Source of the DNA: a virus
Length of the DNA: 64,000 nucleotides
Virus record (IMG/VR): IMGVR_UViG_3300017763_004709
Location: 1-64,000 of that record
Direction: 5' to 3' (one strand)
Of this stretch, positions 1-64,000 are shown one piece after another (the first letter of the stretch is position 1; each line of letters begins with the position of its first letter). A program made the translations under genes and the position numbers. The notes under the pieces are model-generated. The model made no database searches and was not told the DNA's origin. It worked only from the letters and a program-made list of their open reading frames with translations.

Positions 1-1
1 A

Positions 2-1729
2 AATTCTGTGCTAGGAGTTTCTTCTAATGCTTTTGGTCAAGTAATAGCTAAGGATAGTAGTAATCTAAAAGTAAAAGTAGCCAATTCTAAACATTACTTT
101 ATTTCTTCAGAAAATATAATTTCTAATGTAACAGTAAATACATCTGCTACCTACCAACAATCTTTTACTTCTACTCCTATAGTAATAGATAGTAACTCAT
201 ACTCTATAAATGGCACAAGTAACACTTTTGCTCTACCGCATGTTCCCTCGCATAAAGCAGAAATTGAAATATATGCTGACAATGTATTTATAGAATCTGA
301 AAAATATGTATGGCCTAGTACAGTTTTAGATGGTGTAGGAGTAGATTTTAAAGATATAGAAATAGTAACCTTTCCAGCCGCTAATGATAGGGCTATAGTA
401 ACTAGTGCTAATTTTCCTACTACGGGTACTACTAGTTTAACTCTGAAAATATCTACGGGAGATAAAGATTCTTTGTCTTTTTTAGGATCTAATACTCCTA
501 CTACTCAAATACAAACAGGATCTAGTACTATAACTACTATATATCCTTCTAACTTTGTGTTAAATAGAAATGCTTTTGAAGAAGAACCTATTGTAAGATT
601 ATACTCTATCTACTATCCAGGAGAGTGGTACCCTGCTAATGATAAGGGCAATCCTACAGGAGAAGGAGCAGGAAGGCCTTGGCCTTACGGTTTCCCTATT
701 AGATATGCAGAAATAATAGGAGAAGACTTTTCTATTGAGGACTATACAATAACTCATCAAAGTAATAACTACGTATCTTTTCCTATTAACTATCCTGGAA
801 TCTCTATTAGCTCTGATGGATCTATAGGAGAGATAGACTTAGAAATAAGTAGTATTGATTTAGCTCTACCCACCTTAGTAGAAGATCCTTTCCTAGTAGG
901 GTACAATAATACTTCTGCAATATCTAGTACTGTTAACGGGGAGGTACTAACTAACATTGATCCAAGAACTGTACTTTCTAACCCTTCTTATGACTCAGAT
1001 ATAGCAGATTCTAGAGGACAAAATCAACCTTATGATTATAATACTACTAGCTCTTTAGGAGAAGAATGGATTTCTTTGATGCCGGATAGTAGAGACTTGT
1101 TAGGGGCGGTAGTAGAAGTAAGAAGCTATTATGCATCTTCACTAGAGTATTGGCCTGAGTTTTCTATCATAAGTGGAGTATCTGGAGATTCTATACGCTT
1201 AGAATCTACAGCCCCTTATAGAGTAGGAGACACCGTAAATAGTAATGTAAGTACTAGTACTGCTACTATTACAAATGTTTATAGTAATAACTATATAAAA
1301 TTAGATCAATCTATTACTGGCGCTGTAATAGGAGATAAACTTTTAATAAATAATAGCAATTATGATCCTGATGCTTATGTAGAAAGAAAGTTTACAATTA
1401 ATAAACTTAACTCATATAATGATTCTTCTATTAGTTTTAACTTAGGAAGTAGAACAACTAATTTATTAAAAGAAGTGCCAAGAAGAAAATTTTATAAAAA
1501 CACTTGCCCTTGGAAATATAAAGGAGTAGAGTGTAAGTATCCTAGTGGAGGTACAGGGGTAATTAGCAATAGTGTGCTGCCTAAAACTGCTAATGGTATG
1601 TTCACTATAAATAATGTGGCGACTTCTGACCCTAACTTAGATAAATGTTCTAAAAGTATATCTGCTTGTAAATTACGAAATAATTTATTAAATTGGGGAG
1701 GGTTTCCCGGTGTTAGAAACAAAGTTTAA
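2..1729 (+). CDS. Tail tip protein, lambda gpL-like (5' partial)
   Basis: The frame is open to the left edge, so the start is missing; a GTG at 8 is the first possible start inside the window. The C-terminal part carries four cysteines at about residues 500, 509, 547 and 554 (counted from that GTG), followed by a GGFPG motif. The spacings C-x8-C and C-x6-C match the cysteines that bind an iron-sulfur cluster in lambda gpL (family knowledge). The long beta-rich N-terminal part, over 400 residues, is much larger than in lambda L and may carry extra tail-surface domains. The next genes are K-, I- and J-like, in lambda order, which supports a role in the distal tail tip complex. Confidence 0.85.
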   Translation, partial: NSVLGVSSNAFGQVIAKDSSNLKVKVANSKHYFISSENIISNVTVNTSATYQQSFTSTPIVIDSNSYSINGTSNTFALPHVPSHKAEIEIYADNVFIESEKYVWPSTVLDGVGVDFKDIEIVTFPAANDRAIVTSANFPTTGTTSLTLKISTGDKDSLSFLGSNTPTTQIQTGSSTITTIYPSNFVLNRNAFEEEPIVRLYSIYYPGEWYPANDKGNPTGEGAGRPWPYGFPIRYAEIIGEDFSIEDYTITHQSNNYVSFPINYPGISISSDGSIGEIDLEISSIDLALPTLVEDPFLVGYNNTSAISSTVNGEVLTNIDPRTVLSNPSYDSDIADSRGQNQPYDYNTTSSLGEEWISLMPDSRDLLGAVVEVRSYYASSLEYWPEFSIISGVSGDSIRLESTAPYRVGDTVNSNVSTSTATITNVYSNNYIKLDQSITGAVIGDKLLINNSNYDPDAYVERKFTINKLNSYNDSSISFNLGSRTTNLLKEVPRRKFYKNTCPWKYKGVECKYPSGGTGVISNSVLPKTANGMFTINNVATSDPNLDKCSKSISACKLRNNLLNWGGFPGVRNKV

Positions 1730-2087
1730 TTTACTTTTAGATACAATAGGCAAATATTCTCAGTCTCAGTACCCTTTAGAGGCTTGTGGTATAATTACTT
1801 TAGATTTTGAATTTATACCCAGCAGTAACTTAAGTAATAATCCTAGACACAGTTTTATAATTGATCCTATTGTTGTTAATAGGTATGACGAAAATATATG
1901 GGGTATTTTTCATTCTCATACAGATGAAAAGTTTGAAACCCCCTCAGAATTAGATATGTCTTTAACCGTATATCCAGATATAAAATTTATATTATTTAAT
2001 AATAAAAATTTTTACATATATTGGTATGACACAGATAAAAATATTAAAAGGTACGAAAAGTTTAATGAAGATCACTGTAAATATTAA
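1710..2087 (+). CDS. JAMM/MPN metalloprotease, tail gpK N-domain-like
   Basis: A 125-residue protein with the JAMM zinc-protease signature: a Glu in EACG (about residue 24), HSHT near residue 70 and a PSELD motif eleven residues on. In lambda gpK this Mov34-type domain is fused to an NlpC/P60 peptidase; here the second domain is absent. The GTG start overlaps the end of the L-like gene by 20 bases and has a GGAGGG ribosome site just upstream. Likely role: tail tip assembly or peptidoglycan passage (inference from family and context). Confidence 0.82.
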   Translation: MLETKFNLLLDTIGKYSQSQYPLEACGIITLDFEFIPSSNLSNNPRHSFIIDPIVVNRYDENIWGIFHSHTDEKFETPSELDMSLTVYPDIKFILFNNKNFYIYWYDTDKNIKRYEKFNEDHCKY

Positions 2088-2682
2088 TAAGCCTCTTAGA
2101 ACTTTCTTTGATGATAGGTCTGATGTAATACTAGATGCTTCAGATTACTTTGATATATACTCTGGTCTTAAAAATATGTTTCCTAAATTTGAGAAGTTAT
2201 TAAACTCTATGAAGAATACAGAGTCTAAATTTCAAGATGTAGTGTTTATTCAAGACAACAAAATTATAGACGTATCTAAATTTAAATTAATAATTAAAGA
2301 AAACTTAGAAGTATCGTTAACGCCTGTATTTTTTGGAGCAGCCCCTTCTTATACTTTTTCTAATTTATATAGTGATATAAAATCTAGTTTTATGTATCCT
2401 TTATTTGGTTTATCTACTGCTAGTACAGAGTCTTCTGACTTCGAAGGATTAGATAAAAGAATACTAGACTCATCTTTATTTGGGAGAGCAGAAGAAGTAT
2501 ACGCAGCAGGTATGAGAACAGAAAATGATGTATTCGGGGACTTACAAATCAATACTAATGCAAAACTGCCTATAGGACTTCATTACGGTCTTGTAAGAGT
2601 ATCAGGTACTTTAATAAATAATTATACTAAAACATATAGATGTGATCCTGATGTGTTTAGAGTAAAGGATGTAATACCTTAA
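2065..2682 (+). CDS. Tail assembly protein, lambda gpI-like
   Basis: Lies between K- and J-like genes, the position of lambda I. The first 90 residues look like a small ubiquitin-like beta-grasp domain, followed by a Gly/Ala/Ser-rich linker and a C-terminal segment reading LHYGLVRVSGTL, as in I-type proteins. An upstream ATG at 2026 is in frame, but the ATG at 2065 gives the usual short N-terminus and limits overlap with the K-like gene to 23 bases. Its TAA overlaps the ATG of the next gene (TAATG). Confidence 0.7.
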   Translation: MKITVNINKPLRTFFDDRSDVILDASDYFDIYSGLKNMFPKFEKLLNSMKNTESKFQDVVFIQDNKIIDVSKFKLIIKENLEVSLTPVFFGAAPSYTFSNLYSDIKSSFMYPLFGLSTASTESSDFEGLDKRILDSSLFGRAEEVYAAGMRTENDVFGDLQINTNAKLPIGLHYGLVRVSGTLINNYTKTYRCDPDVFRVKDVIP

Positions 2683-5171
2683 TGGCTATTTCACCACTGA
2701 CCTTATCTGTAGGGCAAAATCAAACATTTCAAAAGCAGTTAACTAAACTAAATACAGATATTCAGTTTAGTCATGTCGCTATTGGTGAAGGGCCTATATA
2801 CAGAATAAATCCAAACGGTGTTCAAGATATTAGAGTAGATGGTAAGTTTATTGATGATTTAATAACTGTTAATAATGAGCCAGATCCTTATGTTTTTCAA
2901 TACAAAAGTACTACTGGTAGTATTAATCAGCAGGTACTCACTCCTTTCAGCGATGAAGTGACAAATAATTTAAGATTCTCCTCTCCTGTGGTTCTTAAGT
3001 CGGGACAGATAAAAGGTGTTGTAACGGGAGTACCTGAAGCTAATGTAATCTTTTTTCCGACTTCTGCTTCTGTAGGAGATAATCCTATAGACACTTTAGT
3101 ATTTAAATTTTCTGTCGAAGAGTTATACAAACAAGATACTAATAATAATTCTACTACAGGGCCACAGAATCAAAGATTAGATTTAAGAATAATAGTACAT
3201 GATAGAAATGAAACATCAAACATAAATAACTATATTGCTTTAGTACAACACTCTTTTACTGAGACTATTACCTTTGATACTATATTAGAAGTACCTATAA
3301 GTATACCTTCAGCTAACCAAAGTGATAATGGGTATAGAGTATCAGTACTAAAAGGTTCAGATGACACTTTGGACTCTGAGATTAGTTCTGAAGTTTCTTT
3401 TTTAGGTTTTAATGAAATATCTCACGAACCTTTCTCGTACCCTAGAACAGCTAGTATAGGCTATGCTTTAAAAGCTACTGGGCTAAGATCAGATGCTGTT
3501 CTAAACTACTCTAGTTTAGTAAAAGGTCTTATAGTTAAAGTCCCTTCTAATTATGATCAACCTATACTAACTAATGGGGAAGTAGACTGGAGAGAAGTAG
3601 AAGTTGATGACATAACTTCTACAGGATACGAACTTCAGTCCTCTCCAGGAATTGTTAGTTTTGATGCTAATCCTATAGTTTATAAAGGTATTTGGGATGG
3701 TACTTTTAAATATGACTGGACTCAGAATCCTGCATGGATTATATATGATTTATTAACTAATACTTCTTATGGATATGGAATACCCGAGTCTTACATAGAT
3801 AAGTATAACTTTTATAAAGCGTCACAAATATTTGATGCAGTAGAGCCTGAAACAGGAAAATTTATAGGTGTTGAAACATACGCTGATGGTAGTATACGTC
3901 ATAAGCCTAGAGGACAATTTACGTCTATACTAGAAGATCAAATAGGTTTATCCTCTTCTAAAGTCATAAAAGAAAGAAGGATAGTATGTGATCTTAGTGT
4001 GACAGACTCTATAGAAACTTATGAGCTTATAAATAAAATAGTTGCGTCTGCCAAAGGTTATTTAGAAATTAGTAATGATAAGATAGGATTAGTTTTAGAC
4101 TATCCTAACTCCCTTCCAGAGCAAATGTTCAACGAAGTTAATTTAACAGCGATCAAATATTCAGGAAATAGAGCAGAAGACTATATAACTGCAGTAGAAG
4201 TATCTTTTAATGACGGGGCTAATAACTATAATAAAGACTTAATAAAGATATACGACCCTGATTCTGATATGCTAGAGGAAAGAGTAGCTAGTATAGATTT
4301 AATAGGCTGCTCTAGAAGAAGTGAAGCTATTAGATTTGCTCAATATATATTAGCTTCTAAAAAATATGTAAAAAGAAAAGTAGAATTTTCTACTTTTGTA
4401 ACTACTTCAGATTTAACCCCTGGTACTATTGTTTCTTTATCAACTCAGACAGTAGGCTCTATATATGGGTATAATGGTATTATTCAAGATAATTCTTCGG
4501 CTAGTAGCGCTACAACAAATGTAAAACTACAACATATTTCTTATCCTCCAATTTCTAATGCTGTATTTGAGAGTAACACGCAACCCCTAGCCTTACGTCA
4601 CTATAGCCAAGAAAGCGGTAAATCTGAGCTTTATATTATAAGCAATACTCAAGTTTCTTATGCCACTACGGGTAATGTACAAGGAGCATTATCTGGTTAT
4701 GACTTTATAGAAGTTAAAGCTTTAAGTAAGTGGGATCCTTTAGTAAACACTTTTGTAGGAATTAGCACTTTCGATCCTTTTAATACTCCTAAAGAAAAAG
4801 ACTTATGGGCCCTTGGAGAAATAGATCCTAATAACTACTACTCTACTAACGCTGCAAAATTATTTAGGATAGATTCTATATCTATGCCCTCTGGTGCAGA
4901 AACTAGTATTTCTGCTAGTGAATATGTACCAAAAGTGTATATAGATAGTGAAAATATTATAAACTTTGAGCCTATACCTATTAAAACAATAGCTAACCCT
5001 CTTATAAAACCTGCCCCTCCTATATTTTCTATTAGCCCTGTGTACACCAATACAGGTGCTGGTAATCCAATTTTAAACTTTTTATTTAACGTACAAAGCA
5101 GTTCTAATATTCAAATAGCTCAAGCTTTTATACCTAGCTCAAGCTTTGTACCTGTACTGGGGGCTATATAA
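2682..5171 (+). CDS. Tail tip central fibre protein, lambda gpJ-like N-terminal part
   Basis: An 829-residue protein with blocks typical of J proteins, such as NPAWIIYDLLTN and YGYGIPESYIDKYNF around residues 345-375. It is followed by the mixed alpha/beta region J-type baseplate hub proteins share. J recruits the fibre that binds the host receptor and forms the tail tip hub (family knowledge). The start is coupled to the gpI-like stop by TAATG. The protein ends earlier than lambda J (1132 residues), and the next gene, again coupled by TAATG, appears to supply the distal part. Confidence 0.85.
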   Translation: MAISPLTLSVGQNQTFQKQLTKLNTDIQFSHVAIGEGPIYRINPNGVQDIRVDGKFIDDLITVNNEPDPYVFQYKSTTGSINQQVLTPFSDEVTNNLRFSSPVVLKSGQIKGVVTGVPEANVIFFPTSASVGDNPIDTLVFKFSVEELYKQDTNNNSTTGPQNQRLDLRIIVHDRNETSNINNYIALVQHSFTETITFDTILEVPISIPSANQSDNGYRVSVLKGSDDTLDSEISSEVSFLGFNEISHEPFSYPRTASIGYALKATGLRSDAVLNYSSLVKGLIVKVPSNYDQPILTNGEVDWREVEVDDITSTGYELQSSPGIVSFDANPIVYKGIWDGTFKYDWTQNPAWIIYDLLTNTSYGYGIPESYIDKYNFYKASQIFDAVEPETGKFIGVETYADGSIRHKPRGQFTSILEDQIGLSSSKVIKERRIVCDLSVTDSIETYELINKIVASAKGYLEISNDKIGLVLDYPNSLPEQMFNEVNLTAIKYSGNRAEDYITAVEVSFNDGANNYNKDLIKIYDPDSDMLEERVASIDLIGCSRRSEAIRFAQYILASKKYVKRKVEFSTFVTTSDLTPGTIVSLSTQTVGSIYGYNGIIQDNSSASSATTNVKLQHISYPPISNAVFESNTQPLALRHYSQESGKSELYIISNTQVSYATTGNVQGALSGYDFIEVKALSKWDPLVNTFVGISTFDPFNTPKEKDLWALGEIDPNNYYSTNAAKLFRIDSISMPSGAETSISASEYVPKVYIDSENIINFEPIPIKTIANPLIKPAPPIFSISPVYTNTGAGNPILNFLFNVQSSSNIQIAQAFIPSSSFVPVLGAI

Positions 5172-8100
5172 TGGCTAATTTAAATTTCTTAGTATCTAAC
5201 ACTACACCTTTTGTGGGTCAGCCTTCTGCAGCCTTATTTGGGAAGAACGGAGCTAAGTCATCTTTAGGTACTGTAAAACCTTTAGTTTTAAACACTGAAT
5301 TACTTGATACTAGTATTACTTTTTCTGTGTCTAATTTACACTTAATGTATGATGATAATTTTGACTCTCACTTATTAGAGGCTAGAAATAATACACAGTT
5401 GGTAACTCTTAAAGGTCAAGCACCAGATAACCTACTTAGATACAATTTAAATATAAAATCAGCATCTAATACTGCTGGAGCTGCAGAAAATACTGTAGGT
5501 CATGACTCTACTTTAGTAGCACTAAGCTCTAATATAACTTCTTTTAATATAAGTGCTAATACCTTAACTATAGATTATAATACTGCAGAAGTAGCAGCAG
5601 TAGTTAAAAATGCTTTATTGCCTTCTCCTTTTTATGTAGAACTTCAGCAAATAATAGAGCCTACAATATCTACTTCTAATACTTTTTTTGTGTCGGGGGC
5701 TCTTAGTATACTGTCTAATACTCATAATGTTGCTGAGCAGGCAGGCGTTTTATCCTTACCTTTAGGAGTAGTGCCTCCTGCTAAAGGATTAATAAGCACT
5801 TTTGTAAACGGTAGCTTAATTGAAGAAGAAGCCACTGAGTTTTCTTGGTCTACAGGAGACGACTATATAGAGCATAATATTGCTTCAAGTGACTTACAGA
5901 TAATTACTTCAGTAGAAAACTATTCTTCTCCTGCATTTGAAAGTAAAGACAGCATATTTATAGTTGATAACGAACAATTAAATACAATAAATTCAGTATC
6001 GTATATAGCTTCTTCTCCTACTTATAATTCTGCTCTAACTTCTTCCGACTTTTTTAAGGTAAAACTTACAGATAATATTGCTTCTTCTGTAGGTAAGACT
6101 GCTATAATGAATACGTCAGAAGACTTAATTGCAGATATTACTTCTATTGATAATATAAATAATAAAATAACTATTACTTATGACGATCTTAAATATGATA
6201 AAGGATATGAACTAGCAAATAATGGTATTTATATACTGGCTCCTTTTAGTTATAATGATTTTAACTCTGTAACTTTGGTAGATAGTAAGATACAAACTCC
6301 AGCTACAGCAGGTGTATTTGTATTTCAGGTATCTGCTATAAATGAGTTTAATAGATCTAGTGTTCCTATTACTCAAAGTGTGGCTACATCTTATCCTCCA
6401 TTAGGACAAGTACCTGAAGACCAAGTAGTCTTATCTGAAAATTTATTTAGAGATAGAACTAAAGGTATTATGTCAAGAGTAATAGGTCAGTTTCCTCATA
6501 TTATAAATAGAAATGTAAAAACTTATGATATTAGCTACAAGATAGTACAGTTATCAGGATCAGATCCTCATCCTAGTGGAATGACTAATTTTACTAGTTT
6601 TATAGTAGATGCCAATGAAGCTGGTGAAGATGGTAATATTCATTTTAATATAAACAACTTAGATTTAGGACAGGCAGGAAATGTTTACTCTCTTCAAGTA
6701 AAAATTCTTCCTATAAACGGATTAATATCTGGTATTCCTGTATATAAGTCAATTACTTTATCTGGTAAATCTGCTAGACCCTTACCATTAAATAGTTTTA
6801 ATCTTAATCAGACTAACGACTCTATAGTTTTTGATATTGAATATCCCGTTGATTCACAAAATAATTTAGATGAATTAGATATTTTACATACAGAAATTAG
6901 ATCTTTAAAACCAGTAGTAAGTGTTAATTCTCAAAATAGTATTAATGATGCTTTCTTAAGGGGCGATAAAGTAATGCTTTTACCTCATCCTCTAAGTAGA
7001 GCAGAAATATCTTTAGATAGGTTTGTTTCTGGCTCTTATACTTTCTCAGCAAAAACTGTAGATACTAGTGGTAATTATTCTTTAAACGCTTTGGCTAGAA
7101 ATTTACAAGTAGAAATATCTACACAAACAGATACTCTAGCTATATGGAATGAAGCGGCTCCTAATACTAATATATCCTCTTCAGTAGGTAATTACAATTA
7201 TGGGGATAATGTATTTGTAGGGGCTACAGAAGTAGATAATGGAGGTTTTGTTTATCACGTAGACCCTGTAACTTCTGTAGTGCTAGGAGTAGATACTCCT
7301 TCTAGTTTAGCAGAAGATGCAAACGCATCCTCTAATGGTTTTTCATGGGCGCAAGGTCAATATCAAGGAGTAGATAAAACAGACTTGCTTATTACTTCTG
7401 CTAACTCTGTATATATAAGCCCTGTTAGAGATTTAGGTTCTGTAGTACGAGGAAACATTGTTATTTCTAGCCTAGTAAACTCTTCTTTATTAGAAAAGTT
7501 TTTAGATGTGTCTCAAGACTTAATAGTAGGAGTAGCTGAGGGGCACACATCAGAGGCTAATGTTTTATTTGACTCAGACTTTGCTATAGGAACAGTAGTA
7601 GGATATAATAATGCAGAATCTTCTTTTTCTTTCAGTAATACTCATAATACTATAACTGATGGTTCTGCTAATAATAAGGTGTTTGTAGTTGTAAACCCTG
7701 GACAAGAAGTTGTAGGCTCTATGGATGCTGCCGATGACGTTTCTAATATACATAGTTATGCTCTTATCGCAGGCGCTATAAATACTAATGCTATAGAATT
7801 AAGTGCTGTATACTACGCTAATGGAAAACCTGTACCTACAGGAAATGCTACAAATAGTACTGCTCTTTCCAATATAACTCAGTCTGGAAGCAGCTATAAA
7901 TTAGTAGATATGAATCAGTTTATAGACGCCTTCGGAACTAGAGATTTTTCTCCTGATGTAGAAGTATCTAAGAATGTTTATGTAAGATTCTCATCTTCGA
8001 ATGTTTTTGAGGCTTCTGATAATGTTTCTTCTAAACCTCATGGAAATGTGAATGTTTCTCTATTTGATGAGGGGGATGATGAAGAAAACTGGCAATCAAA

Positions 8101-8470
8101 CTATTTTGGTTTAAGACGTTTTAGGTATTTTCAAGTTAAAACGGAGTTTGATATAAATGATTATGGAGACTCAGCAAATACTTTTATAGACGAATTAAAC
8201 TATGAAGTCAGGGGCATAAAAAAAGAATTTACAACAGTTGTAAGCTCTACTAACAAAATTCAAGGAAACTTAGTAGTGGACTATAGCAGTGCAGAATTTT
8301 TTAGAATACCTACAGTATTTACTCAAGTACTATCTGCTAATACCAGCCTTATATCTAGAACTAGCGATTTGACAAATGAAAGTTGCAATGTTACTATATT
8401 TAATACCCAAAACGGGAATATTGTTGACGATCCCAATATTGAAATAACAATTTCTGCTACAGGAGCATAA
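5171..8470 (+). CDS. Distal tail fibre / gpJ C-terminal-like structural protein
   Basis: A 1099-residue beta-rich protein with few charged clusters and many Ser, Asn, Thr and Val, as in tail fibres. It starts at the TAATG junction with the J-like gene. Segments around residues 385-420 and 490-560 look like fibronectin-III-type strands (TAGVFVFQVSAINEFNRSS; VYSLQVKILPINGL), as found in the C-terminal half of J proteins. I infer that J function is split between two genes, this one forming the outer, receptor-facing part. No enzymatic motif was seen. Confidence 0.6.
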   Translation: MANLNFLVSNTTPFVGQPSAALFGKNGAKSSLGTVKPLVLNTELLDTSITFSVSNLHLMYDDNFDSHLLEARNNTQLVTLKGQAPDNLLRYNLNIKSASNTAGAAENTVGHDSTLVALSSNITSFNISANTLTIDYNTAEVAAVVKNALLPSPFYVELQQIIEPTISTSNTFFVSGALSILSNTHNVAEQAGVLSLPLGVVPPAKGLISTFVNGSLIEEEATEFSWSTGDDYIEHNIASSDLQIITSVENYSSPAFESKDSIFIVDNEQLNTINSVSYIASSPTYNSALTSSDFFKVKLTDNIASSVGKTAIMNTSEDLIADITSIDNINNKITITYDDLKYDKGYELANNGIYILAPFSYNDFNSVTLVDSKIQTPATAGVFVFQVSAINEFNRSSVPITQSVATSYPPLGQVPEDQVVLSENLFRDRTKGIMSRVIGQFPHIINRNVKTYDISYKIVQLSGSDPHPSGMTNFTSFIVDANEAGEDGNIHFNINNLDLGQAGNVYSLQVKILPINGLISGIPVYKSITLSGKSARPLPLNSFNLNQTNDSIVFDIEYPVDSQNNLDELDILHTEIRSLKPVVSVNSQNSINDAFLRGDKVMLLPHPLSRAEISLDRFVSGSYTFSAKTVDTSGNYSLNALARNLQVEISTQTDTLAIWNEAAPNTNISSSVGNYNYGDNVFVGATEVDNGGFVYHVDPVTSVVLGVDTPSSLAEDANASSNGFSWAQGQYQGVDKTDLLITSANSVYISPVRDLGSVVRGNIVISSLVNSSLLEKFLDVSQDLIVGVAEGHTSEANVLFDSDFAIGTVVGYNNAESSFSFSNTHNTITDGSANNKVFVVVNPGQEVVGSMDAADDVSNIHSYALIAGAINTNAIELSAVYYANGKPVPTGNATNSTALSNITQSGSSYKLVDMNQFIDAFGTRDFSPDVEVSKNVYVRFSSSNVFEASDNVSSKPHGNVNVSLFDEGDDEENWQSNYFGLRRFRYFQVKTEFDINDYGDSANTFIDELNYEVRGIKKEFTTVVSSTNKIQGNLVVDYSSAEFFRIPTVFTQVLSANTSLISRTSDLTNESCNVTIFNTQNGNIVDDPNIEITISATGA

Positions 8471-8471
8471 A

Positions 8472-9098
8472 ATGGCCATAACTACTTCAAATACTTTTCA
8501 TACAGCTGCTATCTCTGACACTATATCGAGTGCTAGAGGTTACTGGAATTCCAGTTTTCAAGCTCTGTTAAGAAATTTTAATAGCGCCAATGCTACTCCT
8601 AATGCTAATAACTTAAACTTTGAAGGGGCACTTACTACTGAGCCTGAGGGTATGTTATATTATAACAATACTACGGGAGGTATGTACTTACACACTACTA
8701 AGTTTGGTCAAGGTCCTTATGGAAATTTTAGAAGAGCAGGACTAGGTACTAGACCTTATGCTACTGTAGCTGCCGCTGTTTTAGATAGTGCGGTGTTAGA
8801 TCCAGGAGAGTTAATAGTAGTAATTAATGATACAGGAGGTACTGCTGCAAATAACAGAGTTTACTTAGTATCTGATGATAACAAACATTTAATAGATGTA
8901 GGAATACCTACAACTGATGGGGTTATATCTAATAATACTATAGTTTCTAAAAGTATTACTGGAAACGAAATAGCTGATAATGCTATCACATCTGATCATA
9001 TAGCTCCTGGAACGGTAATAGAAACAGATTTTGCAGATGAATCAGTTACCGACAGTAAATTAGATTCTTCCTTAGTTATGCTAAGCATGGTGTTGTAA
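8472..9098 (+). CDS. Short tail fibre-like protein
   Basis: A 208-residue protein one base after the large fibre gene. The C-terminal third carries the degenerate repeat ITGNEIADNAIT / SDHIAPGTVIET / ADESVTDSKL, of the kind common in trimeric phage fibres. The middle has GLGTRPYATVAAAV, similar to beta-helix fibre domains. Probably a fibre tip or adhesin; the receptor is unknown. Its stop overlaps the next start by TAATG. Confidence 0.6.
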   Translation: MAITTSNTFHTAAISDTISSARGYWNSSFQALLRNFNSANATPNANNLNFEGALTTEPEGMLYYNNTTGGMYLHTTKFGQGPYGNFRRAGLGTRPYATVAAAVLDSAVLDPGELIVVINDTGGTAANNRVYLVSDDNKHLIDVGIPTTDGVISNNTIVSKSITGNEIADNAITSDHIAPGTVIETDFADESVTDSKLDSSLVMLSMVL

Positions 9099-9451
9099 TG
9101 TTTTCAAAAGTTTTATTTGGATTTTTGTTAGCTAGTCTTAGTGCTTCAGGTTTTTTATTTTGGCAAAATAACGTCTTAAAAGAGAATCTAGTGAAGATAG
9201 AAGCAGTTTATGAACGTCAAAAAACGACCATATTAGAAATGGAAAAAAGTTTTTCAACTTCTGTGGAAGAAAATTCAAAGTTACAAAAAGCTTTAACAGC
9301 ACAAGAAACTGCTATAGATAGTTTACGAAAGACACTTACTAAACATGATCTTACTAAGATAGCAAAGTCTAAACCAGAAATATTAGAAAAGAAGATAAAT
9401 GATGCGACTAATGAATTGCTCAATGATATTACCTCTTTTACTAGTGACTAG
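9098..9451 (+). CDS. Inner-membrane spanin-like protein (Rz-type)
   Basis: A 117-residue protein with one N-terminal membrane segment (residues about 4-24) and then a long charged, probably coiled-coil, periplasmic part. This is the architecture of i-spanins, which link to an outer-membrane lipoprotein and fuse the two membranes at lysis. The next gene starts inside its 3' end in another frame and encodes a lipoprotein, the classic embedded Rz/Rz1 arrangement. The call rests on architecture and gene order, since spanins are poorly conserved in sequence. Confidence 0.65.
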   Translation: MFSKVLFGFLLASLSASGFLFWQNNVLKENLVKIEAVYERQKTTILEMEKSFSTSVEENSKLQKALTAQETAIDSLRKTLTKHDLTKIAKSKPEILEKKINDATNELLNDITSFTSD

Positions 9452-9749
9452 TTGTGGTATAATACCTAGAGAAATAGAAGTAATTGAGACAGAGATAAAA
9501 ACTCCAATTATTTTTCAAGAGGCTCCTAAAGCAGTGGAGACCTATCCTATAAACTTTAGAGTTATAAATGAAAATAATTTAGAACAGTTTTTAGCAGAAA
9601 TGAGATCTTTAGAGGGAGAAGTAGTTTTTATAGCTCTAGATGTTAGAGATTATGAAAAGTTAGCTCTGAATACTCAAGATCTTGTTAGATATATAAAACA
9701 ACAAAAAGAAATAATAATTTATTATGAAACACTATTAGAAGGGGATTAA
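9399..9749 (+). CDS. Outer-membrane spanin-like lipoprotein (Rz1-type)
   Basis: A 116-residue protein with a lipoprotein signal: a hydrophobic stretch followed by the lipobox LVTSCG, Cys at about residue 19. The mature part is mixed and ends VFIALDVRDYEKLALN...IIIYYETL, a pattern I associate with small lysis-region proteins of marine phages. Its start lies 53 bases inside the Rz-like gene. The expected role is the outer-membrane partner of the spanin complex. Confidence 0.65.
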   Translation: MMRLMNCSMILPLLLVTSCGIIPREIEVIETEIKTPIIFQEAPKAVETYPINFRVINENNLEQFLAEMRSLEGEVVFIALDVRDYEKLALNTQDLVRYIKQQKEIIIYYETLLEGD

Positions 9750-9813
9750 GGTGTTAATTTAATATACTACTTTAAATAATATCTATTATTTAAGTAATAC
9801 GGAGGCAGTTTAA

Positions 9814-10296
9814 ATGATAGATCCAATAACGGCTATTACTGCGGCTACGGCTGCATTTAATGGGGTAAAAAAACTCGTAGCTGCTGGTCGAGATATAGAA
9901 GATGTAGTAGGTCAGCTTGGTAAATGGTATGGAGCTGCTGCAGACTTAAATCGAGCAGAAGCCCAACGAAAAAATCCACCAATGTTTAGTAAACTATTCA
10001 ATAGTGGGTCAATAGAAGAAGAAGCTTTAGGAATAATAGTACAAAAGAAAAAACTAGAAGAGCAAGAGAAACAACTTCAAGACTTGTTAAATATACGATT
10101 TGGTTTTGGTACTTGGAAAGAGATGGTAGAGCTTCGTAGAAAAATTAAAAAGGAAAGAGAAGAAACTCTTTATAAGCAGCAAGAAAGAAAAGCTGCTTTT
10201 TTTGAAGGGCTTCTTTTAATAGGGTTAATAGCTCTAGGAGCGGGTATAGTAGGTATAACTACTTTTTTAGTGGGTACTGGCGCTGGTTGGTGGTAA
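9814..10296 (+). CDS. Membrane protein of unknown function, lysis region
   Basis: A 160-residue protein with a good GGAGG ribosome site. The N-terminus is alanine-rich and amphipathic, the middle (residues 60-125) is strongly charged and helical, and there is one hydrophobic segment near the C-terminus (about 127-152) ending GAGWW. Such a protein could be a membrane-anchored virion or lysis factor. I do not recognise a characterised family. It follows the spanins and precedes other small membrane proteins. Confidence 0.55.
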   Translation: MIDPITAITAATAAFNGVKKLVAAGRDIEDVVGQLGKWYGAAADLNRAEAQRKNPPMFSKLFNSGSIEEEALGIIVQKKKLEEQEKQLQDLLNIRFGFGTWKEMVELRRKIKKEREETLYKQQERKAAFFEGLLLIGLIALGAGIVGITTFLVGTGAGWW

Positions 10297-10325
10297 TATG
10301 GCCACTGGTCTACACTACTCTAACT

Positions 10326-10466
10326 ATGATTTTTATAGATAATCAACCCCCTTCAACCTTAGTAAGAGTATGTAGATATCAACATCCAGAATTAGTATGG
10401 AACACAAGACAATACTGGATATGGGAGTGGCAAACTTGTCCTCTCGGAATTATTAGAAATAAATAA
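10326..10466 (+). CDS. Small hypothetical protein, 46 aa
   Basis: A 46-residue frame starting at ATG 10326 and ending at TAA 10464-10466, filling the gap between two membrane-protein genes. It is rich in Trp and Tyr (YWIWEWQTC) and has two cysteines about 22 residues apart. No strong ribosome site is visible. The fit to the gap and its unusual aromatic composition suggest a real gene; function unknown. Confidence 0.45.
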   Translation: MIFIDNQPPSTLVRVCRYQHPELVWNTRQYWIWEWQTCPLGIIRNK

Positions 10467-10485
10467 TTTCAAAGGAGAACTACAT

Positions 10486-10854
10486 ATGGCAGCTGCAAAA
10501 ACACTGCAACCTGATTCTATTTTTGCGGAACTAGACGCAGATGGAGATGGTATAATCACAGACGAAGAAATGTCTCGTGCAAAAGAAATAGCAGAATTTG
10601 AACATAAACGTAATATGCAAGAAAACGAAGATAAAAAAGAAGATCAAATAAGGGCTATGGCATGGTTTGCTCTTTGGGGTATGTTACTGTATCCTATTTT
10701 AATATTAGCTACTTCTTTTTTAGGAGTAAAGGATGCCGCACAGTTAATAGGAGATATAGCTCCTACTTATTTTGTAGCTATTGCCGGACTAGTTGCTGCA
10801 TTCTTTGGTGCTCAGGCATACTCAAAATCAAAAACTAGTACAGATAAAAAATAA
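10486..10854 (+). CDS. EF-hand membrane protein
   Basis: A 122-residue protein with a canonical calcium-binding EF-hand loop, DADGDGIITDEE, at about residues 17-28. A charged helix follows, then two membrane segments (about 57-77 and 88-108). Its start is well supported by AAAGGAG. It sits among small membrane proteins next to the spanins, so a role in lysis timing or membrane attachment is possible, but calcium sensing is inferred only from the motif. Confidence 0.6.
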   Translation: MAAAKTLQPDSIFAELDADGDGIITDEEMSRAKEIAEFEHKRNMQENEDKKEDQIRAMAWFALWGMLLYPILILATSFLGVKDAAQLIGDIAPTYFVAIAGLVAAFFGAQAYSKSKTSTDKK

Positions 10855-10868
10855 AAAGGAGACAACAA

Positions 10869-11096
10869 TTGGAAAATAAATATCAAAAATGGATAGATAT
10901 GGCTACTGCTGTAGATTCTTGGAGAATATTTCCTAGACTATTTATTACTACTTATATTTACTTATTATATAAAGTGGTTGTATGGTACATGGGAATAGAA
11001 GATCCTACTATGGAGCAATCAGGTTTAGTAAGTATAGTAGTAGGTGCGGGTGCTGCATGGTTTGGCCTATATACCGGATCGGGAAAAAGTAAATAA
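10869..11096 (+). CDS. Small membrane protein, TTG start
   Basis: A 75-residue protein with two hydrophobic segments (about 22-42 and 50-68); the second contains VVGAGAAWFGLYTGSG. The start is TTG, chosen because AAAGGAG lies eight bases upstream and no ATG fits. The size and two-helix layout would suit a holin, but many phage membrane peptides look alike. It directly follows the EF-hand gene. Confidence 0.5.
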   Translation: MENKYQKWIDMATAVDSWRIFPRLFITTYIYLLYKVVVWYMGIEDPTMEQSGLVSIVVGAGAAWFGLYTGSGKSK

Positions 11097-11257
11097 AAAA
11101 AGTAAATATTACTGTAGCAGACTTAGTATTGTTTATGGTAATTTTTATTGTATGGTTAGATACTTCTTGGTTAGATATAACCTACTCAAAGTATGTGCTT
11201 AAAATACAAGACTTTGTTGAAAGTATTTTTCCTTTTCTATCATTTTTATTATATTAA
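11093..11257 (+). CDS. Small membrane peptide, possible ATA start
   Basis: An open frame of up to 54 residues overlaps the stop codon of the previous gene. It reads as a single membrane segment (VADLVLFMVIFIVWLDTSW) with a hydrophobic C-terminus, and ends just before a strong terminator. The only initiator-like codon near the 5' end is ATA at 11093, which overlaps the upstream TAA as ATAA; the following residues KKVNITV look like a normal N-terminus. A later TTG or ATG would remove most of the membrane segment. The start therefore remains uncertain. Confidence 0.4.
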   Translation: MKKVNITVADLVLFMVIFIVWLDTSWLDITYSKYVLKIQDFVESIFPFLSFLLY

Positions 11258-11260
11258 ACT

Positions 11261-11286
11261 AAAAAGAGGGCATAAGCCCTCTTTTT
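11261..11286. terminator. Bidirectional intrinsic terminator
   Basis: Perfect 10-bp stem AAAAAGAGGG / CCCTCTTTTT around a CATAAG loop, with U-tracts available on both strands. It ends the plus-strand tail and lysis operon and the converging minus-strand operon. Confidence 0.9.
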
Positions 11287-11287
11287 T

Positions 11288-11671
11288 TTATACTGCTTCT
11301 CGTATCATTGAGAAATAGTTTCGTGAGTAATAACCTTCTAACTCTTTATAACTTCCTAATAGTTTTCCATTCATATAAATACAAGGAGAATAATTCAACC
11401 CTTTTGATATAGCTTCTTGAGCAGTAGACTCACTATGAGTTTGATGGTGTATATGCTCTTCTCCATGTTCTTTTAGCAATTGTAGTGCTTTTTGTGACCA
11501 ATCACAGTTAGGTATAGATACCATACTCCAAACTACTTTTTTTGAGTTATCTTTCAGCCAGCTTGCTGGCTTAGGCGGAGACGGGATAGTCTCTTCTTTT
11601 TTTACAGGTATAGGCTTCTTAACGGGGTTAGGTTTATTAGTAGCTTTAGCTGTAGTAGATTTTTCTGTCAT
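11288..11671 (-). CDS. Glutaredoxin-like protein with Lys/Pro-rich N-terminal tail
   Basis: A 127-residue protein. Residues 1-45 form a Lys, Pro and Thr-rich disordered tail; the rest is a glutaredoxin-like fold with the active-site motif CDWS (about residues 55-58) and a C-terminal MNGKLLGSYKEL, the usual glutathione-site region. The second active-site cysteine is Ser, as in monothiol types. It is last in the operon with groES, thyX and a flap nuclease. It could reduce the phage ribonucleotide reductase, although a CxxC glutaredoxin at 52718 is a better candidate. Confidence 0.7.
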   Translation of the reverse strand: MTEKSTTAKATNKPNPVKKPIPVKKEETIPSPPKPASWLKDNSKKVVWSMVSIPNCDWSQKALQLLKEHGEEHIHHQTHSESTAQEAISKGLNYSPCIYMNGKLLGSYKELEGYYSRNYFSMIREAV

Positions 11672-11682
11672 AATTAACTCCT

Positions 11683-11970
11683 TTAATGTAATATACCTAG
11701 AATATCAGACTCTTTTACTATTAGAAGATCTTCTCCATCAATAGTTACTTCTGTGCCTGACCACTTACCAAACAAAATAGTATCTCCCGTAGATACAGAT
11801 AAGGGTACTAATTCCCCATTATCTTTTCTTATTCCTTTGCCACAAGCTACTACTGAACCTTCTGCAGGTTTTTCTTTAGCACTTTCAGGAATTATAATAC
11901 CTCCTGAAGTAGTTTCTTCTGTTTCTGTTCGTCTAACAAGCACCCGATCTTGAAGAGGTGTTAATGCCAT
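11683..11970 (-). CDS. groS: GroES co-chaperonin
   Basis: A 95-residue protein matching Hsp10 throughout: [10 protein letters not shown] at the N-terminus, a mobile loop with [10 protein letters not shown] and a C-terminal ILGILH. The length is normal. GroES forms the lid of the GroEL chamber; no GroEL is seen in this window, so it would work with the host GroEL, as T4 gp31 does. The ribosome site GGAG lies just upstream. It is encoded between the glutaredoxin-like gene and thyX. Confidence 0.93.
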
Positions 11971-11982
11971 AATATTTTCTCC

Positions 11983-12648
11983 TTATGTTAATTTATTTAC
12001 TATAGGGAATATAGATGCAATAACATCAGCGCATGCATGTGCTATATCCATGTGTTCTTTTTGTGTGCCGTTAGCACTTCTTAGCTCAATATAGTGTACC
12101 CAGCTACGTATAGACCCATTCATATATAGCTTAGTTTTAGTATTACCCTCTGGCAGTACCGCTCGTGCTTGTTCTTTTGCTATACCATTATCTATAGCCC
12201 ACTCATAAGCCGTAATAGCAGAATGCCAAACATTACGCTGATGTTGTTCCCATACTGTGTGTAAATTTACATCATCAGTAATAACGCTATTCTGTCTATT
12301 TTTAGTATCCTGTAGTCTAGCTTTTCTAGGAACAAAAACATCTCCCATTTCTGAAGGATTTGCGTACCTCTGAGAAAACTCTTGAAAAGCAAAAGACCTG
12401 TGCCTAACTATTTGATGAGCAATATCTCTAGTAGTTTCGATCTCCATTACTACATTTGCCATCTCTAAAGGCGACCAATGTTGATGTTTAATTAAATACT
12501 TAATAAGTCTTTCACTTGTTTCTGTGTTTATCTGTGCCGCAGGGTTTGATACTTTTGCACAAAAAGCAATTAGCTCTTGTAAGTCAGTTAACCCTTCTTC
12601 TTCAAATACTTCTGTAGCTTTACTATAGCTTACTAATTTTACTTTCAT
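11983..12648 (-). CDS. thyX: FAD-dependent thymidylate synthase ThyX
   Basis: A 221-residue protein with the ThyX signature RHRSFAFQEFSQRY (about residues 81-94) and the C-terminal motif RSWVHYIELR. ThyX methylates dUMP to dTMP using methylene-tetrahydrofolate and reduced FAD. Normal length for the family. It joins the ribonucleotide reductase in making deoxynucleotides for an AT-rich genome. It lies two bases after the flap nuclease gene in the same operon. Confidence 0.95.
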   Translation of the reverse strand: MKVKLVSYSKATEVFEEEGLTDLQELIAFCAKVSNPAAQINTETSERLIKYLIKHQHWSPLEMANVVMEIETTRDIAHQIVRHRSFAFQEFSQRYANPSEMGDVFVPRKARLQDTKNRQNSVITDDVNLHTVWEQHQRNVWHSAITAYEWAIDNGIAKEQARAVLPEGNTKTKLYMNGSIRSWVHYIELRSANGTQKEHMDIAHACADVIASIFPIVNKLT

Positions 12649-12650
12649 TA

Positions 12651-13502
12651 TTATACCTTTGTTAGGGCTTCACCCATAATTGTTTTTATAACTTCAGGAT
12701 TTTCTGACATATTAATAGCTTCTTCTAAATAAGTATTTAGATCCATTAGTTGTTTATTAAGTAATAGTATTTCTTTACCACTATTTAAGTTTTGTATGTA
12801 TTTAGCCTTACCTGCTATAGGTAGATTGTTAATCAGATTATCTAAATTTTTGTATTCTTTTACTAAAGATTGACTACGTTTTTTACCTATACCATCAATA
12901 CCCATAATCCCATCACTTTTATCTCCTTCAATAATTCTAGAGAATAAAAACTCTTGAGGAGTAAACTGCCAATCTTCATGTAAAGAGTCTAGAGTTATTT
13001 CTTTTCTAGAGAATAGATTGAATATATTAACATTATGATCTAGTAGTTGATATAAATCTCTATCGCTAGATACAATCCATACATTGTCATACTGTTCTTT
13101 TAGATTATTTGCTAGGTACGTTATTAGATCATCAGCTTCAATACCTTTAAATTTGTAATGTTCAAAAGGTAATAACTCTGTGGTATCTTTTAAACAGTTG
13201 AAAAAACCTGTGAATCTAATTTTTTCTTCTTCTGTTCTCTCTACTTTTCTATTTTGTTTATACCCAGGATAAATAGCTTTTCTATAAGAAGAAGCGCCTA
13301 CATCAAAGCAACAAACTATTCGTTTCGCAGAATAGCTTTTTCCTAGACTACTAATAGTTTTAATGTACTCTTGAGAGTAATCATCAAAGTTAGGTCTATG
13401 TAAGTATCTAAAAGCTACATTATTCGCATCAATCAAAAGAAGGTTGTTTTCTTCATATTTATCTTGTTCTAGCTCGGCTAGATCATTCCAACTTGCACTC
13501 AT
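12651..13502 (-). CDS. 5'-3' exonuclease / flap endonuclease
   Basis: A 283-residue protein of the FEN-1 type, like T5 D15 or T4 RNase H. Motifs: LLIDANNVAFR (metal-binding Asp), GIEADDLITYLA, SSDRDLYQLL and EGDKSDGIMGIDGIGKK, the last being the helix-hairpin-helix region. It removes RNA primers and 5' flaps. The phage DNA polymerase lacks this domain, so the function is supplied separately. A TTGCTT-17-TATTAT promoter lies 26 bases upstream. Confidence 0.92.
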   Translation of the reverse strand: MSASWNDLAELEQDKYEENNLLLIDANNVAFRYLHRPNFDDYSQEYIKTISSLGKSYSAKRIVCCFDVGASSYRKAIYPGYKQNRKVERTEEEKIRFTGFFNCLKDTTELLPFEHYKFKGIEADDLITYLANNLKEQYDNVWIVSSDRDLYQLLDHNVNIFNLFSRKEITLDSLHEDWQFTPQEFLFSRIIEGDKSDGIMGIDGIGKKRSQSLVKEYKNLDNLINNLPIAGKAKYIQNLNSGKEILLLNKQLMDLNTYLEEAINMSENPEVIKTIMGEALTKV

Positions 13503-13527
13503 TAAATTTTCTCCATATTTATACTTT

Positions 13528-13556
13528 ATAATATAATATATTTAATCACTAAGCAA
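13528..13556 (-). promoter_or_regulatory. Sigma-70-like promoter for the flap nuclease-thyX-groES operon
   Basis: On the minus strand, TTGCTT and TATTAT are separated by exactly 17 bases, 26 bases before the ATG at 13502. The same form recurs at several other sites in the window. Confidence 0.7.
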
Positions 13557-13568
13557 GTTAAATCTAAC

Positions 13569-14015
13569 TTAAGTAGGTTCTAATTTTACAGCCTCTAACA
13601 CCCACTCATCAAATAAACCCATTTTAAAGTATAAGTCATCTACTCTAACAGTTATTTGATTAGACACCTCAACTTCATTAGCCCAACAACAGTATACTTT
13701 ACCTCTATCCCACTTATATATTAATAGTGGTTCTTTTTTCATAGTATCTGCTTCTCTTATAGTTTGTTTCCAAAAGTCTAATAGTAAAGCAGATTTTTTA
13801 GCTGTTAATAAATTATTCCAATTTATTTCTTTGTGATGTTTAGCCTCTATACAATATGTAAAATTTGGAAGCCAAGGACAGTATACGTCTCCTTTGAGAT
13901 ACTCTAATGCGCCTGATAAGGGCACTCTTTCAAACTTATTATTAAAATGTTTAGAAAAAAGATCTCTAACTACGTACTCAAAACTTCTTCCTTTAGTTTT
14001 ACTTTTACTACTCAT
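13569..14015 (-). CDS. PD-(D/E)XK endonuclease, Holliday junction resolvase-like
   Basis: A 148-residue protein. It opens with KTKGRSFEYVVRDLF, the N-terminal helix typical of Hjc-like and related nucleases. It then has RVPLSGA, a GD (about residue 43) and CIEAKHHKEI (about 56-65), which together form the D...ExK catalytic core. The region IYKWDRGKVYCCW is usual in phage relatives. It probably cuts branched DNA or debranches replicating genomes. The ATG at 14015 was preferred to one 18 bases upstream because AAAGGAG stands just before it. Confidence 0.7.
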   Translation of the reverse strand: MSSKSKTKGRSFEYVVRDLFSKHFNNKFERVPLSGALEYLKGDVYCPWLPNFTYCIEAKHHKEINWNNLLTAKKSALLLDFWKQTIREADTMKKEPLLIYKWDRGKVYCCWANEVEVSNQITVRVDDLYFKMGLFDEWVLEAVKLEPT

Positions 14016-14073
14016 AATATCTCCTTTGTACAATACTAATATAAAAAAGAACCATAAGTCTAATATAATATAA

Positions 14074-14100
14074 AAAAAGAGCCCTTATTGGACTCTTTTT
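14074..14100 (-). terminator. Intrinsic terminator of the electron-transfer cassette
   Basis: An AAAAAGAG / CTCTTTTT stem, one mismatch and two more G-C pairs around a five-base loop, with seven T residues following on the minus strand. It lies just downstream of the last cassette gene (14110). Confidence 0.8.
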
Positions 14101-14109
14101 ACTTTTATA

Positions 14110-14283
14110 CTACAAGTATTTACCATCAGGAGTATGAGTACTTGAGTTATACCAAGCCCATATAATACAATTAAACTTACTGTAACGACTATACCAAGGG
14201 CCTATATCCGTTACACCAAGACACCAACCTTGATGTCTTAAGTGATAATACCAGTCAACAATTCTTTTATATCGTTGGATCAT
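14110..14283 (-). CDS. Hypothetical 57-aa aromatic-rich protein
   Basis: Last gene of the cassette. The protein is basic at the N-terminus (MIQRYKRIVDWYYH) and rich in Trp, Tyr and Cys (QGWCLG, IIWAWYNSS). The ATG at 14283 overlaps the end of the preceding gene by 17 bases and has GGAGAG just upstream. No family recognised. Its place after three electron-transfer-related genes suggests a linked role, perhaps an assembly partner (weak inference). Confidence 0.5.
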   Translation of the reverse strand: MIQRYKRIVDWYYHLRHQGWCLGVTDIGPWYSRYSKFNCIIWAWYNSSTHTPDGKYL

Positions 14284-14455
14284 ACTGCTCTCCATTATAG
14301 CCTGGATATGTATCTTTATCTTGAACACCAGAGTTGCAGCCCACAACTACGATTAATAAAAATACTATAGACCATAAGGTTACTCTTTTACTCCACATAA
14401 TAAACAAGTTAAAAGTTTTCTCTGCTTCTATTTGTGCTTGCTCTCTTGGTGTCAT
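14267..14455 (-). CDS. Small membrane protein resembling aa3 oxidase subunit IV
   Basis: A 62-residue protein with a polar N-terminus (EAEKTFNLFIMWSKR) leading into one membrane helix (about residues 26-42) and a polar tail. The pattern EKTF-x2-FI-x-W, followed by a Val/Ile-rich helix, recalls the small subunit IV of alphaproteobacterial aa3 cytochrome oxidases. The helix also ends VVVGC, which could be a lipobox, so a lipoprotein is the alternative. Its start overlaps the upstream DoxX-like stop as ATGA. Confidence 0.4.
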   Translation of the reverse strand: MTPREQAQIEAEKTFNLFIMWSKRVTLWSIVFLLIVVVGCNSGVQDKDTYPGYNGEQYDPTI

Positions 14456-14853
14456 ATTCTATTACCTTTTAGTGCAAAATACATTCCACCTACCCATAGT
14501 AAGACATGGAAATGATCATACAATATTACGTCCCAAAAACTTTCTGGTTGGCTTGTCCATATAACTCCAGTCAATATACTTGCAATAGTAATACCTGAGA
14601 AACGTGTAATTAGATCGCCTATCTCTTTAAAATACTTTTGATGGATGATCAAACCTCCTACTAACAATCCTAACCCTGCTCCTAGTTCACCTAGTACAAC
14701 AAAAGCCCAGACAAGTAATGTTAGTTCTACAGGGGAGTCTTCTACATTAATTGGCCACTTGTCAAGACCTTGCTGTAGAAAAACTACAACAAGGGGGATT
14801 CTTAACAACCAATGAGTCATACAAAACTCTGGAATACGGCTTACCCAACTCAT
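14452..14853 (-). CDS. DoxX-like integral membrane protein
   Basis: A 133-residue protein with four predicted membrane segments (about 15-30, 45-68, 83-101 and 110-127). The opening RIPLVVVFLQQGLDKWP and the following ELGAGLGLLVGGL fit the DoxX/DoxD family, small membrane proteins linked to quinol oxidation and thiol redox balance. The ATG overlaps the pseudoazurin stop (ATGA), so the two are translationally coupled. Inferred role: membrane redox partner in the same pathway as pseudoazurin. The family call is by pattern only. Confidence 0.6.
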   Translation of the reverse strand: MSWVSRIPEFCMTHWLLRIPLVVVFLQQGLDKWPINVEDSPVELTLLVWAFVVLGELGAGLGLLVGGLIIHQKYFKEIGDLITRFSGITIASILTGVIWTSQPESFWDVILYDHFHVLLWVGGMYFALKGNRI

Positions 14854-15269
14854 AGCTCAGCCAATAGTTCTTTTAGTTTCTTCTTTGACTTGCCACGAAC
14901 TTTGGCACCTGAGATATCATTGTCTCCGTCACCTACAACAACAATAGCAATCATGCCCATTGTTTTGTGTGGAGTACACTGATACAAATACACACCCGGT
15001 GTATCAAATGTAATAGAAACTTCTTTGCTAAGTTTTGATTTTTTTGGTGCTTTCCATCCATCTGGGCCCGCAATAAATTCTACATTGTGACCTTTTTGTG
15101 TTGGTAGCCAAGTAATTGTATCGCCTACATCAATACGTGCGATATCTTCACTGTACACCATTTTAGCGCCATCATCACGCTTGTTTAACATTTCGATAGT
15201 CATGTCTTCTGCAAATGCTGGTGTCGCTAATGATGCCATTATAGCAACTGTATATAGTAATTTTTTCAT
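14850..15269 (-). CDS. Pseudoazurin-like blue copper protein
   Basis: A 139-residue protein with a clear signal peptide (MKKLLYTVAIMASL...PAFA, cleavage near 20). The mature part is a cupredoxin with all four type-1 copper ligands visible: His in KGHNVEF, then Cys, His and Met in YQCTPHKTMGM. The C-terminus has the helical extension of pseudoazurins rather than plastocyanins (KVRGKSKKKLKELLAEL). Pseudoazurin carries electrons in the periplasm to reductases such as copper nitrite reductase. The start at 15269 has AAGGAA upstream; longer frames run into the previous gene. Confidence 0.88.
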   Translation of the reverse strand: MKKLLYTVAIMASLATPAFAEDMTIEMLNKRDDGAKMVYSEDIARIDVGDTITWLPTQKGHNVEFIAGPDGWKAPKKSKLSKEVSITFDTPGVYLYQCTPHKTMGMIAIVVVGDGDNDISGAKVRGKSKKKLKELLAEL

Positions 15270-15270
15270 T

Positions 15271-15453
15271 TTATTTCCTTTTGTTATGCATTTCTTGAAT
15301 CTGCAATATACAACGTTTGGCTTCCTCGTGGTAACCCATTCTTGCGAGCTCCGCTGCTGCTCTGGAGTACCCAATCGTCTGTGTAAACCGATCTAAGGAA
15401 GACCACAAACCCGACAAGGGTGAGAAGATATAGTTTGTTACTAAAGCTGTCAT
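15271..15453 (-). CDS. DUF1127-related small protein
   Basis: A 60-residue protein. The C-terminal half SRAAAELARMGYHEEAKRC resembles the short helical partners of DUF1127 (YjiS) proteins in alphaproteobacteria. The ATG overlaps the upstream stop as TAATG and has a strong AGGGGG ribosome site. It lies one base before the pseudoazurin gene. Small DUF1127 proteins bind RNA and tune RNA turnover in some alphaproteobacteria (family knowledge); the role here is inferred. Confidence 0.6.
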   Translation of the reverse strand: MTALVTNYIFSPLSGLWSSLDRFTQTIGYSRAAAELARMGYHEEAKRCILQIQEMHNKRK

Positions 15454-15686
15454 TATAGCCACCCCCTATTTTCAATTTTAGAGCCTGAACGAGCTACATG
15501 GTAAATGTCGCCTCGGGTAAGACCTATATCTTCTAAGTCATAGTCTGATAATCTAGATAGCTCTTTTATAGTTTGTTTAGTTATGCGCTTTTGTTTATAA
15601 TACTGTGCAAAAGTTCGTAAAGAATCTATTAAGTTTTCAATTATTTTAGTAGAGAAATTATGTGCTATTAATATATGCTGTGTCAT
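15453..15686 (-). CDS. DUF1127 (YjiS-like) protein
   Basis: A 77-residue protein whose second half contains TIKELSRLSDYDLEDIGLTR, the hallmark of DUF1127, followed by GDI. The N-terminal half is helical and basic. The ATG at 15686 forms a TAATG overlap with the upstream gene; an ATG nine bases earlier is possible. DUF1127 proteins are mainly proteobacterial, and abundant in alphaproteobacteria, so this gene probably came from a host. It may act on RNA stability. Confidence 0.82.
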   Translation of the reverse strand: MTQHILIAHNFSTKIIENLIDSLRTFAQYYKQKRITKQTIKELSRLSDYDLEDIGLTRGDIYHVARSGSKIENRGWL

Positions 15687-15847
15687 TATACCCATCCTCT
15701 TAAGTTAGGATTCATGTTCCCGTATATTAATTTCTTTTGTCTTCTCTCTAGGTCTACTAGGTCAGTAGATTGAGCTAGGTACTCATTAATTCTTTCTTGC
15801 TCTGTTTTTGGTTTTAATTTACTAAATAGTCTTTTTAAAAGTTTCAT
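15686..15847 (-). CDS. DUF3563-like small protein
   Basis: A 53-residue protein starting at ATG 15847 with GGAG upstream. The central segment EYLAQSTDLVDLERRQKKL matches the core of DUF3563 proteins, and it ends LRGWV, much as the next gene ends RGWL. It is the first gene of the cassette, and its stop overlaps the next ATG as TAATG. Function unknown; related short genes often stand beside DUF1127 genes. Confidence 0.55.
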   Translation of the reverse strand: MKLLKRLFSKLKPKTEQERINEYLAQSTDLVDLERRQKKLIYGNMNPNLRGWV

Positions 15848-15869
15848 GTTTTTCTCCTTCTATACTTAT

Positions 15870-15898
15870 AGTATATAATAAAAAGGCTCAAAAAACAA
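15870..15898 (-). promoter_or_regulatory. Promoter of the electron-transfer cassette
   Basis: Minus strand TTGTTT, 17 bases, TATACT, placed 23 bases before the first cassette ATG. A TTGACA further upstream has no fitting -10 box at normal spacing. Confidence 0.55.
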
Positions 15899-15919
15899 CT
15901 ATAATTATGTCAAACCCGG

Positions 15920-15936
15920 TATGCACAGTTTGCATA
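15920..15936. promoter_or_regulatory. Perfect 6-5-6 palindrome, possible operator
   Basis: TATGCA, five bases, TGCATA: a perfect dyad about 22 bases upstream of the cassette's -35 box. Its size and symmetry suit a dimeric regulator. No matching regulator was identified. Confidence 0.35.
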
Positions 15937-15964
15937 GCTTAGAGGTACAAAATGCTAAAATAAA

Positions 15965-15990
15965 ATAACCAGAGATTGCTCTCTGGTTAT
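15965..15990 (-). terminator. Intrinsic terminator after tRNA-Thr
   Basis: An 11-bp perfect stem ATAACCAGAGA / TCTCTGGTTAT with a four-base loop, followed on the minus strand by TTTATTTT. It closes the minus-strand operon that ends nrdA-nrdB-tRNA-Thr and insulates the cassette beyond it. Confidence 0.85.
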
Positions 15991-15996
15991 AATTAA

Positions 15997-16072
15997 TGGT
16001 GCTCCCACACGGACTCGAACCGCGGACCTATTGATTACAAATCAATTGCTCTACCAGCTGAGCTATAGGAGC
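15997..16072 (-). tRNA. tRNA-Thr (TGT)
   Basis: A complete cloverleaf: acceptor GCTCCTA / TGGGAGC, anticodon loop TTTGTAA giving anticodon TGT, T-loop GGTTCGAGTCC and encoded CCA. Its 5' end lies one base after the nrdB stop codon, so it must be cut out of the nrd mRNA. Confidence 0.95.
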
Positions 16073-16073
16073 T

Positions 16074-17204
16074 TTATAAACTAAATCCTTCGAATGATTT
16101 ATCACTAACATCTTTTTTTGTGCCACCGATAACATAACTAGAAATTTCAGTTTCTTGAGGGGCTACTTGTACTTCTGCCCCACTTATCCATTTTTGAGTC
16201 CAAGGAAGAGGGTTAGCTCTAGGAACACTAAAATCAGGCTTTACTCCTGCAGCTACTAGTCTTTTATGAGTTATCCACTCTACGTAGTCACTTAGTAATT
16301 GAGCATTCAAACCAATCATTGAACCATCTTTAAATAAGTATTCTGCCCATTGTTTTTCCTGCTCCATAGCTTCTGTAAACATACTTCTAACAGTATCCTC
16401 ACACTCAGGAATAATAGTAGCATAATCAGGATCATCTTTAGGTAATAATTTAATCATTTGCTGTGTGGAGGCAAGATGTAAGTTTTCATCGCGGGCAATT
16501 AATTTAATAATCTTAGCGTTGCCTTCCATCTTCTTTAGTTCGGCAAATGCCCAACTACATGCAAAGCTTACATAGAAACGAACACCTTCTAAGATATTAA
16601 CACTAGCTATGCAAAGATACAATAATTTTTTAAGCTCATACATATCAACTACGTACTTTTCACCATTAATTGTGTGGGTTCCCTCACCAAATAATTGATA
16701 TAGTTTGCTTAATCTTAGAAGCTCATCATAGTACTTAGTAATATCAGAGGCGCAGTCTGTGATCTCAGTAACATTCATCATCTCATCAAATATAATACTA
16801 GGATTAGTATAAATATTTCTAATAATATGAGTGTAGCTACGAGAGTGAATAGATTCACTAAAAGTCCAAGTTAAAATCCAATTTTCTAACTCTGGAAGAC
16901 CTACTATTCCTCCAAAAGCTTCTACAGGAGCTCTTCCTTGAACAGAATCTAGTAAGATTTGCCGTTTTAAGTTTGCAGTAAAAATATGCTGCTCATGCTC
17001 TGTTAAACCTCTAAAATCTTTACTATCTTTAGTTACATCTATCTCTTCTGGGCGCCAAAAGAAACCTAACTGCTTATCTGTAAGTTTATCAAATTGTTTA
17101 TACTTTAAAGTATCATACCTCTGAATGTCTACTCCTCCTTCGGGATCTAAAAACATTAGGGAGGTTAAGTGTTTATTTCTGCTGTTTTCATTTAATACTG
17201 ACAT
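16074..17204 (-). CDS. nrdB: Ribonucleotide reductase class Ia, beta subunit
   Basis: A 376-residue NrdB-type diiron protein. The core reads FWRPEEIDVTKD and LTEHEQHIF (early metal-site Glu), then LDSVQGRAP, SIHSRSYTHI (Glu and His ligands) and ARDENLHLA (second Glu and His pair). It holds the tyrosyl radical that starts ribonucleotide reduction. The ATG at 17204 has AAAGGAAA upstream and was preferred to an ATG 24 bases earlier. It follows nrdA directly and abuts tRNA-Thr. Confidence 0.95.
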   Translation of the reverse strand: MSVLNENSRNKHLTSLMFLDPEGGVDIQRYDTLKYKQFDKLTDKQLGFFWRPEEIDVTKDSKDFRGLTEHEQHIFTANLKRQILLDSVQGRAPVEAFGGIVGLPELENWILTWTFSESIHSRSYTHIIRNIYTNPSIIFDEMMNVTEITDCASDITKYYDELLRLSKLYQLFGEGTHTINGEKYVVDMYELKKLLYLCIASVNILEGVRFYVSFACSWAFAELKKMEGNAKIIKLIARDENLHLASTQQMIKLLPKDDPDYATIIPECEDTVRSMFTEAMEQEKQWAEYLFKDGSMIGLNAQLLSDYVEWITHKRLVAAGVKPDFSVPRANPLPWTQKWISGAEVQVAPQETEISSYVIGGTKKDVSDKSFEGFSL

Positions 17205-17215
17205 AATTTTTTCCT

Positions 17216-19531
17216 TTATAATACACAACTTTCACAATAGTCATCATACTCTTCGTCTGAGTCAAAACTATCTCTGTCTAATTCTTCTTTATCTTCTAAG
17301 CTACTTAAGTCTAATTCCCCTTGTCCATCATAGGTATTAAAGTAGTATAGTTGTTTACCGCCATACTTATAAAACATTAATAGATGCTGTAACATTAAAC
17401 TCATAGGTATTTTTTCTTCTTCAAAGTATTGAGGATTGTAACTTGTATTAACACTAATTCCTTGATCAATATACTTCTGCAGTACGGCCATAATCTTAAT
17501 ATACCCTTCTGGAGAACGTTGATCCCATAATAAATCATATTTATTCTTTAGTTTATGTATACCAGGAACTACTTGTTTTAATACTCCATGTTTAGACTGT
17601 TTAATACTTACTAAACTTCTGGGAGGTTCAATACCGTTAGTACTATTACTTATCTGTGCGCTAGTTTCTGCAGGCATAAGAGCCATTAGTGTTGAATTAC
17701 GAATACCTGTTGTTTTTAACTGCTCACGTAGCCCTTCCCAATCCATACGCTCTACATGAGGAACTAGTTCATCTACGTCTTTCTTATATGTTTGATTAGG
17801 TGTAAGGCCGTGTCCATATTTTGTTTCCATAACTCCTGGGCAGGCACCCTTATCAACAGCTAAATCTGCGCTTGCTTTAATTAAGTAATAACTCCATGCT
17901 TCTGCCCATTCATCTATCAGAGACAATCCTTGCTCATCTATATCTTGATAATTAAGATTATTTTTAGCTAACCAGTATGCAAAATTAATAATACCAACGC
18001 CTAAAGGCCTTCTTTTTTCTGTAGATAGCTGTGCTGCACGTAAAGGATAATCTTGATAACTTAATAGAGCATCTAGTCCTCTTACGGCTAAAGCCCCTAC
18101 TCTCTCAAAATCCTCTTTACATTTTACATTGCCCCAATTAACAGCGCTCAAAGTACATAGACTTATTTCACCTTCTTCATCAAATATGTCTTTTAAAGGC
18201 TTAGTAGGTAAGTCTATCTCTGCACATAGATTAGACTGATGAATAGGAGCTATCTTTTCATCAAAACTAGAATGTGTATTAGCATGATCTACATTTTGTA
18301 AATAGATACGTCCTGTATTTTTACGTTCTTCCATAAAGGAAGAAAATAGATCAATAGCACTTACAGTTTTCTTTCTTAGCTTTGTGTTTTTTTCTGCGCC
18401 CTCGTACATAATTTTAAAAGTATCAGGGTCATTAAAGAATGAATCGTACAATCCTGGAACATCACTAGGAGAGAATAAGGTTATATCTCCTCCAGTAATT
18501 AAGCGCTCATAAAATAACTTATTGAATTGTACTCCATAGTCCATATGTCTTACACGGTTTTCTTCTGTGCCTTTATTATTCTTTAATACTAATAAGTCTT
18601 CTACTTCAAGATGCCATATAGGGTAATATAAAGTAGCCGCCCCGTTTCTAACACCTCCTTGAGAGCAACTTCTTGTAGCTGCTTGAAACATCTTATAAAA
18701 AGGGATTACCCCTGTATGATAGGCGTCTCCTTTACGTATGGGAGAACCGATAGACCTAATTCTTCCTGCTCCAATACCAATACCGGCTTTTTGACTGACG
18801 TATTTAACGATACTAGAACTAGTAGCATTAATACTGTCAAGACTGTCATCAGCTTCAATAAGTACGCAAGAAGAGAATTGTCGTTGTGGCGTACGCAGAC
18901 CCGCCATGATAGGAGTAGGCAGGCTAAGCTCATGCAAACTAATAGCGTCATAATAATCTTTTACCCATTTTAATCTAGTTTCTTTAGGATAGTTAGCGAA
19001 CAGTGTCATAGATATTAACATATAGGCTACTTGAGGTGTTTCGTATATAATCTCTTCAACTCTATTTTGTACTAAATATTTACCTCTAAATTGCTCCATA
19101 GCAACATAAGTTAATTTATCATCTCGTACATGCTTTATATACTTATTAATAGTTGAAAATTCTTTTCTAGAGTAGTTTTCTATAAGTTCAGGATCATAAA
19201 ATCCTAATTTTACATTTTTATCTACTATAGAATAAAGATCAGGAGGGTCAAATTGACCGTATACTTCTTTACGAAGATTATAGTTTATTAGTCTTCCTGC
19301 TACCCATTGATAATTAGGAGTTTGCTCGGATATTAAATCTGCGGCACTTTTTATAAGTGTTTCTTGTACGTCTGAAGTTTTAATACCGTCAAAAAACTGT
19401 ATTTGACTTTTAATCTCTACTTCACTAGGACTTACTCCTGCTATACCCTCACAAGCTAAAAAAACTACCTTATGTAGTTTTTCAATGTTTAGATCTTCTT
19501 TTTTACCTGTTCTCTTTATAACCTGTATCAT
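17216..19531 (-). CDS. nrdA: Ribonucleotide reductase class Ia, alpha subunit
   Basis: A 771-residue large subunit. It has an N-terminal ATP-cone (MIQVIKRTGKKEDLNIEKLH), the glycyl/thiyl core with SSCVLIEADDSLDSI, SQGGVRNGAAT, NQSNLCAEI-type and MPAETSAQISN motifs, and a C-terminal CESC redox pair used for re-reduction by glutaredoxin or thioredoxin. It converts ribonucleoside diphosphates to deoxy forms with NrdB. The ATP-cone implies feedback control by ATP/dATP. It precedes nrdB by eleven bases. Confidence 0.96.
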   Translation of the reverse strand: MIQVIKRTGKKEDLNIEKLHKVVFLACEGIAGVSPSEVEIKSQIQFFDGIKTSDVQETLIKSAADLISEQTPNYQWVAGRLINYNLRKEVYGQFDPPDLYSIVDKNVKLGFYDPELIENYSRKEFSTINKYIKHVRDDKLTYVAMEQFRGKYLVQNRVEEIIYETPQVAYMLISMTLFANYPKETRLKWVKDYYDAISLHELSLPTPIMAGLRTPQRQFSSCVLIEADDSLDSINATSSSIVKYVSQKAGIGIGAGRIRSIGSPIRKGDAYHTGVIPFYKMFQAATRSCSQGGVRNGAATLYYPIWHLEVEDLLVLKNNKGTEENRVRHMDYGVQFNKLFYERLITGGDITLFSPSDVPGLYDSFFNDPDTFKIMYEGAEKNTKLRKKTVSAIDLFSSFMEERKNTGRIYLQNVDHANTHSSFDEKIAPIHQSNLCAEIDLPTKPLKDIFDEEGEISLCTLSAVNWGNVKCKEDFERVGALAVRGLDALLSYQDYPLRAAQLSTEKRRPLGVGIINFAYWLAKNNLNYQDIDEQGLSLIDEWAEAWSYYLIKASADLAVDKGACPGVMETKYGHGLTPNQTYKKDVDELVPHVERMDWEGLREQLKTTGIRNSTLMALMPAETSAQISNSTNGIEPPRSLVSIKQSKHGVLKQVVPGIHKLKNKYDLLWDQRSPEGYIKIMAVLQKYIDQGISVNTSYNPQYFEEEKIPMSLMLQHLLMFYKYGGKQLYYFNTYDGQGELDLSSLEDKEELDRDSFDSDEEYDDYCESCVL

Positions 19532-19540
19532 GGCACTCCT

Positions 19541-21364
19541 TTATACTATCCTACTCATATTATTTTCTTTTACTATCTCTATCTTAGGTATTAGAGGGTG
19601 ATTATAGTCGTGACTAATAAGAAAAACATTCAATCCTTCTTCTACAGATAGAACTTCAAATAGCTTTTCTTTTCCTGCCTCATCTAATACCCCTGTTATC
19701 TCATCTAAAAATAATAGATTTAAACTATTGCCGCCTATTTTAGAAAGAGTAGACCTTACTGCAAGTAATACGCTTGTTTGTACTCTACTAAACTCTCCGC
19801 CTGATAAAGACTCAATAGTTACTTCTTTACCTTCATTAATAACAATTACATTTAGTTTTTCTCCTGTTAACCTAAATAATACTGAAAATTGACCATCAGA
19901 TAGTATAGATAGATATTTATTAATAGTTTGTTCTAAATCTTTTGCTACATTTTCTAGTTTAAAGGCTACAATACCTGATGAAGAAAATGCTTTTTTAAGT
20001 ATTTGAATATTGTTAACCTTATCTTGAAGATTTAGTATATCATTTCTTAATACTAGCTGTCTAGATAAAAATTTTTCCTTTTCCTCTGAAAATAGATCTA
20101 CTTTTGTGTTATGCACCCTAATATCTTCGTTTATTTTTTCTGTATAATTTTTTTCTGTTCTTTGATTTTTTAAGGTCTTTTTTAAACTACTTAATTCTGT
20201 TTGTATTTCTCTTTTATCAGGAACGTCAGTAGGAAGAGTCTTATCAATTAAGTTAGAAATAGTCTCAAATTTTTCTATGTTTTTTTGATTTATCTCATAT
20301 TTTCTAAGTAAAGATTTATACATATCATTTTTAGCCGTTAAAGAAATAAACTTATCTTTATAGTTATTATAAATAGTCTTACTATCTTCTATTTGTTGTT
20401 CAAATTTATTTTTTTGTATTATAGATTGAGATATGTCTAACTCTTGCCCACAGGCATAACATTTATCTTCTAAATCTAGTCCTTTTAACTTTTTACTAGT
20501 ATCTTCAACAACTCTTTTAGCATTATTAGCCGTTTCTCTAGCTTCTTGTATTTCTTTATCTAAGTTTGGATCTTCTGGTTTTTCTAAAGACACATCAAAA
20601 GAAATAGCTTCTAACTCTTTAATATTTATATTATTCTTATCTATCTGTCTAGTATCTTTTTCTAGGTTAGCCAGAGAAGCTTCTAGTTTAATAATTTCTT
20701 CCTCTAAGGACGGGTCTATATCTATTATCTCTACAAACTCTTTTTTACTTCCTATATTTATATTTGAGATACTAGTTTCTATTGCTTTCTGTTCGCCTTT
20801 CAAAGAAACTAATTTACGTTCTTCTTCTGTGCCTGTTTTTTTTATCTCTTCTCCAATAGTTAAATATTTTTCTAAACTAAATAGGTTTATTAAGAATTTT
20901 TTTCTATTAGAGTCTGTAGCTTTTAAAAAGTCTAGTAAATCTGTCGAGCTTTGATAGGATAATTGAGAAAACACTTCAAAAGTCATGCCAAACAGAGAGT
21001 GTAATTTTTTATAAGTATCTAGAACTTTATGTTCTGATATATCTTCTTTTCCTTTATATAAAACTACTTTAGTTTGTGCTCCTGATCTTTTAACGTCTAA
21101 GGTGTATTCTATAGAGTCTACAGAAAAAATTAAATTAGCAGACCAGTTTTTTGAGTTGGAGTATTTGTTTAGTATGTCTCCCTTTTTAATTCCTTTAATA
21201 TTTTTATTAAATAGTATTTCTTGTAGTATAAAAGCAATAGAGCTTTTACCGCTACCATTAGGAGCAGATAACTGAGTTATCTTTTCTTTATCTAGTTGTA
21301 TAGATATATTTTCTCCATAACTATACATATTACTAAATTTTAAAGTTTTTAGAATAATAGACAT
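19541..21364 (-). CDS. SbcC/Rad50/T4 gp46-like ATPase
   Basis: A 607-residue SMC-like protein. The Walker A LSAPNGSGKSS lies near residue 37, a long coiled coil is interrupted by a zinc hook CYACG at about 300, and the C-terminal lobe has the ABC signature SLSGGEFSRVQ and Walker B LLFLDEITG. Like T4 gp46 it is shorter than bacterial SbcC. It forms the recombination nuclease with the SbcD-like product of the gene just upstream. Confidence 0.92.
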   Translation of the reverse strand: MSIILKTLKFSNMYSYGENISIQLDKEKITQLSAPNGSGKSSIAFILQEILFNKNIKGIKKGDILNKYSNSKNWSANLIFSVDSIEYTLDVKRSGAQTKVVLYKGKEDISEHKVLDTYKKLHSLFGMTFEVFSQLSYQSSTDLLDFLKATDSNRKKFLINLFSLEKYLTIGEEIKKTGTEEERKLVSLKGEQKAIETSISNINIGSKKEFVEIIDIDPSLEEEIIKLEASLANLEKDTRQIDKNNINIKELEAISFDVSLEKPEDPNLDKEIQEARETANNAKRVVEDTSKKLKGLDLEDKCYACGQELDISQSIIQKNKFEQQIEDSKTIYNNYKDKFISLTAKNDMYKSLLRKYEINQKNIEKFETISNLIDKTLPTDVPDKREIQTELSSLKKTLKNQRTEKNYTEKINEDIRVHNTKVDLFSEEKEKFLSRQLVLRNDILNLQDKVNNIQILKKAFSSSGIVAFKLENVAKDLEQTINKYLSILSDGQFSVLFRLTGEKLNVIVINEGKEVTIESLSGGEFSRVQTSVLLAVRSTLSKIGGNSLNLLFLDEITGVLDEAGKEKLFEVLSVEEGLNVFLISHDYNHPLIPKIEIVKENNMSRIV

Positions 21365-21367
21365 AAT

Positions 21368-22333
21368 TTATTTTATACCTAACTCTTTAAATTGATTTAT
21401 AATAGGTTGTTTATCTTCTATTTTTATATAAGATAAGTACTCTTCTAATTCCTCTACTAAGCTTTTATTTCTAAGATCCAGTTTAGAATCTTCTGTGGGT
21501 TGTATAGCTATTTTTTTATCTATTAAGTCTGAGTTCTCTATTTTAGATACTTCATCTATAGACCCTGTAATTTCATATATTACATGGTCATACTCATGAG
21601 GAATTATGTCTTTTTGTTTAGATACTGTTTTTCTAATTAATTTAGGAAGCTTTAAATCTACAAACTCTCGTGAATAGTTTTGAGAGTCTATACAGTTAAA
21701 TATATCTATACCATACTGTCGTTTAAAATCTCTATCGAAGTGAGTATTTAAAGGGCTGCCAGGATAGTAAGCACTATAATCTTTGTACTTATGATTAAAA
21801 TGCAAGTCTCCTAGTAGTATTAAAGGCCATTCTCTTAATTGTTCAAAATCAAACTCTTCACTTACATGAGGAGGGACTTCTCCTCTTATATGTGTTACTA
21901 AAATATCATCCTTTACATACTTAGGTATATTACCTATTTGCATCTCCCCGTAAGGAAAAAACTGAAACCATTTGTTATGGGAAGAGTATCTAGCATTTTT
22001 TGTTACTATTTTTACTTTGGTGTTAGTTATAGCATTATCTTGATTAAAGTACTCTAAAAAGGTCTCTCCTTTTTTAGTGGCTTCATGGTTTCCAGGTATT
22101 ATAAAAGTATCTATAGTTACTGAGTTAATATAACTAAGAAATAAACAAATCTCATCAGGTTCCGGTTTTTTATCAAAAACATCTCCTGCTATAATATGAA
22201 CGTCACAAGAAGATTCAAGCTCACGTAACTTTTGAAACATGAGCTTAAATCTATTTTCTTGCCAAGCATATGGCACTTTCTTTTTTCTTAATAGTATATG
22301 CCAGTCTGCGCTGGAAAGAATTTTAACCGCCAT
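21368..22333 (-). CDS. SbcD/Mre11/T4 gp47-like nuclease
   Basis: A 321-residue calcineurin-type phosphoesterase. Metal-site motifs in order: SADWHI, IIAGDVFDKK, IPGNHE and LLGDLHFNHK. It is the nuclease partner of the gp46-like ATPase encoded three bases downstream, and processes double-strand ends for recombination-dependent replication. Its first codons overlap the end of the glycosyltransferase gene by eleven bases. Confidence 0.92.
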   Translation of the reverse strand: MAVKILSSADWHILLRKKKVPYAWQENRFKLMFQKLRELESSCDVHIIAGDVFDKKPEPDEICLFLSYINSVTIDTFIIPGNHEATKKGETFLEYFNQDNAITNTKVKIVTKNARYSSHNKWFQFFPYGEMQIGNIPKYVKDDILVTHIRGEVPPHVSEEFDFEQLREWPLILLGDLHFNHKYKDYSAYYPGSPLNTHFDRDFKRQYGIDIFNCIDSQNYSREFVDLKLPKLIRKTVSKQKDIIPHEYDHVIYEITGSIDEVSKIENSDLIDKKIAIQPTEDSKLDLRNKSLVEELEEYLSYIKIEDKQPIINQFKELGIK

Positions 22334-23336
22334 AATTAAATATTTTGTTTAAGTTTCCTTGAAAAGTAAAAGAACCAACATGATTAAGCTTAGTATTGGG
22401 GTCTACCCATATCTTACCCCCTAAAGCTTGCCATCTCCTACAAAAAGTATAGTCCTCAGATAAATACCTATTATCTTTAGGATCATGTATTGTATCAAAT
22501 AGAGAATAACAGTACTTATTAAACTTTGGATCTATAGAGCTATCGTTCTTATAAAATAAATCTGGATAGGCTTCAAACATAGCTTTAACTACTTCTTTTT
22601 TTATAATAAAAAATCCTGTAGAAGCATCTAACACTTCTACGGCGCCATCTGAACTAGCTACTTTTTTAGTTTCTCTGTTTTCAAACTTTAAATTTATAGC
22701 ATACTCAGCCCCAAAAGTTGCAGGATCTTCTTCTTTTCTTTCTACTGCTCTACTAACTCCTGCCCAGTCTACTGTTTTCTTTGGGTAAGCTGCAGCAGTT
22801 ATATTCTTATTCATAGCTAACATTCTTAATACTGAATCCGCCTCGAATTCTATATCAGCATCAATAAACATTAAATGAGTAGCTGACTCATCTGCCATAA
22901 ACATAGCTGTTAATATATTTCTAGCTCTAGTTACTAAGCTTTCATTTCTTAAGGTTGTAATTCTAAAATTAATACCGTTTTGAATCATAGCTTGAGACAG
23001 CTTAAACATACTTAAAAAATATTGATCTGTAACCATTCCTCCATAACAAGGGGTAGCAAAGAATATATTCATTTTTTTAAGCTCTTCAGAGTCTAACTTT
23101 ACTTGTTGAGGCCCTACCTGATTAAAATATGCTTTTCCGTCTTCAGGTATTTTTACCCCTTCTAAAGAGGGATTACCTATTCCCTTAGGAGTAGATAGCT
23201 CTTTAAAAGCTTTAGCATCGATAGATGTTTCTGATTGAGATTCTTTAGGTTTGTTATTAGCCTCAGAAGAAGTTTTAGGGGAGCTGGAAGGCTCCCCTTT
23301 ACTACCTGAGTACTCAGATAATTTTCTTTTAGTCAT
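22323..23336 (-). CDS. GT-A glycosyltransferase-like protein
   Basis: A 337-residue protein. Residues 1-75 are disordered and Ser/Pro/Lys-rich. The domain opens with NIFFATPCYGGMV and contains VTRARNILTAMF and the metal-binding HLMFIDADIEF (DAD), typical of GT-A sugar transferases found in T4-like and cyanophages. It lies among DNA-processing genes, between ssb and gp47, so a DNA- or virion-glycosylating role is possible. The substrate cannot be read from sequence. Confidence 0.7.
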   Translation of the reverse strand: MTKRKLSEYSGSKGEPSSSPKTSSEANNKPKESQSETSIDAKAFKELSTPKGIGNPSLEGVKIPEDGKAYFNQVGPQQVKLDSEELKKMNIFFATPCYGGMVTDQYFLSMFKLSQAMIQNGINFRITTLRNESLVTRARNILTAMFMADESATHLMFIDADIEFEADSVLRMLAMNKNITAAAYPKKTVDWAGVSRAVERKEEDPATFGAEYAINLKFENRETKKVASSDGAVEVLDASTGFFIIKKEVVKAMFEAYPDLFYKNDSSIDPKFNKYCYSLFDTIHDPKDNRYLSEDYTFCRRWQALGGKIWVDPNTKLNHVGSFTFQGNLNKIFNYGG

Positions 23337-24004
23337 TAAATATCTTCCATTCTTTCATCATCGTCTACTCTTAAATCAGCAGCTACTGCTTCTGAAAAAT
23401 AGGCGGTATTACGAAGTAAAAATTCTTTTTGAGCTTCATAGGTTGGACGTTTGAAGATTTTCTCTAGCTCAAAAAGTTCAGCATTTTTTTCTTCTTCTGT
23501 AAGAGGTACAGTTCTTCTAGAAGGGATACAAGTATATTTTACATTCATAACTTGTGGTCCAGTTTTTTCTTTCTTGATAGTAATGTCATATCCTTCTTCT
23601 GTGTCTGAAGGATTACCGTACTCTGGGTTCATAGCATAATCTAAGATTTGTCTATAAATAGTAGGTTTAAGATCGAATAGCTTAATAGTACCATCTTTTC
23701 TATCTACTGCATTACATACATAAGAGAATACAGGTTTATCTTGATAAATATCAGGATCAATTTCTTTTACAGGATCAATGCCTTCCTGCTCTTGAAAGGT
23801 TTCATTTTCTCTTACGAAACTTAGACACTCGATAGGAGTTCTTTTACCTTCGTTATTGGTTACCCAATAAACAAAACGAGGCATCACGTCTCCAATTAAT
23901 CTAAGTTTATTTTCTCCTTCTGTGAGCTTAATACGCTCAATATTTCTATTCCCCCCGCTATTATTTGCAGGTTGTACTTTTAAGTTTGTCCATTGTAAGG
24001 CCAT
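23336..24004 (-). CDS. Single-stranded DNA-binding protein, gp32-like
   Basis: A 222-residue protein. The N-terminal half, with LTEGENKLRLIGDVMPRFVYWV and VFSYVCNAVDR, matches the OB-type core of T4 gp32-related SSBs in large phages. The C-terminus is acidic (RVDDDERMEDI), the usual tail for recruiting replication partners. An ATG with AGGAG-like AAATAAT context lies two bases after the previous gene. It coats single-stranded DNA at the phage fork. Confidence 0.75.
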   Translation of the reverse strand: MALQWTNLKVQPANNSGGNRNIERIKLTEGENKLRLIGDVMPRFVYWVTNNEGKRTPIECLSFVRENETFQEQEGIDPVKEIDPDIYQDKPVFSYVCNAVDRKDGTIKLFDLKPTIYRQILDYAMNPEYGNPSDTEEGYDITIKKEKTGPQVMNVKYTCIPSRRTVPLTEEEKNAELFELEKIFKRPTYEAQKEFLLRNTAYFSEAVAADLRVDDDERMEDI

Positions 24005-24005
24005 A

Positions 24006-24443
24006 TTATTTCTCCAATATAAGTTTTATTTTCCGATCAGAATGGTTTATAAGAGGATTTTTATGATATTTTGTATCTACAAAATAATCAGGCAAAAATC
24101 TATTTTTATTATCTAAACTTCTCTGACCAAGGATATGTAGGTAATCGCTTTTGATATTACTAGGAAGAGAATAGTGTAACCATGAACCGTTTGTCATATA
24201 ACACTGAGGCTCTTCTATTGTAAATCTAGAGACGATTTTATCAGGATATTTATCAAAATATCCTTTAGTAATAAGAAATTGTGGAAAGTTATCTATTTTT
24301 AACTTTTCTTTTAAGTTATAAAAGTTATTAGATATTATTTTATTAGGTCCTATAGCTACGGCAAAGGTTAATAAAACTTCTGCATCTTTAATATTTTTAG
24401 CAGCTTTTTTTATTTCTAATATATTTAATAGTATACGCTTCAT
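24006..24443 (-). CDS. Hypothetical protein, 145 aa
   Basis: Unrecognised. A basic, mixed alpha/beta protein with AVAIGPNKII near residue 30 and QCYMTNGSWLHYSL near 85. The ATG at 24443 has AGGT upstream; a TTG fifteen bases earlier is the alternative. It lies between the helicase and ssb genes in a continuous operon, which suggests a replication or nucleotide-related function, but no catalytic motif is visible. Confidence 0.6.
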   Translation of the reverse strand: MKRILLNILEIKKAAKNIKDAEVLLTFAVAIGPNKIISNNFYNLKEKLKIDNFPQFLITKGYFDKYPDKIVSRFTIEEPQCYMTNGSWLHYSLPSNIKSDYLHILGQRSLDNKNRFLPDYFVDTKYHKNPLINHSDRKIKLILEK

Positions 24444-24460
24444 GAGACCTGCTGTCAATA

Positions 24461-25768
24461 TTAATTTGAATTTATATGAAATTGTTGCTTATCATACCAT
24501 TGTAATCTTTTTTCTTGCATGTTTTTTACTATAGGTCCTCGTAGCCAAAAGTCTACAATGAGAGGAAATTTCTTTTCCTCGTGTTCTCTTACTATCCTAC
24601 CTATTCTCTGTTCTAGTTTAGCATAGTTATTTTGAGGACAGGTAAAGAATATAGTATCTAATCTATGACAAGATATTCCTTCATCAAATATTTTTGTACT
24701 TAGTATAGCACTAATAGACTTACCAGCATTTTCTAATATATATTCTCTATCCGAATTTTTAGTTGCGCCTACTAAAAGCCTAGACCCTTCTAACTTTTCA
24801 TGTATACCGTTGAGCATATCAATTCGTTCACTTACTATTAATATACATCTACCTAGTGCTATTTTTCTTCTAGCTGTATCGCATATTAAATCTATATAGT
24901 TGTCGTTTCTTGCTAAAGTATTTAGAGCTAATGCCCAGTCTCTAGCAGGATTTCTTATTCTAAAATTAATATCTGTACGTACAACCTCTACGGAGGGGGT
25001 AAGACGTGCTTTATCTATTGCAGTTATTCTGTTAGGACCAAAGTAGTCAGATAATACTATATGCATACCATCTTTTCTAGTTGGGGTAGCAGATAAGGCT
25101 ATTTTAGTTCTGGCACTTAACCCGTTGACTACTTTGCTAAACATTTCAGCAGGGCATAAATGTGCTTCATCTACTAACACTACTTCAAAATTATTTTTTA
25201 GCGTGTCTAGATGATTTATAAGAGTTTTATATATAGCTACTGTAATATCTTTTACCTGTAGTTTACCATCGCCAATAAACCCTATATCTTCTCCAGGTAT
25301 TAATTCTTTTAAAGAGTCATACCACTGATATGCTAATAGTTTAGTATGTACTATAATAACGGTAGGTTTAGAATTATTAGCTATCAAATAACAACCAAGA
25401 AAAGTTTTACCCCAACCACAAGGAGCTTTTATAAGACCGTTATACAGTCTTTCATTTTTATATATTTTATTAGCTACTTGTTGCTGTTCTGTTTTTAGCC
25501 TGCCTTTAAATTTCCAGTTTCTTCTATTAAAAAGAGGTCTATTATCTACCACATTTTTAAAGTCTATTTTATAAAAAGACCCTGAAGGTATAGAATGAGT
25601 ATATTCTCCTTCTTCAGGAAATTGAAAAGTAGTAGCAAATTCATCACCTATTTTATAGTGAAAATGATCATAAAATATATCATCTACTTCTTGTTCTAAA
25701 TCTTCTTTTTTGAAATAGATTTTATCTGAGATTGTAGCATTTTTTAAAACAAATTTAGTATAGCTCAT
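24461..25768 (-). CDS. SF2 DNA helicase, T5 D10 / UvsW-like
   Basis: A 435-residue helicase. The N-terminal third is a substrate-binding domain. The motor has Walker A APCGWGKT (about 115), motif Ia VIIVHTKLLAYQW, DEAH (about 200), SATPTR and the C-terminal motifs IFDEGISCHRLD and EQRIGRIVRE. Such enzymes unwind branched intermediates and remodel forks. It is encoded with the replication genes and overlaps the upstream gene as ATGA-type. Confidence 0.92.
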   Translation of the reverse strand: MSYTKFVLKNATISDKIYFKKEDLEQEVDDIFYDHFHYKIGDEFATTFQFPEEGEYTHSIPSGSFYKIDFKNVVDNRPLFNRRNWKFKGRLKTEQQQVANKIYKNERLYNGLIKAPCGWGKTFLGCYLIANNSKPTVIIVHTKLLAYQWYDSLKELIPGEDIGFIGDGKLQVKDITVAIYKTLINHLDTLKNNFEVVLVDEAHLCPAEMFSKVVNGLSARTKIALSATPTRKDGMHIVLSDYFGPNRITAIDKARLTPSVEVVRTDINFRIRNPARDWALALNTLARNDNYIDLICDTARRKIALGRCILIVSERIDMLNGIHEKLEGSRLLVGATKNSDREYILENAGKSISAILSTKIFDEGISCHRLDTIFFTCPQNNYAKLEQRIGRIVREHEEKKFPLIVDFWLRGPIVKNMQEKRLQWYDKQQFHINSN

Positions 25769-26289
25769 AATCTTATTCTATCCTTTTTATTATAGAAAGC
25801 GCTAAATTCATAAATATGCCAACAAAAATCTATGTAGACTAATCCTGCCCATAAGTTTTTTAAATTTTCAATATTAAGTAAAAATTTAGGTAGCTCAAAA
25901 GGGTGACTTATATCTTCTACCCAAAAAGCAGTTTCTTTTACTTTTATTATTTTTCTATAACTCATTTTATAGTGCTTATAGTAGTTATCGAAGTAGTGGG
26001 TATTTAAATTACTATCATAACCCCATTTACTTTTACTAAGAAGTAGCGCACTTAAATTTGTACAAGTATAATCGTATTTTATAGTATAGTTATTAATACT
26101 ATTTAAGTACTCTAACCTCTTTAAGTAGTTATTATTAGACATATTATCCCAGCTATCTACTAATAGTAAACTATCAGAAGAGATAAAATCCTTTTTAATA
26201 AATAACTTTTTATCTCTAAATATCTCATCTACAGGAGAATTTTTTAAAGTAAATATAGGATATTTTATATTATAAAACTTACTTCTCAT
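25765..26289 (-). CDS. Hypothetical protein, 174 aa
   Basis: Unrecognised Tyr- and Asn-rich protein without membrane segments. The C-terminal GLVYIDFCWHIYEFSAF is the most distinctive stretch. It overlaps genes on both sides by a few bases, downstream of the sulfotransferase-like gene. The pair sits as an insert between DNA polymerase and helicase, so the two may be functionally linked. Confidence 0.55.
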   Translation of the reverse strand: MRSKFYNIKYPIFTLKNSPVDEIFRDKKLFIKKDFISSDSLLLVDSWDNMSNNNYLKRLEYLNSINNYTIKYDYTCTNLSALLLSKSKWGYDSNLNTHYFDNYYKHYKMSYRKIIKVKETAFWVEDISHPFELPKFLLNIENLKNLWAGLVYIDFCWHIYEFSAFYNKKDRIRL

Positions 26290-26920
26290 AGCCTCTTAGT
26301 CTTAACCAATTATTTAGTCTGCTGTTATGCTTATAGTTTTTTTCAGATATATAGTTTTTAAAGTTTGTGTGCTCTAGATTAATATGATTATGATGATACA
26401 TAGTAATAGGATCTTGCTCACCGATAGTTAACTTATTTGATATTAGTATATTCTTTTGTATACTATTACTATCAGATAGCTCATCTAATATATACTTAGG
26501 CAGTAGTAAATTTAAATATCTAACTATTTTGTAAATCGCTCTATCTATATTTAATATATCATACTCATACCTAAGACTGAGTACTTTTAAATCTTCTTTT
26601 ATAGCTTTATCAAATACTAAGTGATCATAGTCTAGTAAAAAGTCAAACCAATCTTTAAAGGTATTTACATTAAATTGCTTATAGGACCACTCGCAGAATT
26701 CTTCTTCCGTTAAGTTTCTTTTTCTCATAATAGAAGCAGTTATAGATCTTAAATCTCTATAGGAATATATATTAAAGTCTGTAGAGCATACAGGATATGT
26801 TATCCATTTCTCATGACACTTTTTTACATTTGTAACTATAAATCTCTTATTGATTAACTGTTTACAGATATTAAAAGAAACAGTAGTGCCGCTTCTATAA
26901 AGCCCGTTTACATATATCAT
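26279..26920 (-). CDS. Sulfotransferase-like protein
   Basis: A 213-residue protein beginning MIYVNGLYRSGTT, the P-loop-like 5'-phosphosulfate motif of sulfotransferases. Near residue 55, YSYRDLRSITASIMR resembles the 3'-phosphate-binding arginine and serine motif. These enzymes move sulfate from PAPS to sugars or proteins. The acceptor is unknown; the phage glycan genes offer possible targets. It overlaps the DNA polymerase start by a few bases. Confidence 0.65.
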   Translation of the reverse strand: MIYVNGLYRSGTTVSFNICKQLINKRFIVTNVKKCHEKWITYPVCSTDFNIYSYRDLRSITASIMRKRNLTEEEFCEWSYKQFNVNTFKDWFDFLLDYDHLVFDKAIKEDLKVLSLRYEYDILNIDRAIYKIVRYLNLLLPKYILDELSDSNSIQKNILISNKLTIGEQDPITMYHHNHINLEHTNFKNYISEKNYKHNSRLNNWLRLRGYEK

Positions 26921-29160
26921 CGATAGTCTTTAAGCTCCCCCCAACTAGGACCTACTTCAATATCTACTTTAATAGGCTTGCCCTCAATAAACACGCCTCT
27001 ATCTTTTTGTAAGTTCAAAGCTAAGTTATCTGCGTAAATATCTATATAGTCTTCTCTAACCTCTGCGATAGTAGAATCATGTACTGTAGCAAAAATTCTA
27101 ATATTATCTTGGTGCTGATTATCTTGTACCCATTTAACAGTGTCTACAATACCCAGTAAGTTAATATCTGACGCAACACTTTGAATTAAAAAGTTCAGGC
27201 CGGACCGCTCTGCATGAGCAGCTACCCCTCTAGAATCAGCTCCTGCTTCTGGAAGACGTCTTTTACGTCCGAATGCACTATAAGTAAAATGATTTTCTTT
27301 AATAAAAGAAATATTACCATCAATCCATCTTTTTAAATCTTTTGCTTGAGTAAAATACAACTTGATAAAGCGCTTAGCTTCTTCAATAGATACATTAGCA
27401 GTTTCTGCAATTTTAGAAGGGCCAGCACCATATAAAATACCAAAGGTAATAGCTTTTGCATTTTGTCTTTCAGCAGCATATAAATTTTTTACTTCGTCAA
27501 TCTCACAAGGAAGTTTAAACATGCTGTGAGCTACGTAAGAGTGAAAATCTAATTCTTCTACAAAAGCTCGCTGTAAAAAAGAGTCTTCAGCTAGCGCAGC
27601 AGCTACATATACTTCTGCTGTTCCTAAATCCGCTTGTACTATTTTAAATCCTGGAGAGGCTTTAAAAAACTTTTTAATACCTGAGTCTTTATCTCTAGGA
27701 AGATTTTGGTAATTAAGAACTCCAGAAGACGATAGACGCCCTGCAGCAGTTCCAATAATGTTAAAGCTAGAACGAAGTCTATTATCTGCGTCTACTCCGT
27801 TCTTAATATTTTTAATATAAGTTGTAGAAAGTTTTACTTTCTTACGGAGATCAAGGATAGCATCTGCAAGAGGATTATTCATTTCAGAAAGTACTTCTGC
27901 ATCTGTAGATTTAGCACCTGTTGCAGTCTTCTTAGTAGAAGGAAGCTTTAATATGTTAAATAGCACCTCTCGTAGATGAAAAGTACTGTTAGGATTAAAA
28001 GTCTTTTTTTCTTGTTCCTCAAAAATTTTAATAGCAGGGTGCATAGATATTTCAGCCATACACTCTTCAATATCAATTTTAAAATCTTCTTCAATATCAG
28101 TTAGTACTTGAAGCTCAATAGGGCCTCCAGTATCTTCTAAATACATAAGAGCCTCAGTAGCAGGTTTTAATAATTCTTTGTATACATAAGAAAATTTAGA
28201 GTTCTTATCTATTAAAGGTTTAAACTTATCATAAAGCTGAAAAGTAGCATCAGCGTCTTTACAAGCATAAGGAGATAAAATATCTAAAGGTAGCATACCA
28301 TAATTAAAATCTGCCAGTAAGATTTTATTTTTTCTACAAAACTCTTTCTTATAGTCATGTAAATCTTTGTCATAATCTCCTAAGTCAGTGAATTTCATAG
28401 CTAGTTGTTTTAGACCATGAGAGCCTACCGTTTCATCTAAACAATAGTGCATAAGAATAGTATCTTCAAACTTTGGAAACTCAAACTTTAATGCTTGATA
28501 CATAAATTGTACATCAAACTTAGCATTATGTAGTACAATAGTTTTATCTATAAACATTTGTTTTACTTCGTCATAGAACTCTTCTACCACATCACAAGCT
28601 ACAAAAATACCTTGATGAGAACGGGCAGACATAGCTATACCAATAATAGAACCTTTTCTAGCAGATAGCGCAGTAGTTTCAATATCTACAACTAAAGTAT
28701 CGGCTTTTTTAAACTGCTCTAGGTAAGGCAAAAACTCTTCTGAAGTACTAATATAAGCGTAGTCTTTTTCGTATACTAAAGGCTGCTCTCCTGCTAGAAC
28801 ACTTCTTACTTTGTCAAAACATTTTTGCAGCTCTAATCTGTACTGAGGTTTAATAGATAGCATATTAGGATCAATAATAGGTATATACTTCTCTTCTACT
28901 ATCTGACCTGCATACTTAAGTATGCCTGTAAGTCCTGAAGTATATTTTAAAGATTCTGCACCTACAGGACAGATAATATCATACTCATCTAGCGTAGTTA
29001 AATCTAGATCTACATTTTTCTTTAGAATTTTTTCTAAAGGTTCAGAGGATAGGTATTTTACTTCAAAATCAATTCCTTTAGAGAAAGATTTTAATTTTGA
29101 TACTGTATCTGCTTTTAAAGGGCTACTAATAACTAACGCTACTTTTAAATCTTTACTCAT
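26917..29160 (-). CDS. polA: DNA polymerase I (family A) with 3'-5' exonuclease
   Basis: A 747-residue replicative polymerase. The exonuclease motifs include LVVDIETTALS (near residue 160) and later NAKFDVQF and DADATFQLYD. The polymerase motifs are ADLGTAEVYV (A), RQNAKAITFGILYGAG (B) and ATVHDST (C). In motif B the position equal to E. coli Phe762 is Phe, the wild-type form. The 5'-3' exonuclease domain is absent and encoded separately at 12651. The ATG at 29160 has GGAG seven bases upstream. Confidence 0.96.
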   Translation of the reverse strand: MSKDLKVALVISSPLKADTVSKLKSFSKGIDFEVKYLSSEPLEKILKKNVDLDLTTLDEYDIICPVGAESLKYTSGLTGILKYAGQIVEEKYIPIIDPNMLSIKPQYRLELQKCFDKVRSVLAGEQPLVYEKDYAYISTSEEFLPYLEQFKKADTLVVDIETTALSARKGSIIGIAMSARSHQGIFVACDVVEEFYDEVKQMFIDKTIVLHNAKFDVQFMYQALKFEFPKFEDTILMHYCLDETVGSHGLKQLAMKFTDLGDYDKDLHDYKKEFCRKNKILLADFNYGMLPLDILSPYACKDADATFQLYDKFKPLIDKNSKFSYVYKELLKPATEALMYLEDTGGPIELQVLTDIEEDFKIDIEECMAEISMHPAIKIFEEQEKKTFNPNSTFHLREVLFNILKLPSTKKTATGAKSTDAEVLSEMNNPLADAILDLRKKVKLSTTYIKNIKNGVDADNRLRSSFNIIGTAAGRLSSSGVLNYQNLPRDKDSGIKKFFKASPGFKIVQADLGTAEVYVAAALAEDSFLQRAFVEELDFHSYVAHSMFKLPCEIDEVKNLYAAERQNAKAITFGILYGAGPSKIAETANVSIEEAKRFIKLYFTQAKDLKRWIDGNISFIKENHFTYSAFGRKRRLPEAGADSRGVAAHAERSGLNFLIQSVASDINLLGIVDTVKWVQDNQHQDNIRIFATVHDSTIAEVREDYIDIYADNLALNLQKDRGVFIEGKPIKVDIEVGPSWGELKDYR

Positions 29161-30034
29161 ACTCTTCTCCAAATAATTTCATTAATTCTGATTTACTTAA
29201 GTCTCCAGCATCTCTACCTTCAGGGGGTTGAACAATAATAGTTTCTATGTCCCTAGCTTCTAGCAGTGCAGTAATATTTTCTGCAGCTTTATTGCCGCTT
29301 ATATCATTATCCATAAATATAGTAACCCTGGTACACCCTAAGTTATCTATCATAGATGCTTTTTCCTTACGAAAATTGTTTGTTCCAAAAATACAAACTG
29401 TATTTTTATATCCGTGTTGCCATAAGTTTAACATATCAAATAACCCTTCAACAAGTATTAAGTGACTTTTATCTGTTATTTTGTCTATAGGAAATAATAA
29501 ATCACTAGTAGAAGCGTTTGAGGGTTTTCTCATATATCTTGGACTCTGTGTTTTTACATTTAATATTTTATACCTTCCTTCTATAAACCTAAGCTTTCCT
29601 TGTTGATAGACAGGAAAACATAAATAGTCTACTAATCCTAGTTGTCCAGTAGTAAAACTTTCAAACTCTTTCATTACAGAGCCGCTTACGCCTTTAAAGT
29701 CTAGAGTAAAGTTTATCTTATCTGAAGGCAATATTATGTCCATTCCAAAAAACTTAGAATGAAGTTTATTTTTTAGTTTTTTAATCTTATAAGTCTGTTT
29801 AGTTTCTATCTCTACAGAAGAATCTTCTCCAATAGCTTTTAGCAGTTTTTTATAGCTTCCTCCAAACCCACAAGAAAAACAATTAAATACGTTTTTATCT
29901 AAGTTAAATCTCATACTAGGGTTAGAGTCTTCGTGCAGACCACTAACACATTTAATAAGAATTTCTTCACTATGGTTAGGATTATTTGCGTACTCAATTT
30001 GTTTCTTATCTAATATAGAGTATATATCATGCAT
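29153..30034 (-). CDS. DNA primase, DnaG/TOPRIM type
   Basis: A 293-residue protein. The N-terminal zinc-binding region has Cys and His in KCVSGLHEDSNPSM and the pair FNCFSCGFG. The C-terminal TOPRIM domain has LILVEGLFDMLNL and TIFMDNDISGNKAA. It makes RNA primers for the phage fork. It overlaps the polymerase start by eight bases and shares one base with the helicase stop, giving a polymerase-primase-helicase set. Confidence 0.88.
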   Translation of the reverse strand: MHDIYSILDKKQIEYANNPNHSEEILIKCVSGLHEDSNPSMRFNLDKNVFNCFSCGFGGSYKKLLKAIGEDSSVEIETKQTYKIKKLKNKLHSKFFGMDIILPSDKINFTLDFKGVSGSVMKEFESFTTGQLGLVDYLCFPVYQQGKLRFIEGRYKILNVKTQSPRYMRKPSNASTSDLLFPIDKITDKSHLILVEGLFDMLNLWQHGYKNTVCIFGTNNFRKEKASMIDNLGCTRVTIFMDNDISGNKAAENITALLEARDIETIIVQPPEGRDAGDLSKSELMKLFGEEYE

Positions 30035-31410
30035 TAACCTAAATCCCTGCCTTGCTCTTTACTATCGTCTCCGTACTTGTTTAGTATTCTTCCACCAATA
30101 GCTTTAGACTTATTGGAGTCTATTCGTAGACAGTCCCAATCCATGTGCACATTAAACTTTATAGCTTTACCGTTTCTAATCTTAGCTACTTCAAAAGGCA
30201 AAGCAGTAGGATCTTCCGATAAATCACTAGGCATAAATCTAAAACTTTTATCAGCACTATCAAGAACGCCTTTAGCAAATCTAGCTTCTCCTGATGCATC
30301 AATTTGATATGGAGATATCATAATAACTTTATACTTTCTTGCAAGAGTTTTTAGAGAGTCAGATATATTAATTTGACTTTTCCAATCCATACGGTCTTCA
30401 ACTTTTACAATATTTAAGTAGTCAATAACACACATTTTAATATCATGCTTAGTAGTCATCATATTTAGATAGTGATCTATTCTAGCCAGACTTAATTGTA
30501 CGTCATCAATAATATGGAAACGATTATCTTTAAAAGGGACAACACCTCTTTTAAGTTCTTGATCAAAATTATTAAAGCTACCAGAGGTTAATAAATTACT
30601 GTATATAGAGTCAGATGCCTCACCTGGTTTATAAAAAGTATCTAATTTACTTTTAGCTATAGAAAACTTTTGATCTTTAGTTAAATTATTAAGCATAAAG
30701 TCACTAAAAGGTACTCCACTAATCATACTCATAAGACGATAGTATACTTCTACGTATCGCATCTCAATACTCATGAACATTACAGAATTATTAAGTAGGA
30801 AGTTATTTAAAGCCATATTTAGAGTAATAATAGATTTACCTGAGCCTCTTCTACCTCCAAAAAGTACTAGTTCTTCTAAGCCGAAACCTCCATTTGCAGC
30901 ATCAAAGTCTGTACTTAGACCACTAGGAAACATAACAAAATTATCTTCTTGAGGTACTGTTTCAATAGTTGCTACATCAAACAGTTCTTCTCCTTCTGGA
31001 ATAAATTTTTGTACAGACAGTACATGTTCTTGTATTTTGTCTATGATCTCAGTTTGTTCTAAATTCTCTAAGTCATCTATAAATTTATCAATAAAACCAA
31101 TAGTCTCTTCTCTTATATAATAATCTTGTAATTGAGAAGAAATGAAGTTAGAGTCAATAGAAGTTTCACCTTCTAAAGTAATATCTATCAATTCTGAACG
31201 TAAGTAAGCTTTTGAGCTTTCTTGCTTTTGTATTTCATAGAACTCCTGCATAGAAGGAATTCTTAAGTTTTTAGTATAGAAATTGTTAATTTTTCTAAAC
31301 AGCACAAGATTATTACCTGTGAAATATTTATTCACAAGTTTATTGAAAAAATCAGGGCTCTGAGTTGTTAATAGCCTTTTCAAGGCCAACTTTTGTAAAT
31401 CTACTGACAT
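30034..31410 (-). CDS. Replicative DNA helicase, DnaB-like
   Basis: A 458-residue RecA-fold helicase. The N-terminal 150 residues are helical (primase-interacting), then Walker A FGGRRGSGKSIITLNMA (about 185), MSIEMR (H1a), MCVIDYLNIV (Walker B) and ISPYQI. It drives fork unwinding with the adjacent primase. The gene sits one base after the upstream regulator-like gene, early in the minus-strand replication operon. Confidence 0.9.
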   Translation of the reverse strand: MSVDLQKLALKRLLTTQSPDFFNKLVNKYFTGNNLVLFRKINNFYTKNLRIPSMQEFYEIQKQESSKAYLRSELIDITLEGETSIDSNFISSQLQDYYIREETIGFIDKFIDDLENLEQTEIIDKIQEHVLSVQKFIPEGEELFDVATIETVPQEDNFVMFPSGLSTDFDAANGGFGLEELVLFGGRRGSGKSIITLNMALNNFLLNNSVMFMSIEMRYVEVYYRLMSMISGVPFSDFMLNNLTKDQKFSIAKSKLDTFYKPGEASDSIYSNLLTSGSFNNFDQELKRGVVPFKDNRFHIIDDVQLSLARIDHYLNMMTTKHDIKMCVIDYLNIVKVEDRMDWKSQINISDSLKTLARKYKVIMISPYQIDASGEARFAKGVLDSADKSFRFMPSDLSEDPTALPFEVAKIRNGKAIKFNVHMDWDCLRIDSNKSKAIGGRILNKYGDDSKEQGRDLG

Positions 31411-32166
31411 CTATTTTTTAATTACCGGAAATAATTCATGACGAGGAACAAACATTCTTTGGTGAGAGTAATCACCTTCTATCCATAAAAGATAGCTTTC
31501 TCTTCCATAGTCCTCAATGTGTTTTAATACAGATTTAATATGATTTTTTAAAGAAGGAAGTTTCCAAGTTACTCCGTCTTCTAAAATCCAATAAATATTA
31601 AAGTGTACGTCTTCTACAGGTTCTTTGTGCTTCTTATAATCAAAAGGAGTAAGCTCTACATATTTCTGTACTCCTTGCTGTAAATATTCTATGTATTCTT
31701 CATCCATAGTTTTTTCTATGACAGCAAAACAATTAGTAGGAGCATGAAATACTTTATCCCCCTTAGAAAATCTAATATCTAAGTCTTGAATAACATGATC
31801 TGTTTGAGCTGGAGCACTCTTTTTTCTAGAACGAATAGGCACTCCTAGTTCTAGTAAAAAAGATTTTACTTTTTGAGAAGATATATAATTTCTCTTTGCT
31901 ATGCCGCTTACGCTATCTCCATCTTGATAGTCTTTAGCCATAGTAGTTTTTTCTGCATTAGTAAACTCTTTAGTTTTAGCAGCTTTTTTAAGTCGAAGAG
32001 TTCTCTCTTCTTTTTCTAAAAAGTCATTAATAATATTATCTAATCTTTTAGTGTTATATGCGATACCTAAATGTTCACAAATAGCCTTCTTAGTTTTTTT
32101 ACTTTTAATCATCCAAAGAGCTTGACGTATTTTTGCTTCTGGAATTTCTATATTTTTAATAACCAT
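31411..32166 (-). CDS. Helix-turn-helix DNA-binding protein, possible regulator
   Basis: A 251-residue protein with two or three helix-turn-helix-like stretches: QALWMIKSKKTKKAICEHLG (about 15-35) and DGDSVSGIAKRNYISSQKV (about 82-100). A C-terminal beta-rich domain of unknown type follows. First gene after a TTGACA-18-TATACT promoter, so it may control or organise the replication operon. Function inferred from motifs only. Confidence 0.5.
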   Translation of the reverse strand: MVIKNIEIPEAKIRQALWMIKSKKTKKAICEHLGIAYNTKRLDNIINDFLEKEERTLRLKKAAKTKEFTNAEKTTMAKDYQDGDSVSGIAKRNYISSQKVKSFLLELGVPIRSRKKSAPAQTDHVIQDLDIRFSKGDKVFHAPTNCFAVIEKTMDEEYIEYLQQGVQKYVELTPFDYKKHKEPVEDVHFNIYWILEDGVTWKLPSLKNHIKSVLKHIEDYGRESYLLWIEGDYSHQRMFVPRHELFPVIKK

Positions 32167-32192
32167 TTAAGCCTCCATATTAACTTAATACC

Positions 32193-32222
32193 AGTATATA
32201 GTATAGAAGGCCTAAGTGTCAA
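32193..32222 (-). promoter_or_regulatory. Promoter of the replication operon
   Basis: Minus strand TTGACA, 18 bases, TATACT, 27 bases before the ATG at 32166, with GGAGG between. Probably drives helicase, primase, polymerase and the genes beyond. Confidence 0.65.
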
Positions 32223-32230
32223 TATATAAT

Positions 32231-32551
32231 TTAATTAATCTGATACTTATACTCTTCCATCATAAAATATAAGTCATTACTTAACTCTCTAACTAGTCCT
32301 GTTTTTGTGTACACACAGGTAAAAGAGTCTGCTATTTCTTCGTCTTGTCTAAACACATATTCTAATGCAAAACTAGCATTATATGCTTTAATTAGCCCTT
32401 CAAACTCTTCCGCTGATTCTACATCTGGATAAAATCTCTTTATTAAGTTGGTAAAGTACATTATCTTATCTTCTCCAGACATATTTAAAATATCTTGAAG
32501 TACTTTGTCAGGTAGATTATGTAAAAATAAAGAACTGTCACTATTACTCAT
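32231..32551 (-). CDS. Hypothetical protein, 106 aa
   Basis: An acidic, helical protein, unrecognised. The start at 32551 was chosen because a longer version would begin with TTG inside the terminator hairpin of the gene upstream. A weak GGGATAA ribosome site precedes the ATG. It lies between a terminator and the replication promoter and is probably expressed by read-through. Confidence 0.55.
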   Translation of the reverse strand: MSNSDSSLFLHNLPDKVLQDILNMSGEDKIMYFTNLIKRFYPDVESAEEFEGLIKAYNASFALEYVFRQDEEIADSFTCVYTKTGLVRELSNDLYFMMEEYKYQIN

Positions 32552-32563
32552 TTCGTTATCCCA

Positions 32564-32595
32564 TAAAAAAGGGCACGACAATTGCTTGCCGTGCC
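32564..32595 (-). terminator. Intrinsic terminator after the HTH repeat gene
   Basis: GGCACG-x-CAA / TTG-x-CGTGCC stem with one mismatch and a four-base loop, followed on the minus strand by six T residues. It lies 27 bases past the stop of the 32622-33317 gene. Confidence 0.85.
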
Positions 32596-32621
32596 AGTTA
32601 TTGCAGTTAGTAATATAACTC

Positions 32622-33317
32622 TTAGGCTTCTAAAGCTTTTGGAGTATAATCTGTTGCAGAAATTCCGCGACGAGTTAACACAGTTTTAACACCGCGCTCA
32701 CTTTTGCCAAATTGATCTGCTAACTCTGCAACACTCATACTGGTTGCCATATCTTCAATTCCTTCATAGGAATCGCTCTTAGCTGCTTTTTTATCACGCT
32801 GAGGTGCTTTAAGCTGCATAGAAAGAAGCTTTCCGCGAACGGAGTTTACAGATTTGCCAAGGGCATCTGCAATATCTTCTAAGAAAGCGCCCGAACCTGC
32901 CATATCAGAAATCTGAGCTTCTTCCGCCTCTGAATAGGTGCGTGGAGCTACTTTTTTCTCAGCTGGTTTAATATGAGCTGTCATTTCTAATGAAAGAGCC
33001 TTGCCGTTAACTTGACGAGAAGTTACTTCACGACCCCACTCACCAGTAAAGTGAGCTGCAATTTCTTCCGCAGTGTGTACACCGCTATTGCCTTCTAGAA
33101 ATGAGGTTAAAGCGGCTGTTTCGTCTGCATCAAATGCAGGAGCTGCTTTAGGTTTTGTTGGAACGTCGTAACCAAGTTTACGAAGTTTTGCCGTTACAGA
33201 ACGACGAGGAAAGTCAAACTCATCGCAAAGAGCGATAATAGTATCTTCCGTAATGCCGCCTGCGCATACTTGCTCCATACGAGCAACCATGTCTTCAGTA
33301 TATTCAAATTTTGCCAT
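32622..33317 (-). CDS. Multi-HTH DNA-binding protein, probably abundant
   Basis: A 231-residue protein made of about four short helix-turn-helix units, e.g. EDTIIALCDEFDFPRRSV, TAEEIAAHF, FLEDIADALGKSVNSVRGK and SVAELADQFGKSERGVKTV. Its codons are clearly richer in G and C than those of neighbours, which in AT-rich phages often marks high expression. It has its own promoter and terminator. It may be a phage transcription regulator or chromatin-like protein; the exact family was not recognised. Confidence 0.6.
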   Translation of the reverse strand: MAKFEYTEDMVARMEQVCAGGITEDTIIALCDEFDFPRRSVTAKLRKLGYDVPTKPKAAPAFDADETAALTSFLEGNSGVHTAEEIAAHFTGEWGREVTSRQVNGKALSLEMTAHIKPAEKKVAPRTYSEAEEAQISDMAGSGAFLEDIADALGKSVNSVRGKLLSMQLKAPQRDKKAAKSDSYEGIEDMATSMSVAELADQFGKSERGVKTVLTRRGISATDYTPKALEA

Positions 33318-33387
33318 TTTTATTCCCCTCTGGTTTCAAATGTTTTGTGTTATTAATAAATGTGAAACTTTTTGTTTCGATAAGATG

Positions 33388-33416
33388 ATATTATCAAATA
33401 TCAGTATACTTAGCAA
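33388..33416 (-). promoter_or_regulatory. Promoter of the multi-HTH gene
   Basis: Minus strand TTGCTA, 17 bases, TAATAT, followed by a 70-base leader. The -10 region overlaps the dyad GATAT-x6-ATATC, a possible autoregulatory operator. Confidence 0.65.
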
Positions 33417-33491
33417 GAAAAATATGAAAGTGTTTTTGTTTTTTGGTTGTTATTTTATAAATTGCTAAATTCATATATTTGTAATTTTATC

Positions 33492-33806
33492 TTATATTAC
33501 TATCTTACCTTTTAAAGCATCAACAAGCAACTCTAAATTTGCTTTTTTTGTCAGGTTTAGACCTTCTATTTCAATTTCTAACATTTCTTCTATGTCTCTA
33601 ATCATAGTTTTTACGCTACGCTTATCTTCTTTTTCTTCTTCTGGTTTTCTGTATATCTTCATTTGAACCAGTTTACTTATTACACTTCTGTGTCCTTTTT
33701 TAAAGTGATCTGCTACGTCATATACGTCTAGTCCTTGATCTACATATAATCTTGTTAGAATCTCTTCTTCTTCATCACTCCAGGCTTTATTAGATTTAGT
33801 AGCCAT
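33492..33806 (-). CDS. Myb/SANT-like HTH protein
   Basis: A 104-residue protein beginning with KAWSDEEEEILTRLY, a Myb/SANT-like first helix, followed by DVYDVADHFKKGHRSVISKL, the recognition half. The C-terminal half is charged and helical. It resembles one unit of the multi-HTH gene at 32622. It overlaps the PC4-like gene by one base. A small phage transcription factor is likely. Confidence 0.6.
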   Translation of the reverse strand: MATKSNKAWSDEEEEILTRLYVDQGLDVYDVADHFKKGHRSVISKLVQMKIYRKPEEEKEDKRSVKTMIRDIEEMLEIEIEGLNLTKKANLELLVDALKGKIVI

Positions 33807-34090
33807 TAAGATTCTCCTTCATCTTCAAATAATTCTAGTTGTTTACTTTTAATCTTACTTAAATAAGTTTTGGTAAGTATATCTCCCGCCTTGTCTAGAA
33901 GGTGAGCAGCCATATCTACAAATTCGGGTCTTAAAGCTAATCCCTTTTTAGTAGGGAACCAGTTACCCGTATCTCCGTCTCTCATATACTCTCTTATATG
34001 AATATACTCTTGACCTCTAAATTCGTTTATAGTTATTTTTATAGCTTTATCTTCTGTTATATAACCTACAAAACCTAAATCAATTTCCAT
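33806..34090 (-). CDS. PC4/YdbC-like single-stranded DNA-binding protein
   Basis: A 94-residue protein with the PC4 beta-sheet pattern: KITINEFRGQEYIHIREYM, then NWFPTKKGLALRPEFV. PC4-type proteins bind single-stranded DNA as dimers and act as transcription cofactors. Its neighbour is a Myb-like protein, so the two may form a transcription pair. The start overlaps the glycosyltransferase gene by eleven bases. Confidence 0.7.
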   Translation of the reverse strand: MEIDLGFVGYITEDKAIKITINEFRGQEYIHIREYMRDGDTGNWFPTKKGLALRPEFVDMAAHLLDKAGDILTKTYLSKIKSKQLELFEDEGES

Positions 34091-35213
34091 GAACTCTTTT
34101 TATCCTTGGATAATCATGTATCTTTTTAAGAGCATGATTATACATAATTCCTGCTTCTTCCCAGTTTTTTATTTTACTACTTTTAGGAATAGCACGTTTC
34201 TTCGTATCGTATAACATTTTCATTTTAGATATCAAGTCTTGAACTTCTGGTTCTACTAACCAAGTATGAGAGCCCATTAAGTTAAAGCTATCTCCTGGTT
34301 TCCCTGCAAAAATATTATTAATGTCTACGATTTTTTGAGAAGACTTTATTTTATAATCTGTAACAAATTCATCAGTACAGCCTCCTCCAGTAACTAAAGG
34401 AATAGTCCCACAAGCTATTGCTTCTTGAACAGGCATTCCAAAACCCTCTCCTCTATAAGGATGAACTAGTACGTCCACACTTCTATATAAATCTGCCATA
34501 TCTTTTTCTGAATAAGGATCATCTATATAAGTTATTTTAGCTAAGCTATTAGTGTACTGTAGTTTAATTAATTGTTCTTGTAAGGCTGTTTTTCCATAAA
34601 CTTGAGGGGTGTCTTTTACTATAAGCTCTACATTATCTTCTTTTTTAAATGTATTAGCCCATGCTTGTAGTAATATATCAAAACCTTTTCTATATTGATC
34701 ACATCCTACAAATAAGAAAGTATATTTATCTCTTTTAGGAGTATCTCTGTCTACATAAAAGATACTTGGATCATATCCTATAGGTATACAAAAAAGCCTT
34801 TCTGGGTTAATACCGCCTTCTTGATATACTGCACCTGTCCAGCGAGTAAAAGTAATAAGAGCATCTGCAAAAGTTTCAAATTTGTATTGCCACTCAAAAG
34901 GCACTTTTGTAAACTCCCAAGGCTGTATATATACTACTTTTGTATCATTAGAATGAGGCCATCTCCATATAGGAGGATAACTATGCCTTATTTGTATATC
35001 AGGAACTACAGCAGTCTCCTCTTTAGGAAGTAAATTTTCTAAGTTTTGTAATGTTTCTTGGCTAAGTTTAGCCTCTGAAGTAAAACTATCTATAGGAGAA
35101 ATAACTACATTGTTATACTTAGATAATTCAATAGCTAAGTACCTATTTACAATAGACAAAGAGTGGTTATCATAAAATTTACCTATAATTTCTAAATTCA
35201 TATTATTTTGCAT
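34080..35213 (-). CDS. GT4-type glycosyltransferase
   Basis: A 377-residue GT-B enzyme. The C-terminal donor domain has the expected block VHPYRGEGFGMPVQEAIACG (about 245-265) with the E-x7-E motif. The middle reads FLFVGCDQYRKGFDILLQAW, the start of the Rossmann domain. It belongs to a run of sugar genes (34-40 kb) that may glycosylate the virion or host surface. Sugar and acceptor are unknown. Confidence 0.82.
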   Translation of the reverse strand: MQNNMNLEIIGKFYDNHSLSIVNRYLAIELSKYNNVVISPIDSFTSEAKLSQETLQNLENLLPKEETAVVPDIQIRHSYPPIWRWPHSNDTKVVYIQPWEFTKVPFEWQYKFETFADALITFTRWTGAVYQEGGINPERLFCIPIGYDPSIFYVDRDTPKRDKYTFLFVGCDQYRKGFDILLQAWANTFKKEDNVELIVKDTPQVYGKTALQEQLIKLQYTNSLAKITYIDDPYSEKDMADLYRSVDVLVHPYRGEGFGMPVQEAIACGTIPLVTGGGCTDEFVTDYKIKSSQKIVDINNIFAGKPGDSFNLMGSHTWLVEPEVQDLISKMKMLYDTKKRAIPKSSKIKNWEEAGIMYNHALKKIHDYPRIKRVHGN

Positions 35214-36024
35214 ACATAATCACCGCTTGTTCTTTACAATAGTTTAGTAGGTCTTTTTCTTTAATTTTTAATAGAGACTCCCATTGAGGGCCCATATTGC
35301 TAGTTTTAAAGTTTTTTAACTGTGTGTAGTTGTTAATATCTACTTTAGCTTGTATATCATAAAACGGGTCTTGTTTACTCTCAATACTGTGTCCAAAGTT
35401 ATTAATTTTTAAATCTAATTCATTTTCTGGTCTACAGAAGCTCCAATGTAATATAGCCAAAGGAGATTGAATTCTCTTTTGATTATTAGTCCATCTACAA
35501 TAATTAAATGTATTATGTTTTAAAGTAGTAAAACCTTGAACTTCATTATTAGGAATACTCTTTCTATCCTCTTTTGATATCACTAGTATTTCACCGTCTC
35601 CAACTCTTTTATAAGGCAAAACCCAATAAAACATTAAGTCTACATCATAATTCTCTACTATAGGACAAAACTTATTAAAAAAGTCATCTGCATTTATTAG
35701 TATTTCATCAGCATCAAAAGAAAAAATCCAATCGTTAGAACATTGCTCTTTTAAAAAGTTTCTTTCATAGTTATCATTTTCAATAGGTACAGCGCTTCTA
35801 TGAAAGTTTCCTTCTACTACTTCTATTTTATTATCGCCATCAATACTACTTAGCTCTTTCCATAACTTATCTTCATCAAAAGAAAACTTATTACCGCTCC
35901 AAGATATTCTATCTTTATCTAATCCTAATATTATTTCATCTACATAGTTATAATAACTTTTTATAGAACTTACTAAATAACTAGCATCGTAAGATATTAG
36001 ACTGATTACACTTTTTTTACGCAT
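35203..36024 (-). CDS. GT2-like glycosyltransferase
   Basis: A 273-residue GT-A-type enzyme. The N-terminus SVISLISYDASYLVSSIKS and SNDWIFSFDADEIL (a DAD motif near residue 100) fit SAM-independent family-2 transferases. The ATG at 36024 overlaps the end of the next upstream gene; a TTG two codons earlier is less likely. It overlaps the GT4 gene by about ten bases. Confidence 0.72.
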   Translation of the reverse strand: MRKKSVISLISYDASYLVSSIKSYYNYVDEIILGLDKDRISWSGNKFSFDEDKLWKELSSIDGDNKIEVVEGNFHRSAVPIENDNYERNFLKEQCSNDWIFSFDADEILINADDFFNKFCPIVENYDVDLMFYWVLPYKRVGDGEILVISKEDRKSIPNNEVQGFTTLKHNTFNYCRWTNNQKRIQSPLAILHWSFCRPENELDLKINNFGHSIESKQDPFYDIQAKVDINNYTQLKNFKTSNMGPQWESLLKIKEKDLLNYCKEQAVIMYAK

Positions 36025-36787
36025 TTTCAACTACTCTGTCTACTGTTTCAAATTCTTTTTTGCCTATCCATTTATCCATGAATATTGATCTATTTATAGA
36101 CCATTTTTCTTGAAGATTCGGATTTTGAGCTAATAGTCTTTTGTTATCTTTTCCTTCAAAATGAAGTAACGGAATACCCGTTTGATAAATTTTATGGCCA
36201 GCGCGGCGGGCAGAAAGACACCAATCCACATCACGATAGTAAGTCCAATAGAACTCAGGATCAAAATTACCAACGGAATTCCTAACAGAAGCTTTGAGGT
36301 AAACTCCGCCCATAGTAACCCAGGCAACTTCTCTGACTTTGTCGTATTGGCCCTCATCGATTTCCAATTCTTGATTTGCTTTTCCATCATAGAGGTTAAG
36401 TCCTCCTCCGAAATGTACTGCTTCACCATTTTTACTAAATCTCCCACCAGCGTGCTGAATTATATATTTATTTTCCTCAGTTTTTTGAGGATATAAAAGT
36501 TTCATTCCAAATATATCAGCTTCTGGATATTTAACTACAGTATTTATTAATTCTGTATACCATTTATTTTCTGTATCCTCTTGAAGAGGCAACATATCTG
36601 CATGTAATATAATTACATCTCTATGCTTATGTTTATTCCATAGATACTGATAAGCCATATCACTGCCTATCTGACCTGTATCTTGCCAAAACTCATATTC
36701 AAGCTTCCATCCAAGGGCGGCTTTTAATTGTTGTATCTCTTGTTCAAATAAATAAGGAACTATAATAATAGGATTAGGAGTTGTCAT
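36017..36787 (-). CDS. GT2-like glycosyltransferase with GC-rich core
   Basis: A 256-residue enzyme. IGSDMAYQYLWNKH and DVIILHADMLPL (DxD-like) near residue 55, then WTYYRDVDWCLSARRAGHKIY, typical of GT2 catalytic ends. The region encoding residues about 120-200 (36181-36420) has about 43% GC by hand count, against about 30% on either side. That unusual base composition suggests a recombined segment. Confidence 0.72.
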   Translation of the reverse strand: MTTPNPIIIVPYLFEQEIQQLKAALGWKLEYEFWQDTGQIGSDMAYQYLWNKHKHRDVIILHADMLPLQEDTENKWYTELINTVVKYPEADIFGMKLLYPQKTEENKYIIQHAGGRFSKNGEAVHFGGGLNLYDGKANQELEIDEGQYDKVREVAWVTMGGVYLKASVRNSVGNFDPEFYWTYYRDVDWCLSARRAGHKIYQTGIPLLHFEGKDNKRLLAQNPNLQEKWSINRSIFMDKWIGKKEFETVDRVVENA

Positions 36788-37763
36788 TATAAATATCTAA
36801 CCAATTTTTAAATTCGTCTAATACGCTCTCAGCGCTATGAGTTTTAGTACAAGCAAAACTAGTACTAGTATGGGGGCAATGTCTGGGCCAAAAAGTAAAG
36901 TTAGCTGTGGGATTGCCAGGCTCTGTGTTAGTATCGGCATCTTTACTTAGTTTAGGAACTACACACTTAAAATCTCCACAATGATTATTAGTAGACGGTT
37001 TTATAGTTTTATGATATCCATCAGAATAAAACTCAGGACTATCGTACTCTGTAGGAAACACACTAGGAATACTAATAGTATTTACGTCCATAGCTGCCGA
37101 AGCATGCACTAAAGATCCTAAAGGAGATATAAATAAGTTTTGACGCTTTAATATCTGTAAAGATTGATATAAATTAAAATTTCCACACTCTATGCCTAAA
37201 AAAGATAGCTCATGTTCTATATTTTTATTAGTCAGTATCTCTCTTATGCCTTGTATTATATCTAATCTCATTGTTTCTGACTGTAATTTTCTATTCCAGT
37301 CTAAAGGGCCTGACATACCTATTCTTAATATTTTATCATCAGGCTTAACAGAGTCTATGTTTAGTATGGTGTTACCGTCTAAAAACTGATCTTCGGTAAT
37401 GTATTCTTTTATAGGTAAATTAGCACTCTTAGAAATTCCTAAATCTGAAAACCACCGCCAGTGTAAAAACATTTTATCTACTTTTTTAAACTGATCTTCG
37501 CTTTTATTTAAGTTTACGTTTTTTACTTGACCTCTATTATCAAATTCTATTAATCCTATAGAATCTAACCAAGGCTGTTTACTAATAACTTCTAAAACTT
37601 CTGATATACCACTAGGTTGTTCATGAGTAGTAAGCATAAAATTACTTCTTAAACAATAACTTACTAAATGATCAGGGTTATTTTCTTTATATCTTCTAGC
37701 AGCATTTATGCCTAGAATTACGTCTCCGAATGCTTGTGTGTTTGCAAATAGTACATGAGTCAT
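36774..37763 (-). CDS. GT9-like (heptosyltransferase-like) glycosyltransferase
   Basis: A 329-residue protein. The opening VLFANTQAFGDVILGINAARRY is the typical GT9 start (G-x-GD in other members). The second half contains LFISPLGSLVHASAAM, the nucleotide-sugar side with the conserved HxxxA. GT9 includes LPS heptosyltransferases; heptose-activation genes at 47-48 kb would supply such a donor. Motif support is moderate. Confidence 0.65.
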   Translation of the reverse strand: MTHVLFANTQAFGDVILGINAARRYKENNPDHLVSYCLRSNFMLTTHEQPSGISEVLEVISKQPWLDSIGLIEFDNRGQVKNVNLNKSEDQFKKVDKMFLHWRWFSDLGISKSANLPIKEYITEDQFLDGNTILNIDSVKPDDKILRIGMSGPLDWNRKLQSETMRLDIIQGIREILTNKNIEHELSFLGIECGNFNLYQSLQILKRQNLFISPLGSLVHASAAMDVNTISIPSVFPTEYDSPEFYSDGYHKTIKPSTNNHCGDFKCVVPKLSKDADTNTEPGNPTANFTFWPRHCPHTSTSFACTKTHSAESVLDEFKNWLDIYNDNS

Positions 37764-38791
37764 TTATTAAATAGCCTATCTGTCCATGTTTTAGGTGTTT
37801 TATCATTTATTATTTCTAAATCTATATGATAATCAAAGTCTCTAGTAGTTTGGTCTCTCATCCACACCACAGTATCTCTTATAGTTTCTTCAATATCTGT
37901 GTCTGCTTTATAGTTTAGTACGTCCTCTGCCTTATCAGTAGATACCCAAGCATTTTTTACTTCTCTAGGTCTTTCAGGAACAAAGTTTATTTCTGCAGTT
38001 TTGTTAAAATATTTAGCTACTTTATTTGCTAGTGCTGCTATAGAAGTTTCGGTTCCATGGCTAGGACCTATATTAAATACTTCTTTGCTTTCTATTTTAT
38101 CTCTTTTATTATAAACTGTTACAAAAGCTTCTACACAATCTTTTACATGAGAAAAAGATCTTTTTTGTGTTCCGTCACCATAAATATATACAGGTTTATC
38201 TTTAGATATTAGATTTGCAAAAATACTCATAACGTTTCTAAAAGGATCACTATAGCACTGATGAGGGCCGCACACATTATGAGGAACCATATGAAATACT
38301 TTTATTCCATGAATGTCACTCATTAAATTTAAATGCTGCTCTGCGTGTAATTTAGCTAAGCCATAAGGATCTACAGGATTAGGAGTATGATCTTCTTGAA
38401 AAGGAGGATTTCCTTCGCCATATCTTGCCATAGAAGTGGTATTTATAAACATAGGTACATTATTACTTACAGAAGCACTACACACAGAAGCTGTTCCTGC
38501 ATATATGTTCTCAACTATTTTTTTAGGAGAAAAAACACTTAATCCTTCGTGGGCTAAAGCAGCACAGTGTATTACAAGCACAGGAGAGTAAATACCCATT
38601 ACATTAGACAGCTCTTTAGTATCTAGTATGTCTTGCTCATAATAAAAAAAGTTTTTATTATCAGGCATGTTGGTTATATAGCCACCTATTAAAGAGTCTA
38701 TACCTATTACTCTGTACCCTAACTCTAAATACTTATAACATAGATGACTACCTATTAATCCTGCAGATCCTGTAATTACAACTGATTCCAT
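37760..38791 (-). CDS. NAD-dependent sugar epimerase/dehydratase
   Basis: A 343-residue SDR enzyme. Rossmann motif VVITGSAGLIGSHLCYKYLE at the N-terminus, then MARYGEGNPPFQEDHTP and the catalytic YGLAKLHAE (YxxxK, about 145-149). Similar to UDP-glucose 4-epimerases. It prepares nucleotide sugars for the adjacent transferases. Overlaps both neighbours by a few bases. Confidence 0.88.
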   Translation of the reverse strand: MESVVITGSAGLIGSHLCYKYLELGYRVIGIDSLIGGYITNMPDNKNFFYYEQDILDTKELSNVMGIYSPVLVIHCAALAHEGLSVFSPKKIVENIYAGTASVCSASVSNNVPMFINTTSMARYGEGNPPFQEDHTPNPVDPYGLAKLHAEQHLNLMSDIHGIKVFHMVPHNVCGPHQCYSDPFRNVMSIFANLISKDKPVYIYGDGTQKRSFSHVKDCVEAFVTVYNKRDKIESKEVFNIGPSHGTETSIAALANKVAKYFNKTAEINFVPERPREVKNAWVSTDKAEDVLNYKADTDIEETIRDTVVWMRDQTTRDFDYHIDLEIINDKTPKTWTDRLFNK

Positions 38792-39549
38792 ACGTCATTC
38801 CAATCTACTAAGGGGGTTACACAATTATCTTGTAGGTGTGTAGCAGTTCCAGGTAAAGGACAAACAGCTACATTCTGTCTAAAAGCTTTCCAGGTCCAAG
38901 AGTCGTCTGAAAACAAACCTGCTTGAAGTATAGAAAACTTAAAAGGTAAGAATGTTTTTCCTTTTGCGGCTAAAGTTAAAGTAGCACTGCTAACTGTTTT
39001 TAAGTGACAGTCAGGTCCTACTAATACTTCTACTGTTCTGTCTTTATCAAAATACCTATCTGGATAGTCATAAGGCAAATAAAAACCTTCATACCCTGCT
39101 TTAAAAACATTTTTCATAGTTTTTATGGCAGTTTTAGTATGAAGGTAATCGTCTTCGCATAAATATATTAGCTCTTCAGTATTTGCTTCTGCTATTTCTA
39201 TTAAATTTTCCATTAACGGAATACAAGTATTTATTGTAACAGGATGATACTGAGGATAAGGATGCTCCCCAAATGGGGGTACTTCAGTTCTGTTAGGTAT
39301 ATCTTTTATTTCTAATTTAGTAGGTATAGAGCAGGTTTCTCGCATCCAAGATTTAGTTTCTTCAGTAACTGTATCTGCTAATACTATAATCTTATCGTCC
39401 CAGCCTTCTAAATCTTGTTGTAAAGAAAGCCAACATTTTCTAAAGATTTCATCTTTCTTTTTTCCATTCCATCTAGCTTTATCTTGTGAGCCGTCTGATA
39501 TACTTCCTGGAGACTTATTAGCTTCTGAAGCTCTATATATTATTATCAT
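38776..39549 (-). CDS. Putative GT-A glycosyltransferase
   Basis: A 257-residue protein. IIIYRASEANKSPGSISDGSQ opens it; IYLCEDDYLH near residue 130 gives a possible metal site (EDD), and GLFSDDSWTWKAF lies toward the C-terminus. It lies between the epimerase and the acyltransferase-like gene. Family assignment is uncertain, but fold and setting both suggest sugar transfer. Confidence 0.5.
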   Translation of the reverse strand: MIIIYRASEANKSPGSISDGSQDKARWNGKKKDEIFRKCWLSLQQDLEGWDDKIIVLADTVTEETKSWMRETCSIPTKLEIKDIPNRTEVPPFGEHPYPQYHPVTINTCIPLMENLIEIAEANTEELIYLCEDDYLHTKTAIKTMKNVFKAGYEGFYLPYDYPDRYFDKDRTVEVLVGPDCHLKTVSSATLTLAAKGKTFLPFKFSILQAGLFSDDSWTWKAFRQNVAVCPLPGTATHLQDNCVTPLVDWNDVWNQL

Positions 39550-40142
39550 TTTGTTACTTTTTTTCTTGAGAAATTTCTATATTCATCAATAATACTTATA
39601 ATATAAGGATCTAAAGGTTCTATACCTTCTCTTACAAATTTTTCTATTTCGTCTTTTTGATTATTATTAAAGTTACTTTTATAAATAGAAGAACGATATA
39701 CTCCTCTTGTTTTAGAAGGATTACCAAACACTTTAGAGAAAGGTTTTACATCTTTTATTATGGGCGAAAATGTTCCTATAAAAGAATGACTACCTACTGT
39801 AGAGTAATTTTGTATATGAGCATTATACTCTATATAAACATTATTTTGAATAACACTATGAAAACCTAAGTAACAACAACCTGTTATAGTATTATTATTG
39901 CCTATCAAAGTATCACTATTAATAGTAGTACTTGGGCCTATATAATTGCCACTTCCTATAACAGTATTCTCTCTGTAACCAGTTGCGCAGTTAATAACAC
40001 ATGCTGAAAGTATGGTATTGTTTTTACCTAGAGATATTCCATATTTATCATCTTTTACTAAAAACACCACTGAAGGGTCAATAGTATTAGAAGAATCTAT
40101 AGAAAATTCTATAATAGCTTTGGAGGCAGAGTATACTTTCAT
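39546..40142 (-). CDS. Left-handed beta-helix acyltransferase-like protein
   Basis: A 198-residue protein made of hexapeptide repeats (VIGSGNYIGPSTTI, LIGNNNTITGCCYLG, VYIEYNAHIQ, HSFIGTFSPI) and ending KVFGNPSKTRGVY, as in sugar O- or N-acetyltransferases. A GTG at 40169 would also be in frame but lies in the 3' stem of the tmRNA, so the ATG at 40142 was preferred. It probably acetylates a sugar used by the adjoining transferases. Confidence 0.75.
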   Translation of the reverse strand: MKVYSASKAIIEFSIDSSNTIDPSVVFLVKDDKYGISLGKNNTILSACVINCATGYRENTVIGSGNYIGPSTTINSDTLIGNNNTITGCCYLGFHSVIQNNVYIEYNAHIQNYSTVGSHSFIGTFSPIIKDVKPFSKVFGNPSKTRGVYRSSIYKSNFNNNQKDEIEKFVREGIEPLDPYIISIIDEYRNFSRKKVTK

Positions 40143-40162
40143 AGTGCTATTCAAAATAATGA

Positions 40163-40446
40163 GTGTCACTTTTTCTGTTGCTAGGCAAGTGACCAGCCCC
40201 CTTAATCATGCAGCTAGTGCGTAATTAGATGGTGCAAAGTTATCGTTTGCGTTTGTAGTTTTTGGCTGAATATCGTAGGCCAACACGGTAATCTACTCTC
40301 ATCTCTACACACCTGTCGATCCTAGTTCAGCCCCATAAGAAACACACTTATCTTAATGTGTTTATGGTGGAGCTGTCGGGTACTGCCCCCGAGTCCAGTA
40401 TGTATGTTGAATTGTATCAACGATTACAAAAAAGAGGTTTAAAACG
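40163..40446 (-). ncRNA. ssrA: Circularly permuted two-piece tmRNA
   Basis: Read on the minus strand. The acceptor piece comes first: T-stem TCGGG / CCCGA with loop GGCAGTA, then acceptor strand CAGCTCC and ACCA, ending at 40365. A 30-base spacer (40335-40364) holds the hairpin AAACACA / TGTGTTT. The coding piece then starts with GGGGCTG at 40334, which pairs with CAGCTCC. The tag frame at 40206-40250 reads ANDNFAPSNYALAA followed by TGA. A final stem GTCACTT / AAGTGAC closes near 40163. This order is the alphaproteobacterial permuted form. The acceptor 5' end (about 40446) and the 3' end are estimates. Confidence 0.9.
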
Positions 40447-40461
40447 ATAGATGTATCGAAG

Positions 40462-40581
40462 TTAGTGACCCCTTAATTCCTTATTTATTTTTTGTCTTGT
40501 TTTCTTATTAGATAGTTGTTTTAGTTTCTTTTTCCATGCCCTAGATAGTGCATGAGGTATTACGCCGTTTTTAGGATTCAT
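40462..40581 (-). CDS. Small basic protein, 39 aa
   Basis: An ATG at 40581 with AGGAG upstream opens a 39-residue, strongly basic frame (SRAWKKKLKQLSNKKTRQK). It ends just before the tmRNA acceptor piece. The composition suggests RNA or ribosome binding. It follows another small gene by ten bases. Confidence 0.5.
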   Translation of the reverse strand: MNPKNGVIPHALSRAWKKKLKQLSNKKTRQKINKELRGH

Positions 40582-40591
40582 TTTTATACTC

Positions 40592-40759
40592 CTATAAAGA
40601 AACTATGCTAGTACTTCCTTTTTCCTTATTAATAATCTTACTATTATACTTTCTAAGCCTATTAAACTGGCTAGGCCGTCTATAGGGTGCAAACTTTAAA
40701 GGATTATTATGGAGTTTTTCTACAGCTTCATTGATAATTTTATCTTTTTCAGTATTCAT
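40592..40759 (-). CDS. Small basic protein, 55 aa
   Basis: A 55-residue frame starting at ATG 40759, with GAGAG upstream and a promoter in front. Sequence features: an N-terminal helix (KDKIINEAVEKLHNNPL) then basic FAPYRRPSQFNRLRKY. Unrecognised. It begins the short transcript leading into the tmRNA. Confidence 0.5.
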   Translation of the reverse strand: MNTEKDKIINEAVEKLHNNPLKFAPYRRPSQFNRLRKYNSKIINKEKGSTSIVSL

Positions 40760-40788
40760 GCGTTACTCTCTTTTTTATTATATAGTTA

Positions 40789-40818
40789 ATATTAACACTA
40801 AAAATAGTAGTTAGCAAC
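40789..40818 (-). promoter_or_regulatory. Promoter upstream of the tmRNA transcript
   Basis: Minus strand TTGCTA, 18 bases, TAATAT, 30 bases before the ATG at 40759. A TATAAT lies 13 bases further downstream but lacks a -35 box. Confidence 0.5.
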
Positions 40819-40830
40819 AAAAATTTAAAT

Positions 40831-41097
40831 TTAAGATTTGGAGTTTGGTGTATTTTTTTGCTTCTTTGTGTAGCCTGCTTTTCTTTCTAACTTTTGCATA
40901 AGAGCTTGTCTTTTAGCTTCTGCTTTTCTGTACCTAGCTTTACCAGCTTTTTTAGCTTCTCTAAGTTTTTCAGATTTAGAAACATAGTAACTTTGTCTTT
41001 TAGCATCTGTATAGAACCCATCGGCATTTAGTTTTCTCATCATAATTTTATATGCTTTAGAGACATCATTATTATATTTTTTTATACTTATTTTCAT
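40831..41097 (-). CDS. rpsU: Ribosomal protein bS21
   Basis: An 88-residue protein matching bS21: VSKAYKIMMRKLNADGF, then basic repeats SEKLREAKKAGKARYRKAEA. bS21 sits near the platform of the 30S subunit and affects mRNA choice at initiation. Phage copies are known and are thought to redirect host ribosomes. The ATG at 41097 overlaps the upstream stop as TAATG and has AAAGG. The C-terminal lysine-rich tail is longer than in many bacteria. Confidence 0.88.
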   Translation of the reverse strand: MKISIKKYNNDVSKAYKIMMRKLNADGFYTDAKRQSYYVSKSEKLREAKKAGKARYRKAEAKRQALMQKLERKAGYTKKQKNTPNSKS

Positions 41098-41405
41098 TAA
41101 TTTACCTTTATATAGTTTTGTATCCAAGAAGATAAGTGTCCTGCAGAATATTTACCTATAAGTTTGGATATAACTCCATTATTTTTAGTTACCACAAACA
41201 TAGGTGTTGTAATATTTTTTGAGAGGTCTGCACTGTTTACACTTTCTGTATTAATTCCTAGATCTTGCAGGGTGAGCAGTTCTCGTTGCACATAGGTTTT
41301 ATTAAATTTGTTAAAATATCCTGTAACCTTCTTCAACTTATTTCTCCTATTAGTCTGACACTTTTTAAGAGTAGACATATTTTGATTTAATTTTATTCTT
41401 GCCAT
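41097..41405 (-). CDS. Thioredoxin-fold-like protein without CxxC
   Basis: A 102-residue basic protein. The second half, TTPMFVVTKNNGVISKLIGKYSAGHL, resembles the cis-proline strand and last helix of thioredoxins, but no CxxC is present. It is coupled to bS21 by TAATG. The fold assignment is tentative. No ribosome site is seen before the ATG; a start nine codons later is possible. Confidence 0.4.
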   Translation of the reverse strand: MARIKLNQNMSTLKKCQTNRRNKLKKVTGYFNKFNKTYVQRELLTLQDLGINTESVNSADLSKNITTPMFVVTKNNGVISKLIGKYSAGHLSSWIQNYIKVN

Positions 41406-41456
41406 TTATAATTTTTCATGCTAATATTAATTTATAACAACAGGTAAGCAAATAAT

Positions 41457-41696
41457 ATGAAAGACTATCAGAATGAATTGAGCCGTTGTCTATCCGTAGT
41501 AAAGTGGAATCCTAATGAAGCACTCTCTGAGATGAACCTCTTAAGAGACGAAGCATTAAGTTCTCCTTTAAAAGAAAAACTTTGGAAGCGTAAGGCTCGT
41601 GAAATAAATAACTTTTTAGACTCTTTAGAAAACACACGTTACTATAAAGAATCTGAATTCTGGAAAAACTCAAAACCAAGTAGGTTAATAATATAA
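41457..41696 (+). CDS. Hypothetical protein, 79 aa
   Basis: First gene of the right-hand plus-strand block. Acidic, helical protein with SVVKWNPNEALSEMNLLRDEA, unrecognised. GGTAAG lies upstream of the ATG. Its TAA overlaps the next ATG as TAATG, so the two are translated together. Confidence 0.6.
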   Translation: MKDYQNELSRCLSVVKWNPNEALSEMNLLRDEALSSPLKEKLWKRKAREINNFLDSLENTRYYKESEFWKNSKPSRLII

Positions 41697-42031
41697 TGAA
41701 TAAGTATCAACAAGACTTTAACTCTTTGAAAACACTACTAGCTAACTCTTTTAACTCTGTAGAAGATGTTGTAAAGTTAGTTAAACCACTTTTATTAAAG
41801 ATGAATAATCCAACCTTTTATAAAAAGTATTTATACACTAAGCCCGAAGAGGCTTACGGGGGAGTAGGGAGTTATTCCAACAATATGTTTACCATATTTA
41901 CTAACGAGTGTATCAAAATTATTAATGAATGTCAAGACTTAAATGAAATGCTCAGGAAGCTACAAGTAGAATACTCATGGACAAATCGACACTCCGAGCC
42001 CTACTGGTTTAAAAATACAAAAAATACTTAG
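41696..42031 (+). CDS. Hypothetical protein, 111 aa
   Basis: Helical protein, unrecognised. Distinct segments are PEEAYGGVGSYSNNMF near residue 50 and YSWTNRHSEPYWF near the C-terminus. Followed by a terminator, so it ends a two-gene early operon. Confidence 0.6.
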   Translation: MNKYQQDFNSLKTLLANSFNSVEDVVKLVKPLLLKMNNPTFYKKYLYTKPEEAYGGVGSYSNNMFTIFTNECIKIINECQDLNEMLRKLQVEYSWTNRHSEPYWFKNTKNT

Positions 42032-42049
42032 TATAAGTTCAAATAAAAT

Positions 42050-42080
42050 CAGCTGCAGACTACTCTTGCGGCTGTTTTTT
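42050..42080 (+). terminator. Intrinsic terminator
   Basis: CAGCTGC / GCGGCTG seven-pair stem (one G-U) with an eleven-base loop and then six T residues. Confidence 0.8.
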
Positions 42081-42102
42081 ATTAACATAAGGGGAGTAGT
42101 GT

Positions 42103-42576
42103 ATGATAAAATCAATAACTATTTTTTTATTATTACTTAGTGCAAAGACAGTGCTGGCAGATACGAGTAAAGAAATAGAGTGCTTAGCAAAGAATATTTA
42201 TTTTGAAGCACGCAATCAGTCAGTAAGAGGTCAAATAGCTGTAGGAAACGTAACCATAAATAGGGTAAAAGATAGTAGATTTCCAAACTCAGTATGTAAG
42301 GTCGTAACTCAAGCCAAAAAAGACAAAAATAATAATATAATACTTAACAAATGCCAATTTAGCTGGTATTGTGATGGAATAAAAGATACTATGTTAAATA
42401 AAGAGGTAAAAGAATTTTCTTTTAAACTTGCTAAAGCGTTAATTTTAGGGCAAATATCAGACGTAACACACAACTCAACGCACTATCATAGTAAAAAAGT
42501 CAAACCTTATTGGAGTAGCCATCTATCAAAAACGGTTACTATAGAGGATCACCATTTTTATAGGTGGGAAAAATAA
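42103..42576 (+). CDS. SleB-type cell wall hydrolase with signal peptide
   Basis: A 157-residue protein. Residues 1-19 form a signal peptide (ITIFLLLLSAKTVLA). The domain has CLAKNIYFEARNQSVRGQIAV, with the catalytic Glu in FEAR, and later CQFSWYCDG and VTHNSTHYHS, as in the hydrolase-2 family. It probably acts as a peptidoglycan hydrolase, either the endolysin exported by Sec or an entry enzyme. GGGGAG precedes the ATG. Confidence 0.85.
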   Translation: MIKSITIFLLLLSAKTVLADTSKEIECLAKNIYFEARNQSVRGQIAVGNVTINRVKDSRFPNSVCKVVTQAKKDKNNNIILNKCQFSWYCDGIKDTMLNKEVKEFSFKLAKALILGQISDVTHNSTHYHSKKVKPYWSSHLSKTVTIEDHHFYRWEK

Positions 42577-42586
42577 AAATTTAAGA

Positions 42587-42616
42587 TTGACTAACATAAT
42601 AAGCGTTTGGTACAAT
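42587..42616 (+). promoter_or_regulatory. Promoter for a near-leaderless transcript
   Basis: TTGACT, 18 bases, TACAAT. The expected start site is at or within a base or two of the ATG at 42622. Confidence 0.55.
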
Positions 42617-42621
42617 AAAAA

Positions 42622-42933
42622 ATGATAGAAGAAAGTAGTTTAAGCGATGATGTTAAAAAGAATATAAACTGGCTGCACGAAAGGTCGCAAAAAACAAAAA
42701 GTGATCTAGAAACACATGAAGCTGTGTGCGCAGAACGTTATATTCACATTAGTCAATCTTTATCGGCTCTAAGTGAAAGTATAGAGCAAAGTAATAAAAG
42801 AATACAAGAACTTCATGATACTGTGTCTGCTAGTAAAGTAAGTTTAAAAACTCTAATGTTCATAGGTTCTTTCATATTAGCAATTTCAGGATTTATTTAT
42901 ACTATTATAGGAATAATTAATCAAGCACAATGA
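42622..42933 (+). CDS. Membrane-anchored coiled-coil protein, XhlA-like
   Basis: A 103-residue protein. Residues 10-70 are a charged helical region with heptads (SLSALSESIEQSNKRIQEL), and residues about 77-97 one membrane segment. This layout recalls haemolysin XhlA-type holin partners. It follows the SleB-like hydrolase, which supports a lysis role. No ribosome site is present; translation may be leaderless. Confidence 0.5.
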   Translation: MIEESSLSDDVKKNINWLHERSQKTKSDLETHEAVCAERYIHISQSLSALSESIEQSNKRIQELHDTVSASKVSLKTLMFIGSFILAISGFIYTIIGIINQAQ

Positions 42934-43274
42934 CTAAAGAAAAAGAATTATTAAAATATCTATTATCTAGTCCTCCTATGGATGTTTACAATGAGGATAA
43001 CATGGATATTCAAGAAAGTAATTTAGAGTTAGTAGAGCCCAGACCTATTAAAGCTAACGAAGAAGAACTAGAATCTAGAGAAATAGGTTCGGCTAACTTA
43101 TTTTTGGCTTCTGCATTTTTGAGCACTATAAACGACATAGATTTACCGGCTAAATCAGACGAAGACGTAACTAAAGCTCAAAAACTATGGCAACAATGGA
43201 TGACAGAGCTTAAAGAAGATAACTTCTTACGAGAAAAACCTAATACGTTACGAGAAAGTTTTAAAATTGTTTAA
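42930..43274 (+). CDS. Hypothetical protein, 114 aa
   Basis: Acidic protein, unrecognised. Its start overlaps the upstream stop as ATGA and its end overlaps the RecB-like nuclease by eight bases. The C-terminal half (KAQKLWQQWMTELKEDNFL) is helical. It may be an accessory protein of the nuclease. Confidence 0.55.
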   Translation: MTKEKELLKYLLSSPPMDVYNEDNMDIQESNLELVEPRPIKANEEELESREIGSANLFLASAFLSTINDIDLPAKSDEDVTKAQKLWQQWMTELKEDNFLREKPNTLRESFKIV

Positions 43275-43953
43275 CTATGAAAAGTGTTTAGAAGCGTATA
43301 ACATAGATAGAGAGTCTGGAAGAGTATACAAAACTCCCGATGGCGAGTACCCTAGTATAACTACTATTTTAGGAGCGACTTCGAATAATTCTTTTTTACA
43401 TAAGTGGAGAGAAAGAGTAGGCGAAGAAGAAGCTAATAGAATATCTAAAGAAGCTACTGATAGAGGTACTGCAGTACACGACTATATAGAGCAGTACTAC
43501 TTACAAGAAGATAGAGTTTTTAGCGACTGGTTTGTATCTTCTGGACTTTCCAAAGAGCCAAGAAAAATTAAACAACCTGCTAGAGACATTATAAAAGAAT
43601 GTGATAGAAATAACTTTACTCCCTATGCTCAAGAAATACCTTTATGGCATCCCAAACTAAAATTTGCCGGAAGAGTAGATGGCATTGGGTTATGGAATGG
43701 TGTACTATCTATAATAGATTTTAAAACTTCAAAAAAGAAAAAATACACCTCTCAAATAAAAAACTACTATATACAAGCTACTGCATATGCTGTTGCCCAT
43801 AATTATTTATTTAATACTGCTATAAATAATTTTTCAATAGTTATTGGAGTAGACGAAAAAGAATCTCAATGTTTTACAGGTAAAGTAGTAAATTTTATAC
43901 CTGAGCTTAAATATAGGGTTAGATCTTTTTATAGTCAACAGAAAGGAAGTTAA
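43267..43953 (+). CDS. RecB/Cas4-like PD-(D/E)XK exonuclease
   Basis: A 228-residue nuclease. It reads YPSITTILGAT near residue 28, RGTAVHDYIEQYY (the H of the RecB motif) near 75, KFAGRVDGIG and SIIDFKTSKKKK (catalytic D...DxK) near 140-160, then YYIQATAYAVAH (the Q/Y helix). Such enzymes digest DNA ends. The TTG at 43267 is the probable start, overlapping the upstream gene. Confidence 0.82.
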   Translation: MFNYEKCLEAYNIDRESGRVYKTPDGEYPSITTILGATSNNSFLHKWRERVGEEEANRISKEATDRGTAVHDYIEQYYLQEDRVFSDWFVSSGLSKEPRKIKQPARDIIKECDRNNFTPYAQEIPLWHPKLKFAGRVDGIGLWNGVLSIIDFKTSKKKKYTSQIKNYYIQATAYAVAHNYLFNTAINNFSIVIGVDEKESQCFTGKVVNFIPELKYRVRSFYSQQKGS

Positions 43954-43954
43954 T

Positions 43955-44644
43955 ATTAAGAACTCTTTAAAACAACAAGAATACTATCGTCTAATAGAAA
44001 AATATGACTTACTATTTTTAACAGGCGCAGCGGGTACTGGAAAAACCTATGTAGCATGTAACTCAGCTTTAAATTTTTTAGAAAGAGGTCTTATTGAAAA
44101 AATTATTATAACAAGACCTGTTGTAGCTACAGAAGATATAGGTTTTTTACCTGGAACTTTAGAAGAAAAAATAAATCCTTTTATGGACCCTATACTAGGA
44201 GTATTATCAGAGATTTATAATCCTAAAGAAATAAAAAGGATGGTTGCTAATAATGTTATAGAGGCAGTTCCGTTAGCTTATATGAGAGGAAGAACTTTTT
44301 CTAACTCTTTTATAATACTTGATGAAGCTCAGAATACTACTCAAAAACAGATGAGTATGTTTTTAACTAGATTTGGCAGAAATATTAAGTGTTGCGTAAC
44401 AGGAGACTTACTACAATCAGATTTACCTACTAGAGAAAATGGATTAAACTGGGCGTCATCAAAACTAAGCCCCTCAGAGTTAGTAGCTTTTCTTACTTTT
44501 ACTAGTGATCACGTTGTAAGAAGTCCTTTAGTCAAAGAAATTATGAGATATTTATATGCAGAAGAAACGTCGTATCCCATTAAAAAAACTTTTAGAGCTG
44601 GAAGCCTTGAGTCTATTGCCCCGAGAGAGGTCGTTAATAGTTAG
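43955..44644 (+). CDS. phoH: PhoH-like ATPase, probable ATT start
   Basis: A 229-residue PhoH protein. Walker A FLTGAAGTGKT (about residues 22-32), IIITRPVV, then FIILDEAQNTT (Walker B) and CCVTGDLLQSD. All of the Walker A region lies upstream of the first ATG (44183), and no ATG, GTG or TTG occurs before it in frame. ATT at 43955 is preceded by AAAGGAAG at a good distance, so translation probably starts there. PhoH is common in marine phages and linked to phosphate stress; its activity is RNA- or ATP-related. Confidence 0.85.
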   Translation: MKNSLKQQEYYRLIEKYDLLFLTGAAGTGKTYVACNSALNFLERGLIEKIIITRPVVATEDIGFLPGTLEEKINPFMDPILGVLSEIYNPKEIKRMVANNVIEAVPLAYMRGRTFSNSFIILDEAQNTTQKQMSMFLTRFGRNIKCCVTGDLLQSDLPTRENGLNWASSKLSPSELVAFLTFTSDHVVRSPLVKEIMRYLYAEETSYPIKKTFRAGSLESIAPREVVNS

Positions 44645-44747
44645 TATTAAAAAGGCTCAAAGGGATTATCCTCAAATAACTCCCAAAATGTATGCTGCAT
44701 TTAATGGTATATACGATAGCTATTTTTATACAGGAGAAGAGCAATGA
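44556..44747 (+). CDS. Small hypothetical protein, 63 aa
   Basis: The first 89 bases overlap the 3' end of phoH in another frame. The C-terminal half, IVSIKKAQRDYPQITPKMYAA, looks like coding sequence beyond phoH. The stop overlaps the next ATG as ATGA. Unrecognised; the real start may be later. Confidence 0.45.
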   Translation: MQKKRRIPLKKLLELEALSLLPRERSLIVSIKKAQRDYPQITPKMYAAFNGIYDSYFYTGEEQ

Positions 44748-44905
44748 TAAGTAAAGAAAGATATTGTAAGTCTTGCGGTCATAGATGCCACTGTTATTCT
44801 CCTGATTGTTCTGAGTGTAAAAATGATGTATGCATAAGTTGTAAATGTTCTTCTAGTGAGAAGAGCTTTTGGCCTGATAATCCAGGAGAAGCATACTCTA
44901 TTTAA
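44744..44905 (+). CDS. Cys-rich zinc-ribbon-like small protein, 53 aa
   Basis: Eight cysteines lie in the first 35 residues: YCKSCGHRCHCYSPDCSEC, then CISCKC. This pattern would bind one or two zinc ions. ATGA overlap with the preceding gene. Possibly an RNA, DNA or protein adaptor; the family is not recognised. Confidence 0.6.
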   Translation: MISKERYCKSCGHRCHCYSPDCSECKNDVCISCKCSSSEKSFWPDNPGEAYSI

Positions 44906-44915
44906 GGAGATTTTT

Positions 44916-45050
44916 ATGCCCGTAAAAAAAGTAAAAGGCGGTTATAAGTGGGGAACCACTGGAAAAGTTTACAAAACTAAAAAAGCTGCAACTAAGCAAG
45001 CTAGAGCCGCTTATGCAAACGGTTATAAAGGTAAAAAAAGGAGAAAGTAA
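44916..45050 (+). CDS. Small Lys-rich protein, 44 aa
   Basis: A strong AAGGAGA ribosome site precedes ATG 44916. The protein starts MPVKKVKGGYKWGTTGKVY and contains KKAATKQARAAYANGY with a final KGKKRRK. First of a run of basic mini-proteins typical of large marine phages; they may bind nucleic acid or virion DNA. Exact function unknown. Confidence 0.65.
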   Translation: MPVKKVKGGYKWGTTGKVYKTKKAATKQARAAYANGYKGKKRRK

Positions 45051-45051
45051 T

Positions 45052-45093
45052 ATGCCACATTACGGTAGAAAAGGTAAAGGAAGAAAGAAGTAA
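45052..45093 (+). CDS. Tiny basic peptide, 13 aa
   Basis: MPHYGRKGKGRKK, starting one base after the previous stop, with GGAG in range. Too short for statistics, but it sits in a row of basic genes with similar endings. May be a real peptide. Confidence 0.35.
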   Translation: MPHYGRKGKGRKK

Positions 45094-45117
45094 TTATACT
45101 TATAAAGGAGATATAAT

Positions 45118-45270
45118 ATGCCTAAAATGAAAACAAAAGCCCCTAAATATACAGTAGGTAAAAAACCAGCTAAAAAGGCTGCAGCGAAAAAAGGACTTAC
45201 TGCTGCTCAAAAAAAACTGCCCCCAGCACTTCAAAAAGCTATACTTAAAAAAATGAAAGGCAAGAAGTAA
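45118..45270 (+). CDS. Lys/Ala-rich protein, 50 aa
   Basis: AAAGGAGAT precedes ATG 45118. The protein reads KPAKKAAAKKGLTAAQKK in the middle and ends LKKMKGKK, with a histone H1-like Lys/Ala composition. Likely a DNA-condensing or virion-internal protein (inference from composition). Confidence 0.6.
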   Translation: MPKMKTKAPKYTVGKKPAKKAAAKKGLTAAQKKLPPALQKAILKKMKGKK

Positions 45271-45273
45271 CTA

Positions 45274-45450
45274 ATGGCTGCAACACCTACCAATCCTAGT
45301 CTTTGGTCTAGAGCTAAGACTCAGGCAAAAAAGAAGTTTAACGTTTATCCTTCTGCATATGCTAATGCATGGGCAGCTAAATGGTATAAGTCTAAAGGCG
45401 GTAAATGGAAAGGTGCTCCTACCAATAAAGTGAGAAAAAAACGTGGCTAA
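45274..45450 (+). CDS. Small basic protein, 58 aa
   Basis: The fixed pattern WSRAKTQAKKKFNVYPSAYA and NAWAAKWYKSKGGKW is familiar from hypothetical proteins of marine phages. It starts three bases after the previous stop. Its end overlaps the DUF5872-like gene, giving a coupled pair. Confidence 0.65.
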   Translation: MAATPTNPSLWSRAKTQAKKKFNVYPSAYANAWAAKWYKSKGGKWKGAPTNKVRKKRG

Positions 45451-45670
45451 AGGCGGGTTAGGTAAATGGTTTTCTGAACAATGGGTTGATGTTAAAACAG
45501 GCAAACCTTGTGGAAGATCAGGCAAAAAAGATAAAAGAAAATATCCCGCCTGTAGACCTAAAGCAGTTGCTTCTAGAATAACTAAACAAGAAGCAGCTAA
45601 GAAAAAAGGCCGTAAAAAAGTTAAATGGTCTGTGACCTCTTCCGGTAAAAAGAGAAAGTCAAAAAAATAA
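45443..45670 (+). CDS. DUF5872-like basic protein
   Basis: A 75-residue protein with EQWVDVKTGKPCGRSGKKD and KYPACRPKAVASRI, the two conserved cysteine-bearing blocks I associate with DUF5872 of phages and giant viruses. The start is GTG at 45443, inside the end of the previous gene. The C-terminus is Lys/Arg-rich. Function unknown. Confidence 0.65.
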   Translation: MAKGGLGKWFSEQWVDVKTGKPCGRSGKKDKRKYPACRPKAVASRITKQEAAKKKGRKKVKWSVTSSGKKRKSKK

Positions 45671-45681
45671 GGAGAGTTTAT

Positions 45682-45849
45682 ATGATTAGTAAAATATTAT
45701 CTTGGACTAAATCAAAACTTAAAGAAAGAACTTCATGGGACGGAATAGCCTTAGTTGGAACTGGCGTAGTAATGATTATGATGCCTATAGATCTAGTAGC
45801 TTATGCAGCTATAGCATGGGGACTGTGGACTATTTGGAAAAGTGAATAG
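45682..45849 (+). CDS. Small membrane protein, 55 aa
   Basis: GGAGAG precedes ATG 45682. A basic start (KSKLKERTSWDG) leads to a 30-residue hydrophobic region with two short helices (ALVGTGVVMIMMPIDLVAY...WGLW). It follows the basic cluster. Possibly a virion or membrane-adaptation protein. Confidence 0.55.
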   Translation: MISKILSWTKSKLKERTSWDGIALVGTGVVMIMMPIDLVAYAAIAWGLWTIWKSE

Positions 45850-45855
45850 TATACT

Positions 45856-46134
45856 ATGTTAGAAATTATACAACAGATGGCCTCAGATAGACTATGGATT
45901 TATACTGCTTTAGCAGGTAGTCTGTTTGGGGCTATATTTGTAGCCTATGTTAGCACTACTAAATTAGGTCTTTGGACATATGCTAAGATAGATAAAATGT
46001 TAGATCTACTAATAGATAGATTAGGATGGACTTGGTTAGAGCAACCAAAAGACGCTTGGAAGCAAAAGCTACCAAAAGGTCTTATCAAAAAAATAGACGA
46101 TATAGATAACAGATTAAAATACCTAGAAAAGTAA
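45856..46134 (+). CDS. Single-pass membrane protein, 92 aa
   Basis: One membrane helix at about residues 14-33, then an amphipathic tail with WLEQPKDAWKQKLPKG and a short coiled end. Unrecognised. It lies six bases after the preceding small membrane gene and probably shares its transcript. Confidence 0.55.
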   Translation: MLEIIQQMASDRLWIYTALAGSLFGAIFVAYVSTTKLGLWTYAKIDKMLDLLIDRLGWTWLEQPKDAWKQKLPKGLIKKIDDIDNRLKYLEK

Positions 46135-46142
46135 CTATTATT

Positions 46143-46171
46143 TTGGTATATATGTTAATATATGATAAAAT
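46143..46171 (+). promoter_or_regulatory. Candidate promoter
   Basis: TTGGTA, 17 bases, TAAAAT, twelve bases before the ATG at 46184, with AAGGAGA between them. Confidence 0.45.
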
Positions 46172-46183
46172 AAGGAGATAATT

Positions 46184-46543
46184 ATGGCAAAAGCTAAAAA
46201 TGCTAGACGGTTACCTAGCGGCAAGTTAGAATACAGAGGAGAAACCTATCCTGGATTCAACAAGCCTAAAAGAAATACTTCATCCTCTAAGCATAAACAA
46301 GTTGTTTTAGCTAAAAAAGGAGAAGACATAAAAGTAGTTAGGTTTGGTCATAAAGATTATGGGCATAATTATTCTGAAGATGCAAGAAAAAATTATTTAC
46401 AAAGAAGCGCAGGAATAAGAGATAAATCAGGAAGACTAACTAAAGATGACAAGTTTTCTGCTAATTATTGGGCTAGAAAAGAGCTATGGGCAGGATCTGG
46501 AGGCTCTAAGAAGTCTCCTAAAAAAGGTGGACCTAGAAAATGA
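46184..46543 (+). CDS. Conserved phage basic protein, 119 aa
   Basis: Contains VRFGHKDYGHNYSEDARKNY and KDDKFSANYWARKELWAG, blocks I recall from phage hypothetical proteins adjacent to structural genes. Strong ribosome site AAGGAGA. The C-terminus is Lys/Gly-rich. May be a virion component. Overlaps the next start as ATGA. Confidence 0.6.
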   Translation: MAKAKNARRLPSGKLEYRGETYPGFNKPKRNTSSSKHKQVVLAKKGEDIKVVRFGHKDYGHNYSEDARKNYLQRSAGIRDKSGRLTKDDKFSANYWARKELWAGSGGSKKSPKKGGPRK

Positions 46544-46857
46544 TTATTAAAGATAGTGAAGGCCAAGAAGCCAGAATGATTAAAGCTAAAGTAAGAAAAA
46601 TGATAGCACAGAATCAAGAATTACTAAGTATGATAAAAGAAAATATGGACGTAGAAGAGTGGGTTCAGAATAAAATAGTTTTAGCGTCTCACAATATAGA
46701 TGCTATATATGATTATATGAAATACTCCTCTGACCCTGTAGAGACGCAACTAGAAGAAGACTCAGATAGTGTAACTATAACACTAGCATTAGAAGAAGAG
46801 ATAGACTCTTCTGATGTAATAGAAATATCTTTAACAGATAATTCTTTAGATGCCTAA
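46540..46857 (+). CDS. Acidic hypothetical protein, 105 aa
   Basis: The helical first half (KVRKMIAQNQELLSMIKEN) and a very acidic second half make it a contrast to the basic proteins upstream. Similar small proteins accompany portal or DNA-packing genes in some phages, but no firm match. Overlaps the SET gene by eight bases. Confidence 0.5.
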   Translation: MIIKDSEGQEARMIKAKVRKMIAQNQELLSMIKENMDVEEWVQNKIVLASHNIDAIYDYMKYSSDPVETQLEEDSDSVTITLALEEEIDSSDVIEISLTDNSLDA

Positions 46858-47263
46858 AGAGTATTTAATATCAGAGGCATTTAATAATGTTTTTTGTACC
46901 TTAGCACCTTCACCAATACATGGTGTAGGTGTTTTTGCGCTAAAAGACATACCCAAAAATATAATTGTATTTTCTTCTATATCATGGGATACCTTAGACA
47001 ACTCTATTCTAAAAAAGCTAGATGAAAGTGTACTACTTGAGTATGCTAAAAAATTTAAAACATCTTATGAAGGATTAAAGATCCCTGCTAGAGGGTATAA
47101 TTCAATTGACTTTAGATTTTACTTAAACCACGCTACTTCTTGTAATCTTAATTATGATTCAGAGAATGATTTAATCATAAGTAAAGATACTATTTATAAA
47201 AATACTGAATTAACAATAAACTATAAAGCTTACGGACTTAGCATTGATAACAGTTTTCACTAA
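46850..47263 (+). CDS. SET-domain protein lysine methyltransferase-like
   Basis: A 137-residue SET domain. SPIHGVGVFALKDIPKN is the N-terminal part, FYLNHATSCNLNY the NHxxxxN motif, and TELTINYKAYG the final E-x-T-x-x-Y strand. SET enzymes move methyl from SAM to lysine; short viral forms exist. The target may be a basic phage or host protein, such as the Lys-rich products encoded upstream. That link is speculation. Confidence 0.8.
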   Translation: MPKEYLISEAFNNVFCTLAPSPIHGVGVFALKDIPKNIIVFSSISWDTLDNSILKKLDESVLLEYAKKFKTSYEGLKIPARGYNSIDFRFYLNHATSCNLNYDSENDLIISKDTIYKNTELTINYKAYGLSIDNSFH

Positions 47264-47642
47264 CGGATGTTATGATATCTTACATCCTGGACATATAGAT
47301 TTGTTTAACTATGCCTCTACATTAGGTGATAGACTAATAGTATGTCTAGACAGTGACGATAGGGTAAGAAGAAATAAAGGTTTTTGTAGACCTATAAACA
47401 CTTTAGGTATTAGATCTAAAATTATAGGAGCTTTAAAACCTGTAACGTCGGTAATATCTTTTGATTCTGATGATGATTTATGTTCTATATTTGATACTTA
47501 TAACGCTGACTTATTAGTCATTGGAGAAGAATATAAATACAAAAATATTGTAGGCGAAGATTTTGTAAAGAAAGTTATATTTTATGAACGAGACAATAGA
47601 TACTCAACAACTAACATCATTAAGAGTATTAATAATAGGTGA
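47244..47642 (+). CDS. Heptose-phosphate adenylyltransferase-like (HldE C-domain)
   Basis: A 132-residue nucleotidyltransferase. FTNGCYDILHPGHIDLF has the HxGH motif, followed by CLDSDDRVRRNKG and the end ERDNRYSTTNII. This corresponds to the second half of bifunctional HldE, here a separate protein. It activates heptose-1-phosphate to ADP-heptose or a similar donor. TTG start overlapping the SET gene by 20 bases. Confidence 0.75.
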   Translation: MITVFTNGCYDILHPGHIDLFNYASTLGDRLIVCLDSDDRVRRNKGFCRPINTLGIRSKIIGALKPVTSVISFDSDDDLCSIFDTYNADLLVIGEEYKYKNIVGEDFVKKVIFYERDNRYSTTNIIKSINNR

Positions 47643-48378
47643 GTCATGTCTGGATGAGTACAGGCTAGGTTCTGTAACTAGAATATCTCCAGAGGCTCCT
47701 GTACCTGTTATACAGTTTAAAGAGTTAAATACTGTAGAAGGTATGGCTGCTAATGTTAAAAATAATGTTCAAGCTTTTAATGTAGGTAACATAGATTTAA
47801 TAACTAATAGATCTAAAATTATTAAAAGAAGATTTATAGATATAAAATCTAATCAACAATTACTACGAGAAGACATAGGCGACTCTGTATCCTCGTTAAT
47901 AGACTATAATATAAAAGTAATGAGTTCTAATGATTATGATGTAGTCATAATTTCTGACTACTGTAAAGGGCTATTAACACCTGATACGGCCAAACTAGTA
48001 TGTGAAAAATTTAAACATAAGGTGTATGTAGACACTAAAAAAGAAGACTTAAGTTGTTTTCCATATTCTATTATAAAAATAAATGAATATGAGGATAATA
48101 GTAGTTATAACTTACCTCTATCTTCTACTAAAATAGTAACTTTAGGGTCTAAAGGTTCGGTATGCGAAGGTGTATTCTCTAGGCCTTCTCCTGTAAAAGT
48201 TCATGATGTTACGGGGGCTGGAGACGTATTTTTATCTTCTCTTGCAGTATTAAATAGTTTTAACTCTATTCATGACTCTATAGACTTAGCAAATAAACTT
48301 GCGTCTTATTCAGTAGAACACTTTGGAACATATGTTATAAATCAACTAGATATAGAAAGGGCTTTTAATGAGACTTGA
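47584..48378 (+). CDS. PfkB sugar kinase-like (HldE N-domain)
   Basis: A 264-residue ribokinase-type enzyme. RVLIIGESCLDEYRLG opens the domain, RISPEAPVPVI is the HldE-like substrate loop, and VHDVTGAGDVFLSSL holds the catalytic Asp. It is the first half of HldE and phosphorylates heptose-7-phosphate in that family. The start overlaps the adenylyltransferase by 59 bases in another frame. Together the two rebuild HldE as separate, swapped genes. Confidence 0.8.
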   Translation: MNETIDTQQLTSLRVLIIGESCLDEYRLGSVTRISPEAPVPVIQFKELNTVEGMAANVKNNVQAFNVGNIDLITNRSKIIKRRFIDIKSNQQLLREDIGDSVSSLIDYNIKVMSSNDYDVVIISDYCKGLLTPDTAKLVCEKFKHKVYVDTKKEDLSCFPYSIIKINEYEDNSSYNLPLSSTKIVTLGSKGSVCEGVFSRPSPVKVHDVTGAGDVFLSSLAVLNSFNSIHDSIDLANKLASYSVEHFGTYVINQLDIERAFNET

Positions 48379-48721
48379 AGGTTTTGTAAAAAAAGGATGG
48401 GGTCACGAACTTATTTGGGCAACAAATGATAAATATTGTGGCAAACTGATGAAGTTTAATGAAGGTGCTAAGTTTTCTATGCATTTTCATAAAGATAAAG
48501 AAGAGACTTGGTATGTATTAGGCGGCGAGTTTATAGTTCATTGGATTAATACTTTTGATGCCTCTAAGATAAGTACAAAAATTAAAGAGGGAGATACTTG
48601 GCATAATGAACCTTGTAGCCCTCATCAATTAGAATGTTTAAAAGAGGGTACTATATTAGAAGTTAGTACTCCAGACAGCGTAGAAGATAATTATAGAGTG
48701 TCTCCTGGGGATTCTCAATGA
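48368..48721 (+). CDS. Cupin, sugar-phosphate isomerase-like
   Basis: A 117-residue single cupin. FSMHFHKDKEETWYVLGGEF has the metal-binding H-x-H-x4-E pattern, and PCSPHQL the second His. It resembles the cupin part of mannose-6-phosphate isomerases. The start overlaps the kinase gene by eleven bases, so it belongs to the sugar operon. It probably isomerises or binds a sugar phosphate. Confidence 0.72.
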   Translation: MRLEGFVKKGWGHELIWATNDKYCGKLMKFNEGAKFSMHFHKDKEETWYVLGGEFIVHWINTFDASKISTKIKEGDTWHNEPCSPHQLECLKEGTILEVSTPDSVEDNYRVSPGDSQ

Positions 48722-48731
48722 TACAATTAGT

Positions 48732-48760
48732 TTGACACTTACTTTTTTATTAAGTATTAT
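48732..48760 (+). promoter_or_regulatory. Strong sigma-70-like promoter of the UV endonuclease operon
   Basis: TTGACA, exactly 17 bases, TATTAT, 25 bases before the ATG at 48786. The -35 box is a perfect consensus. Confidence 0.75.
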
Positions 48761-48785
48761 ATAGTATAACCATATAGGATCTACA

Positions 48786-49853
48786 ATGGAATATTTCAAT
48801 AAAACTAGTGAAGACTGGCGTATTTCTCAATGCTGTCAGTTCCATGATAAAGCAAAAGCTAAATCTTACAATTTTGGAACTACTACTAAAACTTATGCTC
48901 TAAAAGAGGGCGGAAAAGAAAGAGTGCAACAAAAAGCTTTACATAATTGTAATCAGCTTTTATCTGTGCTAAAAAATCATTTCCCTACACAACCTAAAAA
49001 TCTAAGAGCTTGGAGAATATCTTCAGAGCTTTTTCCTTGCTACACTTTAGATTTTACTAAGCCTTGGTACGAAGAAATTTGGGATGACATTTGTGCTATA
49101 CTAGAAGAATGCGGTAGACTAGCAAAAAAACATGAAGTAAGACTCAGTGTGCATCCTGGACAGTATACTGTTCTAGCGTCTAACAAAGCTGAGGTAGTAG
49201 AAAACTCTATTAAAGATTTAGAGTATCATGCTCTATATGGTAGTTTGATGGGATTACCCGCTAAAGACTTTGTAATGAATATTCATCTTCAGGGTCTATA
49301 TGGAGGAAAGCACGAAGACGGCATAAAGCGTTTTGCTACTAATTTTCATTACCTATCTGACTACGCCCAACAGTGTCTTACTGTAGAAAATGAAGATAAA
49401 CCTAATGGTTATGATATAAGACATACTATAGAGCTATCTAAGCGTGTACCTATTCGCTGTTGTTTAGACACTCACCATTATGCATGCCATAGAATGAGAG
49501 AGTCGGAAAAAGTTGTACTAGAAGGCAAAACTGTTAATAGGAAGATTAGGGATGTAGAACATATTACTTATACCCATGAGTACTTTGCAGAGGCTGTAGT
49601 ATCTTGGAAAGGGGTTAGACCTTTATTTCACGTGTCTCAATCTTTCCCTCCAGAAAATTCTGCCTATTGGATGAAGCCTAATGCTCACTCAGAAGTATTC
49701 TGGGATGAAGAACTTATGGCAAATCATGTGCCTATGTTACAGTATGCAGACTTTGATATAGAAGCTAAACATAAAGAAGTAGCCGTACTAGGTTTTTACA
49801 ATTTTATAAAAGAAGAAGAAGAGCTAGCAGGAGAGCCCTTAGTAGCAATATGA
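48786..49853 (+). CDS. uvsE: UV damage endonuclease UvsE/UvdE-like
   Basis: A 355-residue TIM-barrel nuclease. Motifs include RISSELFPCYT, VRLSVHPGQYTVLAS (metal-binding His), NIHLQGLYGGK, LTVENED and CCLDTHHYACH, which follow the UVDE family pattern. It nicks DNA 5' to UV photoproducts and so starts excision repair. This would help a virus in sunlit water. It has its own consensus promoter. Length is slightly above the family norm. Confidence 0.9.
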   Translation: MEYFNKTSEDWRISQCCQFHDKAKAKSYNFGTTTKTYALKEGGKERVQQKALHNCNQLLSVLKNHFPTQPKNLRAWRISSELFPCYTLDFTKPWYEEIWDDICAILEECGRLAKKHEVRLSVHPGQYTVLASNKAEVVENSIKDLEYHALYGSLMGLPAKDFVMNIHLQGLYGGKHEDGIKRFATNFHYLSDYAQQCLTVENEDKPNGYDIRHTIELSKRVPIRCCLDTHHYACHRMRESEKVVLEGKTVNRKIRDVEHITYTHEYFAEAVVSWKGVRPLFHVSQSFPPENSAYWMKPNAHSEVFWDEELMANHVPMLQYADFDIEAKHKEVAVLGFYNFIKEEEELAGEPLVAI

Positions 49854-50122
49854 TAGATTATAAATTTAATGAAGATCAATATATAAAAGAATTTAAAAAG
49901 TATGTTGATTCCACTTATAACCAACACTATTCTAATAATAAATTTCAATCTACTGAAGTAATTATTGATAGAGGTCATGGAACAGGTTTCTGTATGGGAA
50001 GTATAGATAAATACTCTAATAGGTATGGTAAGAAGGGCACTGTAGAAGATGCTCGTAAAGATTTAATGAAGATATTACACTATACTCTACTTCAGCTGTA
50101 TATACACGATAGTAACTATTAG
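49850..50122 (+). CDS. DUF3310-like protein
   Basis: A 90-residue protein. The second half, GFCMGSIDKYSNRYGKKG...DARKDLMKILHY, resembles the DUF3310 core (x-G-N-x-x-K-Y-x-x-R). This family is common in phages and annotated by some as nucleotide-kinase-like. ATGA overlap with uvsE. Assignment is by pattern only. Confidence 0.5.
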   Translation: MIDYKFNEDQYIKEFKKYVDSTYNQHYSNNKFQSTEVIIDRGHGTGFCMGSIDKYSNRYGKKGTVEDARKDLMKILHYTLLQLYIHDSNY

Positions 50123-50133
50123 AGGAGTTATTA

Positions 50134-50529
50134 ATGACTAAATATTTATTTAGGAACCCAGAAGTTCCTGGGCAAATTGAACGAGAAATAATTGCTAGAA
50201 ATCTAGTAAGAAATTTAGAGAAACTAGGTAAGTTTCAAATAGAGCAATTATCTGGGGAAAGCTGGACACATTTAAAAATACATGCCCCTGATAATTTACT
50301 TAAAATATTTAAAGGAATAAAAAGTACTAAATATAAACCTATTATAAAAGGTAAACACGTATTTATGTATATAGATAGTAATGTTACGTCATTAGACGTG
50401 AGAATGTTTATAGGAGAGTTAATAGCGTGTATAAATACTAAGAATAATAAATTATCTCATAGAATTAGAAGAAAAATAGGAATTTTTCTATTTAATTTAG
50501 CAAAACTAATATATAAACCTAAAAAATAA
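50134..50529 (+). CDS. Hypothetical protein, 131 aa
   Basis: Basic protein, unrecognised. It starts with MTKYLFRNPEVPGQIER and contains LIACINTKNNKLSHRIRRK near the C-terminus. A good AGAGGAG site lies upstream. No membrane segments or catalytic motif were seen. Confidence 0.6.
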   Translation: MTKYLFRNPEVPGQIEREIIARNLVRNLEKLGKFQIEQLSGESWTHLKIHAPDNLLKIFKGIKSTKYKPIIKGKHVFMYIDSNVTSLDVRMFIGELIACINTKNNKLSHRIRRKIGIFLFNLAKLIYKPKK

Positions 50530-50538
50530 GGAATAACT

Positions 50539-50808
50539 ATGTCAGAAGATAAAGATGTCAAAAAACCTATAAAAGCTATTAACCCAGAAGATGTAGCAGA
50601 ACAGTTAGATATTATTGTATCTTTCTTAGGCGCAATAGAAAGCTCCAGAGACGAAATTAATAAAAGAGTAAAGCATTTAAAAGAAGAATACGGATTACAA
50701 TCCACAGCTGTTAGAGCTGCTGCGACTGTTCTACATAAGCAAAATCAAGAACAGTTAGATGAAAAAGAGTCTCAAATTAGAAACATTTTAGATATTTGTA
50801 AAGGTTAG
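50539..50808 (+). CDS. Coiled-coil hypothetical protein, 89 aa
   Basis: Charged, almost wholly helical protein (AEQLDIIVSFLGAIESSRDEI and further heptads). Unrecognised. Could be a small partner or virion protein. Nine bases separate it from the gene before and three from the gene after. Confidence 0.55.
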   Translation: MSEDKDVKKPIKAINPEDVAEQLDIIVSFLGAIESSRDEINKRVKHLKEEYGLQSTAVRAAATVLHKQNQEQLDEKESQIRNILDICKG

Positions 50809-50811
50809 AAT

Positions 50812-51621
50812 ATGTCTAGCATAGTACTGGTTACTGGAGGTTTTGACCCTCTTCATTCTGGCCATATAGCTTACTTTAAAGAAGCTAAAAGGTTAGGACA
50901 AAAATTAGTGGTCGGACTAAATAGTGATGATTGGCTAACAAGAAAAAAAGGTAGACCCTTTATGAGCTGGTCTGAAAGAGCTGAGATACTTGAAAATATA
51001 AGCTGTATTGACAGAGTTATTAAATTTAATGACTTAGACGATACTGCTAATGACGCTATATATAAAACTTTAAAAATGTCTCCTGATAGTAGAATAATTT
51101 TTGCTAATGGAGGAGATAGATCTATAGGTAATACTCCTGAAGAAAAAACTTATGGAGGAGTACCTTGGGTTAGGTTTGAATGGGGAATAGGAGGAGAGAA
51201 TAAAGTAAATAGTTCTTCTTGGATTCTAGACAAATGGAAAACTCAAAAAACAGAAAGAGATTGGGGGTACTGGAGAGTTTTAGATGATAAACAACCAGCA
51301 TTACCTCAAAAGATAAAAGAGCTAGTTATTTATCCTAATTGTAGCTTATCTGATCAAAAACATTTAGATCGCTCAGAACATTGGTATGTATTAGAGGGAG
51401 ATTTACAAATAGAACTAGAATATCCAGATGCTACTTGGAAAACAATGATTCTTAGCCCTCATACTACTTTTGTTATACCTACTAATACTTGGCATAAAAC
51501 TACCAATATTGGTAGTTTTAACGCTCATGTTCTTGAAGTACAATACGGAACTAAATGTATTGAGTCAGACATTGAGCGAAGGCAGATACTTAATGAAAAG
51601 AATAAACGAGACGACATATAA
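50812..51621 (+). CDS. Nucleotidyltransferase-cupin fusion
   Basis: A 269-residue two-domain protein. Residues 1-150 form a cytidylyltransferase-like domain: VTGGFDPLHSGHIAYFKEA (HxGH type) and VGLNSDDWLTRKKGRPF. Residues about 160-260 form a cupin: SEHWYVLEGDLQIEL and TFVIPTNTWHKTTN. The fusion pairs sugar activation with a cupin isomerase or epimerase-like step. The fused order is unusual. It probably feeds the glycan genes. Confidence 0.75.
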   Translation: MSSIVLVTGGFDPLHSGHIAYFKEAKRLGQKLVVGLNSDDWLTRKKGRPFMSWSERAEILENISCIDRVIKFNDLDDTANDAIYKTLKMSPDSRIIFANGGDRSIGNTPEEKTYGGVPWVRFEWGIGGENKVNSSSWILDKWKTQKTERDWGYWRVLDDKQPALPQKIKELVIYPNCSLSDQKHLDRSEHWYVLEGDLQIELEYPDATWKTMILSPHTTFVIPTNTWHKTTNIGSFNAHVLEVQYGTKCIESDIERRQILNEKNKRDDI

Positions 51622-52087
51622 TCAGTCTACCTATCCTACAGAGGTAGAAAACTTAATAATAGAACATCTAGATAAGACAGATAAATTAATATTCAGCTGG
51701 GGAAGAGATAGTTCTACTTTTTGGCTAGCTAGACGATGTACTTCTATGTGTGTAGTAGAACATGATCTTGCATCCTTTAATGCAACAAAAGACTTTTTAT
51801 CTTTCAAAAACATTAATAATATAAAGACTAAGTATTCAAAAGAAAACTATGTAGATAGTATCAAAGAGTATCCAAGTAATATATTTGATACTATCATTAT
51901 AGATGAGCATGAAAAAGAAAAGTGTTTTGTGTCTGCAATATCAGAAGCTAGATCAGGAGGTATTATAATAGCTCCTTATCTCAATATAGATTTATTAGAA
52001 GAATACTCTAACAGAGTTAAAAGCTACTCATCTTTCTCAGGAAAAGGGTATATAAATGAAGAAACGGTTATTATCCGGAAAAAATAA
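51593..52087 (+). CDS. Class I SAM methyltransferase-like protein
   Basis: A 164-residue protein. IFSWGRDSSTFWLARRC (motif I-like, weak), CVVEHD (acidic residue at the end of strand 2) and FDTIIIDEHEK (motif post I), then GGIIIAPYL. The glycine loop is unusual, so SAM binding is not certain. ATG 51593 lies in the 3' end of the fusion gene; longer frames overlap too far. Confidence 0.5.
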   Translation: MKRINETTYNQSTYPTEVENLIIEHLDKTDKLIFSWGRDSSTFWLARRCTSMCVVEHDLASFNATKDFLSFKNINNIKTKYSKENYVDSIKEYPSNIFDTIIIDEHEKEKCFVSAISEARSGGIIIAPYLNIDLLEEYSNRVKSYSSFSGKGYINEETVIIRKK

Positions 52088-52463
52088 AACTATTCCTTTT
52101 ATACCTTTTTATATAAGAAGAGCAGGAGGATGGGTAATACCTACTGCTTATGATATATTTACAGATAAAAAAAGTTTAATCATTTTTTTAAAAGGTGCAT
52201 ATATAGATAGTAAATTATTAGTTCATTATGATGATTCTGATTTAATATCAAATTATAATAATACTTATTGTTGTTGTCCTAATGACTCTTATGTAATGAA
52301 TCAATGGGCTACCGACTTAAATATTAAAAATATAGATATGTTACCTGACGGTAATAAAGAGTTTTTTGACTATTTAGACTTACTAGAAAAAGAAACTCCT
52401 ATACGCCAAAAGGTAGAAATAAGTAATTCAGAAATAAAATATTTAGGAGATGTACGTGTCTAA
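52056..52463 (+). CDS. Peroxiredoxin-5-like protein lacking the peroxidatic Cys
   Basis: A 135-residue protein. DIFTDKKSLIIFLKGAYIDSKLL aligns by eye with the Prx5 strand and PGAFTPTC loop, but the catalytic Cys and Thr are missing. CCCPNDSYVMNQWATDL and IDMLPDGNKEFF match the conserved VNDxFVMxxW and LPDGNxEF motifs. It is therefore probably a non-peroxidase relative, perhaps a binding or chaperone protein. An active Prx5 is encoded at 63166. Adjacent to two glutaredoxin-like genes. Confidence 0.65.
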   Translation: MKKRLLSGKNKTIPFIPFYIRRAGGWVIPTAYDIFTDKKSLIIFLKGAYIDSKLLVHYDDSDLISNYNNTYCCCPNDSYVMNQWATDLNIKNIDMLPDGNKEFFDYLDLLEKETPIRQKVEISNSEIKYLGDVRV

Positions 52464-52716
52464 AGTTATAGTTTATTCTTTACCTAGCTGTATAGCATCT
52501 AATGATTTTATTATATACTGTAAGAGTAAGGTACGTGACTTAGAAACCTATGTAGTAAAAGACTCTTCGTGGCCTCAGATTAGGCATGATGTAACTATAG
52601 ACTCTTTAGAAAGTAAGTATAATAGAAAATTTTTTAGTTATCCTATTATATATATAAACAATCAATATGTAAATTCAATACAAGAAGCAAAGAAGATTAT
52701 AACAAAAGGACTATAA
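52450..52716 (+). CDS. Degenerate glutaredoxin-like protein
   Basis: An 88-residue protein. VIVYSLPSCIASNDF has the position of the glutaredoxin active site but only CIAS; SYPIIYINNQYVNSIQEAKK matches the cis-proline strand. A long insertion separates the two. Activity may be monothiol. Overlaps the Prx-like gene by 14 bases and stands directly before a normal glutaredoxin. Confidence 0.6.
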   Translation: MYVSKVIVYSLPSCIASNDFIIYCKSKVRDLETYVVKDSSWPQIRHDVTIDSLESKYNRKFFSYPIIYINNQYVNSIQEAKKIITKGL

Positions 52717-52717
52717 T

Positions 52718-52945
52718 ATGGATATACTTATATACTCTAAAACAAATTGTAACTTTTGTGTGAAGGCAAAAAATTTATTAAATGTAAAAAATCTAGAATT
52801 CACTGAGAAGGTACTAGATAAAGACTTCACTAAAGAACAATTATTAGAGATACTACCTAATGTAAAAACCTTGCCACAAATACAAATAAATGGCAAGCAT
52901 ATAGGCGGTTATAGAGAATTAGAAAGCTATTTAAATACTAATTAA
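52718..52945 (+). CDS. Glutaredoxin
   Basis: A 75-residue dithiol glutaredoxin. ILIYSKTNCNFCVKAKNLL has the CNFC active site, TLPQIQINGKHIGGYREL holds cis-Pro and the GG glutathione motif. It can donate electrons to the phage NrdA, whose C-terminus ends with CESC. Complete length for NrdH/Grx-type proteins. Third in a redox trio. Confidence 0.9.
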   Translation: MDILIYSKTNCNFCVKAKNLLNVKNLEFTEKVLDKDFTKEQLLEILPNVKTLPQIQINGKHIGGYRELESYLNTN

Positions 52946-52958
52946 TGTAACTTATTAG

Positions 52959-52987
52959 TTGCTTAATAGTTTATATTTAATTATTAT
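52959..52987 (+). promoter_or_regulatory. Promoter for a leaderless transcript
   Basis: TTGCTT, 17 bases, TATTAT ending six bases before ATG 52994, so transcription should begin at the start codon. Confidence 0.65.
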
Positions 52988-52993
52988 TGTATA

Positions 52994-53344
52994 ATGGAAA
53001 ATTTATTTAGCGCTTTTATACTATTGTTTTTTGTTATACTTCCTTTGGTAGCTATATTCAGCTTTACATCAAAGGTAACAAGTGGTATATATTACTGGGC
53101 AGATTCTCAGCACCCACAAGAAACCTACGATTACACAGAACAGCGGGCATTCCCAAAAACTACTACACCCCTTATTAAGGATTCTCCTCTAGTATTGAAA
53201 TACCCATTAGCAAAATCAGATAAAAATAAAATGGAAGATTATTTAGGGTACTCACTAGAATATGAAGATTCTAGTGAATTCAAAAACTTTTTAGATAATA
53301 ATGACTTTGATGTTAGGGAGCATTTAAAAGTTAAAAAAGGATGA
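52994..53344 (+). CDS. Single-pass membrane protein, 116 aa
   Basis: An N-terminal membrane helix (about 5-27, AFILLFFVILPLVAIFSF) and a hydrophilic tail rich in acidic residues toward the C-terminus. Unrecognised. No ribosome site is present before the ATG, in keeping with a leaderless mRNA from the promoter next to it. Confidence 0.55.
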   Translation: MENLFSAFILLFFVILPLVAIFSFTSKVTSGIYYWADSQHPQETYDYTEQRAFPKTTTPLIKDSPLVLKYPLAKSDKNKMEDYLGYSLEYEDSSEFKNFLDNNDFDVREHLKVKKG

Positions 53345-53348
53345 TTTT

Positions 53349-53558
53349 ATGTACAATAAAGAATTTAAACTAGATATAAGAGACATAGAAATAATTGAAC
53401 AAGCTCTAGAAGCTAAAGTAGCTCGTAGGGCTGCTTCTTTATTGATCGACTCCGACTCAAAAAAACAGTTAGAACTAAGAGAGATAAGAGAGTTATTAGG
53501 AAGAATTTCTTATCAAAAGAACTGGTACAGACCTAAAAAAGGATATATAAGTGGATGA
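53349..53558 (+). CDS. Hypothetical protein, 69 aa
   Basis: Helical protein (RDIEIIEQALEAKVARRAAS, then ELREIRELLGRISYQKNWYRP). The second half resembles short phage proteins with a helical hairpin. AAAGGATG lies upstream. Function unknown. Overlaps the next gene as ATGA. Confidence 0.55.
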   Translation: MYNKEFKLDIRDIEIIEQALEAKVARRAASLLIDSDSKKQLELREIRELLGRISYQKNWYRPKKGYISG

Positions 53559-53695
53559 GTATATATGTTAAAACAGGTTTCTATATTATATGTCTTACCT
53601 TTTCTATTATAGCTACTCAGCAGATGCTAACTTTTAGCGGAGAGGCTTTTAACGTCTTAACCTCTATAGGGCAAGAACTAGATAAATTACCTTGA
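53555..53695 (+). CDS. Small membrane peptide, 46 aa
   Basis: ATG 53555 overlaps the upstream stop as ATGA. One hydrophobic segment (FYIICLTFSIIAT) and a polar end. The TGA stop lies within the -35 box of the ligase promoter. Function unknown. Confidence 0.5.
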   Translation: MSIYVKTGFYIICLTFSIIATQQMLTFSGEAFNVLTSIGQELDKLP

Positions 53696-53720
53696 CAATT
53701 ATTAATAATTAAGATATAGT
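53692..53720 (+). promoter_or_regulatory. Promoter of the DNA ligase operon
   Basis: TTGACA, 17 bases, TATAGT, 23 bases before ATG 53744. The -35 is perfect and overlaps the stop codon of the preceding small gene. Confidence 0.75.
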
Positions 53721-53743
53721 AAGTATATACAAGAAAGGTTACT

Positions 53744-55483
53744 ATGAAACAAGATTATAATTCTCTGCTAAATACAGTTAAGCATCATTCTAAACTGTAT
53801 TATGACGATAACGCCCCTATATTATCTGACTATGAATATGATCAGCTATATGACAGACTGAGTTCTATAGAGCTTAGACAAGGATGGGCAGACTCGTCTA
53901 GCCCTACAGTAAGAGTAGGAAACTCTAAAGGTAAAATTAAGCACCCTTTCCCTTTATACTCTTTAAAAAAAGTATATGAACAAGATGAAATAGATCCCGA
54001 ATTTATAATTGAGACTATAAAAATCGATGGAACTAACCTGTCTGTAACTTACGATGAAAAAGGTAATTTACTTCATGCACTTACTAGAGGTGATGGAGAG
54101 TTTGGTGAAAATGTAACTCATCTAGTAGATTATATTGCTTCTATACCTCTTACTGTTCCTGCACAAAACAAAATAATTACTGTTATAGGAGAAGTAGTAA
54201 CTGATAAAGAAAACGTACAAAACTTTAGAAACTTTGTAAGCGGTTCTCTCGGTATAAAAAACGCTGAGGAGATTATAGATAGATCTTTACGTTTTATAGT
54301 TCATGACGTTGCAGGTATAGAAGAAGATTATTCTATAAGAGTTAAGAGTCTTCACAGTTTCGGGTTTGTATCTACTTTCAATTGGGATTGCTCTTCTTAT
54401 CCTAGTGATGGTATTGTTTATCGAGTAGACTCCTATAAAAGAGAAAAATTATTAGGAACAACCTCTAAATATCCTAGATATGCTGTAGCCTTAAAAACTA
54501 GAGGGGCTATGACAGCAGTAACTACCATTCAAGATATTTTTTGGAGTATTGGTAGAACAGGAGTTGTTACTCCTGTAGCAGTAGTAGATCCTGTAAATAT
54601 TGACGATGCTACTATATCTAGAGTAATACTTCATAATATTGACTTCATAGAACAACACGAGCTTGGACTGGGAGATGAAATACTTATTGAAAGACAAATT
54701 ACTCCACAATTCGTAAAGGTGCTATCTAAATCTAAATTTGCTAGATTCTGTGTAGCAGATGCAGAAAAAAAACTAGGGCTAAAACTATATAGAGAAGGTC
54801 CTAAACTTTTTACTTCTGCTAAAGACGGTAACAAATCTGTAGAGTATTTTGTTAAACAGCTAGGCATTAAAGGCTTAGGCCCTGCATGGATTCAAAAATT
54901 AGATTTAACTCATCCTAATGACTTATTTAAGGAAGAAGTTCCTTGGGAACATATGGGTAAAAACGGTGAAAAAGTATTAGAAGAGCTATCTAGACCTAAA
55001 GAGTACTACTCTGTATTAGGAGCTTTAGGCATACCTGGAGTGGGCAAAAATACTGCTAAGCGTATTACTCAAAAAATACCTTCCTTTGATAGATTAAGAG
55101 AAATAGAGTATGAAGATATTAACGGAATAGGGCCTAAAACAGTTGATAGCATACTGGCCTGGTTAGATGTTAATGAGTCCTGGGTTAAGAGCTTACCTTA
55201 TTCTCTAACGGCTTCTACTTTTGTAGAAGAGGCTACTAATAACTTAACAGTAGCTGTATCAGGTAAGCTAGACATGACAAAGCAAGATTTATCAGATCAT
55301 TTACAAGATCTTAATATAGTGCTCAAAGATAGAGTAACTAAAGATATAGATTATTTAATTAGCTCTGGAGAAGAAACTTCTAAAGTAGCTAAAGCTAGAC
55401 AGTATAATATTCCTATTATAAATTACTGGCAGAATAAAAAATACATCTTAAGAGGAGAGCTAACTCATGGCGGAAGTTATTGA
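53744..55483 (+). CDS. ligA: NAD-dependent DNA ligase without zinc finger
   Basis: A 579-residue LigA. The Ia-like start HHSKLYYDDNAPILSDYEYD binds NMN; the adenylation motif IKIDGTNLS holds the catalytic Lys near residue 95; an OB domain follows. The four-cysteine zinc finger is missing (one Cys in that region). Helix-hairpin-helix repeats (LGIPGVGKNTAKRI, DINGIGPKTVDSIL) and a BRCT domain (VAVSGKLD...VTKDIDYLI) close the protein. About 90 residues shorter than bacterial forms. It seals nicks in phage DNA. Confidence 0.93.
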   Translation: MKQDYNSLLNTVKHHSKLYYDDNAPILSDYEYDQLYDRLSSIELRQGWADSSSPTVRVGNSKGKIKHPFPLYSLKKVYEQDEIDPEFIIETIKIDGTNLSVTYDEKGNLLHALTRGDGEFGENVTHLVDYIASIPLTVPAQNKIITVIGEVVTDKENVQNFRNFVSGSLGIKNAEEIIDRSLRFIVHDVAGIEEDYSIRVKSLHSFGFVSTFNWDCSSYPSDGIVYRVDSYKREKLLGTTSKYPRYAVALKTRGAMTAVTTIQDIFWSIGRTGVVTPVAVVDPVNIDDATISRVILHNIDFIEQHELGLGDEILIERQITPQFVKVLSKSKFARFCVADAEKKLGLKLYREGPKLFTSAKDGNKSVEYFVKQLGIKGLGPAWIQKLDLTHPNDLFKEEVPWEHMGKNGEKVLEELSRPKEYYSVLGALGIPGVGKNTAKRITQKIPSFDRLREIEYEDINGIGPKTVDSILAWLDVNESWVKSLPYSLTASTFVEEATNNLTVAVSGKLDMTKQDLSDHLQDLNIVLKDRVTKDIDYLISSGEETSKVAKARQYNIPIINYWQNKKYILRGELTHGGSY

Positions 55484-55805
55484 TTTTTTACAGAGATCTA
55501 AACAAATAAAGCAATCTTATATAGACGAAGATATAGATATAGAAGATGCTAAGGTAATAAGTAAAGACATATTTTATGAAACCTTAATGACTTTAGAGGA
55601 GTTAGGCTATTCTCCTAACCAAAATTCTCAGTTATTAAAAGATTTAGAAGCTTTATGTTTTATATCTTGTGCTATGATATTTAGAGCGCATAACAATAAA
55701 CATCCTGCTAATAGACTACTAGATGCAGCTTTTAAAGACTTAGAAAATACTATAGAAGTTGTGGGAGAATCTTTACATGCCGAAAATGATAATAAGATTC
55801 AGTGA
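55467..55805 (+). CDS. Hypothetical protein, 112 aa
   Basis: Acidic helical protein opening MAEVIDFLQRSKQ, which resembles short phage proteins near ligases and gp-32-type genes. Overlaps the ligase by 17 bases. No motif recognised. Confidence 0.55.
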   Translation: MAEVIDFLQRSKQIKQSYIDEDIDIEDAKVISKDIFYETLMTLEELGYSPNQNSQLLKDLEALCFISCAMIFRAHNNKHPANRLLDAAFKDLENTIEVVGESLHAENDNKIQ

Positions 55806-56046
55806 TTCTGGATTAACTAAGCAAGAAGCTAAAGAATTTGCGACTGAGCATAATGCAGATCTATCTGCGTATCGTAATGATAGTAAATCTAAACAATCTT
55901 TTCTTGACTTAACACTAGAAGACCATTATTATGGTAACGAAGTTTTAGAAATGTATAGTGATCAGGCGCAAGGTTATCTTCAGTTTGATGACGGTACCGT
56001 TAGTAGACACTTTATAAGACGAGAAAGAAATTTTACTGAAGATTAG
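55777..56046 (+). CDS. Hypothetical protein, 89 aa
   Basis: ATG 55777 has GGGAG upstream and overlaps the preceding gene by 29 bases. The protein reads IIRFSDSGLTKQEAKEFA, then YYGNEVLEMYSDQAQ. Small alpha/beta protein, unrecognised. Confidence 0.5.
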   Translation: MPKMIIRFSDSGLTKQEAKEFATEHNADLSAYRNDSKSKQSFLDLTLEDHYYGNEVLEMYSDQAQGYLQFDDGTVSRHFIRRERNFTED

Positions 56047-56064
56047 TACAAAAGGATGAACAAT

Positions 56065-56334
56065 ATGTATAATTTAATTAAAAACTTAACTACTAAAGAA
56101 GAAGTTAAAAAAGTATTAAGAGCAAATGATGCTGGAGCCTCTTTAGAAAAAAGCTTAACTGATAGGTGGTTAGCAGAAAAAGAAGCAGCAGATATTGCAG
56201 CAGAGCAAAAAACTATTGCCCCCACACAGAATGTAGTAAAAAAAGCTACATTAGCTGCAGATAAATTGGTAACTACTAAGGTTTCTGAGAGTATTACAGA
56301 GTATAAAATGCCTAAAGAAACTGACCCCGAATAA
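56065..56334 (+). CDS. Hypothetical protein, 89 aa
   Basis: ATG 56065 with AAAAGG at normal distance; an ATG nine bases earlier sits directly on the ribosome site. Helical, Lys/Ala/Glu-rich protein with SLTDRWLAEKEAADIAAEQK. Unrecognised. Confidence 0.5.
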   Translation: MYNLIKNLTTKEEVKKVLRANDAGASLEKSLTDRWLAEKEAADIAAEQKTIAPTQNVVKKATLAADKLVTTKVSESITEYKMPKETDPE

Positions 56335-56355
56335 CTTACTAATTTAACTTTTTTA

Positions 56356-56384
56356 TTTACATAAACTTATTTATTTGATATATT
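56356..56384 (+). promoter_or_regulatory. Promoter of the HSP20 operon
   Basis: TTTACA, 17 bases, TATATT, with a long leader (about 120 bases) before ATG 56509. Confidence 0.6.
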
Positions 56385-56389
56385 TATTA

Positions 56390-56508
56390 TAGTTTCTTTT
56401 AGTGTTGTCTTCGGAGACCTAAAACAAACTACTAGCCCTATAGGGCAACAAGCAGTAATAAACAAGAATACTGCTATTATAATCTTGCTTATTAAAAGGA
56501 GAAAATTA
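56390..56508 (+). promoter_or_regulatory. Structured 5' leader of the HSP20 operon
   Basis: Contains a strong short hairpin GCCC-TATA-GGGC region (56436-56449), the dyad AGCAGTA / TACTGCT (near 56450-56474) and possible pairing CAAGA / TCTTG close to the ribosome site. A leader of this kind before a heat-shock gene might act as a thermosensor. This is inferred and not shown. Confidence 0.35.
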
Positions 56509-56730
56509 ATGATGAGTTCGTATATAACAGATTGGGGAATTGATTCCCTTCAAAATACAAAAAAATACTATGTAGATGCATTAGTAAAGGAAGAGTCTTT
56601 ATCAAAACCTTTACACTCATTTATAGACGCCCAAACAGAGTTTACTAAATCTGCATTTAAGTCTGTAGACTTATTTGTTCAAGCTTTAGGAGAGTCAGCA
56701 CAAAGTTTTGCTAAAGGAGGTCTAAAATGA
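56509..56730 (+). CDS. Hypothetical protein, 73 aa, in HSP20 operon
   Basis: ATG 56509 with AAAGGAG. Helical protein (TEFTKSAFKSVDLFVQALGES) that recalls phasin-like or chaperone-associated helices, but not enough for a family call. Overlaps hsp20 as ATGA. Confidence 0.5.
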   Translation: MMSSYITDWGIDSLQNTKKYYVDALVKEESLSKPLHSFIDAQTEFTKSAFKSVDLFVQALGESAQSFAKGGLK

Positions 56731-57161
56731 ATATGAGAAATGCTTCTTTATTAGATATCAATAAATTTACCCCCTATGCGGTAGGATTTGATCGTCTTTT
56801 CGATCAGATGAATAAGTATTTAGACAACCAGGCACAAAGTACTGGGTATCCTCCGTATAATATAACTAATGTCAATAATCAATATACTATTGAGATAGCC
56901 TTAGCGGGAGTATCTAAAGAAGATATTGATATGGTAGTCACTGATAATGTACTATCTATTTCGTATAAACCTGATCAAAGTGATAATAACGCCGATTCGT
57001 GGGTGTACAGAGGTATAGCTAATAGAGGATTTACCCGTAAGTTTACTATTGCAGACGACATAGAAGTAAAAGACGCTCGTATGAGTAATGGATTACTTAG
57101 CGTGGTACTAGAAAGAATAGTTCCAGACACTAAAAAACCAAAAAAAATTGATATTTCGTAA
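56727..57161 (+). CDS. Small heat-shock protein HSP20/IbpA-like
   Basis: A 144-residue alpha-crystallin protein. N-terminal PYAVGFDRLFDQMNKYL is the IbpA start; PPYNITNVNNQYTIEIALAG begins the crystallin domain, ending with MSNGLLSVVLERIVP (the GxLxxxxP). HSP20 holds unfolded proteins; marine T4-like phages also carry it. It works in the same operon as a 73-residue partner and behind a long leader. Confidence 0.92.
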   Translation: MNMRNASLLDINKFTPYAVGFDRLFDQMNKYLDNQAQSTGYPPYNITNVNNQYTIEIALAGVSKEDIDMVVTDNVLSISYKPDQSDNNADSWVYRGIANRGFTRKFTIADDIEVKDARMSNGLLSVVLERIVPDTKKPKKIDIS

Positions 57162-57176
57162 AAATAAATAACAAGT

Positions 57177-57200
57177 AAGGGTCCCTATTAGGGGGCCCTT
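57177..57200 (+). terminator. Possible terminator hairpin after HSP20
   Basis: AAGGGTCCC / GGGGCCCTT nine-pair stem (one G-U) with a short loop. Only a weak T-run follows, so it may end or merely protect the transcript. Confidence 0.5.
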
Positions 57201-57225
57201 ATCTATAACTTATAATGAGTATTCT

Positions 57226-57552
57226 ATGATAAAAAAACACTTTTCAGACTTAGACAGATTAATGTTCACTAGAGAGAATAAGTATACTAAATCTTTTAAT
57301 AAAGATAAAACTTCTTCTCCTATAATGTATCAAGTACTTAAATTTATAGACTTAGAACATCCTAATATTAAAAAAATATTAAATTGGTGCTCAGAGAACT
57401 GTAAATTTAGATATGATATATGTCAGTGGCATTTAGGATATGATAATAATATATTTTTAAGATTCCACTCTAAGGAAGACTATAACAACTTTTATACTTT
57501 TTATGATTCTAACTTTTTTTCTAGAATAGACGTTAGAATAGGAGACAGATAA
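57226..57552 (+). CDS. Hypothetical protein, 108 aa
   Basis: Basic alpha/beta protein ending FFSRIDVRIGDR. Contains DICQWHLGYDNNIFLRFHS. Unrecognised. Start ATG at 57226, after TTATAATGAG without a clear ribosome site. Confidence 0.5.
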   Translation: MIKKHFSDLDRLMFTRENKYTKSFNKDKTSSPIMYQVLKFIDLEHPNIKKILNWCSENCKFRYDICQWHLGYDNNIFLRFHSKEDYNNFYTFYDSNFFSRIDVRIGDR

Positions 57553-57553
57553 A

Positions 57554-57901
57554 TTGGAAACTAATATTGTTAACTCACAGCAAATGCTTCAAGGAAACTC
57601 TAGTATGCCTATGAATGAAGGTGATAAGTCTGTACAAGGTAATTCAAAAAACATGCCTTTTAATCCTAATACTTTTCCTAATGCAGAAAATATCAGACCC
57701 CCAAATACAGAAGAAAGAAGAGTAGTAGAACCCTCTACTCGAGCAGCTGTTATATTGAAAAAGTTTCAAGAGCTGCAATATATGTGGAAAGATTATAACA
57801 GTAAACTAAACGATAGGAGTTACGCAGAAAAAGCCTATCTAAGAGAAGAGTATGCTTTAAAATTAAGCGGTCGAGAATCAACAGTAGATATTAGTGTGTA
57901 A
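57554..57901 (+). CDS. Hypothetical protein, 115 aa, TTG start
   Basis: TTG start with AGGAG nine bases upstream. The N-terminal half is Asn/Pro/Gln-rich and disordered; the C-terminal half is helical (RAAVILKKFQELQYMWKDY). Ends one base before the methyltransferase start (TAAATG). Possibly a virion scaffold-like protein, unproven. Confidence 0.5.
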   Translation: METNIVNSQQMLQGNSSMPMNEGDKSVQGNSKNMPFNPNTFPNAENIRPPNTEERRVVEPSTRAAVILKKFQELQYMWKDYNSKLNDRSYAEKAYLREEYALKLSGRESTVDISV

Positions 57902-58408
57902 ATGAAAATAATAAATTTTGAAAATAAACAGTATCCTGCTTTTCAAGCTACTGGAAATGCAGCTAGATTTGCTATTCCTTTTGCTAAAGAGCTTATAGGA
58001 TTAGACAAAGTAGGTTATGATATAGGGTGTATGAAAAAAGAATGGTCTTATCCAGGGTCTATAAATATAGACATAGATATAGACGACCCTTGGGACGCCT
58101 ATAATTTACCTGATTTAGAAGTAGATTATATATTTTCTTCTCACTGCTTAGAGCACTTGCCTGATTGGGTAGGAGCTTTAGACTATTGGAATTCTAAACT
58201 AAAAATAGGAGGAATTTTATTTTTGTATCTACCTCATAAGAGTCAGAAATACTGGAATCCTTGGAACAATAGAAAACATTATCACATGTTTTCTTCTTCA
58301 CAGTTTAATAAATATTTTAAAAGTAAAAGTAAAAACTGGACTAATACATTTGTAACAAAAGGTCATGATTTAAATAACAGCTTCTACTGTGTAGCAAAAA
58401 AATACTGA
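57902..58408 (+). CDS. SAM-dependent methyltransferase
   Basis: A 168-residue class I methyltransferase of type 11. INIDIDIDDPWDAYNLP (acidic end of strand 2), VDYIFSSHCLEHLPDWVGAL (motif with HxxEH) and KIGGILFLYLPH are visible. It probably acts on a sugar or small molecule; related forms go with glycan genes. The first glycine-rich motif (YDIGCMKKEW) is short. Confidence 0.8.
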   Translation: MKIINFENKQYPAFQATGNAARFAIPFAKELIGLDKVGYDIGCMKKEWSYPGSINIDIDIDDPWDAYNLPDLEVDYIFSSHCLEHLPDWVGALDYWNSKLKIGGILFLYLPHKSQKYWNPWNNRKHYHMFSSSQFNKYFKSKSKNWTNTFVTKGHDLNNSFYCVAKKY

Positions 58409-58414
58409 TAGTAT

Positions 58415-58443
58415 TTGCATAGATACTTATTAAATGTTAATAT
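58415..58443 (+). promoter_or_regulatory. Promoter, TTGCAT-17-TAATAT
   Basis: Upstream of ATG 58471 by 27 bases, with GAGG between. Same form as several other sites in the window. Confidence 0.6.
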
Positions 58444-58470
58444 ATAATATAGCATTTAATGAGGTAACTA

Positions 58471-58767
58471 ATGTACGCAGTGAAAAAACTAAATAAAAGC
58501 AATTTTGAAGTTGTTAATATATTAGAAGAGCCTAAAACTTACAAAGTTAGTAAAAATACACAAGGACACTATCAGTGTGATTGTATGGGTTTTGCTAGAC
58601 AAAAAAATAAATTAGAACACAAGCATTGTTTAATGGTACAAGTTCTAGAAGATTTAGACTATGATAGCTTTGTGCTTGATACAGATAGAGAATGGAAAAT
58701 TGTATCAGCACATACTATGCAAGATGCTATAGACAGTATAGAATCTTTTATTGATAGCTTAATGTGA
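58471..58767 (+). CDS. SWIM-like zinc-finger protein
   Basis: A 98-residue protein. YQCDCMGFARQKNKLEHKHCLMV has the CxC...(K)HC form of a SWIM finger. SWIM domains bind DNA or proteins. It resembles small SWIM proteins found in several large marine phages. Its own promoter stands just upstream. Confidence 0.6.
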   Translation: MYAVKKLNKSNFEVVNILEEPKTYKVSKNTQGHYQCDCMGFARQKNKLEHKHCLMVQVLEDLDYDSFVLDTDREWKIVSAHTMQDAIDSIESFIDSLM

Positions 58768-58777
58768 AGAGGAAAAT

Positions 58778-59110
58778 ATGCTAGCTAATATTACTAATCT
58801 AAACACAGAATATTCTGATTGCACTATTTTAATAGATCCAAGCGATTCTTGGACTACAGATAAGACTATATCTGTTCTATTGTCAAGACTTTTAGCTAAC
58901 TACTCAGAGTATTGCGAAGAATATCCTAGCGATTTTTCTTCTTTAGAAGAGTGGAAAATGGAAGTTAACTATCATTCAGATTGTTTAAGTGAGTATTTTT
59001 ATTGTCAAGAATCAGATAATGCTGAGTTTGAAGCAATTCTTAAAGACACTAAAAAGTCTTTTAAATTTATCTCTGAATATTTAGAAGATTTATGGATAGT
59101 TAACGAATGA
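58778..59110 (+). CDS. Acidic hypothetical protein, 110 aa
   Basis: Strongly acidic and rich in Ser, Tyr and Glu (EYCEEYPSDFSSLEEWK). Unrecognised. GAGGAAA precedes the ATG; the stop overlaps the phosphomannomutase start as ATGA. Confidence 0.55.
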   Translation: MLANITNLNTEYSDCTILIDPSDSWTTDKTISVLLSRLLANYSEYCEEYPSDFSSLEEWKMEVNYHSDCLSEYFYCQESDNAEFEAILKDTKKSFKFISEYLEDLWIVNE

Positions 59111-59823
59111 CTGCTATAATATTTGATGTAGACGGTACTCTTACAGACCCTAGAGAAAAAATAGATCCTTTCTTTTTACAAGAACTTGTAGGATTATCTA
59201 TGTCTTATAGTATTTATTTAGCTACAGGAAGCGACTACGTTAAAACAGAAGAACAACTAGATACGTGGTTTTTAGAGAACATAATTTCCTATAGTTTTAA
59301 TTGCTCAGGAAACTCTGTATGGCAAAAAGGACAAGAAGTATATAGAGAAGACTGGATTACTCCTACCGAAGTATTAGATTGGCTTAACAGTGAACTAACT
59401 GAAAGTACTTTTGAACACAAGACAGGGTTTCATTTTGACAAAAGACCTGGTATGCTAAACTTTAGTATAGTTGGAAGAAATGCTACACCTCTACAAAGAG
59501 TATTATATTCTGAGTTTGACAAAAACACTAAAGAAAGGTTAAACTTATCTATAAAGTTTAATAATGCTTTTAAAGATAAATATAATATTACAGCACAGAT
59601 TGCCGGAAGAACTGGTTTTGACATATATAGAGACGGTAAGGATAAGAGTCAAATATTAGATTACTTTGAAAATATTCCTATATTATTTTTTGGCGATGAC
59701 ACTCAAGAGGGCGGTAATGATCATACGTTAGCTAAAGCTATCGAAGAAAGAAACAATAAAGAAGATAAAGTATTTAAAGTATCTTCTCCTTCTGAAACAA
59801 GATATTTAGTTTCTCTTCTTTAA
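59107..59823 (+). CDS. Phosphomannomutase, eukaryotic-type HAD
   Basis: A 238-residue HAD phosphatase-fold enzyme. It starts IIFDVDGTLTDPREKI (both catalytic Asp), has RPGMLNFSIVGRNA (the substrate-binding loop of PMM) and ILFFGDDTQEGGNDHTLA near the end. This is close to the PMM2 type rather than bacterial ManB. It interconverts mannose-6- and mannose-1-phosphate for GDP-mannose. It supports the phage sugar genes. Confidence 0.85.
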   Translation: MTAIIFDVDGTLTDPREKIDPFFLQELVGLSMSYSIYLATGSDYVKTEEQLDTWFLENIISYSFNCSGNSVWQKGQEVYREDWITPTEVLDWLNSELTESTFEHKTGFHFDKRPGMLNFSIVGRNATPLQRVLYSEFDKNTKERLNLSIKFNNAFKDKYNITAQIAGRTGFDIYRDGKDKSQILDYFENIPILFFGDDTQEGGNDHTLAKAIEERNNKEDKVFKVSSPSETRYLVSLL

Positions 59824-59837
59824 ACACTTGTTTAAGA

Positions 59838-60011
59838 TGAGGGGCTGGTCAAGTGATGCCAGTAAACCATAAAAATCACTATGGGTTATGTTAAACTATC
59901 CTATCCGAAAAAAATTGTTTAACCACTATTCTGCTAGTGTAACTAAGTCCGTTATTTCGGAAACGGCAGCAGATAAAAAGGCGTTCTAACTTATAGTAAG
60001 AGCGCCTTTTT
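59838..60011 (+). ncRNA. Structured RNA with pseudoknot and kissing loops
   Basis: No coding frame. AGTGAT (59852-59857) pairs with ATCACT (59875-59880) and CCAT (59867-59870) with ATGG (59881-59884), forming an H-type pseudoknot. TTAAAC (59891-59896) pairs with GTTTAA (59917-59922). TCTGCT (59930-59935) pairs with AGCAGA (59968-59973). The loop sequence CCGAAA (59905-59910) is complementary to TTTCGG (59955-59960), a six-base kissing contact. The RNA ends in an intrinsic terminator. No known family was recognised. Confidence 0.6.
59975..60011 (+). terminator. Intrinsic terminator
   Basis: A 13-pair stem AAAAAGGCGTTCT / AGAGCGCCTTTTT with one G-U pair and an 11-base loop. Confidence 0.9.
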
Positions 60012-60038
60012 ACTTTTTTAATTATAAGGAAAATATAA

Positions 60039-60617
60039 ATGTCTACCGTACATAAGATATTAAAAAATGCGTTAAAAAACATGAACTATGTAGGCTCCGG
60101 GTGTTATGCTGCTGCTTTTGATAGTAATAAAGAAATAGTTAAAATAGGAGCAGATATATTTGACCCTTATTTATATTATCTAAGAGAAATAAAATCATTA
60201 AAAAATACACATTTTCCTAAATTTCATAGTTTATATGTAGATAACTATAATGAGTTTTATACTGTAAAGCTAGAGAAACTATATCCTTTAAATGATAAAC
60301 AACTTAAAGATTACGAACAACTATACGACTGGGCAGTAAAAGGAGAAGATAAACCTTGTTGGGCTAGTGAAGAGCTAGAAGAAGCTGTTAATAAGATAGT
60401 AGATTTAGCAGATGTAATATCTTTACAACCTTCAGAGGATTTAGAGTATGAAGGGCAGACAGGAGATTGTAGATTAGACCTTCATGAAGCCAATGTAATG
60501 AGTCGATCTGATGGGACATTAGTATTTACAGATCCTCTTTCAGATGCCCAAATGTTTGATGCCCCTGCTATAGAAGAGTGGATAGATGACTATCTTTATT
60601 ATACCAATAAAAAGTAG
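60039..60617 (+). CDS. Protein kinase-like fold protein
   Basis: A 192-residue protein. The N-terminus YVGSGCYAAAFDSNKEIVKIG looks like a glycine-rich loop and lysine strand. Near 150-160, RLDLHEANVM and LVFTDP look like the catalytic HRD-like and DFG-like stretches. It could be a minimal kinase acting on a protein, sugar or drug-like substrate. Such genes in phages may phosphorylate host proteins. The fold call comes from motifs. Confidence 0.6.
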   Translation: MSTVHKILKNALKNMNYVGSGCYAAAFDSNKEIVKIGADIFDPYLYYLREIKSLKNTHFPKFHSLYVDNYNEFYTVKLEKLYPLNDKQLKDYEQLYDWAVKGEDKPCWASEELEEAVNKIVDLADVISLQPSEDLEYEGQTGDCRLDLHEANVMSRSDGTLVFTDPLSDAQMFDAPAIEEWIDDYLYYTNKK

Positions 60618-60625
60618 TTTTATTC

Positions 60626-60654
60626 TTGCTTATTACTTATTTTAATAGTATTAT
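60626..60654 (+). promoter_or_regulatory. Promoter of the tRNA cluster
   Basis: TTGCTT, 17 bases, TATTAT ending six bases before the ATG at 60661. It would drive a leaderless mRNA continuing into tRNA-Arg and the cluster. Confidence 0.65.
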
Positions 60655-60660
60655 GATTAT

Positions 60661-60813
60661 ATGATGAAAAAACAAATAAAATTTAATATAAAATCTGTAG
60701 AAGATTTACATAAACAAATGAATGAGTGGGTAGATGCAAATCTACCTATAGAAGAGATAAATAATACTAACTTAGCGGCTACAATGCTAAAAAGTATAGG
60801 AATAAAAGTATAG
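60661..60813 (+). CDS. Small protein, 50 aa, upstream of tRNA-Arg
   Basis: An ATGATG start leads a 50-residue frame (KFNIKSVEDLHKQMNEWVD, then TNLAATMLKSIG). Its TAG stop shares its last base with the first base of tRNA-Arg. Unrecognised. Confidence 0.5.
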   Translation: MMKKQIKFNIKSVEDLHKQMNEWVDANLPIEEINNTNLAATMLKSIGIKV

Positions 60814-60889
60814 GTCTCTTAGCTCAGCTGGATAGAGCAAGTGCCTTCTAAGCACTAGGTCTCAGGTTCGAATCCTGAAGAGATCACCA
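60813..60889 (+). tRNA. tRNA-Arg (TCT)
   Basis: Acceptor GGTCTCT / AGAGATC, anticodon TCT in CCTTCTAAG, T-loop GGTTCGAATCC, and encoded CCA. It reads AGA, a codon much used in this AT-rich genome. Confidence 0.95.
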
Positions 60890-61072
60890 AGATAGGCAAA
60901 GGGGAAAGCCTAGCGATTTCGCTAAACGTACCCAACAAAGGTCCTAGACATGGAAGAGTGGCCCTCTAGTCTAGTCCGGTATAAGCACTGGTACCGCATA
61001 ACCCAGTCGGTTGCTGCATACGTCAAATGCAGATACGTGGGGAGGCACTGCAGAAAGCCTCCCCACCGATTC
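60890..61072 (+). ncRNA. GC-rich structured RNA with two pseudoknots
   Basis: Visibly richer in G and C than the surroundings. Helices in order: TAGGC (60893-60897) with GCCTA (60908-60912), crossed by GGG (60902-60904) with CCC (60931-60933). A small AGCG / CGCT hairpin lies inside. CTAGAC (60944-60949) pairs with GTCTAG (60969-60974), enclosing AGAG / CTCT. CGGTA (60977-60981) pairs with TACCG (60992-60996), crossed by ACTGG (60987-60991) with CCAGT (61003-61007). CTGCAT pairs with ATGCAG (61014-61032). A perfect ten-pair GTGGGGAGGC / GCCTCCCCAC lies at 61037-61066. It sits between tRNA-Arg and a small gene. Family unknown. Confidence 0.65.
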
Positions 61073-61106
61073 TATAGAGTTATATCTATGTAACAAAGGA
61101 TACACT

Positions 61107-61265
61107 ATGAGAAGAGGTACTAAGCCTAACCCCATAGATTATATTAAAGTAAGAATAGATCTACTACGTGAAGAAAAGAAAAAAAACGAAGATAATACTG
61201 CTCACTTAGTATTAGATAAAGCAATTTATGAGTTAAGTGTTGTTTTAGATCTTCTAATAAGATAG
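61107..61265 (+). CDS. Small hypothetical protein, 52 aa
   Basis: ATG 61107 with AAAGGAT upstream. Basic, then helical (KPNPIDYIKVRIDLLREEKKK). A longer frame starting at 61011 runs through the structured RNA and was not accepted. It lies 12 bases before tRNA-Asn. Confidence 0.55.
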   Translation: MRRGTKPNPIDYIKVRIDLLREEKKKNEDNTAHLVLDKAIYELSVVLDLLIR

Positions 61266-61277
61266 TAGTTATACTAT

Positions 61278-61352
61278 TCCGGCGTAGCTCAGTGGTAGAG
61301 CAGTTGACTGTTAATCAATTGGTCGTAGGTTCGACCCCTACCGCCGGAGCCA
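61278..61352 (+). tRNA. tRNA-Asn (GTT)
   Basis: Acceptor TCCGGCG / CGCCGGA, anticodon GTT, T-loop GGTTCGACCCC, encoded CCA. Confidence 0.95.
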
Positions 61353-61357
61353 AATTA

Positions 61358-61433
61358 GGGTCTGTAGCTTAGTGGTTAAAGCTGCCCGCTCATAACGGGT
61401 AGATCGTAGGTTCGAATCCTACCGGACCCACCA
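61358..61433 (+). tRNA. tRNA-Met (CAT)
   Basis: Acceptor GGGTCTG / CGGACCC, anticodon CAT in GCTCATAAC, T-loop GGTTCGAATCC, encoded CCA. The mispaired initiator end is absent, so elongator Met is likely. Ile with a modified CAT cannot be excluded. Confidence 0.88.
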
Positions 61434-61436
61434 TAT

Positions 61437-61508
61437 ATGGGTGAAGTGTTAATGGTTGCACATCGGATTCCAAATCCGAAAGACAGAGTTCGATTCTTTG
61501 CACCTATG
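61437..61508 (+). tRNA. tRNA-Trp (CCA)
   Basis: Acceptor ATGGGTG / CACCTAT, anticodon stem TCGGA / TCCGA with loop TTCCAAA giving anticodon CCA, T-loop GTTCGAT, discriminator G. The next bases are CCC, so CCA is not encoded, unlike the other tRNAs here. Confidence 0.85.
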
Positions 61509-61525
61509 CCCAAAGGAATATTAGT

Positions 61526-61750
61526 ATGTATACAGTAGAATTTGATCATGATGAAGTAATTATAACTATATTAGACGACTCAGGAAGTTTACCAGATCTA
61601 ATAATAAATAGTTATGACGATGGAGTATACATTACTCAAATGGATGAAGATGGTGATTATGATGATATACTTAACATAACTCCAGAAATGTGGCAAGAGT
61701 TGATTTTAGCTATAAACAGCTCAGAAGGAGCTTATGTTATAAAGAGATAA
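61526..61750 (+). CDS. Acidic hypothetical protein, 74 aa
   Basis: ATG 61526 with AAAGGAAT upstream. Very acidic protein (DGVYITQMDEDGDYDD, ITPEMWQELI). A similar protein is familiar from cyanophages and other marine phages, with unknown role. The stop codon directly abuts tRNA-Leu. Confidence 0.6.
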   Translation: MYTVEFDHDEVIITILDDSGSLPDLIINSYDDGVYITQMDEDGDYDDILNITPEMWQELILAINSSEGAYVIKR

Positions 61751-61834
61751 GCCCGCGTGATGGAATGGTAGACATAACAGACTTAAAATCTGTGGCCGCA
61801 AGGCGTGCCGGTTCGAGTCCGGCCGCGGGTACCA
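61751..61834 (+). tRNA. tRNA-Leu (TAA)
   Basis: Acceptor GCCCGCG / CGCGGGT, anticodon TAA in CTTAAAATC, long class II variable arm (GGCCGCAAGGC), T-loop GGTTCGAGTCC, encoded CCA. Confidence 0.95.
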
Positions 61835-61974
61835 ACCAGCGTGACAACTACGCACTCAAATATACTCCGGACTCTGTATTGGTTGAGAAATAGTTGTACT
61901 TGTAAGTCGTACTTTGTAGAGTATTTACTTATTATCTGAGGGGGTTATATAAGTAAACATTCCAAAGAGCGACC
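61835..61974 (+). other. Transcribed region after tRNA-Leu without a supported gene
   Basis: 140 bases between tRNA-Leu and a strong terminator. Contains a GCGT / ACGC hairpin, AACCA / TGGTT pairing and a repeated GTACTT. Short frames exist but have no ribosome site. May be another small RNA or simply a trailer. Confidence 0.3.
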
Positions 61975-62013
61975 ACAGCCCTCCTAGTTTTTTATACTAG
62001 GAGGGCTGTTTTA
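61975..62013 (+). terminator. Strong intrinsic terminator of the tRNA cluster
   Basis: Perfect 13-pair stem ACAGCCCTCCTAG / CTAGGAGGGCTGT followed by TTTTA. Confidence 0.93.
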
Positions 62014-62037
62014 CATCTAAACTTAATAAAATAAAAT

Positions 62038-62066
62038 TTAACATTAGTCATAAATAATGATACTAT
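62038..62066 (+). promoter_or_regulatory. Promoter, TTAACA-17-TACTAT
   Basis: Ends 12 bases before ATG 62079; no good ribosome site lies in between, so the leader is very short. Confidence 0.55.
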
Positions 62067-62078
62067 AGAGTATATAAA

Positions 62079-62567
62079 ATGTTTACAAAACAACAAATTG
62101 AAGAATTAGTAGAATTACTAGTGACGCTGGATTCTAATACAAAAATATATCTAGGCTGCGATTCTGTAACTTACTTTAAAAATAATAGAAAAAAAGCAAA
62201 ATATGCTACGGTACTTATAGTACATAAAAATAGTAAAAATGGTTGTAAATTATTCTCTAATACCTCTTATGAAGTAGATTATGATTTAAAAAAAGACAGA
62301 CCTAAAATGAGAATGATTTATGAGGCTAGAAAAGTTTGTGAATTATATATACAAGTAGCGCCTTTTATAGATGAGTTTGATATAGAAATACATTTAGATA
62401 TAAACACAAATCCTAAGTTCGGATCTAATTGTGCTGCATCGGAAGCCGCTGGATATATTTTAGGTATGACAGGCATCACACCAAAATTAAAACCTTTTGG
62501 TTTTGCAGCGAGCTACGGTGCAGATAGTGTAGCCAAAGGTAGAGGAGTAGTTATTGTACCACACTAG
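62079..62567 (+). CDS. YkuK/DUF458 RNase H-like protein
   Basis: A 162-residue protein. IYLGCDSVTYFKN, MRMIYEARKVCEL and IHLDINTNP are conserved acidic blocks, and FGFAASYGADSVAKG closes the domain, as in the DUF458 (YkuK) family with an RNase H-like fold. A nuclease role is predicted but not established for the family. It has its own promoter after the tRNA terminator. Confidence 0.8.
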   Translation: MFTKQQIEELVELLVTLDSNTKIYLGCDSVTYFKNNRKKAKYATVLIVHKNSKNGCKLFSNTSYEVDYDLKKDRPKMRMIYEARKVCELYIQVAPFIDEFDIEIHLDINTNPKFGSNCAASEAAGYILGMTGITPKLKPFGFAASYGADSVAKGRGVVIVPH

Positions 62568-62802
62568 AATTAAAAATCTAGAAATCTTTAATAAGAGACT
62601 TCTAACTATGATGAAGGATTATTCTATCTCTCTTAGAGAAGCTCTAATGTGGGATCACGAAGGTTTTGGTTTCTTAACTCTTGATGATTATCTGATAGTA
62701 AACGGAGTTACTTATACAAATGACAAAGAGTTCTATATTAGAATACTTATTAAAAAAACTCCTGATATAACTTTATCTGAGCTAACAGAGGATGACAAAT
62801 GA
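62554..62802 (+). CDS. Hypothetical protein, up to 82 aa
   Basis: Open from a TTG at 62554 overlapping the YkuK-like gene; an ATG at 62608 would give 64 residues (MMKDYSISLREALMWD). Contains LREALMWDHEGFGF. Unrecognised. Stop overlaps next start as ATGA. Confidence 0.5.
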   Translation: MYHTRIKNLEIFNKRLLTMMKDYSISLREALMWDHEGFGFLTLDDYLIVNGVTYTNDKEFYIRILIKKTPDITLSELTEDDK

Positions 62803-63131
62803 AAATAAATACTCACGGTTTTGAAAAAGAAGAAAACGAGCATGATGTCATTGATAAAGGAGATAACTATGTACGATGGGGTATTACTCCTCGCGCTGTT
62901 CAAAGTGAGTGGGTAAAAAAACTAAAAAATAAAGCAGGAGAAGAGTGGAAATCTAGATGCACAGAACATTATGCGTGGAAAGCTGCAGAATACATTGAGT
63001 TTTTAGAAAATAAAGTACAACAGCAATTACTTAAGTCTGATGCCTTTATTGGTACTGATTACCCTCTTCAAGAAAGATATCATGAATATCTACTAAGAAA
63101 AACTAAAGAACAAAAAAATATATTTGACTAA
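62799..63131 (+). CDS. Hypothetical protein, 110 aa
   Basis: Charged helical protein with GDNYVRWGITPRAVQSEWV and WKSRCTEHYAWKAAEYIEFL. Unrecognised; the second half looks like a short helical bundle. Coupled to the previous gene by ATGA. Confidence 0.55.
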   Translation: MKINTHGFEKEENEHDVIDKGDNYVRWGITPRAVQSEWVKKLKNKAGEEWKSRCTEHYAWKAAEYIEFLENKVQQQLLKSDAFIGTDYPLQERYHEYLLRKTKEQKNIFD

Positions 63132-63165
63132 TGCCTAAGAAGAGTATATTATAAAGAATACAAAA

Positions 63166-63687
63166 ATGACATCTTACTATATTGATATATTAGTACCTTC
63201 TGTTTCTTTAAAAGAAGTTTCCAGCACGACTATCGAAGACACAACGAGTAACTGCCTTTTTGAAGATAAAAAAGTGGTTATTTTTTCCGTGCCAGGAGCT
63301 TTTACTCCTACTTGCTCCTCTAAACAAGTACCTGATTTTGATAAAGAGTATGAACAATTCATTAAATTAGGTATTTCAAATATATATTGTATATCTGTAA
63401 ATGACCCTTTTGTAATGAGTAATTGGTACTCTCATCTAGACATTAATAGTATAAAATTTATATCTGATTATAGTAGTTCTTTTACTAAAGAATTAGGTAT
63501 GTTAGTAGACAAGAGTCATCTAGGTATGGGAATGAGATCTTGGCGATATGCCGCCCTCATAGACAATATGTTAGTAAAAGCTTGGTTTGAAGAACCAGGT
63601 CGTAACATATTAGGATCTTACAAAGATCCTTATGGAGAAACTTCTCCAAAGAAAATACTAGAATATTTAAAAATAAATATGAAATAA
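63166..63687 (+). CDS. Peroxiredoxin, Prx5 family
   Basis: A 173-residue thiol peroxidase. VIFSVPGAFTPTCSSKQVP holds the peroxidatic Cys (about residue 48) with the required Thr and Pro. CISVNDPFVMSNWYSHL follows, and MRSWRYAALIDN has the conserved Arg. It destroys hydrogen peroxide and uses glutaredoxin or thioredoxin for recovery. It pairs with the inactive relative at 52056. Complete and with all key residues. Confidence 0.92.
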   Translation: MTSYYIDILVPSVSLKEVSSTTIEDTTSNCLFEDKKVVIFSVPGAFTPTCSSKQVPDFDKEYEQFIKLGISNIYCISVNDPFVMSNWYSHLDINSIKFISDYSSSFTKELGMLVDKSHLGMGMRSWRYAALIDNMLVKAWFEEPGRNILGSYKDPYGETSPKKILEYLKINMK

Positions 63688-63720
63688 CAGGAATCAAACC
63701 TGTATATAAGGAAAATTATT

Positions 63721-64000
63721 ATGAATCGTTTATCACAAACTTTATTAACTACTACAGCTATTAGCTGTATGGCTTTTTCTGCTTTAGCTAATCCTATTAC
63801 AGGTAGTGTAGAAGTAGAATTAAAAGAAAATTCGTCAGACAAATGGGCGTCAACTACTACTTTAGGAGCTTCTATGTCCTCAGAAGGTTCAGCTTTTGGA
63901 GGCTTTAATATAGAGTCTGTAGACGGTGCTACTTTTGCTTTAGACGAGTGGAATCTAGGAACTACCGTGGGTGAAGTAAGTGTGTCTTTAGGAAACCAAG
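63721..64000 (+). CDS. Secreted or outer-membrane protein (3' partial)
   Basis: AAGGAA precedes ATG 63721. The first 24 residues are a signal peptide (LLTTTAISCMAFSALA, cleavage before NPITG). The mature part alternates polar and hydrophobic residues with many Gly, Ser and Thr, as in beta-barrel or porin-like proteins. The frame continues past the window edge. Possible envelope protein made during infection. Confidence 0.6.
   Translation, partial: MNRLSQTLLTTTAISCMAFSALANPITGSVEVELKENSSDKWASTTTLGASMSSEGSAFGGFNIESVDGATFALDEWNLGTTVGEVSVSLGNQ

Follow-up and report, generated by a model that had tools for sequence, protein, structure and literature searches.

A phage-encoded, circularly permuted tmRNA with an intervening sequence that is exchanged among relatives

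Introduction

A two-piece tmRNA gene in a phage genome raises the questions of whether it serves the phage or is a relic of the host ssrA gene, and of what can occupy the intervening sequence (IVS) that separates its two pieces. Both arise in IMG/VR virus record IMGVR_UViG_3300017763_004709, of which 64 kb (positions 1 to 64,000; here called the window) of a total of 75.8 kb were analysed. An earlier note, made from the sequence alone, had reported a circularly permuted, two-piece tmRNA in this stretch and had considered such a gene unusual in a phage. The first statement is borne out below by phage gene context, two Rfam models and an ARAGORN call, but the second is not. A survey of phage tmRNAs found 53 two-piece forms among 133 unique structures, 50 of the 53 marine or aquatic, and described one in the Methylophilales phage Melnitz (PMC9004378), and our scan of viral contigs with a permuted-tmRNA pattern returned at least 120 rows.

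The tmRNA gene and its surroundings

The window is siphovirus-like, with genes for tail proteins, a T5-type DNA polymerase, a DnaB-like helicase, an SbcC-like nuclease, ribonucleotide reductase and recombination proteins, as well as six tRNAs called by ARAGORN. It also includes a UvdE-like UV endonuclease (48786-49853), a cytidylyltransferase/mannose-6-phosphate isomerase fusion (50812-51621) and a phosphomannomutase-like HAD protein (59107-59823). The tmRNA and the features around it are all on the minus strand. Upstream of it is a 39-aa basic ORF (MNPKNGVIPHALSRAWKKKLKQLSNKKTRQKINKELRGH; 40462-40581), which is also found beside the tmRNA in near relatives, with a terminator-like stem and T-run (40428-40474) just 5' of the tmRNA that was identified by eye and in the minimum free energy (MFE) fold, a simple terminator scan making no call. 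Downstream is a hexapeptide-transferase gene (39546-40142, ATG at 40142; Pfam PF00132) that opens a glycan gene cluster.

Rfam models and ARAGORN place a circularly permuted tmRNA of the alphaproteobacterial type at 40162-40468. RF04321 (tmRNA_permuted) was matched over the full model at 40427-40206 with 127 bits (E 1.8e-24; gathering score 47 bits). The alphaproteobacterial model, RF01849 (alpha_tmRNA), which the earlier note had proposed as a check, was also matched in full, at 40468-40162 with 118.5 bits (E 1.1e-31; gathering score 50 bits). The ARAGORN call, also of a permuted form, is c[40115,40458] and gives the tag ANDNFAPSNYALAA, in agreement with the earlier note. A degenerate tag pattern had one match in the window and none in 100 shuffles, so the tmRNA match is not a chance one. 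The tag frame (40206-40250), on which ARAGORN, the tag pattern and the sequence agree, has a proteolysis-type C terminus with the canonical ALAA end and is followed by the stop codon TGA.

In the direction of transcription, the elements are the T-arm, CAGCTCC, ACCA, a hairpin spacer, GGGGCTG, the tag with its TGA and a 3' hairpin. The acceptor piece thus lies 5' of the coding piece, as the earlier note had it. It spans 40365-40427 when its start is taken from RF04321, though this 5' end is uncertain and may lie as far out as 40468 by RF01849. It includes GGAC and a T-stem and alpha-type T-loop (TCGGG-GGCAGTA-CCCGA; 40376-40396), the 3' strand of the acceptor stem (CAGCTCC; 40369-40375) and A73-CCA (40365-40368). 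The IVS is a 30-nt hairpin, TAAACACA...TGTGTTTCTTAT, at 40335-40364, within the stretch that the earlier note had delimited correctly. The coding piece (40162-40334, its far end set by the reach of RF01849) begins with the 5' strand of the acceptor stem (GGGGCTG; 40328-40334), the predicted RNase P-made 5' end, and ends with a 3' hairpin (40162-40194) that RF01849 and the fold both support and that carries the conserved CTAGCAACAGAA loop of alpha tmRNAs. GGGGCTG and CAGCTCC form all seven (7/7) pairs across the two pieces, with a G-U as the third pair, so that both the G3-U70 alanine identity pair and CCA are present.

In the MFE fold, CAGCUCC pairs with a second copy of GGGGCTG located 3' of the tag (40194-40200). 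As this copy competes for the acceptor strand, MFE folding was rejected as proof of the cross-piece stem, and the two-piece structure is better backed by covariation. The second copy also allows a possible alternative fold of the precursor.

Covariation and retention in related phages

The pairing was examined in 128 distinct permuted tmRNAs from viral loci, in which the coding piece was located by the motif AGGATCGAC and pairing was not required. The T-stem is paired in 128/128, when approximately 55/128 would be expected in shuffled combinations, and each of the four kinds of Watson-Crick pair occurs at its pair 1. In the acceptor stem proposed in the note, 98.9% of the pairs form, pairs 5 and 6 show exchanges, and G3-U70 is present in 127/128. 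Compensated changes in the T-stem are found even among very close relatives, with TCGGG/CCCGA in the window, CTGGG/CCCAG in L130 and TGCGG/CCGCA in L129. Judged from these substitutions, the RNA pairs of the phage tmRNA are under selection.

Relatives recovered via the epimerase gene (37760-38791) retain the tmRNA approximately 1.3 kb upstream. Their tags, which include ANDNFAPSNYALAA, ANDNFAPKEFALAA, ANDNFAPSEFALAA and ANDNFAPSELALAA, vary in the interior and keep ALAA-type ends. ARAGORN reported N-extended tags in L140, L142 and L168 (ARKLIIANDNFAPVSLALAA, ARQQTNANDNFAPVSLALAA), probably because of a misplaced resume codon. The tmRNA was absent from L135-L139 and L144 within the stretch covered for each, and is thus not essential.

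These data bear on whether the gene could be a fragment or relic of host ssrA, carried by accident after imprecise excision or as the remnant of an integration site, and free of selection. tmRNA genes are often integration sites and prophages can carry pieces of ssrA (PMC9004378). Against this, both models were matched in full, the tag is open, and the gene sits among phage genes, away from the end of the record. Compensated base-pair changes and the synteny kept over divergent relatives also speak against a relic, and the covariation in the main refutes it. We regard this origin as very improbable.

An alphaproteobacterial host had also been suggested. The tmRNA is indeed alpha-type, but this is no proof of the host, since Melnitz has an alpha-type tmRNA and infects a methylophilalean. 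When the tag was compared with those of hosts, the pattern ANDNFAPxNYAL had 0 matches in genome contigs, while a core-tag pattern matched seven proteobacterial MAGs, six of them titled Alphaproteobacteria, and no clear host emerged. An alphaproteobacterial host is a fair guess, and only a lead.

Exchange of the intervening sequence

Comparison of the window with its closest relatives revealed that the tmRNA can be almost unchanged while the IVS differs completely. In L125, the flanks share 98.4% and 99.1% identity with those of the window, and the IVSs, of 94 and 30 nt, respectively, are unrelated. The same pattern, with exchange confined to the IVS, is seen in L130 (94 nt), L127 (74 nt) and L129 (111 nt). 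Among phages with tmRNAs that are up to 98-99% identical, the exact site of the window IVS is therefore taken by unrelated sequences of 74-111 nt. Conversely, similar inserts were noted by eye in different tmRNAs (L128/L039, L131/L140 and L013/L105). The insert common to L131 and L140 looks structured and pseudoknot-like (GTGCTGG...CCAGCAC with ATCCTAT/ATTAGGAT), and the surrounding tmRNAs differ. When loci with structured IVSs, including this insert, were searched with Rfam, only tmRNA and tRNA families were returned, the IVSs yielded nothing new, and the insert of L131 and L140 had no Rfam match.

The IVS is bounded by a closing stem, AAACACATT...AATGTGTTT, usually followed by TGAT, that directly adjoins the acceptor stem. 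In the 101 genes with an IVS of at least 40 nt, this stem is 91.7% paired, with many compensatory types, and the window IVS has one as well (AAACACA/TGTGTTT). From these comparisons, the IVS is a site of whole-insert exchange behind a conserved closing stem in the window's phage group.

Viral IVSs have a median length of 79 nt, with 56/117 above 80 nt, and those of ten isolate phages range from 88 to 410 nt. Among the bacterial loci examined, IVSs are mostly 3-47 nt, and the few of 105-232 nt were chosen for their length. On reading, these long bacterial IVSs have a structured or repetitive look and no Shine-Dalgarno ORF was seen in them.

Small open reading frames in the intervening sequence

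There is no ORF in the window's own 30-nt IVS, and one is present in the near relative L129. Shine-Dalgarno ORFs of 34-77 aa, several of them hydrophobic, fill the IVS in L129, L187, L057, L114, L086, L027, L048, L031/L087, L233 and L248. To be counted in a set of IVSs assembled blind to ORFs, an ORF had to start with ATG behind a Shine-Dalgarno sequence and cover at least 65% of an IVS of at least 85 nt. By this measure an ORF is present in 14 of the 55 viral IVSs that were long enough, compared with 0.55 (maximum 3) in 200 dinucleotide shuffles, a 25-fold excess. With a targeted pattern, a Shine-Dalgarno sequence and ATG were located in the IVS of 74 contig stretches. The merged set comprises 50 IVS ORFs of 28-82 aa, partly selected for Shine-Dalgarno starts, that belong to many unrelated families.

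In-frame pN/pS was 0.35, 0.26, 0.23 and 0.07 in families A, B, E and G, respectively, and higher in the other frames. In family C, one other frame gave about the same value as the ORF frame. Pairs within families are non-independent and the pooled pN/pS values are descriptive. Across six pairs, differences numbered 32, 23 and 58 at the three codon positions, a third-position excess with p = 6e-5. The ORF frame has 0 stops and the other two frames have 84 and 94, a difference that is partly by construction. The same IVS protein family can be found in different tmRNAs. Family A, a hydrophobic protein of 34 aa, was found in 16 viral contigs, in all of them inside a tmRNA IVS, including that of L129. 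The Kyte-Doolittle mean over 19 residues exceeds 1.6 in 16/50 IVS ORFs, and in 28/50 the stop codon is at or beyond the end of the IVS, the predicted RNase P site. Searches with the IVS proteins against PHROGs gave nothing convincing, and there was no credible match to family A or a 77-aa IVS protein in isolate phages, or to family A in plasmids.

A member of family C is carried by a cultured phage. In Melnitz (L341, MZ577097.1), an unannotated family C ORF (MFKWLSKTRLVVITRDYFRERNRKADAKIPKYLSGTRS...) is located in the 142-nt IVS of the tmRNA, which is annotated at locus 743-1195, and its stop lies 39 nt into the coding piece.

If these ORFs were not genes, they would have stayed open by chance in A+T-rich spacers that vary only because nothing constrains them. 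Many IVSs, including that of the window, are without an ORF, and the structured IVSs of roseophages lack a Shine-Dalgarno ORF, as this explanation would have it. However, it does not account for the excess over dinucleotide shuffles, the protein-level selection in frame, the absence of in-frame stops (subject to the reservation above) or the recurrence of one protein family in different tmRNAs, and we consider it unlikely. In many relatives, the IVS apparently holds a small, real protein gene.

Proposed function

With a probability of roughly 0.8, we conclude that the window encodes a functional, circularly permuted phage tmRNA for ribosome rescue, with an exchangeable IVS. The precursor cutting, charging and rescue set out here are inferred from established tmRNA biology. 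A single precursor would be cut by RNase P at G1 of the coding piece and trimmed at CCA, and the two pieces would remain paired via the acceptor stem. Alanyl-tRNA synthetase would charge the tmRNA, given G3-U70 and A73. No SmpB gene was found in the phage record, so the tmRNA would depend on host SmpB, with which it would free ribosomes stalled on broken mRNA and tag the nascent protein for host proteases via ...ALAA. The main benefit is most likely the recycling of ribosomes while mRNA is degraded during infection.

Alternatively, the phage tmRNA could act as a decoy or modifier, either by competing with the tmRNA of the host or by sending tagged proteins elsewhere. There is a precedent in phage DS6A, whose tmRNA lacks a CDS and, according to work cited in PMC11915505, inhibits the endogenous tmRNA in Escherichia coli. 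As the window tmRNA has a full tag with its canonical end and stop, and the tags of relatives keep ALAA-type ends, a role of this kind appears improbable and we favour ordinary rescue.

For a rescue tmRNA matured in this way, the IVS would be discarded, so its interior would be free to change. The exchange site holds no more than a hairpin in the window, whereas relatives have structured RNA there or an apparent gene for a small protein that is often hydrophobic. The closing stem probably has two roles, offering the acceptor end to the processing enzymes and shielding it from the IVS contents. An IVS gene might be translated before the precursor is cut or from the IVS once it has been excised and, where its stop codon is in the coding piece, processing would turn it into a non-stop message. 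Removal of the stop by the cut, predicted for the 28 ORFs noted above, could be either regulation or mere tolerance. Tentatively, and with slightly less than an even chance of being right, the phage IVS may be a dedicated cargo site at which expression of a small protein is tied to tmRNA maturation, the non-stop message can be tagged by the same tmRNA, and the window represents an empty, minimal site.

The IVS result suggests that a stable-RNA gene can be a container for exchangeable small genes, and the IVS ORFs make up a compact collection of uncharacterized small proteins of phages, one of them in the cultured phage Melnitz.

Comparison with known two-piece tmRNAs

As far as the tmRNA itself is concerned, the window phage is a further member of a group already described in print. 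Further isolates with a permuted tmRNA, mostly unannotated, are DSS3P8, RcXuper, RcRudolph, RcSimone-Hastad, MD18 and DSS3_MAL1, together with Erythrobacter phage vB_EliS-L02, Mesorhizobium phage Cp1R7A-A1 and Sinorhizobium phage Phosso. A blastn search with the window tmRNA against phage isolates returned only short T-arm matches. ARAGORN made no tmRNA call in L027, L057, L086, L114, L129 or L187, all phage tmRNAs with a long IVS, and surveys relying on it alone will undercount tmRNAs of this kind.

The two-piece tmRNA of Alphaproteobacteria (RF01849; Caulobacter ssrA) shares with that of the window the gene order, T-loop, acceptor stem, tag type and 3' CTAGCAACAGAA element, but its IVS is usually short (3-47 nt at most loci examined) and is without the phage closing stem. 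The tmRNA of Melnitz (PMC9004378; MZ577097.1) is likewise phage-encoded, permuted and alpha-type, with a closing stem and a long IVS, and is reported to have a glutamine riboswitch on its 3' side. Melnitz, a T4-like myophage, has a family C ORF in its 142-nt IVS, whereas the window phage resembles a siphovirus and its IVS measures 30 nt. The roseophages and Rhodobacter phages (DSS3P8, RcXuper, RcRudolph, RcSimone-Hastad, MD18 and DSS3_MAL1) also have a permuted tmRNA and a closing stem, but their IVSs are G+C-rich, structured and 97-109 nt long, without a Shine-Dalgarno ORF. Strong IVS folds of this length were seen in L342, L346 (RcRudolph, RcSimone-Hastad), L345, L348, L347 and L123, most of whose tmRNAs are unannotated, and in RcRudolph an annotated hypothetical protein runs across the tmRNA.

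In the literature searched, of which coverage was partial, we found no earlier report of protein genes in a tmRNA IVS, only of a tRNA and a repeat. While the phage two-piece tmRNA was already known, the exchangeable, gene-bearing IVS looks new. A close parallel is the report of one tRNA-Ala and one repetitive element in the IVSs of permuted tmRNAs (PMC11915505), which, like the phage cases, place extra content inside the IVS. Those inserts are single cases from cellular genomes and include no protein gene, whereas the small ORFs in phage IVSs are recurrent.
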